This document shows, in pieces, positions 1 through 32,936 of a DNA stretch of 32,936 nucleotides. The notes under the pieces were generated by a model. That model saw only the letters and a list, made by a program, of their open reading frames with translations, was not told where the DNA came from and ran no database searches. The stretch spans positions 919 to 33,854 of the forward strand of contig JAOADM010000012.1 in the NCBI GenBank assembly GCA_026417315.1, read 5' to 3'. Position numbers and translations under genes: made by a program. The DNA comes from Limisphaera sp. (GTDB lineage: Bacteria > Verrucomicrobiota > Verrucomicrobiia > Limisphaerales > Limisphaeraceae). Numbering within the stretch: position 1 is the first letter of the stretch; the number at the start of each line of letters is the position of its first letter.

Positions 1-153
1 CTGTTTGGCCAGTCGTACGGGGTCCAGATCGAGCAGCGGTTTGGGTTTGTGACGTTTGCGGTGGCCATCGGCTGTTTGTTGCTGTTGGAGCGGGCCTTGC
101 GAGAGCCGCCCGTGCCCGCCCCGGTGCATGCCACGGGAGGGGACCGCGTATGA
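1..153 (+). CDS. Exosortase, C-terminal end (partial)
   Basis: Only the last 50 codons lie in the window; the frame is open from base 1 to the TGA at 151-153. A hydrophobic stretch (FVTFAVAIGCLLLLE, about residues 16-30 of the visible part) is followed by a short polar, proline-rich tail, as expected for the last membrane helix of a polytopic protein. The stop overlaps the start of the EpsI gene by an ATGA junction. Exosortases are membrane transpeptidase-like enzymes that process PEP-CTERM proteins and are usually encoded next to EpsI and exopolysaccharide genes, so the assignment rests mainly on context. The catalytic Cys/Arg/His region lies outside the window, so the family is inferred rather than seen. 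Confidence 0.6.
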   Translation: MFGQSYGVQIEQRFGFVTFAVAIGCLLLLERALREPPVPAPVHATGGDRV

Positions 154-905
154 ACCGGAGGATGTGGTTGTGGACGGCGGTGGCGGGACTGATGATGGTG
201 GGCACTGCGCTGGTCCTGGCCCGATTGGACGCCGTGCAGCGGCTGGGACAGCCGGGGGTGCGGACCCGTCCGCTGGACGACGGCACGATTCGCGTGCAGG
301 TGCTGTTGCCGGAGACGGTGCCCGGGTACCGGTCGGAATGGGTGGAGCAACAGAAAGAGGTGATCGAGGCATTGCCGCCGGACACCAGTTTTGGCCAGCG
401 ACATTACAAGGCCGACGACGGGTTCGAGGTGTTGCTGAACGTGGTGCTGATGGGGACGGACCGGACGAGCATTCACAAGCCGCAATTCTGTTTGACCGGC
501 GCCGGTTGGCGGATCGAGGAGACGGTGCGCGATCGGGTCCGGATCCCGCGGCCGCATCCCTACGATTTGCCGGTGGTCAAGTTGGTGGCGGGTCGCGAGA
601 TGAGCGTGCAGGGGCAGACTGTGCCGGTGCGGGGGATCTACGTGTACTGGTTTGTGTGCGAGGATGGGCTGAGCGGGGAGCCGACGGGTTTCGAGCGGAT
701 GTGGTGGATGGCCCGGGAACTGGTGCGGCGCGGGGTGCTCCAGCGGTGGGCGTACGTGACATGCTTCGCCGTGTGCCTGCCAGGGCGCGAGGAAGCGACC
801 TATGAGCGGATGAAACAGTTTTTGGCCCTGGCCGTGCCCGAGTTCCAGTTGGTCAGTGGGCCTTCGGTGACCGGGCCGGACCACGGGGAGGGATCGCCGC
901 CATGA
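150..905 (+). CDS. EpsI family exosortase-associated protein
   Basis: This 251-residue protein has an N-terminal membrane anchor (about residues 5-24, LWTAVAGLMMVGTALVLARL) and a soluble domain of the EpsI/DUF3485 type. The recognisable family segment is HKPQFCLTGAGWRI (about residues 109-122), with its conserved His, Cys and GxGW. In known clusters EpsI-like domains stand beside, or are fused to, exosortases and take part in exopolysaccharide export or PEP-CTERM processing; the exact reaction is not established. The start is supported by a purine-rich GGGAGGGG about 8 bases upstream and by the ATGA overlap with the preceding exosortase, which implies translational coupling. The sugar transferase follows after 71 bases. 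Confidence 0.85.
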   Translation: MNRRMWLWTAVAGLMMVGTALVLARLDAVQRLGQPGVRTRPLDDGTIRVQVLLPETVPGYRSEWVEQQKEVIEALPPDTSFGQRHYKADDGFEVLLNVVLMGTDRTSIHKPQFCLTGAGWRIEETVRDRVRIPRPHPYDLPVVKLVAGREMSVQGQTVPVRGIYVYWFVCEDGLSGEPTGFERMWWMARELVRRGVLQRWAYVTCFAVCLPGREEATYERMKQFLALAVPEFQLVSGPSVTGPDHGEGSPP

Positions 906-976
906 ACCGGCACGGGGCCAGTATGGACCGGGGGTATGGCCGGGCCGGCCACGGTCCGACCGGGATGGGATGAGCC

Positions 977-2371
977 ATGGCAGCGCGCGAACGACAGATC
1001 CGCTTGCTTTTGCATCAGTGGGTGGACGCCTGCCTGTTCGGCTTGAGCTTCTGGCTGGCGTACGCGTTGCGCACGCACCCGCGGGTGTGCGAGTGGTTGG
1101 ATTTGCCGCCGGTACCGATTCCCTTCGATGCCTATTTGTGGGTGTATTTGCTGCTGATTCCGGCCGGGCCGTTGACGTTGGAGGCCCTGGGCTTTTATCG
1201 CCGGCCGGTGCTGGGCCCGCGCTGGCAGATGACCTGGTGTTTGCTGCGCGGGGTGGTGCTGGTGTGCATGGGGCTGACGCTGCTGCTGTTTTTCACCCAG
1301 TTGGTTACCCCGCGCTGGATGGTGGTGTGGTTTGGCGGGCTGGCGTTCGGGCTGGTGTACACCAAGCAGGAGCTGCTGCGCTGGATGTATCGGCGGCGGT
1401 TGACGCAGCCCCAGTTTCGTCGGCGGGTGGTGCTGGTGGGCGTGCCCTCCGAGTTGGCACGGCTGCGCCGGCAGGTGGAGGCGCATCCCGATGAGGGCAT
1501 GGACGTGGTGGCGGAGCTGGACGTGACCCGGGAAGACCCGGCGCGGCTGGTGCAGTTGCTGCATGAGCACTCGGTCAACGGGGTGATCATCAGCGCAGAG
1601 CACACCCATTTCGAGCAGGTGCAGCAGGTGATCCGGGCCTGTGAAACCGAGGGGGTGGAGGCGTGGTTGATGGCGGAGTTTTTCCGCACGGAGATTTCAC
1701 GCACCACGTTGGACGATTTTTACGGGCGGCCGGTGCTGGTGTTCCGGGCCACGCCGGACAAGCCGGTCCAGTTGCTGTTGAAGCGGGTGGTGGACGTGGT
1801 GGGGGCGCTGGTGTTGTTGACGGTGCTGGCCATTCCGCTGTTGGGGGTGGCGCTGCTGATCCGGTTGACTTCGCCGGGCCCGGTGTTGTTCCGGCAACAG
1901 CGGGCCGGGCTGAACGGTCGGCCGTTTACGATGTACAAGTTCCGTTCCATGGTCACGAACGCCGAACAGCTCAAGCACGAGCTGGAACAGCTGAACGAGA
2001 TGTCCGGCCCGGTGTTCAAGTTGACCAACGACCCGCGCGTGACGCCGATCGGGCGGTTTTTGCGGCGGTACAGCATCGATGAGTTGCCCCAGCTGATCAA
2101 TGTTCTGCGGGGGGAAATGAGCCTGGTGGGGCCGCGGCCCCTGCCGCTGGACGAGGTGGCGCGGTTCGATGACGTGGCGCATCGACGGCGGCTCAGCGTC
2201 AAGCCGGGGTTGACCTGTCTGTGGCAGATCAGCGGCCGGAGTGAGCTTCGCGACTTCAAGGAGTGGGTGCGGTTGGACCTGGAATACATCGATCACTGGT
2301 CGCTCTGGCTGGATTTCAAGATCCTGCTGCGCACCATCCCCGTGGTCCTGACGGCCAAGGGGGCCAAATGA
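977..2371 (+). CDS. Polyprenyl-phosphate sugar phosphotransferase (WcaJ/EpsE type)
   Basis: This 464-residue integral membrane enzyme is predicted to transfer a sugar-1-phosphate from a nucleotide sugar to undecaprenyl phosphate, the priming step of exopolysaccharide repeat assembly at the inner membrane. Four hydrophobic segments lie in residues about 12-135. A CoA-binding-like Rossmann region follows (about 145-255), then a fifth hydrophobic hairpin (about 267-292) and the cytoplasmic bacterial sugar transferase domain. Family signatures are visible in the last: MYKFRSM, then DELPQLINVLRGEMSLVGPRP. The length and domain order match full-length WcaJ-like enzymes. A weak GGGA precedes the ATG. 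The gene belongs with the exosortase and EpsI genes upstream; which sugar is used cannot be read from the sequence. Confidence 0.93.
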   Translation: MAARERQIRLLLHQWVDACLFGLSFWLAYALRTHPRVCEWLDLPPVPIPFDAYLWVYLLLIPAGPLTLEALGFYRRPVLGPRWQMTWCLLRGVVLVCMGLTLLLFFTQLVTPRWMVVWFGGLAFGLVYTKQELLRWMYRRRLTQPQFRRRVVLVGVPSELARLRRQVEAHPDEGMDVVAELDVTREDPARLVQLLHEHSVNGVIISAEHTHFEQVQQVIRACETEGVEAWLMAEFFRTEISRTTLDDFYGRPVLVFRATPDKPVQLLLKRVVDVVGALVLLTVLAIPLLGVALLIRLTSPGPVLFRQQRAGLNGRPFTMYKFRSMVTNAEQLKHELEQLNEMSGPVFKLTNDPRVTPIGRFLRRYSIDELPQLINVLRGEMSLVGPRPLPLDEVARFDDVAHRRRLSVKPGLTCLWQISGRSELRDFKEWVRLDLEYIDHWSLWLDFKILLRTIPVVLTAKGAK

Positions 2372-2437
2372 GCCGGGGGCTCGAAGGGTTCCGACGGCCC
2401 ACCGGCCACGGCTTGGAACGGAATCCGACGTTCTGTC

Positions 2438-3448
2438 ATGAAGAAGCAACCCAGTTCGGATAAGAGGGGCAAAGGCGCCGCGTCCCGGTCGCGGCGGCGG
2501 TTGGGTCGGGAACCCGTCTCGGTGGTGACCGGGGCGGCGGGGTTTTTGGGCTCGCATTTGACGGATTATTTGTTGGCGCAGGGCCATCGGGTGATCGGCA
2601 TCGACAACCTGATCACGGGCAGTGTGGCCAACATCGAGCATTTGGCGGGGGAACCGCGCTTCCGCTTCATCTGTCAGGATGTGACGGAGTATTTGTTTCT
2701 GGCCGGGCCGGTGGATTACGTGTGGCATTTTGCCTCACCGGCCAGTCCGGCCGACTACATGAACTATCCGATCCAGACGCTGAAGGTGGGTTCGCTGGGG
2801 ACGCACAAGGCGCTGGGGTTGGCGCGGCACAAGGGCGCGCGGTTCCTGCTGGCGAGCACATCCGAGGTGTACGGGGATCCGGAGGTTCATCCTCAATCGG
2901 AGGATTACTGGGGTCATGTGAACCCGGTGGGACCGCGGGGCTGTTACGACGAATCCAAGCGCTTTGCCGAGGCGCTGACGATGGCCTATCAGCGGGAGCA
3001 CGGGCTGGAGACGCGCATTGTACGGATCTTCAACACCTACGGGCCGCGGATGCGCCTGAATGACGGCCGCGTGGTGCCGAACTTCATCACCCAGGCTCTG
3101 CAGGGCAGACCTCTCACGGTGTTCGGCGACGGATCGCAGACGCGCAGTTTTTGTTATGTGTCGGATCTGATCGAGGGGGTGTATCGGCTCATGCTCAGCG
3201 ACTACGGGTTGCCGGTCAACGTGGGGAATCCCACCGAGCTGACGGTGCTGGAGTTTGCGCGGGAGATCCTGCGGTTGACGGGTTCGAAGAGCCGAATCGT
3301 CTTCAAACCGCTGCCCCAGGACGACCCGCGGCAGCGGCGACCGGACATCACGCGAGCGCGGCAGTTGCTGGATTGGTCACCCCGCGTGCCCCTGGAGGAG
3401 GGGCTGCGCCGCACGATCGAGGACTTTCGCAAGCGCCTGGGAAAATGA
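2438..3448 (+). CDS. NAD-dependent UDP-glucuronate decarboxylase (UXS-like)
   Basis: This 336-residue extended-SDR protein probably converts UDP-glucuronate to UDP-xylose, or is a close sugar-nucleotide epimerase relative. After a basic 25-residue N-terminal extension comes the nucleotide-binding motif GAAGFLGSH (about residues 32-40). The catalytic region has the STSEVYGDP serine segment and YDESK with Tyr170 and Lys174. The sequence around them ([18 protein letters not shown]) is typical of UXS enzymes. Its product would feed the polysaccharide made by this cluster. No Shine-Dalgarno site is visible before the ATG. The gene follows the sugar transferase by 66 bases on the same strand and is followed by a terminator. 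Confidence 0.88.
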
Positions 3449-3454
3449 CCGCGC

Positions 3455-3506
3455 CGGAGCCGGCAGACGTCCGGTAGGCGGGGGGCGCCGGCGGCCTCCG
3501 TTTTTT
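3455..3506 (+). terminator. Rho-independent terminator after the UXS gene
   Basis: The arms CGGAGCCGGC (3455-3464) and GCCGG...CTCCG (3487-3491, 3496-3500) pair with a four-base bulge and are followed at once by T6 (3501-3506). It lies 6 bases after the UXS stop and would end the exosortase/EPS transcript. The bulged stem makes this weaker than the terminator at 13064. Confidence 0.55.
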
Positions 3507-3528
3507 CCGTTTCGTGACCTGCCTCTCG

Positions 3529-3557
3529 TTGCGCAGCCGCAGTGCGTGGTTTATTGT
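3529..3557 (+). promoter_or_regulatory. Candidate promoter of the SAM methyltransferase gene
   Basis: TTGCGC (3529-3534), a 17-base spacer and TATTGT (3552-3557) form a sigma70-like pair. The proposed ATG at 3569 is 11 bases further on, so the 5' leader would be only about 4-5 bases. It matches the promoter layout seen before several other genes in this window. Confidence 0.5.
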
Positions 3558-3568
3558 GCCGGGCGAAC

Positions 3569-4381
3569 ATGCGAGCGCGCAGCTCCAGATACATCGAGCG
3601 GACCTGGGCCACCTCCCCGGCCGGTCAGTTGCAGCAGCAATTGCTGGAGGAGCGGGCGGCGCGCCTGGTGGCCCAGGCGGCGGCCAACGAAGCCGCCTGG
3701 CTGGAGCAGTTGCGCGGGGATTTTTCCCGAATCCTGGAGCACTTGCAGCACTTGTGGGGGCTGAAATTCCGGGGACGGATCCTGGAGATCGGCGCCGGGG
3801 CCTGTGCATTTAGTGCGGAACTGTCCAAGCTGCCGCAGGTCGTGGAAGTGGTGGCGACCGATGCGTCGCGCCGGTTGCTGCAGGAACTGGCGCCGCGGGT
3901 GTTGGCGCATCTGGGGGCGCAATCGGAAAAGATCGTGCGCATGCCGGCTGATTTTCATCGGTTGCCATTTCCCGAGGGCCATTTCGATTTCGTGGTTTGC
4001 TCGGCCACCCTGCACGAGACGGTGGACGTGGTGGGTGTGCTCCGGGAGGTGCGCCGGGTGCTCAAGCCCGGCGGTCGGATGGTGGCGGTGCGCGAACCGC
4101 GGCCGACGCGTGTCTCCGGCCGATGGCGCTGGGGGCGGGAGCAGGGACCTGCGGACGTTCGACGGTCCTACTCCCTGGCCGAGTACGAGGCCTTCTTTGC
4201 CGCGGCAGGCTTGCAGCTGCAGGCTCGACCTCTCTGGCCGGAAGGCGGGTTGCGCGCCTACGTGAGCGAGGTCTGGGAAGGGCTCGAGCGCAAGTCGTAC
4301 GTGTTTGTGGCGGTGCGGCCACCGGAGCGGAGCCGGAAGCCCGTCCGGAGCGTGCCGGCCGCGGCGGGCCCTTCCTGGTGA
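3569..4381 (+). CDS. Class I SAM-dependent methyltransferase
   Basis: This 270-residue protein has a Rossmann methyltransferase core. Motif I is LEIGAGACAF (about residues 72-81), followed by a DFHRLPFPEGHFDFVV segment (about 130-145) and the post-motif LREVRRVLKPGGRM, typical of Methyltransf_11 enzymes. The N-terminal 65 residues are helical and Gln/Ala-rich. I chose the ATG at 3569 over the in-frame GTG at 3542 because a -35/-10 pair ends just before it and the GTG would lie inside that promoter. The gene sits beside polysaccharide genes and may methylate a sugar or lipid carrier, but the substrate is unknown. It converges with the YjbQ gene. Confidence 0.85.
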   Translation: MRARSSRYIERTWATSPAGQLQQQLLEERAARLVAQAAANEAAWLEQLRGDFSRILEHLQHLWGLKFRGRILEIGAGACAFSAELSKLPQVVEVVATDASRRLLQELAPRVLAHLGAQSEKIVRMPADFHRLPFPEGHFDFVVCSATLHETVDVVGVLREVRRVLKPGGRMVAVREPRPTRVSGRWRWGREQGPADVRRSYSLAEYEAFFAAAGLQLQARPLWPEGGLRAYVSEVWEGLERKSYVFVAVRPPERSRKPVRSVPAAAGPSW

Positions 4382-4430
4382 AGCAAACGGCGGACGTGCC
4401 CGGGGCCTGTCCCGGTCCGGACTCATCGCG

Positions 4431-4446
4431 GGGGCGGGCCCGCCCC
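4431..4446. repeat. 16-base perfect palindrome between convergent genes
   Basis: GGGGCGGGCCCGCCCC is self-complementary and lies between the ends of the methyltransferase gene and the convergent YjbQ gene. It could be a bidirectional termination stem, but no T tract follows on either strand, so the role is a guess. Confidence 0.3.
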
Positions 4447-4452
4447 ACTGGT

Positions 4453-4878
4453 TCAGCCGCCGCCCTCGCCCAGCACGGTAACCAACACCCTTCGGTCGCG
4501 GGGCTTGATGTCGCACTCCAAGTGGAAGATCTGCTGCCAGGGACCCAGGACCAGGCGGCCCTGGCGCACGGGCACGGTGAGCGAAGGTCCCAAGAGGGTG
4601 GCCTGGAGATGGGAGTGGGCGTTGCCGTCCTGCCAGGTTTGTTCGTGACCGTAGTGGCGGCCCGGTGGCAACAGTTGATTGAGCACCTGCGGCAGATCGC
4701 GTTGCAGCCCGGGTTCGAACTCGATGGTGCCCACGGCGGCCGTGCTGCCGATATTGAACACCTGCACCAGGCCCTGCGTGATCCCGGAGCGGGCAACGAT
4801 TGCGGCGACCTGCTCGGTCAGGTCGTGCATCTGGCCGGCATGGGTGGTGCGAAGGCGGATCTCCTCCTGGTAGACCAT
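4453..4878 (-). CDS. YjbQ/UPF0047 family protein
   Basis: This 141-residue protein spans the whole YjbQ fold (usual length about 130-145). Conserved parts are GSTAAVGTIEFEPG (about residues 48-61), GNAHSHLQATLLGPS (about 86-100) and a C-terminal WQQIFHLECD segment. YjbQ proteins have been reported with weak secondary thiamine-phosphate synthase activity; the true role is uncertain. In place of the HTTA motif of some members this protein has GSTAA, which I recall as a recognised subfamily form rather than a defect. A TAAGCT box ends 6 bases before the ATG, though the matching -35 is poor. It lies antisense to the flanking polysaccharide genes, 82 bases upstream of the GT4 stop on the same strand. 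Confidence 0.85.
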   Translation of the reverse strand: MVYQEEIRLRTTHAGQMHDLTEQVAAIVARSGITQGLVQVFNIGSTAAVGTIEFEPGLQRDLPQVLNQLLPPGRHYGHEQTWQDGNAHSHLQATLLGPSLTVPVRQGRLVLGPWQQIFHLECDIKPRDRRVLVTVLGEGGG

Positions 4879-4960
4879 GGAGACAGCTTAGCGGCGGAAC
4901 ACGCGTGCGGCGATGCATTTGCGCATCTCGGCAGGCCGACACGGACCGGCGCAGGGCTTG

Positions 4961-6157
4961 TCAGGGGGCGTGGCGGGGGACGGTCTGCAGCACATGTTGA
5001 TAGGCCTCGAAGAAGCGCCGGGCCATGGTTTCCGGGGAAAGATACTCGCGCATCTGGGCCAGGGTCCCGGCCTCCACTTTGCCGTGGCGGAAGAGGGGAT
5101 GGTGGCAGGCCTGACGCAAGGCTCGCACCAGTTCATCCAGGTTCCCCGGCTCGAACAGCAAACCGTTGCGGTCGGGCACGACATAATCGGGGATGCCGCC
5201 CACCCGGCTGGCGACCACCGGGACACCGGCGGCCACGGCCTCCTTGACGGAATTGGGGCTGACGTCGACACGGGTGGGACAGACCAGGAGCGTGGCCCTG
5301 GCCAGCTCCGCGGCAACCTCTTGCGGCGTAAGGTCTCGGCGGAACTGGATACGGTCCCAAAATCCTGCGCCCAACTCCGAACGCAGTTGATCGGCCAGAG
5401 GGTTCAGCGGCGGGCCGATGTGCACGAGCTCAAGGGGGAGCTCCGGCTGCAGTCGGTGCACCGCGCGCAGCAACAGGTCCGTGCCCTTGGCGTAATGGAA
5501 CCGAGCGTTGGCCACCAACCGGATCCGATCGGCTGCCGGTGCACGCTGCACGCGATGGAACAGAGGGTCGGGCGCATGCTCGATCTGCATCACGGCCCGG
5601 GGACGGAAGCGACCGCGGACGAAGTCCACGGCGAATCGGGACTCGGTGGTGACCAACGGGGCCCGTGGCAGGCTGCAGCGTTCCAGCCATGCTGCGAGCC
5701 GGTTGTAAGGGGTGGCTTCGGGCACCACCCGGCAGTACCAGCTCATGAGTCCCTGGACCGTCACCAGGAAGGGCCAACCGAGTCGCGCAGCCACCAGGGC
5801 GGCCCCGTTTTCCGTGCCCCAGGCATGGACGAGATCCGGTCGGATGGTGCGCAGTACCCGGCGCACTTTCCAGGTGTCGTACCAAAACAGTGTGGGGGCG
5901 CGCAGGCCGCCGGTGGTGCGGACACAGTAGAAGCGGGCCGGTCCCACCCGAAACTGCAGGGAGCGGGGAAACTGCTTGCGCAGCGCCACAATGTGGAGTT
6001 CGAGGCCGGGATTGTTCTCCAGCCAGGAGCGCAAAAGGACCCGTTGCCAGGAGGCGGGGTGGTGCCTGGGCAGGTTGCGGAGTTCTTCCGGTGCCTCGGG
6101 CAGCCATTCCACCGGGAAATACGTGATCCAGGCAACCTTGATTGGCGGAGTCGTCAT
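4961..6157 (-). CDS. GT4 family glycosyltransferase
   Basis: This 398-residue GT-B fold enzyme is predicted to add a sugar from a nucleotide donor to a lipid-linked or nascent polysaccharide at the cytoplasmic face. The N-terminal half contains KVAWITYFPVEWLPEAP and a VTVQGLMSWY segment. The C-terminal donor domain has RFHYAKGTDLLLRA (about residue 220), then VDVSPNSVKEAVAAGVPVVAS and VGGIPDYVVPDRNGLLFEPG with the donor-binding Glu of the EAVAAG segment. The frame stays open upstream to 7066, but that stretch is the antisense of the FkbM gene, so the ATG at 6157 is taken as the start. No clear promoter or ribosome site precedes it. It is divergent from the FkbM gene with 111 bases between. 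Confidence 0.88.
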   Translation of the reverse strand: MTTPPIKVAWITYFPVEWLPEAPEELRNLPRHHPASWQRVLLRSWLENNPGLELHIVALRKQFPRSLQFRVGPARFYCVRTTGGLRAPTLFWYDTWKVRRVLRTIRPDLVHAWGTENGAALVAARLGWPFLVTVQGLMSWYCRVVPEATPYNRLAAWLERCSLPRAPLVTTESRFAVDFVRGRFRPRAVMQIEHAPDPLFHRVQRAPAADRIRLVANARFHYAKGTDLLLRAVHRLQPELPLELVHIGPPLNPLADQLRSELGAGFWDRIQFRRDLTPQEVAAELARATLLVCPTRVDVSPNSVKEAVAAGVPVVASRVGGIPDYVVPDRNGLLFEPGNLDELVRALRQACHHPLFRHGKVEAGTLAQMREYLSPETMARRFFEAYQHVLQTVPRHAP

Positions 6158-6268
6158 GGGGTTTCGGCACGGGCAAGGTCCCACGTCTTCGCGCGGCGGT
6201 TGAAGACGCGGCTGCAGATTCCATGCCCGGCCTTGCTGCGGTGCGTGCAGGTGGAGTAGAAGGTGCGC

Positions 6269-7291
6269 ATGACGTTGGCCGGCAAGAAAAACCCGGTCCG
6301 GCTGTTGGGTCAAGCGCTTGGATGCTGGTGGGCGCTGCGCCGGACCGGGGCCTTCGAGTGGCACGATGCGTGGATGAACTGGCGGCATTGGCTGTTGCCC
6401 GGCCGGATCACCTATCGGGCGGCGGGTGTGGCCCTGGCGCGAGCGGTCGAAGCCACAGAGGTAGAGGCCGGGATTCATCGGGTAACGGTTCGACCGGCGG
6501 GGGTCACGGTGTTTTGGCTGGGCCCTTGGACGCCCAATGTATACCACGCAATCGCCCAGGAAATCGATCCCCGCCATCCGCATTGTTATACCACGCCCCC
6601 CGTGGTGTTGCGCCCGGAAAGTCTGGTGCTGGATGTGGGAGCATGCGAAGGTTTGTTTGCCTGCCGGGTCCTGCGGCAGGGTTTGGCCGGGCGGGTGATC
6701 GCGTTCGAGCCATCGGCGCGCACGGCGCGGTATCTGGCGGAGGCCGCCCGCGTCAACGGGGTGGACGACCGGCTGACCGTGGAAGTAAAGGCGGTTACGG
6801 CGAAGTCGGGCCGGGTCCGATTTGTCGAGGGGGCCGCACCGGAGGCGAATCGGATCGAGGCCGGTTTTCCGGAAGTCGGGGAGGCAAGTGTGGAGGCGGT
6901 TGCGTTGGACGATTACTGTGACGCGCGGGGCATTCGGCTCGGGCCGTGGGACCTGATCAAAATCGACGCCGAGGGGGCGGATCTGGACGTGCTGCGCGGG
7001 GCGGAGCGGTTGTTGCGCGAGGGGGCGCCGCAGGTGGCGGTGACGACATACCACGTGGAGAGTCACGCGCGGGAAATCTGGGAATTCCTTCGCTCGGTTC
7101 AGCCGGCGTACAAGTTCCGCATCAAGGGGCTGTGGTTGTTCGGCACGGTGCGTTTTTTTGGTGGGGCCCGGTTACGTCCGGTGCTGATGAAGGCCGCAGT
7201 GCCCGTGGAACAGCGGGCCGAGTGGGCACCGGGACCTGCCCGGAGGGTGGGTCGACCAGGCGAAGGGGTGCGGTCGATTCGAACCGGATAA
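6269..7291 (+). CDS. FkbM family methyltransferase
   Basis: This protein of about 340 residues has the FkbM methyltransferase core. SAM motif LVLDVGACEGLFACRV lies at about residues 119-134, followed by VIAFEPSARTARYLAEAA, and later the family block LDDYCDARGI...WDLIKIDAEGADLDVLRGAE. FkbM enzymes O-methylate sugars or polyketides, and the neighbours suggest a polysaccharide substrate. The ATG at 6269 is preferred over the in-frame GTG at 6263. AAGG lies 5 bases upstream, and a TTGCTG/18/TAGAAG promoter-like pair (6234-6263) ends 5-6 bases before the ATG, so the start could be SD-led or leaderless. The last 40 residues are low-complexity and Arg/Gly/Pro-rich. The gene converges with the hybrid kinase. 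Confidence 0.87.
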   Translation: MTLAGKKNPVRLLGQALGCWWALRRTGAFEWHDAWMNWRHWLLPGRITYRAAGVALARAVEATEVEAGIHRVTVRPAGVTVFWLGPWTPNVYHAIAQEIDPRHPHCYTTPPVVLRPESLVLDVGACEGLFACRVLRQGLAGRVIAFEPSARTARYLAEAARVNGVDDRLTVEVKAVTAKSGRVRFVEGAAPEANRIEAGFPEVGEASVEAVALDDYCDARGIRLGPWDLIKIDAEGADLDVLRGAERLLREGAPQVAVTTYHVESHAREIWEFLRSVQPAYKFRIKGLWLFGTVRFFGGARLRPVLMKAAVPVEQRAEWAPGPARRVGRPGEGVRSIRTG

Positions 7292-7324
7292 ATCTCCGGA
7301 GGGAAAACGGCTCCGGCGGGCGGG

Positions 7325-7346
7325 AGGACTTCTCGGGAGAACTCCT
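7325..7346. terminator. Inverted repeat between convergent FkbM and kinase genes
   Basis: Arms AGGACTTCTC and GAGAACTCCT pair over ten positions with a single C-C mismatch. It is in the 75-base gap between two convergent stop codons and could act for both strands. No U tract follows, so termination is only a suggestion. Confidence 0.3.
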
Positions 7347-7366
7347 TCCTGCGGACAAGTGCCAAG

Positions 7367-10300
7367 CTATCGGGCAGCGCGGTCCGTGCCGGCCAGTGCC
7401 GACTCGACCTCACCCAGGGGGCGGCCATCCAGACACGCGCGGACGATTGCCGCCAGTTTTTTCGGCGTGTAGGGCTTGGGTAGAAACGCCCCGGCAAGAT
7501 GTTCCAGACCCTCGGCGCTCAGCTCGTGGCTGTAACCGCTCGAGAAAATGACTTTCAGATCCGGGCGATCCTCGCGCAATCGGGCTGCCAGTTGTCGGCC
7601 GTTCAAGCCGCCCGGCATCACCATGTCGGTGATGACCAGGTCAATGCTGTCGCGGTGGGTTCGCCACAGTTCCAGAGCCTCCGGCCCGCTGGCGGCGGCC
7701 AGGACCTGGTAGCCGAGCCGGCGGAGTCCGTTGACCAACATCAGGCGCAGGGCGGGCTCGTCCTCCACGGCCAGGATGGTCTCCCGGCCCTTGTGCAGGT
7801 CGGCCGCCTCGGCGGTTTTGGCAGGGGCCGCGGGGGCGGGCCCGGGCGGGAAGTACACGCGGAAGGTGCTGCCGCGCCCGGGCTGGCTTTCGACCTCGAT
7901 CCATCCGTTGTGTTGTTTGACGATGCCGAAGACCGTGGCCAGACCGAGCCCGGACCCTTTGCCGAAGGGTTTGGTGGTAAAGAACGGTTCGAAAATGTGC
8001 CGCATCGTTTCGGCGTCCATGCCAATCCCGGTGTCGGTAACGCTGAGGCAGACGTGAACGCCCGGCACCGCTTCGGCGCAGCGCTGCAAGTGCGTGTCGG
8101 TGACGGTGACGCGTTCGGTCCGGATCGTGAGCGTGCCGCCTTCGGGCATGGCATCCCGGGCATTGACGGCCAGATTGACGATCACCTGCTCGATCATGGC
8201 GACATCGGCCCGGATGCTCGGCAGGTCCCGGGCCAGCTCCCAACGCAACTCGATGTGTTCTCCCAACAGGCGCCGGAGCATTTTGCCCATGTCGCTGACA
8301 ATCTCATTGAGGTTGGCCGCCTGAACGTTCATGACCTGCTTGCGACTGAAGGCCAGCAGTTGCCGGGTCAGATCGGCGGCGCGCGTGGCGGCGCGCTGGA
8401 TTTCCTGGAGAGACTCCTGGACCGGAGCAGGCCATTCACCTTCGCTCAACAGCAGGCCGGTGTGCCCCAGGATGACGGTCATGATGTTGTTGTAATCGTG
8501 AGCCACCCCGGCGGCCAGTTGCCCGACTGACTCCAGCCGTTGCATTTGTTGGAGCTGCGCCTCCAGCCGTCGACGTTCGGACAGGTCCCGGGCGACGCAT
8601 TCAAAGCCCACCTGATGCCCGTTTCGCCGCAACAGTTGCAGGTGCAATTCGAAAATGCGAGTGACGGAGCCGGAGGACGCGGCTCGGGCTTCGAACGGGG
8701 CGGCCGTTTTCCCTGCGCGCAAGGCCGCCATGACCTCTTCGATGCGTGACCGGTCGTCCGGATGAAACAACTCCAGGAACGGCCGACCTAGCAGGGCGGC
8801 CGCCTCGGTTTGGAAGGCCGCTTCCGCGGCGCGGTTGGCGGCCGTCAGTCGCCCGTCCGCATCGGTCACCAGGATCACGTCCCCGGCATGATCGAACAGG
8901 TCCTGGTACCGTTGTTTGAGCTCCAGCTCGTTGTGGTAGCGCTCTTCCAGTTCGCGGGTTTGCTGACGGACCTTGCGACGCAGGGCGATCACCCAGGCGA
9001 ACGCCAGCGCGGCCGCGCCCGTGGCCGCCGCCCCTGCCCAGGCCATCTGACGTCGGGTGATCCGCGGGGGGCCTGCCAACAGCGCCACGTCCGTGCCCTC
9101 GGCGGCCCAGAGGCGAAAGGCCCGGGGCTGTCGCCATTCATCGGTTTGCACCTGACAGACGCCGGTGACCGCCACGCGACTGCCCGGCTTCAGGCGCGCC
9201 AGTTCGGGTCGGGGCGCGTCCTCGGCGAAAAAGACGTGGAACACCGTGCCGGCTTCCTGCAGGGTGAGGTACGGGCGGGGCAACTGGCTCAGATTCTCCA
9301 ACAGGTGGCCTTCCACCTGCACGCGGCGTCCCTCCAATTCTCCACTCAGGAGCGCCTCGGGTGCGGCACGGACGGCCTCCGGGAGCCGGGCCGGACCTAC
9401 GATCCGCAGGGCAGGCCTGTCGAGGGTGGGTAACAAGCTTCCGGGTACGGGGAATCCCACGACTTCGATACGTTGACCCGGTGTGACCGACACGGTTGGC
9501 GATCGCAGCCATAGCCCGCCCGTTTCGTCCTGGAGGGCGATGGATCCGTTGGTGTGCGCGAAGGTGACCACCCCGGACACTTTCACCGGCCGGGGATTGG
9601 CCTGGTCGCTGCGAAAGGCGAGCAACTGGCTGATCGCTACGGTCTCACGGGCGAACGGGTCCGTGGGAACCGGCTCGAGAAACTCGAGCCACGCTTCTCC
9701 GGGGATGTGAAGGGTAATGCCGGTCAATTGACGTCGGGCGTTGGCGCGGGCCCCGACCACGCCAATGGCTCGGGCTTCGAGGCCGACCCAGGCCTCGGGC
9801 GCCGGTTGGTTACCCCAGCCTTGCAACCAGGCGGTCAGTCCGCCCCGCCGTGTGGCCAGGTCGAGCTCCAGATTTGGCCCGACACGCCTGACCCCTCGCA
9901 CGGTGGCCCGCAGCTCCACCCACTGGCAGTCCAGCAAGCCGGAGAGCAGACGCATTTCGCTCGGCTGCTGCGGAGGCGGCGGATCGCCCCGCCGCACAAA
10001 GGTGACTTCTGCTTCGGCAATGATGGGGGCATACCCACCAGGGGCGGTCACCCCGCGAATTCGAACCCGATCCCCCACGGCCAGTTTCGAAAGATTGCGA
10101 AGATAGCCGACGAAGACACCATGCCCCTGCTCAGCCACGAACAGTACCCGCCACTCCGGGTCGTGGTAGGTCACCACCGCCTCCAGGGCCACCGGCCATT
10201 GCGCCGCGGCCTGCTCCGGGCTGAGGGCGCGAATCTCCTCGATGGAGCTCAGAACCTTGTCTCTTCGCGGGGGAGGTGTCGTGGGAAGGCTGGAAACAAG

Positions 10301-11323
10301 GCGAAACATTGCCTCGTCGAGCTGGATGGCTCCCGACGCATCCGACGAGACATACCCCACGGCCTCGACCTCTGCGCCGTTGGTGATCAAGAGGGCTTCC
10401 GTGCTGCGGACCTCGACCCGGCCCGTGCCATCCTCCAAAAAGAACGAACGGCCGACCACCTGATCGAAGGCGCGCCCGCGCACGCGCCGCAAAGGCACGG
10501 GCAGGCCCGAGCCGCGGAGCGCGATCAGGTCCCGCACAGTAATCAACGGGGCGCGGTAGGGATCCTTGGGGCCGGCTTCGAGGACGGTTAAATCGTCCAT
10601 CCCCAGCACGAAAAGTTGGACAGGTGCCAGATCGGCCTCGGGCTTGGGCAAGGGGAGGCGCAACCCCGTCACCTCCACGAACCCCCGGTGAATCTGCTCC
10701 AAATCGGTGAGGCTGGCATGGCGGATGTAGGCCCGCATTCGCACGGGTCCCAAATCCAGAACCAGTCGCCCTCGTTCGCCGTCCAAGGGTTCTGCAGTTC
10801 GCACCACACCCGTGACGCGGACCCGCTGGGCTTCGGACGTGGTGTTGGTGAGCAGATGGAGGGGTAGCCGCACGGGCGGAGGGAGCTCGGCCGGTCCCAG
10901 GTCCTCCACGCGCAGGTCGCGGATGTGCCGTGCTTCGCCTTCCACGGCCGTTACGCCAGTCAGTCGCACCTGGCGTCCGCCCATCAAATCCGTCAGGTGC
11001 CGGGGCGGCGGCAGAAAGAGGATGCCGGTCTCGTCTTGGAACAACAGCATGGCCCACTCGGCATCTGCGTACAGAAGGAGCCCCTCCATGCGGACGGGAT
11101 GGCCGCGGGCCATCTGATCTGGCGGGAGGGAATAGAACTGGACGACGGAGTTGACCAGGGGCAACGGGCTGGGGCCTGGCGAGCCTTCGGTGCCCGGCGC
11201 GGCCCGAGCACCGTGCCGCCCCAACACCCCCCACGCTACTGCCAGGAGCAGGGCGTGCCACCAACCCCCGCTAATCTTCCGGCCTGTGTTCAAGGTCAGT
11301 CGGTCTGTTCTGAGCCCGGTCAA
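7367..11323 (-). CDS. Hybrid sensor histidine kinase with multi-OB-like ectodomain
   Basis: This protein of about 1318 residues has, in order: a signal sequence or first membrane segment (about 20-40); a periplasmic region of about 700 residues with about seven repeated beta-rich modules; a transmembrane helix (760-782); a PAS domain (about 810-910); a HisKA domain with the phospho-accepting His942 in AAGVAHDYNNI; an HATPase domain (VNLAVNARDAM, VTDTGIGMD, GKGSGLGLA); and a C-terminal receiver domain with Asp1233 in LVITDMVMPG. It should autophosphorylate and relay to its own receiver; no output regulator is adjacent. The start is uncertain: the frame opens with a TTG at 11323 and a second TTG at 11293 gives a compact signal peptide. 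No in-frame ATG lies nearby. Confidence 0.9.
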   Translation of the reverse strand: MTGLRTDRLTLNTGRKISGGWWHALLLAVAWGVLGRHGARAAPGTEGSPGPSPLPLVNSVVQFYSLPPDQMARGHPVRMEGLLLYADAEWAMLLFQDETGILFLPPPRHLTDLMGGRQVRLTGVTAVEGEARHIRDLRVEDLGPAELPPPVRLPLHLLTNTTSEAQRVRVTGVVRTAEPLDGERGRLVLDLGPVRMRAYIRHASLTDLEQIHRGFVEVTGLRLPLPKPEADLAPVQLFVLGMDDLTVLEAGPKDPYRAPLITVRDLIALRGSGLPVPLRRVRGRAFDQVVGRSFFLEDGTGRVEVRSTEALLITNGAEVEAVGYVSSDASGAIQLDEAMFRLVSSLPTTPPPRRDKVLSSIEEIRALSPEQAAAQWPVALEAVVTYHDPEWRVLFVAEQGHGVFVGYLRNLSKLAVGDRVRIRGVTAPGGYAPIIAEAEVTFVRRGDPPPPQQPSEMRLLSGLLDCQWVELRATVRGVRRVGPNLELDLATRRGGLTAWLQGWGNQPAPEAWVGLEARAIGVVGARANARRQLTGITLHIPGEAWLEFLEPVPTDPFARETVAISQLLAFRSDQANPRPVKVSGVVTFAHTNGSIALQDETGGLWLRSPTVSVTPGQRIEVVGFPVPGSLLPTLDRPALRIVGPARLPEAVRAAPEALLSGELEGRRVQVEGHLLENLSQLPRPYLTLQEAGTVFHVFFAEDAPRPELARLKPGSRVAVTGVCQVQTDEWRQPRAFRLWAAEGTDVALLAGPPRITRRQMAWAGAAATGAAALAFAWVIALRRKVRQQTRELEERYHNELELKQRYQDLFDHAGDVILVTDADGRLTAANRAAEAAFQTEAAALLGRPFLELFHPDDRSRIEEVMAALRAGKTAAPFEARAASSGSVTRIFELHLQLLRRNGHQVGFECVARDLSERRRLEAQLQQMQRLESVGQLAAGVAHDYNNIMTVILGHTGLLLSEGEWPAPVQESLQEIQRAATRAADLTRQLLAFSRKQVMNVQAANLNEIVSDMGKMLRRLLGEHIELRWELARDLPSIRADVAMIEQVIVNLAVNARDAMPEGGTLTIRTERVTVTDTHLQRCAEAVPGVHVCLSVTDTGIGMDAETMRHIFEPFFTTKPFGKGSGLGLATVFGIVKQHNGWIEVESQPGRGSTFRVYFPPGPAPAAPAKTAEAADLHKGRETILAVEDEPALRLMLVNGLRRLGYQVLAAASGPEALELWRTHRDSIDLVITDMVMPGGLNGRQLAARLREDRPDLKVIFSSGYSHELSAEGLEHLAGAFLPKPYTPKKLAAIVRACLDGRPLGEVESALAGTDRAAR

Positions 11324-11358
11324 TCTCCATCATCGGCAGGCGAGGAGGGGAACTTGAG

Positions 11359-11392
11359 AAAAAAACAGAGCCCCGGCCAGGGACAGGGGCTC
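11359..11392 (-). terminator. Rho-independent terminator in the kinase leader
   Basis: On the minus strand GAGCCCC and GGGGCTC (11392-11386 and 11374-11368) form a perfect 7-bp stem with an 11-base loop, and T7 follows within two bases (11365-11359). It points toward the kinase gene and lies about 36 bases before its TTG. No minus-strand gene lies upstream, so it must end a leader or a small RNA. Confidence 0.7.
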
Positions 11393-11705
11393 GGGAGGCA
11401 CCGGCGACGGACTCCCGAATGAGAACTCGGGAATCAGCGGTCGGTGGAGCGTGGATCTGTCTCGCTGGACCGCCGCGCGGGAAACCGACCAGGGAAAGGT
11501 GGGCCTGAGGGGCGTGGTCGATCGTTCGACCCCGTCGCGCGACCGCGGGGCGGGGGATCCGCGGAGGCTCTTCCTGCGGCCGTTTGGGTCGGAACTTCCC
11601 CGGGCCACTTGGCGCGGGTTGTGGGGGTGCCCGGCTGCGAACATCTCGACGGGTTTGGTCATTCACAAGCGGCGAACGCAGAGCGGCGGCAAGATGAAAA
11701 AATGT

Positions 11706-11734
11706 TTGGCAGTTTGGCGGCGGGCCCGTTTATT
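11706..11734 (+). promoter_or_regulatory. Candidate promoter of the oxidoreductase gene
   Basis: TTGGCA (11706-11711, five of six to consensus), a 17-base spacer and TTTATT (11729-11734, four of six) form a sigma70-like pair. It would give a leader of about 88 bases, unlike the near-leaderless units elsewhere here. Confidence 0.4.
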
Positions 11735-11828
11735 CTGCGGCCGCAGGACGCGCGGGCCCGGGCCGGGGCAAGGCCGGTCGCGCAGCCCGCATCAAAACCA
11801 ATCACCGAGCACAACGAACCAGCAGCCT

Positions 11829-13019
11829 ATGTCAAAGAGACCTCTCAATGTCGGCCTGGTCGGCGGTGGACGCGGCGCGTTCATCGTCCATCCCCATCAA
11901 CGAGCCATTCACATGGACGGCACCCGACGGGTGGTTGCCGGTGCGCTCTTCCCCGATCCCAAGGTCGCGCTGGAAGAAGCCGCCAACTGGCCTTATCCGA
12001 TCCGGGGTTATGGATCCTACGACGAGATGATCGCGGCCAACGCCTCGCTTCCGGAGGAGGAGAAGCTCGATTACATCCTGATTGTCACGCCGAATCACGT
12101 GCACTTTGACCCGGCGATGAAGGCCCTGAAGGCCGGCATTGCGGTCTTCTGCGAAAAGCCGCTGTGCCTGAACCTCAAGGAGGCCAATGCGCTCGTCAAA
12201 ATGGTCCGTCAGACGGGCATCCCCTTCGGGGTGGCGCACACGTACCTGGGGCATTGGACCACCCGGCTGTCCCGGTACATCGTCCGCAGCGGATTGTTGG
12301 GCGAGATCCGCTGGGTGGACAGCTACTATCTGCAAGGCTGGCTGGCCACCAAGCTCGAGGCCACCGGTCAGCAACAGGCATCCTGGCGGGTGGACCCGAA
12401 ACGTGCCGGCCTGTCCGGTTGCGGCGGAGACATCGGTACCCACGCCCTCATGCAGCTTCGGTATGTGACCGGGCTGGAAGTCACGCACGTGAGTGCGCAG
12501 TTGGAGACGTTCGTGGAGGGGCGGCCGCTCGACGACCACTTCACCGTGTATTGCCGGCTCAGCAACGGCGGCAAGGCCCTCGTGCGCGCCTCCCAGATCT
12601 GCATCGGGCACAAGAACGATCTGGGCATCACCATTGCGGGGACCAAGGGCACGTTGGAGTGGCGTCAGGAAGACCCCGAGCGGTTGGTCATCTACCTCAA
12701 CGGGCAGCCGGATCGTGTGTACTGGCGCGGCGCGGTCACGCCGGGGGACGGTTTCCTGCCCAAGGACATGCCGGCGGATCTGCTGGCGGAGAGTACGTTG
12801 CCGTCCGGGCATGGCGAGGCCTTCCATGACGCCTTCGCACGCCTGCACCGTTGTTTCGAGGCCGATGTGCGGGCGTGGAAGGAGGGCAAGGAATTCAAGT
12901 GTGACGGCTCCAAGTACGCCAACGTGGAGGACGGCTGGATGGGCATCGCCTTCATCGAGACCTGCGTCAAGAGCAGCAAGAAGAAGGGGGCCTGGACGGC
13001 CATGCCCAAGAAGATCTGA
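11829..13019 (+). CDS. Gfo/Idh/MocA family oxidoreductase
   Basis: This 396-residue cytoplasmic NAD(P)-dependent dehydrogenase is of the glucose-fructose oxidoreductase/inositol dehydrogenase family. The N-terminal Rossmann fold has VGLVGGGRGAF (residues 8-18), the VTPNHVH segment (87-92) and the family EKP motif at 109-111. The alpha/beta C-terminal domain contains the GGDIGTHALMQLRYVTG helix (about 200-216) with the conserved Asp and His. The substrate is probably a sugar or polyol but cannot be named. The ATG at 11829 starts exactly where the family begins. No Shine-Dalgarno site is visible. A strong terminator follows, so it is probably a single-gene transcript beside the polysaccharide-degrading genes. 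Confidence 0.9.
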   Translation: MSKRPLNVGLVGGGRGAFIVHPHQRAIHMDGTRRVVAGALFPDPKVALEEAANWPYPIRGYGSYDEMIAANASLPEEEKLDYILIVTPNHVHFDPAMKALKAGIAVFCEKPLCLNLKEANALVKMVRQTGIPFGVAHTYLGHWTTRLSRYIVRSGLLGEIRWVDSYYLQGWLATKLEATGQQQASWRVDPKRAGLSGCGGDIGTHALMQLRYVTGLEVTHVSAQLETFVEGRPLDDHFTVYCRLSNGGKALVRASQICIGHKNDLGITIAGTKGTLEWRQEDPERLVIYLNGQPDRVYWRGAVTPGDGFLPKDMPADLLAESTLPSGHGEAFHDAFARLHRCFEADVRAWKEGKEFKCDGSKYANVEDGWMGIAFIETCVKSSKKKGAWTAMPKKI

Positions 13020-13063
13020 TGGGATGGGCCGCTGCGCCCCTGCGTGGCGGCCGGGTTCTTGTG

Positions 13064-13096
13064 GCCCGTGGGCGCTGGAGCTCACGGGCTTTTTTT
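13064..13096 (+). terminator. Rho-independent terminator after the oxidoreductase
   Basis: GCCCGTG (13064-13070) and CACGGGC (13083-13089) form a perfect 7-bp stem with a 12-base loop, followed directly by T7 (13090-13096). It starts 44 bases after the stop codon and is the clearest terminator in the window. Confidence 0.85.
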
Positions 13097-13347
13097 ATGG
13101 CGGGCCCCGCGCGGCGTCGCGACCAACTCAGGGGTCGCGGGGAACTCTCGTCGGTGAACCTGTTCGGCCCCCGGGCACGGTGGCCTTTCCGGGCCGTGCG
13201 CATGGCCTTGATTGCCCGGAGTGGGCCCGACCCGCTTGCGCCGGACGCGACTGTGCAGACTGAGGTTCGTGCGGGCATGGGGCCGGATCTTGAACCTCGC
13301 GAGCGCTGCCGGTGAGCGGGCCGGGCCCCGGCGCGGGGCGGTTGAGT

Positions 13348-13376
13348 TTGCCTGCCACGCCGGGCTCCCCTATGCT
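13348..13376 (+). promoter_or_regulatory. Promoter of the pectate-lyase-like gene
   Basis: TTGCCT (13348-13353), a 17-base spacer and TATGCT (13371-13376) are followed after only 8 bases by the ATG at 13385. A near-leaderless mRNA is predicted. Confidence 0.6.
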
Positions 13377-13384
13377 CCCGGGTC

Positions 13385-14695
13385 ATGCGAACCAGTCCGA
13401 GACCGCTGCCTCGAGCTTGGGGGATCCTTCTGCTGTGGTCGGGTGCCGTGGGACTCGCGGCCGGCACCGATCTTTTCAATGTGCTGGACTTCGGGGCCGT
13501 GGCCGACGGCCAGACGGACAACACCGCGGCTTTCCAACGGGCCCTCGACGCCGCCGAGAAAAACGGCGGCGGCATCGTGTACGCGCCCCGCGGCAACTAC
13601 AGATTTGCCGGTTCCCTGCGCGTGCCGCCGGCGGTCACGCTGCGGGGCGTGTGGGAATCCGTCCCTGCGCACAATGGCATTCGGGACCGCGGCCTGCCCC
13701 GGCCCACGGACGATGGAACGACCTTTTTGGTCACCGGTGGGGCCGGTTCCGAGGACGGTCCTCCGTTCATCACCCTTCATCACAACAGCACCCTCAAGGG
13801 CGTGGTGATTTACTACCCCGACCAGGATCCCGAAACCGAGCCGAGGCCGTATCCGTGGGCCATCGCCATGCGCGGCAAGAACCCGGCCGTCCTGGCGGTG
13901 GAATTGCTGAATCCCTACAACGGCATCGACGCTTCGCAGAACGAACGGCATCTGATTCGGGATGTGCACGGTCAGCCCCTGCGCCGGGGCATTTACGTGG
14001 ACGCCATCTACGACATCGGTCGCATCGAGAACGTGCACTTCAATCCCTGGTGGAGCTTGCGGCCCAAAGTGCGGGCCTGGCAGCAGCAGCACGGCGAGGC
14101 CTTCATCTTCGGCCGCAGCGACTGGCAGTACGTGTTCAACACGTTCTGCTTCGGATACAGCGTGGGATACAAGTTCATCGCCACGAAAGCCGGCGTGTGC
14201 AACGGCAATTTCCTGGGCATTGGAGCCGACGACTGCCACACGGCGGTCCTGGTGGAGCAAAGCGCGCCCTATGGCCTGCTGATCAGCAATGGCGAGTTCG
14301 TGTCCTTCAACGGCCCGGACCCGACCATGGTGCGGGTGGAGAGCCGGCACACCGGGGCGGTGCGTTTCGTCAATTGCGCCTTCTGGGGCCCGTGCCATCA
14401 GATCGCCCGGGTGGCGGGACAGGGCACAGTGGGGTTCAGCGACTGCACCTTTGTGCAGTGGGACCGGAAAAACGAGGGCCGCGCGGCGTTGCAGTTCGAG
14501 AGCGGACGGGTTCTGGTGCGCGGGTGTGAGTTTCAGGCGGACAAACCCCAGGTGGAATTGGGCGAGGGAGTGCAACGCGCGGTCATCACGGGCAATCTCA
14601 TGCGCGGCCGGCTGCAAATTCGGGCGCCGGAGCGACCGGGCATCGTCGTGCGGGACAACGCTGCCGAGGAGCCCGGCGACCGCGGCGGGCGCTGA
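13385..14695 (+). CDS. Secreted pectate-lyase-superfamily beta-helix protein
   Basis: This 436-residue protein starts with a signal peptide (about residues 1-27, hydrophobic core WGILLLWSGAVGLAA). The mature part opens with VLDFGAVADGQTDNTAAFQRA, the hallmark entry of the pectate lyase 3/GH28-like right-handed beta-helix family, followed by GGGIVYAPRGNYRF and then Asn/Val-rich rungs. Such proteins cleave or bind acidic polysaccharides outside the cytoplasm. I could not assign catalytic residues or a substrate. No Shine-Dalgarno site is present; the promoter ends 8 bases before the ATG. The next beta-helix gene follows after 32 bases and is probably cotranscribed. No PEP-CTERM tail is seen. 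Confidence 0.82.
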   Translation: MRTSPRPLPRAWGILLLWSGAVGLAAGTDLFNVLDFGAVADGQTDNTAAFQRALDAAEKNGGGIVYAPRGNYRFAGSLRVPPAVTLRGVWESVPAHNGIRDRGLPRPTDDGTTFLVTGGAGSEDGPPFITLHHNSTLKGVVIYYPDQDPETEPRPYPWAIAMRGKNPAVLAVELLNPYNGIDASQNERHLIRDVHGQPLRRGIYVDAIYDIGRIENVHFNPWWSLRPKVRAWQQQHGEAFIFGRSDWQYVFNTFCFGYSVGYKFIATKAGVCNGNFLGIGADDCHTAVLVEQSAPYGLLISNGEFVSFNGPDPTMVRVESRHTGAVRFVNCAFWGPCHQIARVAGQGTVGFSDCTFVQWDRKNEGRAALQFESGRVLVRGCEFQADKPQVELGEGVQRAVITGNLMRGRLQIRAPERPGIVVRDNAAEEPGDRGGR

Positions 14696-14727
14696 GGATC
14701 GCCCTGCTGTGACGGGGAGTACGACGT

Positions 14728-16974
14728 ATGAGCGGGTTGGATCGAAGCAGAACCATTGCGGGTGCGCAAACAGGCAGGCAGCGGAGGAGACGTCCGGGCC
14801 GCCCCGGTGCGGGCTGGCGGGCTGTGAGCTGGGCGGGCTTGGGGTGGGTGGGCGCGATCGGGCTCTTGAGCGGCGTTGCGGCCGGAGCCCCATCGGAGGG
14901 CAGCCGTATCCCCGACCCGGGCGCTCCGCGTCCCATCGTGTTTTACGTGGCCACCAATGGCAACGATGCATGGTCCGGCCGGCAATCGGTCCCGCTCCGG
15001 GGAGGTGAGGATGGCCCGTTTGCTTCGCTGGCCCGGGCCGTCCAAGCGGTGCGGGAGCTGCGCGCGAAGGACACGGCGGCTGCCCGTGCCCGCGCCGTGA
15101 TTCAGGTGCGGGGCGGCACCTACTTTTTGCCAGAGCCCCTGGTGTTGACGTCGGTCGATTCGAACCTCGAGATCGTGGCGCACGGGAACGAGCAGCCGAT
15201 CTTGAGCGCCGGACGGCGCATCCCCGAGTGGCAGGTGGAAGTGCAGGGGGATCGCACCTTGTGGATCGCGCCCGTGCCCGGGCTGCGCGAGAGCCGGGAA
15301 CCCTTCCGACAGCTCTGGATCAACGGCCGCCGTGCTGTGCGTGCGCGCCATCCCAACCGGGGTTATCTGGCCGTGGAATCCCTGCCGGATCGGACTGCGC
15401 AGTGGCACGAGGGCCAGCGGCGCATCCGTTACAAGGCCGGAGACGTCCCGCTGGGGCCCACCCTGACCCTTGCCGAAGCGGTGGTGATGAGTCGGTGGAC
15501 GGACTCTCATCTGCCGATTACGGAGGTGAACGCGGCCGAACGGATTCTCAGCTTTGGCAAGCGATCCGTGTTTCAGATGGACCCCGGCGACCCGTACTAC
15601 TTGGAAGGAGCGCGCGAGTTTCTGGATGCTCCCGGCGAATGGTGGTGGGAGGCGGAAACAGGTCGACTCCTGTACCTGCCGCGGCCGGGCGAGACGCCCG
15701 TGGGCAGCGAGGGGATCATCGGTGGGTTGCCCGCGGTCGTGGAGATTCGCGGGCGGCCCGAGGCGGGGGAGTTTGTCGAACGAGTTCGATTCGCCGGGTT
15801 GACCTTCGCGCACACGGAGTGGTGGTTTCCGCGGGACGCCGAGGAGGCGCGCCGGTTGGCCATGGCCTGGCCGGCACCATCGCACGAGGTGGGCGGGTTC
15901 GCCCAGGCGGCGGTGGGTGTGCCGGCGGCGGTGCGCGCGACGGGCTTGCGGGACAGTCGCTTCGAGGGTTGCCGATTTGTTCAGCTGGGCACTTATGGCT
16001 TGGAACTGGGCCGCGGCTGTCAGTCGAACCGCGTCGTGGCCTGTGAGTTCGCCGACCTGGGCGGCGGGGGGATCAAGATGGGCGAGACTCAGATCCGCAC
16101 CCGCGTCGAGGAAATCGCCCGGGCCAATGAAGTTGCCGATTGTCATCTCCATCACGGAGGCCGGATCTTCCACAGCGCGGTGGCCATCTGGATCGGCCAG
16201 TCTCCGGACAACCGGATCCTGCACAACCACGTTCACGACTTTTATTACACCGGGATTTCGGTGGGTTGGACGTGGGGCTACGATCCGCGGGCCCTGGCGA
16301 CCAACCAGCTCGTGGCCGGGAATCACGTCCATCACATCGGGGTTCAGTCCGATGGCGACGGCCCCATCCTCAGCGACATGGGAGGCATTTACACGCTGGG
16401 CCGCCAGGTGGGCACGCGCATCGTGCAGAATCTCTGGCATGACATCGCGGGTTTGCGGTACGGCGGGTGGGGCATTTACTTCGACGAGGGCACGGCCGGG
16501 ATCCTGGCCGAAAGCAATCTGGTGTATCGTACCACCCACGGGGGGTTCCACCAGCACTACGGCGCGACCAACGTGGTGCGGAACAACATTTTCGCCTTTG
16601 CCCGCGACCATCAACTGCAGCGCTCGCGCGAGGAGGAGCACATCAGCTTCATTTTTACCAACAACATTGTGCTGTTCGACCAGGGCGTGTTGCTGGGGGG
16701 CAGCTGGAACAACGATCGCTTTGTGATCGATGGCAACCTGTACTGGGACCTTCGGCCGGGTGCCAATTGGGAGAACTGGAAGTTCGGCGGCCGTAGCTGG
16801 GCCGACTGGCGGGCACGGGGCCACGATCGGAACTCGCTCTTTGGCGATCCCCTGTTCGTGGGGCCCCGCGAGGGTGATTTTCGTCTGGCTCCCGGCTCGC
16901 CCGCGCGCTTCATCGGCTTTCAGCCGTTGGACCTGCGCGGTGTCGGACCGCGATCAGCGCGGCGGACCTGGTGA
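14728..16974 (+). CDS. GH141-like secreted right-handed beta-helix glycosidase
   Basis: This 748-residue protein has an unusually long basic N region (residues about 1-30, many Arg), a hydrophobic segment (about 31-52) ending near AAGAP, and then FYVATNGNDAWSG (about 72-84). With GPFASLARAVQAVRELR, that is the typical opening of GH141-type beta-helix enzymes. GH141 members are known as fucosidases or xylanases acting on complex plant polysaccharides. Many His/Asn-rich rungs (HNHVHDFYYTGIS, GNHVHHIGVQSDGDG) follow in residues 480-640. The start is backed by GGGGAG about 10 bases upstream. The basic stretch before the hydrophobic core may mean the true signal peptide starts later. The activity is inferred from family resemblance. 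Confidence 0.8.
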   Translation: MSGLDRSRTIAGAQTGRQRRRRPGRPGAGWRAVSWAGLGWVGAIGLLSGVAAGAPSEGSRIPDPGAPRPIVFYVATNGNDAWSGRQSVPLRGGEDGPFASLARAVQAVRELRAKDTAAARARAVIQVRGGTYFLPEPLVLTSVDSNLEIVAHGNEQPILSAGRRIPEWQVEVQGDRTLWIAPVPGLRESREPFRQLWINGRRAVRARHPNRGYLAVESLPDRTAQWHEGQRRIRYKAGDVPLGPTLTLAEAVVMSRWTDSHLPITEVNAAERILSFGKRSVFQMDPGDPYYLEGAREFLDAPGEWWWEAETGRLLYLPRPGETPVGSEGIIGGLPAVVEIRGRPEAGEFVERVRFAGLTFAHTEWWFPRDAEEARRLAMAWPAPSHEVGGFAQAAVGVPAAVRATGLRDSRFEGCRFVQLGTYGLELGRGCQSNRVVACEFADLGGGGIKMGETQIRTRVEEIARANEVADCHLHHGGRIFHSAVAIWIGQSPDNRILHNHVHDFYYTGISVGWTWGYDPRALATNQLVAGNHVHHIGVQSDGDGPILSDMGGIYTLGRQVGTRIVQNLWHDIAGLRYGGWGIYFDEGTAGILAESNLVYRTTHGGFHQHYGATNVVRNNIFAFARDHQLQRSREEEHISFIFTNNIVLFDQGVLLGGSWNNDRFVIDGNLYWDLRPGANWENWKFGGRSWADWRARGHDRNSLFGDPLFVGPREGDFRLAPGSPARFIGFQPLDLRGVGPRSARRTW

Positions 16975-17128
16975 ACTTTGCCGGGGACCGCAGCCCGGGC
17001 GGGCACGGGAAGGAGTCCCGGGCCGTTGGCCGGTCGCGGAGCGCATGGCATGGACGGCTCGCGGGCAACGTTCAGCGGTGCCAACAGGAACGGAAGCCGG
17101 GGGCCACTCCACGGGGTCGCGCACGGGG

Positions 17129-18040
17129 TCAGGCCCAGCGCGCCAATTCGATCGCGCCAACCGGGACCGCGTCCCGGCCCAGGGCTGACAAGGCAATCTC
17201 CGGCCCGGGTCGAAACACCTCCATCAGGTGCCGGGGCAACGCGGAGGCAACGCCCGCCCGCAGCGGTTCGCCCAACCCGGAGAGTCCCCCGCCGAGGATG
17301 ATGACCTCGGGATGGAACAGATGGACCACGTGAGAGAGCCCGAAGGCCAGGTCCTCGACGATTTCTCGCACCAGCGCCGCGGCCAGGGGGTCGCCGTCGG
17401 CCAGCGCGGCAGCCAGGTGCCGCGCTTCCTGTCCGGGATCCTCACGCACGCGGCGCGCGAGCGATCCCTCGGAGCCCCGGGCCACGGCAGCCCGGATGCG
17501 CTGGTCCACTGCCCAGCCGGAACAACGCGATTCCAGTGTGGTGCCCTCCCGGTCCAATCGGACGTGGCCCACCTCTGCCTCTCCGGGCGGCTTGCCATGG
17601 TAAATGCGGCCGCCCGTGACCAGGCCGCCTCCCACGCCGCTGCCCAGCGTGATGTAGAAAACGGGATCCCGATGTCGGCCGGCACCGTGCCATGCCTCGC
17701 CGAGGGCGGCCGTGTTTGCATCGTTCTCGATGACCACCGGCACTTTGGCGAGTTGATGCAGCCATTCCTGCAACGGGAATCCCGCCCAGCCTTCGATCTG
17801 GTGCGAACGCGCCACACACCCGCGTTTGCGGTCCACGGGTCCTCCGAAACCCACCCCCACGGCGCTCACCTGGTGTGTCTCCAGCAATGACGACAGCTCC
17901 CGGGCGATCCAGGCGCGGATGCCCTCCGCACCCTGCGCGGCCTCCACCCGCGTTTCTCGCCGCTCCAGAATGTGAAAGGGCGTTTCCGCGACGAGCATTT
18001 GGAGTTTGGTCCCGCCAATCTCGATTCCCAGGTACGGCAT
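17129..18040 (-). CDS. ROK family sugar kinase
   Basis: This 303-residue protein starts with the ATP-binding loop GIEIGGTK (residues 5-12). It contains VGVGFGGPVD, the catalytic ENDANTAALGE (Asp in ENDAN), GSGVGGG and GEAEVGHV with the conserved His. It should phosphorylate a monosaccharide released by the nearby secreted enzymes. The Cys-rich zinc motif (CxCGxxGCxE) that normally follows the His is absent: the segment reads TTLESRCSGWAVDQ with one Cys. The lack of an N-terminal HTH argues for a kinase rather than a NagC-like repressor. The ATG at 18040 is fixed by a promoter ending 6 bases upstream. It is divergent from the esterase gene. Confidence 0.88.
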   Translation of the reverse strand: MPYLGIEIGGTKLQMLVAETPFHILERRETRVEAAQGAEGIRAWIARELSSLLETHQVSAVGVGFGGPVDRKRGCVARSHQIEGWAGFPLQEWLHQLAKVPVVIENDANTAALGEAWHGAGRHRDPVFYITLGSGVGGGLVTGGRIYHGKPPGEAEVGHVRLDREGTTLESRCSGWAVDQRIRAAVARGSEGSLARRVREDPGQEARHLAAALADGDPLAAALVREIVEDLAFGLSHVVHLFHPEVIILGGGLSGLGEPLRAGVASALPRHLMEVFRPGPEIALSALGRDAVPVGAIELARWA

Positions 18041-18046
18041 GGCCCC

Positions 18047-18075
18047 AGCCTAGGCAGGCTCCCCGGACCTCGCAA
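18047..18075 (-). promoter_or_regulatory. Promoter of the ROK kinase gene
   Basis: On the minus strand TTGCGA (18075-18070), a 17-base spacer and TAGGCT (18052-18047) end 6 bases before the ATG at 18040. A leaderless or nearly leaderless mRNA is predicted. Confidence 0.6.
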
Positions 18076-18464
18076 CCGAGGCGTTTCGGTTGGGCGCGTT
18101 GGATCTTCCCCAGAGACGGTGCGGTTGTGCCGGGCGCCTCGTGGCGAAGCGGTGTTTGGGCAGCTCGGACTTTTCGGTCTGAAAGTGGCGGCCTGGGGCA
18201 CCGCCGGGGACACTGCCCTGCGGCATGCCGTGGTTTCCAAGCCGGGTGCACCCGGGCCAAGGTTCGATCAGCCCGCGCACGGGAGCGTTTTCAACGCGTG
18301 GCCGGCGATCGACGATGAGGACTTTTCGAGGATGGGATGCTCTCCAGCGTGCACAGGGCCCGAGCCGAAGTTTCGGCGGTCCCTGTGGAGGCAATCCCGC
18401 CGGGAACTCCTCCCAAATCGCCGAAAGATTCGGGCTCCGGCGGATGCCGCCAACGGCTTTGACG

Positions 18465-18492
18465 TTGACACTGGCGGCCGTCCCGATAGCAG
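18465..18492 (+). promoter_or_regulatory. Promoter of the sialate O-acetylesterase gene
   Basis: A perfect -35 box TTGACA (18465-18470), a 16-base spacer and TAGCAG (18487-18492) are followed after 7 bases by the ATG at 18500. Confidence 0.6.
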
Positions 18493-18499
18493 TGGCGGC

Positions 18500-20020
18500 A
18501 TGAAACGAGCGTTCCAGTTTGTCCTCGGTACGACTCTGGGGTTGTGGCTGGTCTCCGGTCAGGGCGTGCGGGCGGATTTTCAGCTGGCTCCGGTGTTCAC
18601 CGACCACATGGTCCTGCAGCAGGGGCAACCCGTGCCGGTTTGGGGTTGGGGCGATGACGGCGAGAAAGTCACGGTGCGCCTGGGCCGGCAGGCACGAAGC
18701 ACGCGCGTCGAGAACGGCAAATGGGAGGTGCGCCTGGCGCCGTTGCGGGCCGGTGGTCCCTACGAGATGGTGGTGGAGTCAGCCAGCCGAACGCTGCGGC
18801 TGACCAATGTGCTGGTAGGGGAGGTTTGGCTGTGCAGCGGCCAGTCCAACATGGAATGGCCGTTGGAGCGGAGCTTTCAACCGGAGGCGGACATCGCCTC
18901 GGCCACAAACACCTGGATCCGGTTTCTGGACGTGCCGAATGTGAAGGCGGACGCGCCCACGATCCGACTGAACGCCCGTTGGGAGGTATGCACCCCGGAG
19001 CGGGCCAGGTCCTTTTCGGCGGTGGCTTACTATTTCGGAAGGGCGATCCAGCAGGCGCGGCGGGTTCCCGTGGGTTTGATTCGATCGGATTGGGGCGGGT
19101 CGCCGGCCGAGGCATGGATGAGCCGTGAAGCCCTGGAGATGCGGCCGCGGTACGTGCGCGAGATCTTGGAGACCTACCCGGAGCAATACCGGCAGTACCA
19201 GGAGGCGCTCCGTGCCTGGGAACGCGAGCGGGACGAGGCGCGCCAGGCGGGCCGGGAATTCAAACGCAATGCACCCTGGCCGCCCTGGAAACCGTCGGAG
19301 TTGTACCATGGAATGATTTCGCCGCTGATTCCGTACGGCATTCGGGGCGTGATCTGGTACCAGGGCGAATCCAACGTGGGTCGGGCGGAGCAGTATCGGA
19401 GCCTGTTCCCGGACCTGATTCGCAACTGGCGTCGGGACTGGCGGCAGGGCGATTTTCCGTTTCTGGCGGTGCAACTGGCGCCGTTCCTGCCGATCAAGGA
19501 CGAGCCGGCTGAGAGCGCGTGGGCCGAATTGCGCGAGGCGCAGATGCTGGCCATGCGGCAATTGCCGAAGGTGGGCGTGGTGGTGACCACGGATGTGGGC
19601 GATCCCAACGATATTCATCCGGTTTGGAAGAAGCCGGTGGGCGAGCGTCTGGCGCTGGCGGCGCGGTCCATCGCATATGGCGAGAAGATCACCTGGTCCG
19701 GGCCGTTGTATCGCAGTGTGCGTTTCGAAGGAGATCGGGCGATTGTCTCGTTCGACTTTGTCGGGCGCGGCCTGGAAGCCCGCGGCGGGCCGTTGAAGGG
19801 ATTTGCGATCTGTGGAGAGGATCGCAAGTTCGTTTGGGCGGAGGCGCGCATTGTGGGCGACACGGTCGAGGTGCGAAGTCCACAGGTGCCGCGGCCGGTG
19901 GCGGTGCGCTACGGATGGGCGGATTGTCCGGTGGTCAATTTGTGGAACAGAGACGGTTTGCCGGCATCGCCGTTCCGGACCGATGATTTCCCCATGGTGA
20001 CCGCCTCGCGGAGGCCGTGA
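18500..20020 (+). CDS. Sialate O-acetylesterase-like SGNH esterase
   Basis: This 506-residue secreted esterase has a signal peptide (about residues 1-26, ending GVRA), a beta-sandwich entry (LAPVFTDHMVLQQGQPVPVWGWG, typical of this family) and the SGNH catalytic block CSGQSNMEW with nucleophile Ser116. It has RVPVGLIRSDWGGSPAEAWM and the later GVIWYQGESN block. Enzymes of this type remove O-acetyl groups from sialic acid or from acetylated plant polysaccharides. The surrounding beta-helix enzymes make acetylated pectin-like or hemicellulose-like substrates more likely than sialic acid. The start at 18500 matches both the signal peptide and the promoter. The gene converges with the PagL-like gene. 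Confidence 0.9.
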   Translation: MKRAFQFVLGTTLGLWLVSGQGVRADFQLAPVFTDHMVLQQGQPVPVWGWGDDGEKVTVRLGRQARSTRVENGKWEVRLAPLRAGGPYEMVVESASRTLRLTNVLVGEVWLCSGQSNMEWPLERSFQPEADIASATNTWIRFLDVPNVKADAPTIRLNARWEVCTPERARSFSAVAYYFGRAIQQARRVPVGLIRSDWGGSPAEAWMSREALEMRPRYVREILETYPEQYRQYQEALRAWERERDEARQAGREFKRNAPWPPWKPSELYHGMISPLIPYGIRGVIWYQGESNVGRAEQYRSLFPDLIRNWRRDWRQGDFPFLAVQLAPFLPIKDEPAESAWAELREAQMLAMRQLPKVGVVVTTDVGDPNDIHPVWKKPVGERLALAARSIAYGEKITWSGPLYRSVRFEGDRAIVSFDFVGRGLEARGGPLKGFAICGEDRKFVWAEARIVGDTVEVRSPQVPRPVAVRYGWADCPVVNLWNRDGLPASPFRTDDFPMVTASRRP

Positions 20021-20182
20021 GAGGGACCGGCGCATTTACCCCGCGGGCGGACGAACTGCGCCGAGGTTGGCAGCCGTTGCCGGGAGCTGGTTTTTCTGTC
20101 ACGCGCTGCTCAACCGCCGCCGGGCGTGCGGGCGACCGGCTATGCGCCCCTTCGGGCCCGCCTGCCCGGCACCCGCACGTTC

Positions 20183-20833
20183 TCAGAATCGGTAGTACAC
20201 GGTGAAGGTGTGGCTGTTGAGGCCGGGGTTGCTGGAGCTGAGGCTTGCGTTGGACATGTGTTCGAATCGGTACCCCAGGCCCCAGTGTCGTGAGATGTCC
20301 CAGTTCATCCCGGCGTAGCTGGTGAACTGGAATCCGATCCCGAGATCCAGGCCCCCGAAGGTATGCCGAGTGAGCACGGTCGGGCTGATGCCCAACTCGA
20401 TCCAGAACGGGGCCCCGGGCGGTCGCAGGGAGAAGGCCGGTCCGGTGCGGAAACTGCCTGCGGTGGCACCTCGCCCTCCCAGCCAACCCAGGCCGGCCGT
20501 CAGGTGCGATTCCACCTGCCAGCCCGATCCGAGCGTCCATGCCCAGGGAAGCCGCCACCAGGCGAAGGCTTCCCCCGCGCCCATGTCCCGCCCGCGCTGA
20601 TTGATGGCCAGGGAGGCGTGCCAACCCACGGAGTGCGGCTGCAGATCCCAGGACTCGGCCCGGGCGGAACCTGTGCCCAAAAGGAAGGCCACCAGCATCC
20701 ACACCGCGCCTCGAGGGAGGGCCGATCCGGTTGGGCACAGCCGTCCCACCGGGGTGGCTGCGGTCAGGGATTCCTCGGCGGGCCCGGGCTGGATCCGAAA
20801 CCCGGCGATGCAGGATTTGGAGGTCTTGAGCAT
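20183..20833 (-). CDS. PagL-like lipid A deacylase / acyloxyacyl hydrolase
   Basis: This 216-residue protein has a C-terminal outer-membrane beta-barrel ending in YYRF, a terminal aromatic as expected for BAM-inserted barrels. Near the end is YRFEHMSNASL...NPGLN, which matches the PagL active-site region (His and Ser of the HxSN motif, then an Asn-rich stretch). PagL removes the 3-O acyl chain from lipid A in the outer membrane. The signal sequence core is MLVAFLLGTGSARA (about residues 46-59), so the N region is unusually long. The ATG at 20833 is nonetheless favoured because a textbook promoter ends 6 bases before it. An in-frame GTG at 20752 is the alternative. The acidic member of the catalytic triad was not identified with certainty. 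Confidence 0.75.
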   Translation of the reverse strand: MLKTSKSCIAGFRIQPGPAEESLTAATPVGRLCPTGSALPRGAVWMLVAFLLGTGSARAESWDLQPHSVGWHASLAINQRGRDMGAGEAFAWWRLPWAWTLGSGWQVESHLTAGLGWLGGRGATAGSFRTGPAFSLRPPGAPFWIELGISPTVLTRHTFGGLDLGIGFQFTSYAGMNWDISRHWGLGYRFEHMSNASLSSSNPGLNSHTFTVYYRF

Positions 20834-20839
20834 GGCCCC

Positions 20840-20868
20840 ACCTTACGAACGCATCGGGTTCGGCGCAA
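20840..20868 (-). promoter_or_regulatory. Promoter of the PagL-like gene
   Basis: On the minus strand TTGCGC (20868-20863), a 17-base spacer and TAAGGT (20845-20840) end 6 bases before the ATG. The six bases between box and start, GGGGCC, are the same as at the ROK gene. Confidence 0.6.
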
Positions 20869-21069
20869 CAGGGGCAATTCACCGTTCGGTGCCTGAGCCA
20901 CGACGGCGGTGCGGCAGAAACCCGCGCTGCGGGTCCGAAGTCCCTGTCGATCGACGCTGCCCCGGCCGCCTTCCCGGAAACACGGTCCATCGGTGTCGGC
21001 CTGCCGGGGTCGGTCCGTGCCATGGGGCTGCGTTGGAGGCGGAGCCCCGACGCGGTGGGCGGGCGTCTG

Positions 21070-22062
21070 TCAATCTTCGGAATGGAGGGTCAACAAACGC
21101 TGCGCAGCGTCTCGGACCCGAAGCACGAGTTCGCGCGGTTGCAGAACGCGCGCCTGACCGCCCCAGCTCAGGACCCAGGGGGCGATCTCTTCGAGGCTGG
21201 TGAGTTCCAGGTGCAGTTCCAGGCTGCCATCCCGACGTTCGCGGATCCGCTGTGACTCGTGCCATTTCTTTTCGCGGATGTAATCCGCGGCCGGGGGGAC
21301 GAAGTGCAGGACGACATGGTAATGCCCCGTGCCGGAACGAACGCCGAAACTGCCGCGCAGGATTTGGTCCGGGGAAAACCGGGCCGGTCGGGCAAACGTG
21401 CGGCCCGTGGGCCGGACTTCGAGGATGCGCGCCGGGACAAAGGTCCGCAGCGAACCGCGGAGGTGATCGTGGGCAAAGAGGTACCATTCACCGTTGATGT
21501 TGGCCAGGTGATAGGGATCGATGCGGCGGCGCTCGGCCTGACGTTGGCCGGGTTTGCGATACAGGATTTCGAGTTGCTGGCGTCGCGTCACCGCCCGGCT
21601 GAGCGCATCGAAGATCGCCAGGTCGAGCCGGGGCTCGGCCCGTTGACGGAAGGAGAAGGCGCGCTCCACTTCGGCGAGGTTGACGGAGATGGTGTCGGGC
21701 AGGCCCTGCTCCATTTTTTGGATGGCGCTGAGCAGGGGCCGCTCGAACGGCGTGCCCCGATATTGTTGCAGCGCTTTCTCGGCCAGCACGAGGGCGACCA
21801 GTTCACCTTCGCTGAGCTGCACGGTGGGGAAGGAATCCACCGGCTCGGTGTAATAGTACCCGAACCGGTGGGGATCGTAGGCCAGGGGCAGACCAAACCG
21901 GTCTCGCATGAATTCGAGATCGCGTTGGATGGATTTGACGCTGACCTCGAGCTGTTCGGCCAGGGTGGTGGCGTTGGGATAGCGACCGGCCTGGATCTCC
22001 TGATGAATGCGGAGCATCCGCTCCAGCGGCGGTCGAGAAGCTGCGCGACGCCTCGATTTCAT
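21070..22062 (-). CDS. WYL-domain transcriptional regulator
   Basis: This 330-residue regulator has an N-terminal DeoR-like winged helix-turn-helix (about residues 15-70: LERMLRIHQEI, TTLAEQLEVSVKSIQRDLEFMR). A WYL domain follows (about 165-235) with the signature GEWYLFAHDH, and then a C-terminal WCX extension ending in VRDAAQRLLTLHSED. WYL regulators sense nucleic-acid or nucleotide ligands in several systems and often act as local regulators; the target here is unknown. The ATG at 22062 lies in an ATGA overlap with the lipoprotein gene stop, which shows one operon and coupled translation. The frame extends to 22212 upstream, but that is lipoprotein coding sequence. Confidence 0.9.
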   Translation of the reverse strand: MKSRRRAASRPPLERMLRIHQEIQAGRYPNATTLAEQLEVSVKSIQRDLEFMRDRFGLPLAYDPHRFGYYYTEPVDSFPTVQLSEGELVALVLAEKALQQYRGTPFERPLLSAIQKMEQGLPDTISVNLAEVERAFSFRQRAEPRLDLAIFDALSRAVTRRQQLEILYRKPGQRQAERRRIDPYHLANINGEWYLFAHDHLRGSLRTFVPARILEVRPTGRTFARPARFSPDQILRGSFGVRSGTGHYHVVLHFVPPAADYIREKKWHESQRIRERRDGSLELHLELTSLEEIAPWVLSWGGQARVLQPRELVLRVRDAAQRLLTLHSED

Positions 22063-22535
22063 GGCGATCCCCGGTGGCTCATCTGCGGGGATCCTGCCTG
22101 CGGGGTCAAGCGTGAATCGTCCAAAATCACCAGCCCGTCCACTTTCCGGACACCTTCGCCTCGCAAACAGACAACTCTCCGAAACCCTTCCGAAAAGAGC
22201 AGATCCTTCCAACCCTCGATCAGTCGGGTTCGTTCCTCCGCATTGTAACTGATGCCGATGATCACCACGGCCAGATTTCGATCCACCTGCAGGCGACGAA
22301 GGTGCTCGCTCAGGTTGGTTCGTGCCACCGGGACGAGAAAGCCCTCCTGCCGATAGTCCGGACGCAGGATGTGGGAATGTTCCCAGCTGTAAAACTGTAC
22401 GATCAGGTTGGCCTGCGCGGCTTCATGAAACCGAGGCTGGGAGGTTGATTGCGGGTCCAGCGAGCTGCACCCGCACCAGCCCAGGCAGGCCAGCACCCCC
22501 AGGAAAGCGATTCGAGCTGACCAGGTGAATTTCAT
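22059..22535 (-). CDS. Small predicted lipoprotein of unknown function
   Basis: This 158-residue protein begins with a basic n-region, a hydrophobic core (ARIAFLGVLACLGW) and a Cys cluster CGCSS that can serve as a lipobox, so attachment to a membrane is likely. The remaining 125 residues look like an alpha/beta domain (NLIVQFYSWEHSH, NLAVVIIGISYNAEERTRLIEGW, RRVVCLRGEG, VDGLVILDDSRL). I do not recognise the family. The start at 22535 rather than 22553 is set by the best Shine-Dalgarno site in the window. It is the first gene of an operon with the WYL regulator. Confidence 0.7.
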   Translation of the reverse strand: MKFTWSARIAFLGVLACLGWCGCSSLDPQSTSQPRFHEAAQANLIVQFYSWEHSHILRPDYRQEGFLVPVARTNLSEHLRRLQVDRNLAVVIIGISYNAEERTRLIEGWKDLLFSEGFRRVVCLRGEGVRKVDGLVILDDSRLTPQAGSPQMSHRGSP

Positions 22536-22994
22536 AAGTTTACCTCCACTCACGCTCGCTGCGAGCGAGCGAGACCCAGCAAAGCAAACCGCGGGCCAGC
22601 GCCGGCCCGGGGCTGAGGAACGGGACCGTCCAGGTCCCGGAGTTCACCAACTTTGATCCGTGGGCAGCAGGCGCTCCCCGACAGTTCGGGTCGTTCGGCG
22701 GAGGCTCGAACCGGATCGAGTCCGCCTCGCAGGCGGGGGCGGTTCGACCGGGTGTGCTCAGCCGGGGACTGGGACGGCACGCAACGTCCGGCCGGTGGGT
22801 CGGGGAGGAACTTGCGGACCGGGGTCGGTCCCCTTGACAAACCGCCTCGGCGTTGCGGCGCTCAAGACATCCTCTCGGTGCATCAGCCGCAACCGGTGGG
22901 CGAATGCCAGCCCGAGAGTCGGTGCCTTGCAGATTCCCGGGCACACTTCGGCAAGTCCGCGTCGCCGCAGTGGCGGGCTCGAAGCGGCAGGCCT
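22536..22994. other. Hairpin-rich intergenic region, RND exporter / lipoprotein
   Basis: This 459-base gap lies between two minus-strand genes. I see no convincing gene. It holds four stem-loops: 22553-22567 (CGCTCGC/GCGAGCG), 22621-22639 (CGGGACC/GGTCCCG), 22697-22726 (GGCGG...CTCGA paired with TCGAG...CCGCC) and 22821-22833 (GGGG/CCCC). None has a T tract. It must include the 3' end of the RND transcript and the lipoprotein leader. Confidence 0.4.
22542..22547 (-). promoter_or_regulatory. Strong Shine-Dalgarno site of the lipoprotein gene
   Basis: GGAGGT on the minus strand lies 6 bases before the ATG at 22535 and fixes that start. Just upstream is a perfect 15-base palindrome (22553-22567, arms CGCTCGC/GCGAGCG), so the leader RNA carries a hairpin next to the ribosome site. 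Confidence 0.75.
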
Positions 22995-25694
22995 TTACCG
23001 GCCGCGGGAGGAGCCGGGCCCGGCCAGCAACACGAGTAACGCGGGCAACACGGCCAGTCCGGCCACCATGCACGCCGTAACCCCGGTGCTCATCACAAAG
23101 CCCAGGCTGGCGATGCCCTGGTGATCCGCCAGCATCAGACTGCCGAAGCCGGCCACGGTGGTCAGCCCGGAAACCAAGACGGCCTTGCCGGTGCTTTTGG
23201 CCAGCAGACCTGGTTCCTGCTCCTCGGCGAAGCGATTGAGGATGTGAATGCCGTTGGTGACGCCGATGCCCACGACCAGGGGCAGGGTCATGATGTTGGC
23301 CGGATTGAACGGCACCTCACGCCATCCCATCCAGCCTGTCATCCAGAGCATGCCCAGGCCCACGGGCAGCAGCGCCAGCACCACCGCCAGCGGACTGCGG
23401 AAGTGCCATGCCACCAGCACCGTAATGGCCGCCAACGCATACCAGGCCGCCGTTTCGTAGCTTTGTTTGAGCAGCGTGGTGTACTCGTAAAGTTGCACGG
23501 GGGTTCCGGTGGCGTCCGGATCCACCGTGCGCAGTTGCCGAACGAATTGCTCCTGAGGTTGCCGCTGCCAGACGTCGTCCTTCGGAAACACCTGCAAGAG
23601 CAACTTTCCGCTTTTGCCCACGAACCGTTCCCTCAGGGCGGGAGGCAAATCATCCAGTTGCATCGGGCCGGAGGGATCTTGTTCCTGCAGGGCCCGGAAG
23701 GTCTGTTGCAAATCGGTGAAGAAGGCGCGTTGATAGAGGCCGAGTTTGCGGGCGCGGTCGGATTCGGGGCCCAGCGATTCATCGAGCATTGCCCGCCGCG
23801 TGTCGATCACGGTGTGGCGCAGGCGTTCGAGTTGAGACGCCAGGGCCGGATCGTTCGTGCCGACGTTTTCCAGGGCCAGACCGAGATAGCCGGACAAGCC
23901 CCAGAGGGTCCGGCTCAACTCGCCCAGCGCCACGGGGGTTGCATCCGGCGGGTTCAGCCGCACCGTGGCGGCCAGCTCGCGAATCTGGCAAATGAGGTTG
24001 GACTTGGGCCCCGGTTCTGCCGCCAGGAGAGGTGCCAAGCTTTCCACACTGGCCACGGCGGGCAACTGTTCCAGCTGCGCCTGGAGTCGCTGCGCTTCCG
24101 GCAGGGAGTCGGCAATCACGACTCCGTAGAGGAGCGAGCGACCGGCGGATTCGATCAGTTTTTTTTCGAAGACGACCGCGGGCAGGCTCTGGCTTTGCAG
24201 ATTGAGCAGGTTGTAGTCGAACGGGACGCGGAGGGCCTGTCCGGCGGCCGCCACCGTCAGGAGCCCGCTGATGCCCAGGACGGTCCGGGGCCGCCTCAGC
24301 CAGAGTTGCTCGATGCGGGCCCGCACCGGTGGACGTACCGAGGTTTCATCCCAAAGGTTTTGGCGACCGGCCAACAGCAGTGCCGGCAAAAAGGTCAGCG
24401 TCGTCACCAGACAAATGAGCATGCCGCCGCCGCAGATCCAGCCCATCTCCTGAATGCCTTTGAACTGCGTCAGGCTCATCGCCAGGAATCCTCCCGCGGT
24501 GGTCAGGGCCCCGGTGCAAATGCCCTGGCCGGTGTTGACCATGGCGCGTTCGAGGGCCTGGACGCGGCCATGGCCCATCCGGAGTTCCTCCTCGTACCGT
24601 GTGACCAGGTGAATCCCGAAATCGATGGCCAGACCGACCAGGATCGGCACGAAGGTGATCGTGAGAATGTTGAGGTGCCCGACGGTGGCGGTGGCGAAGG
24701 CCAGGGTGTGGGCCACGCCGATCAGGAGCGTGGCCATGGCTTTCAAGGGGCGGCCCGTTTCGCGATAGCCCGCAATGAAGAGGGCCGCGCACAGCACCAG
24801 GGCCCAGACGCTGGCCTGCGTGGTGTCGCGTCGGGCCTGACGCATTTCGTCGTGCTCGAGCACGGTTTCGCCCGTGACGCCCACATTGACTCCGGGCACC
24901 TCCCGGCGGGTTTCCTCCACCAGCTGCCGCAGACGATCGATGGCTTCGACCTCTTTTTGTACGGAGGGCGGGTGGGTGGTCACCAGAAACAGGCGGCCCC
25001 CGTTGTAGGCCAGGTACTCGGCGTGCACGGCTTCTTCGCCGGCATTGAACAAAGCCGACACACCGGGGGAGGGCGGCAGGCCGGGGCGATGCAACGAGGC
25101 GGCCGCCTGGGACAGGATGCGTTCCAGCGCCGGCAGGGCCTCCAGCAACGCCTGCTGTTGTTCGGGGGCCGCGTTGCGCGAGGTCCGGAACCACGTGTTC
25201 ACCTGGTCGAAGAGCGACACTAGGTTGGTGGCGCCGGCCAGGGACCGCAGAAACGGCTGATAGGCCTGCAACTGATCGCGCAGGGATTGCAGCTGGCTCT
25301 CCGACAGCAGATGAAGGGCTTTGTTGCCCAGCAGCTTGAGATCGCCCTTGTAAAAGACGCGGGGAAACAGCTCGGGCTCCCGCTCCAGCCGCGCGGCGAG
25401 GCGTTCGACGAACTGGCGATTGGCCTCGGCATCGTCGCTCTCCACCACCACCACCAGGTCGTCGGGCTTGGGGAACTCTTCGCGGAATCGCAGGAAGTTC
25501 TGGTGGTAGCGGAGTTGTTTGCCGACCAGGTTGCCGCGGCTGGTGTCGAACTGCAGATGCTGAACGGTGTACAGTACGCCCGCCGCGGCCAGCACCAGAT
25601 GCGCGAGGAGAAACCAGCGGGGTTGGCGACAGACGGCGCCGGCCAACCGGTGCAAGAGCGAGGGCAGCCAGCGGTCCAGCCGCAGCGTCTTCAT
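22995..25694 (-). CDS. RND superfamily exporter (MMPL/HpnN-like)
   Basis: This 899-residue inner-membrane protein has the two-fold RND plan. A first helix after a basic N terminus (WFLLAHLVLAAAGVLYTV) leads to a large periplasmic loop from FDTSRGNLVGKQ to about residue 260, then a block of helices (VWALVLCAALFIAGY, LTFLPALLLAG). The plan repeats with a second loop (about 480-720) and a second block (WYALAAITVLVAWHF, VAGLAVLPALLVLLAG). Such MMPL-type proteins, including HpnN, move hydrophobic compounds such as hopanoids or lipids to the outer membrane. No hopanoid genes are in view, so the substrate is open. The ATG at 25694 is preferred to the TTG at 25703. A terminator-like hairpin lies 8 bases upstream. 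Confidence 0.88.
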   Translation of the reverse strand: MKTLRLDRWLPSLLHRLAGAVCRQPRWFLLAHLVLAAAGVLYTVQHLQFDTSRGNLVGKQLRYHQNFLRFREEFPKPDDLVVVVESDDAEANRQFVERLAARLEREPELFPRVFYKGDLKLLGNKALHLLSESQLQSLRDQLQAYQPFLRSLAGATNLVSLFDQVNTWFRTSRNAAPEQQQALLEALPALERILSQAAASLHRPGLPPSPGVSALFNAGEEAVHAEYLAYNGGRLFLVTTHPPSVQKEVEAIDRLRQLVEETRREVPGVNVGVTGETVLEHDEMRQARRDTTQASVWALVLCAALFIAGYRETGRPLKAMATLLIGVAHTLAFATATVGHLNILTITFVPILVGLAIDFGIHLVTRYEEELRMGHGRVQALERAMVNTGQGICTGALTTAGGFLAMSLTQFKGIQEMGWICGGGMLICLVTTLTFLPALLLAGRQNLWDETSVRPPVRARIEQLWLRRPRTVLGISGLLTVAAAGQALRVPFDYNLLNLQSQSLPAVVFEKKLIESAGRSLLYGVVIADSLPEAQRLQAQLEQLPAVASVESLAPLLAAEPGPKSNLICQIRELAATVRLNPPDATPVALGELSRTLWGLSGYLGLALENVGTNDPALASQLERLRHTVIDTRRAMLDESLGPESDRARKLGLYQRAFFTDLQQTFRALQEQDPSGPMQLDDLPPALRERFVGKSGKLLLQVFPKDDVWQRQPQEQFVRQLRTVDPDATGTPVQLYEYTTLLKQSYETAAWYALAAITVLVAWHFRSPLAVVLALLPVGLGMLWMTGWMGWREVPFNPANIMTLPLVVGIGVTNGIHILNRFAEEQEPGLLAKSTGKAVLVSGLTTVAGFGSLMLADHQGIASLGFVMSTGVTACMVAGLAVLPALLVLLAGPGSSRGR

Positions 25695-25701
25695 GGCCGG
25701 C

Positions 25702-25724
25702 AAAAACAGCGCAGGGCCCCGCGC
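25702..25724 (-). terminator. Terminator hairpin abutting the RND start codon
   Basis: On the minus strand GCGCGG and CTGCGC pair over 6 bp (one G-U) with a GGCC loop (25724-25709), followed by TG and T5 (25706-25702). It lies between yebC and the RND exporter, with only 7 bases from the T run to the RND ATG. It may end the yebC transcript or act as an attenuator. Confidence 0.5.
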
Positions 25725-25793
25725 CGCGGGTCCGAGCCGGAGCCGGGAGGGCGGGTCACCGGGCCGACGGGCATGAGGGGGAGAACCGGCGCT

Positions 25794-26522
25794 TTAGTTG
25801 AGGAACTCGGCGTTGGAATAGACCTCCTTGACGTCGTCGTGATCCTCCAGCGCCTCGATCAGGCGATTGACCGCGGCGATCGCTTCCGGATCCCGCAGGG
25901 GCACCGTGGTGATCGGCAGCTCGGTCACCTCGGCCACTTCGCATTTGATGCCGCGCTGTTCCAGGGCCCGGTGCACCGCCTCGAATTTCGAGGGTTCGGT
26001 GATGATTTCGTAGCCCTGTTCATCGGCCCGGAAATCCTCGGCCCCGGCTTCCAGCGCGATCTCCATGAGGGTGTCTTCCTGGGCGTTTTCCCGGGCCACG
26101 ATGATCTGGCCCTTGCGCTGGAACAGGTGGCTGACGGCGCCGGTGGTGGCCATGGAACCGCCATTGCGCGTGACCAGACTGCGGATTTCGGCGGCAGTCC
26201 GGTTGCGGTTGTCCGTGCTCACCGGCACCAGCAGGGCCACGCCGTGGGGGGCGTAGATCTCGTAGGTGATCTCCTCATAGTTGCCCGATTCGGCGCTGCC
26301 CGTGGCCTTGGCGATGGCCCGCTCGATGTTCTCCTTGGGCATGTTGGCGGACCGACACTTCAACAGCACCATCCGCAGTCGGGGATTCATCTCGGGATCG
26401 CCGCCCCCCTGTCGGGCGGCGATCATGATCTCCCGCGCCAGTTTGGAGAACAATTTGCCCTTCTTGGCGTCCAGGGCGCCTTTGAAGTGCTTGACCTTTG
26501 CCCATTTACTGTGTCCAGCCAT
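25794..26522 (-). CDS. YebC/PmpR family DNA-binding/translation factor
   Basis: This 242-residue protein matches the whole YebC family. It starts with the invariant MAGHSKWAKVKHFKG, continues with KLFSKLAREIMIAARQGGGDPEMN and CRSANMPKENIERAI, and has the three-domain layout and acidic C-terminus (ALEDHDDVKEVYSNAEF). Family members act as transcription regulators, and some have been implicated in easing ribosome stalling at proline stretches. It lies 12 bases after the YbjQ-like gene on the same strand. A TAGATT box overlapping the YbjQ stop codon lies 9 bases before the ATG and could give a second, near-leaderless transcript, but its -35 partner is weak. Confidence 0.95.
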   Translation of the reverse strand: MAGHSKWAKVKHFKGALDAKKGKLFSKLAREIMIAARQGGGDPEMNPRLRMVLLKCRSANMPKENIERAIAKATGSAESGNYEEITYEIYAPHGVALLVPVSTDNRNRTAAEIRSLVTRNGGSMATTGAVSHLFQRKGQIIVARENAQEDTLMEIALEAGAEDFRADEQGYEIITEPSKFEAVHRALEQRGIKCEVAEVTELPITTVPLRDPEAIAAVNRLIEALEDHDDVKEVYSNAEFLN

Positions 26523-26534
26523 AGGCGTAACAAT

Positions 26535-26957
26535 CTAATCCCGTTGCCCTCGGTTTTGCCAGTCGCACGATCCGCCGGTCAACGACGACGACGGAGTGCC
26601 GGTCACCGGCTCCACGCGCACCGCCGTCCCGTAGCACAGCACCTCTGTCACGCCCGAACCCAGCTCGGTGGCATCGTAGCGAACGCCAATCACAGCGTTG
26701 GCTCCCAACTGCCCCGCGTGGGCCAGCATCTGATCGAAGGCCTCTTGCCGGGCCCGCTCGCACAACCGGGTGTACAGCGTAATGTTGCCCCCAATCAGGG
26801 TCTGCAGACTGGCGCCCAGATTTCCGAACAGGCTTCGAGACCGGACCACAATGCCTCGCACCACTCCGTAGTTTTGGACCACCCGGTACCCGGGCAGTTC
26901 GAACGCCGTGGTCGTCATGGCATGGGTCTCACTCATGGTGCGCCCATTGAACATCAT
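26535..26957 (-). CDS. YbjQ/UPF0145 family protein
   Basis: This 140-residue protein carries the YbjQ fold. It has [20 protein letters not shown] (about residues 23-42), the [23 protein letters not shown] segment and [16 protein letters not shown], all typical. The family forms small pentameric proteins sometimes described as heavy-metal-binding, and its role is unknown. The family core starts at about residue 15, so the start could be the ATG at 26957, 26954 or 26936. The first is favoured because GGAG lies 5 bases upstream. About 25 C-terminal residues ([22 protein letters not shown]) extend past the core. It is divergent from mqnC and probably cotranscribed with yebC. Confidence 0.85.
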
Positions 26958-27146
26958 CCGCTCTCCGGAAGAAAGCACGTTCCCACGCAAAGCGGCCCGG
27001 CGCATTGCCCCCTGCACGGTGCCCTCGGCCGGGCCGCGCGGATGCGGGACCCGGTCCCCCAACCCCTCCGTGCCCGGAGGCCCGTCCGGCGTGCCCACGC
27101 TTCCCCGAACGCCCCGCTGCGGGACCGAGGGTGGCCAAGATGCGCG

Positions 27147-27174
27147 TTGCGCCCGGCGGGCGCACGGCTACATT
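27147..27174 (+). promoter_or_regulatory. Candidate promoter of mqnC
   Basis: TTGCGC (27147-27152), a 16-base spacer and TACATT (27169-27174) end 10 bases before the ATG at 27185. This argues against the in-frame ATG at 27140, which would lie upstream of the promoter. Confidence 0.5.
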
Positions 27175-27184
27175 CGAGCCTGGC

Positions 27185-28324
27185 ATGGACGCGACCCCAT
27201 TGGACACGTTGCTGCAGAAGGTCTGGAACGGCGAGCGCATCCAGCCCGAGGAGGCCCGGCGGCTTTACGACTTGCCGCTGCCGGAACTGGGGATGCTGGC
27301 CGACCGACGACGCCAACTGGCCAAGGCCCGGGCCTACGAGGGCCGCGGCGCCCAAATCGTCACCTACATCATCGACCGCAACATCAATTACACCAACGTC
27401 TGCAACGTGTACTGCAAGTTTTGCGCCTTCTATCGGACCACACGGGATCCGGACGCGTACGTGATCAGCTTCGAAGAGCTGGATCGCAAAATCGAGGAAA
27501 CCCTGGCCCTCGGGGGCACGCAGATCCTGTTGCAGGGAGGCCATCACCCCGGATTGTCCAAGCAGTGGTACCTGGACATGCTCCATCACATCCACAGCCG
27601 CTTCCCGCAAATCAACATCCACGGATTCAGCCCGCCGGAATTCATTCACTTTCAGAAGGTCTTCGAGGAGCCGGTCGAACAGATCCTGCGGGATTTCCGA
27701 GCTGCGGGACTGGGTTCGATCCCCGGCGGGGGGGCGGAGATTTTGGTGGACCGCGTCCGCCGGCGCATCGCCCCGCTCAAAGCCACGGCGGAAGAATGGC
27801 TGCACGTGATGGAGACAGCCCACCGACTCGGCCTGTGTTCGACCGCCACGATGATGTTCGGTCATGTCGAGACGGTGGAGGATCGCATCGAACATCTGGA
27901 ACGCCTGCGCTCGTTGCAGGACCGGTCCCTGCAACGGGCGGGCAACGCCCGTGCCACCGGCCCCGGGGCCCCCACCGGCGGATACTTCACGGCGTTCATC
28001 GGATGGACCTTTCAGCCGGAAAACACCAGGCTGCGATTGCCCCGGGCCGGGGCCCAGGAGTACCTGCGCACCCAGGCACTGGCGCGGATTTACCTCGACA
28101 ACTTTGAGAATGTGCAGAGCTCCTGGGTCACCCAGGGGCCCGAGATTGGCCAGTTGGGTCTGCGTTTCGGCGCCAACGACCTGGGCAGCATCATGATCGA
28201 AGAAAACGTGGTGCGCCAGGCCGGGGCGGCCTTCCGGATGACCGTGGCGGACATGCACCGGTTGATCCGGGACCTGGGCTATGAACCGCGCCAGCGCGAC
28301 AACTGGTATCGGTTGGTCAACTGA
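27185..28324 (+). CDS. mqnC: Cyclic dehypoxanthinyl futalosine synthase (radical SAM)
   Basis: This 379-residue radical SAM enzyme of the futalosine menaquinone pathway cyclises dehypoxanthine futalosine. The 4Fe-4S cluster motif CNVYCKFC has Cys73, Cys77 and Cys80. Other family blocks are GAQIVTYIIDRNINYTNVC, GGTQILLQGGHHPGL, HGFSPPEF, GSIPGGGAEIL, TATMMFGHVE and FTAFIGWTFQPENT. The start at 27185 matches the usual family beginning and the promoter. An insertion of about 17 residues interrupts the normally continuous LQDxTGG segment near residue 247; it is encoded by a palindromic DNA stretch. No other mqn gene lies in the window, so the pathway must be scattered, as is common. Confidence 0.93.
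   Translation: MDATPLDTLLQKVWNGERIQPEEARRLYDLPLPELGMLADRRRQLAKARAYEGRGAQIVTYIIDRNINYTNVCNVYCKFCAFYRTTRDPDAYVISFEELDRKIEETLALGGTQILLQGGHHPGLSKQWYLDMLHHIHSRFPQINIHGFSPPEFIHFQKVFEEPVEQILRDFRAAGLGSIPGGGAEILVDRVRRRIAPLKATAEEWLHVMETAHRLGLCSTATMMFGHVETVEDRIEHLERLRSLQDRSLQRAGNARATGPGAPTGGYFTAFIGWTFQPENTRLRLPRAGAQEYLRTQALARIYLDNFENVQSSWVTQGPEIGQLGLRFGANDLGSIMIEENVVRQAGAAFRMTVADMHRLIRDLGYEPRQRDNWYRLVN
27912..27951. repeat. Back-to-back palindromes inside mqnC
   Basis: CGTTGCAGG (27912-27920) and CCTGCAACG (27928-27936) form a perfect 9-bp inverted repeat with a 7-base loop. A second repeat, CGGGCG (27935-27940) with CGCCCG (27946-27951), follows at once. They overlap the in-frame insertion in the encoded protein, which repeats RSLQ. 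Confidence 0.6.
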
Positions 28325-28367
28325 GCCGCATCACTCGCCTTTCCCTGCCGGCGTGCACGCAGACCGC

Positions 28368-28871
28368 ATGGACGAGCTGGACTATCCCGACCGGCACCGG
28401 CTCACGGCGGCCCTGGGTTGGATGGAACTGGGCCGCCTCGAAGAGGCCGAACAGGAACTGCTGCCGCTGCTTCATCAGCCTCAGCCGCACCCGGATGTGC
28501 TGGAGTTGCATTGGGCCATCCTGGCCGCCCAACAACGGTGGGACGAGGCGGTGCAAACCGCCGAAGCGCTGGTGCAACGGGCCCCCGATCGGCCGAGCGG
28601 CTGGCTGCACCGGGCCTACGCGTTGCGTCGAGCGCGCCAGGGCGGACTCGAACGCGCCTGGGAAGCGCTGCTCCCGGCGGCCGAGCGATTCCCGCGGGAG
28701 GTCCTCGTCGCTTATAACCTGTCCTGTTACGCCTGCCAGATGCACCGGCTGGACGAGGCGCGGCATTGGCTGCGACGGGCATGGGCGATCGGAGATCCGG
28801 CCGAGCTCAAGCGCATGGCCCTGCAAGATCCGGACCTGGCGCAACTTCACGCAGAGATCGAACGTTGGTAG
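28368..28871 (+). CDS. TPR-repeat protein
   Basis: This 167-residue all-helical protein is built of tetratricopeptide-like units, for example LTAALGWMELGRLEEAEQEL (about residues 10-29), AAQQRWDEAVQTAEALVQRAPDRP (about 54-77), and YNLSCYACQMHRLDEARHWLRRAWAIG near the C-terminus. There is no signal peptide or membrane segment, so it is probably a cytoplasmic protein-protein interaction module. Resembling proteins close with a helix holding the pattern LKRMALQDPDLAQL, as here. The ATG at 28368 is preferred because the upstream extension overlaps mqnC. It follows mqnC by 43 bases and is probably cotranscribed. The partner is unknown. Confidence 0.75.
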   Translation: MDELDYPDRHRLTAALGWMELGRLEEAEQELLPLLHQPQPHPDVLELHWAILAAQQRWDEAVQTAEALVQRAPDRPSGWLHRAYALRRARQGGLERAWEALLPAAERFPREVLVAYNLSCYACQMHRLDEARHWLRRAWAIGDPAELKRMALQDPDLAQLHAEIERW

Positions 28872-28894
28872 ATGCTCCCGTCCGCCTTGCCCGC

Positions 28895-29560
28895 TCACCC
28901 GCGGGCCGGGTACCCGTTCCGAAACGCCCACAACGTTACCATGGTGAACGGCGCCAACACCGCGGCCAGAGTTGCCTCGGCCACTCGGCCCCAACATGCC
29001 CCCAGCCAGAGGAGGTTCCAACCCACCCACAGCAGAAACGCCCCGACCGGAGGCAACGAGGGCACGGGCCGTTTGTCCAGCAGTGCCGGCACCGCCCCCG
29101 CCAGGGCCAACAGATGCGCCAGCCACAACCCGGGCAACCAATCGAAGACAATGCCCTCCCACGCGCAGCGCGGCTGGCTCCACTCGTAGGCTCCCCACAC
29201 GCGTCGGCAGAACAAATCAATGGCTGTCTGCGGGATCAACGCCAGGGTTGCTGCCACCAGCCAGAGTCGGAGGCCAGGATTCGAGCCCGCCCGGGCCCGG
29301 GCCAGGAGCCATTGAGCAGCGAACCGGGCCGACAAAAGACTCAAAGGCCAGGCCACGAGCACCAGCCCGGTCAGCTTCTTGGCCGCCACTGGCCCATCCA
29401 AGATTTTGCTGCCGAGGGGCCAGCCTCGGGCGCGATTCCACGTTTCCACACCCCAACCCACGGCTGCCATCACCAAAGCGGCGAGCAGTAGGTTCTGCAG
29501 CGGCAGCCAACCTCGTGAGGGCGTTCTGCCGGTCTCTGTGCTTTCGGGATCGTTTCCCAT
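28895..29560 (-). CDS. Predicted multi-pass membrane protein, function unknown
   Basis: This 221-residue hydrophobic protein has about five or six predicted membrane helices, including LLLAALVMAAVGWGVETW, LTGLVLVAWPLSLLSARFAA, LRLWLVAATLALIPQTAIDLF, LPGLWLAHLLALAGAVPAL, PVGAFLLWVGWNLLWLGA and ATLAAVLAPFTMVTLWAF. It is rich in Trp. I do not recognise a family or catalytic motif. The sustained hydrophobic helix pattern in this frame, and its absence in the other frames, support a real gene. The start at 29560 is the first ATG, with no visible Shine-Dalgarno site. It converges with the TPR gene with 23 bases between. Confidence 0.6.
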   Translation of the reverse strand: MGNDPESTETGRTPSRGWLPLQNLLLAALVMAAVGWGVETWNRARGWPLGSKILDGPVAAKKLTGLVLVAWPLSLLSARFAAQWLLARARAGSNPGLRLWLVAATLALIPQTAIDLFCRRVWGAYEWSQPRCAWEGIVFDWLPGLWLAHLLALAGAVPALLDKRPVPSLPPVGAFLLWVGWNLLWLGACWGRVAEATLAAVLAPFTMVTLWAFRNGYPARG

Positions 29561-29571
29561 CGATAGCGACG

Positions 29572-29588
29572 CCCGTCACTTTGACGGG
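29572..29588. promoter_or_regulatory. Inverted repeat upstream of the membrane-protein gene
   Basis: CCCGTCA (29572-29578) and TGACGGG (29582-29588) form a perfect 7-bp inverted repeat with a 3-base loop, 11 bases before the start of the membrane-protein gene. It may be an operator or an RNA hairpin near the ribosome site. Confidence 0.4.
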
Positions 29589-29799
29589 TGACACGGCCGA
29601 ACGGCAACGGCGGAATCAAGGCTGTCGTCGGGCCGACCACGGCGGCTGTTGGCGAAAGTCCCCGGGGTGCCCTTTCCTGCAACGGCGCCCGGCACTCCAA
29701 GCCCTGTCGTGGCAACCAGGCCGGCTTGCGGCGGGGGCCCCGGCACACGACTCGGTCTCCGGCTTCCGCCACGAGGGAGCGGGGTGCGCTCGACCGAGG

Positions 29800-29829
29800 T
29801 TGTCTCGGTCCGAGCAGCGGCATTAGACT
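29800..29829 (+). promoter_or_regulatory. Promoter of the HAD-Nudix / folB unit
   Basis: TTGTCT (29800-29805), an 18-base spacer and TAGACT (29824-29829) end 6 bases before the GTG start at 29836, so a leaderless GTG-started mRNA is predicted. Confidence 0.55.
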
Positions 29830-29835
29830 CGCTGC

Positions 29836-30954
29836 GTGATTCGGAACGTGATTTTGGACTGGTCGGGCACGCTGGTGGACGATCTGGAGGCGGTGTGGGA
29901 GGCGACGAATCATGTGCTGCGCCGGGCGGGCCGTTCGGAGATGGATTTGGAGACGTTTCGGGCCGAGTTCTGTCTGCCCTTTGTGCGGTTTTATGAGCGG
30001 CACGTGCCGGAGGTCCCGCTGGCACAACTGGAGCGTTGGTTTCACGAGCATTTCGGCCGGGCTCAGGAGCGTGTCGTGGCCCTGCCCCATGCGCGGGAGT
30101 TCCTGAGGTTTTGTCGCGAGGCCGGGCTGCGCACGTTCGTCTTGAGCACGGTCAAGCGCGAGTACTTCGAGGTGCAGGCGCGGCAGACGGGCCTGGAGCG
30201 CTGGCTGGACGCGGCCTACGTCGAGGCCTGGGACAAGCGTCTGTGGATTGGTCGGCTCTTGTCGGAGCAGCAAGCCGCTGCCGGGGAGACGCTCTTCGTG
30301 GGGGACATGCAACACGACATCGAGACCGCCCGGCATGGGGGCGTGGGGGCCTGTGCGGTTCTGACCGGTTACAACACGCTCCCCCAGCTGCAGGCGGCGA
30401 AGCCGGATCTCATCGTGGAACATCTGGGAGAATTGGAAGAGTACCTGGAGCTCTTCCAGTTTGCCTGGCCGCCACCGGCGGCATTTTCAGCCGCCCGCGG
30501 GCCCGTGGTGACGGTGGGGGCGGCAGTGTTCAATGAGCGGGACGAGGTCCTGCTGGTGCGCACGGCCAAGTGGTCCGGCCGCTGGGGCATCCCCGGCGGC
30601 AAGGTGCGGCGGCAGGAGCGTTGCGAGGAGGCGTTGCGCCGCGAACTGCGCGAGGAGACCGGCCTGGAGGTGAGCGGGATCCGGCTCGTGGGGGTGCAGG
30701 ACTGCATTCGGCCGGAGGAGTTCTATCGGCCCGCTCACTTCGTGCTGCTTTGTTACACGTGTCGTGTGGTCGGCCGGCCGCAAGTGCGGTTGAACGGGGA
30801 AAGCCAGGCCTGGAAATGGTTGCCCCTGCAAGCGGCTCTGGAGGAGGATCTCAACGAACCTTCCCGGCGTTTGTTGCAAGCGCTGTGGCAACGAAGCACG
30901 GCCGACGCGGACCCCATGGACCGTTCCCCCTTGGCAGAAGGCTTGGCGCTTTGA
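29836..30954 (+). CDS. HAD phosphatase - Nudix hydrolase fusion
   Basis: This 372-residue cytoplasmic fusion has two domains. The HAD domain (about 1-215) has the nucleophile Asp8 in DWSGTL, a Lys region (STVKREYFE) and the metal loop FVGDMQHD. Ser10 stands where most HAD phosphatases have the general-acid Asp. The Nudix domain (about 222-350) carries a perfect Nudix box, Gly255 to Leu277 (GX5EX7REUXEEXGU), and is preceded by SGRWGIPGG. Nudix enzymes split X-linked nucleoside diphosphates and HAD enzymes remove phosphate. Since folB starts 13 bases later, I infer action on dihydroneopterin triphosphate and then monophosphate. The alternative is a house-cleaning nucleotide enzyme. The start is a GTG supported by the promoter. 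Confidence 0.85.
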   Translation: MIRNVILDWSGTLVDDLEAVWEATNHVLRRAGRSEMDLETFRAEFCLPFVRFYERHVPEVPLAQLERWFHEHFGRAQERVVALPHAREFLRFCREAGLRTFVLSTVKREYFEVQARQTGLERWLDAAYVEAWDKRLWIGRLLSEQQAAAGETLFVGDMQHDIETARHGGVGACAVLTGYNTLPQLQAAKPDLIVEHLGELEEYLELFQFAWPPPAAFSAARGPVVTVGAAVFNERDEVLLVRTAKWSGRWGIPGGKVRRQERCEEALRRELREETGLEVSGIRLVGVQDCIRPEEFYRPAHFVLLCYTCRVVGRPQVRLNGESQAWKWLPLQAALEEDLNEPSRRLLQALWQRSTADADPMDRSPLAEGLAL

Positions 30955-30967
30955 AAGGGAACCGTGC

Positions 30968-31339
30968 ATGGCCACGATTACGGTCACAGACCTGGAGGTT
31001 TTTTATCGTGTAGGCGTCACTGAGGCGGAACGCGCGCACCCGCAACGGCTGTTGTTGACGGTCGAGTTGGAGGTGGACGAATCCGCCGCCGCGGCCACGG
31101 ATGACCTGGCCAATACCATCGACTACTACGAATTGACGCGGCAGCTGATCCGGTTTGGAGAGGGTCGGAACTGGCGGCTGCTGGAGCGGCTGGCCGCCGA
31201 GATCGCCGACTTCATCCTGACGCGCTACCGTCCGCTGGCCGTAACCGTGGAGGTGAAAAAGTTCGTACTGCCCGAGGCCCGGCATGTCTCGGTGCGGGTC
31301 GGCCGCCGCGGTCCGGCCGCTCCGGTTCAGCCGGGATAA
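30968..31339 (+). CDS. folB: Dihydroneopterin aldolase
   Basis: This 123-residue protein has the usual FolB length and plan. It starts ITVTDLEVFYRVGVTEAER, has TIDYYELTRQL (with the active-site Tyr region) and ends with VTVEVKKFVLPEARHVSVRV, where the Lys of the KKF segment fits the catalytic lysine. FolB cleaves dihydroneopterin to 6-hydroxymethyl-dihydropterin in folate synthesis. AAGGGA lies about 8 bases before the ATG. It follows the HAD-Nudix gene by 13 bases, so the two are one transcript. Its last 13 bases overlap the 3' end of the convergent CBS gene. Confidence 0.93.
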   Translation: MATITVTDLEVFYRVGVTEAERAHPQRLLLTVELEVDESAAAATDDLANTIDYYELTRQLIRFGEGRNWRLLERLAAEIADFILTRYRPLAVTVEVKKFVLPEARHVSVRVGRRGPAAPVQPG

Positions 31340-31779
31340 CCCCCTGCAATGTAGGTCTCCAGTTGCCGGATGGTCTGGCTCTGCTGATTGATGACCCAGT
31401 TGACCAGATCGCCGATGGAGACAATGCCCACGACTTTTTGATTGTCCAACACGGGCAGATGCCGGATGCGATGCTCGGTCATCAGGCGCAGTCCGTCCTC
31501 CACCGAGTGCTGCGGGCTGACGCAGATCACACGGTCGGAGAGAATCTCCCGCACGCGCGTCTCCTTGGAGGAACGGCCGCGCAGGGCGACCTTTCGGGTG
31601 TAATCGCGCTCGGAGAAGATTCCCACCAGCCGGTCCCCGTCCATCACCAGCAGAGCCCCGACGTTTTTCTCGGCCAGCCGCTGGATGGCCTCGAACACAG
31701 TGGCATCAGGCTCGATGGTCCAGACCTGGTGTCCCTTGTGATTGAGGATGTCGCCGATGGTGCCGGTGCACTGGATCAT
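31327..31779 (-). CDS. CBS-domain pair protein
   Basis: This 150-residue stand-alone protein has two CBS repeats. The first is about residues 12-68 (VWTIEPDATVFEAIQRLAEKNVGALLV, DRLVGIFSERDYTRKV) and the second about 76-135 (VICVSPQHSVEDGLRLMTEHRIRHLPVLDNQKVVGIVSIGDLV). CBS pairs bind adenosyl ligands such as AMP, ATP or SAM and regulate partner proteins. No partner domain is attached and none of the neighbours suggests one. The ATG at 31779 matches the natural family start, although the frame is open further up. The end overlaps folB by 13 bases. Confidence 0.9.
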   Translation of the reverse strand: MIQCTGTIGDILNHKGHQVWTIEPDATVFEAIQRLAEKNVGALLVMDGDRLVGIFSERDYTRKVALRGRSSKETRVREILSDRVICVSPQHSVEDGLRLMTEHRIRHLPVLDNQKVVGIVSIGDLVNWVINQQSQTIRQLETYIAGGYPG

Positions 31780-32110
31780 AGGCTGGTTCCGTGGTTGCGT
31801 GTGCTCGTGTTCGGGGGCTTGCCGCGGACGGACTCGCACTCCGCGGGCGGCCCACACGCTCAATCTAGTCCAGACCGCAAGGGCTGCCCACGAAAAAGTT
31901 CGTGAATTGGAAGGTACGAGCGGCCATCCCAAGGGCCCGCCCCCATGCCCTGCCCTCCGTCGGGCTGCCGTTCACGGCAACCGGTCCGACCGACCACCGG
32001 CCTCGGCCGGCTCGGGACCGACAGGGCAAAAGACGGGCCGGCCCGCGGCCCGGGGGTCTCGCGGGCCGCGGGCGCCCCGGCTCAAAGAAGTCGGCCGGGG
32101 ATCGTCCGCT
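31780..32110. other. Intergenic region between CBS gene and rng
   Basis: This 331-base gap lies between two minus-strand genes. I see no gene in it. It has a 6-bp inverted repeat CACGAA/TTCGTG (31889-31904), a TAGATT box on the minus strand at 31871-31866 with no good -35, and two tandem stem-loops at 32041-32100 directly after the rng stop. Confidence 0.45.
32041..32073 (-). terminator. 12-bp GC hairpin downstream of rng
   Basis: GCCCGCGGCCCG (32041-32052) and CGGGCCGCGGGC (32062-32073) form a perfect 12-bp stem with a 9-base loop. A second stem, CCCCGGC/GCCGGGG (32075-32081 with 32094-32100), sits between it and the rng stop. On the minus strand CGGCCCGTCTTTTG follows the larger stem, so termination is plausible but the T run is short. 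Confidence 0.5.
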
Positions 32111-32936
32111 TCAGGACTGTTGCGGTGGCGTGATGTGGGCCAGTTCCTCGTTGGTCAGCGCGTTGAACACGCGGAATTCCTCCAGGTGCAACGAGGGATC
32201 GGCGCGGAAAGTAAGTTTTCCAAAGTAGCGTTTTTCGAGCTCGATGAGGAGCTTTTCGTCCTCGGTTCGCAACCGTTCCAGCACCTTGGGGTGGACCAGG
32301 ATGCGCAACTGGAAGTCGGACTCGTCGCGGGGGCGACGCCGAAGGATTTCGGTCAGTTTGCGCTGGATTTCCACGCTCATGCTGAGGGCGCTCTTGACCT
32401 TGCCCCGGCCGCGGCAGTAGGGGCAGTCGTCGTAAATGGCCGCCTGAACGCTCTCGGTGTGACGCTGGCGGGTCATCTCCATGAGACCGAGCTGCGAGAT
32501 GGGCAGGACGTGCGTTTTGGCGCGGTCCCGTTTGAGGCCCTCCTTGATCCGCTGGTAGACCGCCTGCTGGTCGCGCCGCGATTTCATGTCGATGAAATCC
32601 AGGACGATCAGCCCGCCCATGTTGCGAAGGCGCAGCTGCCGGACGATCTCGTCGGCGGCTTCGAGATTGGTGCGCAGAATGGTGGATTCTTGGTCCTTGC
32701 CGCCGAGCTTGTGACGGCCGGTGTTCACGTCGATGGCCACCAGGGCCTCGGTTTCGTCCACGACAATGTACCCCCCGCTCTTCAGGTGCACCACGCGGGC
32801 GAAGGCGGTCTCCAACTGCTTGGTGATGCCGAACCGATCGAAGATGGGCACCGGATCGGTGTAGAGTTTGACCTTGTTGACGGAGCGCCGCGAGATCCGG
32901 CCGATGAGTTCGCGGATGCGCTGCTCGGCCTTGGGG
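32111..32936 (-). CDS. rng: Ribonuclease E/G family endoribonuclease (partial)
   Basis: The last 275 codons are present; the 5' part lies beyond base 32936. The sequence matches the catalytic DNase I-like half of RNase G/E. It has VKLYTDPVPIFDRFGI, ALVAIDVNTGR with the first catalytic Asp, MGGLIVLDFIDM with the second, MTRQRHTES and the Zn-link CPYCRGRGKV (CPxCxGxG). The C-terminus ends soon after the small domain, with no long disordered scaffold, which fits RNase G better than RNase E. The enzyme cuts single-stranded RNA and matures rRNA or tRNA and decays mRNA. The visible piece ends with strong hairpins downstream. Confidence 0.93.
   Translation of the reverse strand, partial: PKAEQRIRELIGRISRRSVNKVKLYTDPVPIFDRFGITKQLETAFARVVHLKSGGYIVVDETEALVAIDVNTGRHKLGGKDQESTILRTNLEAADEIVRQLRLRNMGGLIVLDFIDMKSRRDQQAVYQRIKEGLKRDRAKTHVLPISQLGLMEMTRQRHTESVQAAIYDDCPYCRGRGKVKSALSMSVEIQRKLTEILRRRPRDESDFQLRILVHPKVLERLRTEDEKLLIELEKRYFGKLTFRADPSLHLEEFRVFNALTNEELAHITPPQQS

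Follow-up and report, generated by a model that had tools for sequence, protein, structure and literature searches.

In the usual folate pathway, dihydroneopterin aldolase (FolB) acts on the free alcohol; the pyrophosphatase gene of the pathway is missing in most bacteria as surveyed, and the last phosphate removal has been left to a non-specific phosphatase (PMC1971073). Known enzymes for the first of these removals are the Nudix proteins FolQ of Lactococcus lactis and NudB of Escherichia coli, pyrophosphohydrolases of 7,8-dihydroneopterin triphosphate (DHNTP). Table 2 of PMC1971073 marks both FolQ and FolB of Parachlamydia UWE25 as fused, a precedent, in another PVC-group bacterium from a related phylum, for a pyrophosphohydrolase physically coupled to FolB. 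No HAD is mentioned in that case, whereas in the Verrucomicrobiota described here a HAD domain is the constant partner of FolB and is fused to it in one clade. In HAD phosphatases generally, the second Asp of motif I serves as the general acid/base (PMC8069645).

We analysed a stretch of 32,936 nucleotides (the window) from a draft genome of Limisphaera sp. (3.79 Mb, 86.7% complete), in which a HAD domain and a Nudix domain are joined in one gene next to folB (Table 1). An earlier note on this DNA, made from the letters and their open reading frames, had described the two domains as sharing a single open reading frame, and Pfam bears this out with matches to HAD_2 (PF13419) at residues 5–175 (E 3.3e-15) and to NUDIX (PF00293) at residues 224–349 (E 2.6e-28, 99 bits) of the 372-residue product. 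The GTG start of the gene is kept in most relatives. AlphaFold2 modelled the whole protein with a mean pLDDT of 90.2 and the HAD domain alone with a pLDDT of 95.5. Searched with Foldseek, the HAD half resembles the C1-cap small-molecule phosphatases 2ah5, 3mc1 and 2hsz, with a best TM score of 0.90 to 2ah5, and model and comparison alike show a C1-cap HAD fold with a helical cap; 2iof and 2ioh are also detectable structural matches. NudI provides the nearest solved structures to the Nudix half. With its gene placed immediately ahead of folB throughout a large group of Verrucomicrobiota, and its HAD half joined to FolB in some relatives, the HAD-Nudix protein is a strong candidate for the unassigned phosphate-removing steps that precede FolB.

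Table 1. Features of the window, with positions counted from its first nucleotide
Feature	Position	Strand	Remarks
HAD-Nudix fusion gene	29836–30954	+	372 aa; GTG start
HAD domain (C1 cap)	29836–30450	+	Pfam PF13419; invariant residues; PGP-type phosphatase fold
Nudix domain with Nudix box (residues 255–277)	30496–30885	+	PF00293
folB, dihydroneopterin aldolase	30968–31339	+	123 aa; PF02152, E 6.6e-25; only FolB in the genome
K-F-[VI]-[IL]-P motif of FolB	about 31256–31270		Shared by HAD-linked FolBs, in place of the usual K-P-x-A
CBS-domain protein	31327–31932	-	Converges on folB
Predicted protein, upstream	28895–29560	-	221 aa; unmatched in Pfam and NCBIfam
MqnC, cyclic dehypoxanthinyl futalosine synthase, upstream	27005–28324	+	TIGR03699, 451.9 bits (cut-off 428.1)
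MMPL-family transporter, large	22995–25703	-	902-aa ORF
Hybrid histidine kinase	7367–11323	-	

Among the other genes of the window, the predicted 221-residue protein has hydrophobic stretches that suggest a membrane protein. The presence of MqnC makes the futalosine route to menaquinone probable in the host.

The Nudix box, GKVRRQERCEEALRRELREETGL, fits the Nudix superfamily pattern GX5EX7REUXEEXGU and is invariant, catalytic residues included, across 99 full-length fusions, in agreement with the earlier description of the box as intact. The stretch KWSxxWGIPGGK in the same domain is also invariant among relatives. With FolQ and NudB the domain has in common the Nudix fold, the intact box and the same proposed reaction on DHNTP, and FolQ was likewise found through linkage to folate genes (PMC1971073). 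It differs from them in being fused to a HAD domain, in having NudI as its nearest structures, and in scoring too low for the NudB family (24.5 bits with model NF006961, cut-off 103). In 37 genomes, some carrying the fusion and others lacking it, NF006961 identified no NudB-type protein at all (0/37); because such a protein is absent from genomes that lack the fusion too, its absence is uninformative, and we dropped it as support for a role of the fusion.

The HAD domain has the nucleophilic Asp (D8), the motif II Ser/Thr (in the region of S104), the motif III Lys (K134, within DKR) and the acidic pair of motif IV (D157 and D161, within GDMQHD). The 99 full-length fusions show no variation at D8, K134, D157 or D161 and almost none at S104. 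The cap also has conserved aromatic residues (F41, F45, F52 and Y53), which might hold the pterin. Motif I, on which the earlier note is silent, reads DWSGT in all loci of the family checked, with Ser10 where a second Asp is usual, and in none of those loci did we find the DxD form in which the second Asp is the general acid/base; the closest HAD paralogue encoded by the host, by contrast, carries the canonical DIDGT. In overall fold and in motifs II–IV the domain is like the C1-cap HADs of phosphoglycolate phosphatase type represented by the three PDB entries above, from which it is set apart by an identity of 15–20%, by DWSGT in place of DxDGT, and by its linkage to folB. Phosphoglycolate phosphatase models are the nearest named HAD models, at 41–60 bits against cut-offs of 180–466; the score for TIGR01449 is 41.5 bits, where 180 is needed.

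Given Ser10, the HAD domain is a putative phosphatase. One reading is that the domain is not a phosphatase and instead binds FolB as a scaffold, a regulator or a slow phosphotransferase, leaving the chemistry to the Nudix domain where there is one; an invariant DWSGT with Ser at the acid/base position would fit this, and so would the behaviour of the C1-cap subfamily PcrP/PA2803, which is reported to bind proteins and to have lost its catalytic residues (PMC12632274). We think this unlikely because, unlike PcrP, the present family keeps the nucleophile Asp, the motif II Ser/Thr, the motif III Lys and both Asp residues of motif IV without change or almost so. It is also at odds with the working of other HADs: P-type ATPases (DKTGT, with Thr) and phosphonatases (DWAGT, with Ala) have no Asp at that position, yet the aspartyl intermediate forms and the enzymes work, so Ser10 does not exclude catalysis. 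Phosphonoacetaldehyde hydrolase and PhnX-like HADs, to which 2iof and 2ioh correspond, resemble the window HAD in having no Asp at +2 of motif I, and their motif I starts with D-W as this one does. They differ from it in that their models score the window protein far under their cut-offs, and no phosphonate genes were seen at the locus.

Downstream of the fusion, folB follows after an intergenic gap of 13 bp, as the earlier note had stated and as the coordinates on either side (30954 and 30968) confirm. The host FolB scores 75.6 bits against TIGR00525 (cut-off 72.15) and has the catalytic Glu, Tyr and Lys. The earlier note had also proposed a survey of genomes for fusions beside folB. In our sample of 58 genomes from the order, 47 carry the fusion and seven a HAD-only version, and of the 46 fusion genomes with an identified FolB, 45 have a same-strand folB directly downstream, as do six of the seven HAD-only genomes; FolB is single-copy in nearly all genomes of the order. 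Within a set of longer loci (n = 80), folB is present in 67 of the 74 that have room downstream, and the next real neighbour in common, a CBS-domain gene, accompanies just 13 of the 80. This is the gene that converges on folB in the window. An apparent cluster of shared neighbours in 74 loci was rejected, as it consists of antisense shadow ORFs. In a handful of genomes (L072, L074, L077, L098, L107 and G003) no folB is close to the fusion. One genome with a HAD-Nudix/folB pair has in addition a second, HAD-only paralogue that is 54% identical to the query (G046:C95:44652-45278).

The adjacency of the HAD gene and folB is thus far above chance. Gaps between fusion and folB have a median of 5.5 bp, with many overlaps of 4, 8 or 23 bp, and this spacing points to cotranscription. 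A scan of the region returned no promoter-like or terminator-like sites, a negative that carries little weight when the genome is GC-rich and non-enteric. No RNA families or tRNA were found. In Verrucomicrobiota that lack the HAD family, a HAD or Nudix gene of the family was near folB in none of the 30 best-scoring FolB loci. In several of these loci folB adjoins recognisable folP, folK or FolE-type genes, as read by eye and not by profile scan, which indicates that folB tends to lie among genes of its own pathway.

When 388 genomes of the phylum were searched with a HAD-domain profile, a wide gap separated the family (E no higher than about 1e-63) from the remaining HADs (E no lower than about 1e-24), and all clear members in this sample are in genomes with FolB. 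In one clade of the class, with genomes of 2–3.5 Mb, HAD and FolB form one protein of about 330 aa that has no Nudix domain (13 loci: L123, L125, L126, L128–L135, L143 and L145); Pfam confirmed both domains in all four of the fusions scanned. Relatives of this clade within the same family have either HAD-Nudix followed by folB or HAD alone followed by folB. Over the 28 loci sampled from the class (L120–L147), folB is fused or directly adjacent in 24; it lies about 0.75 kb from the HAD gene in L142, and in L136, L139 and L147 there is no folB within the available stretch of the locus.

On the tree, the presence of the Nudix domain needs at least 6–7 changes, while the HAD-FolB fusion forms one clade. 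The HAD-FolB pair is the constant element and Nudix has been lost or gained repeatedly; with the HAD-folB link kept throughout, it is the HAD domain that is conserved beside FolB, and the Nudix step is replaceable. We considered a detached Nudix orthologue as a substitute in HAD-only genomes and rejected it, since no orthologous stand-alone Nudix gene was found in HAD-only or HAD-FolB genomes. The absence of the domain without an orthologous replacement means that the pathway can run without it. From the folB adjacency kept across about 50 family-level lineages, the persistence of the link without Nudix, and the HAD-FolB fusion, we conclude that the HAD(-Nudix) protein very likely takes part in the pterin branch of folate synthesis.

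The same observations make it distinctly unlikely that the protein has a general house-cleaning role, disposing of damaged nucleotides or of sugar phosphates, with a folB linkage that was inherited from an ancestor and has no function. Shared history alone would not be expected to maintain the linkage in about 50 family-level lineages when the genes around it are otherwise reshuffled, nor to preserve it after loss of Nudix and yield a direct fusion to FolB. House-cleaning would nonetheless suit a Nudix domain that is nearest to NudI/MutT types and a gene that is away from folB in some genomes.

The rest of the pathway is consistent with a role in the pterin branch. The host encodes FolE2 (282 bits with the NCBIfam equivalog model, cut-off 215), its single FolB and FolK. 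Of 30 genomes from the order, 27 have FolE2, the host's among them, and all 30 have FolK. With FolE2, FolB and FolK in place, DHNTP should be made and consumed. Classical FolE was discarded as its source, being found in only 4 of the 30 genomes, in favour of FolE2. An archaeal-type MptA route, with its cyclic phosphate product, was rejected as well, as the host protein scores 161 bits against an MptA cut-off of 220 and fits FolE2.

The FolB that accompanies the HAD family differs from other FolBs beside the catalytic Lys. The host protein keeps the equivalents of E21, Y53, E73 and K98 (E. coli numbering), and P99 is replaced by F. The catalytic Lys is followed by Phe (K98-F99) in 94% of HAD-linked FolBs and by Pro (K98-P99) in 84% of HAD-less ones, the rest being gaps, a genuine difference, but one for which ancestry is a confounder, as is the selection of the HAD-less loci by best score. 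We therefore did not retain it as evidence of co-adaptation; it leaves room for an altered substrate preference of the HAD-linked FolB. A scheme in which this FolB subtype cleaves dihydroneopterin monophosphate (DHNMP) and the HAD domain then dephosphorylates the released glycolaldehyde phosphate would account for HAD-FolB fusions without Nudix, for phosphoglycolate phosphatases as nearest named models and for a pterin/side-chain pocket that may differ with F99, but we judge it very unlikely, as those model scores are far under their cut-offs, the F99/P99 contrast is confounded by ancestry, and FolB uses the free alcohol in the usual pathway (PMC1971073).

We favour, as fairly probable, a dedicated pterin dephosphorylation enzyme that works in the order Nudix, HAD, FolB, with substrates and step order that are presumed. 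FolE2 would provide DHNTP, which the Nudix domain would convert to DHNMP and pyrophosphate. The HAD domain would then release dihydroneopterin (DHN) from DHNMP, using Asp8 as nucleophile and Mg2+ held by Asp8, Asp157 and Asp161, and the neighbouring FolB would turn DHN into 6-hydroxymethyl-dihydropterin, the substrate for FolK. In this scheme the HAD domain would have to work with no second Asp, and its product may be channelled to FolB. The earlier note had proposed the fusion for dihydroneopterin dephosphorylation: its placement in the pterin branch has held, through the linkage and the HAD-FolB fusion, whereas its proposal that both steps reside in one protein we can only infer, given Ser10 and a dispensable Nudix domain. 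For its further proposal, that the product is handed to FolB, the HAD-FolB fusion is the one observation that suggests it.

In a more specific form, to which we give even chances, Verrucomicrobiia would have a dedicated DHNMP phosphatase with an unusual DxS motif I, physically united with FolB in the form of HAD-Nudix plus FolB or of a HAD-FolB fusion, so that a single assembly would carry DHNTP all the way to hydroxymethyl-dihydropterin. In the literature searched, we found no report of this HAD family together with folB. The HAD-Nudix family is a concrete single-gene candidate for both dephosphorylation steps across much of a bacterial class and, if its HAD domain is active, would be a phosphatase that works without the canonical second Asp.
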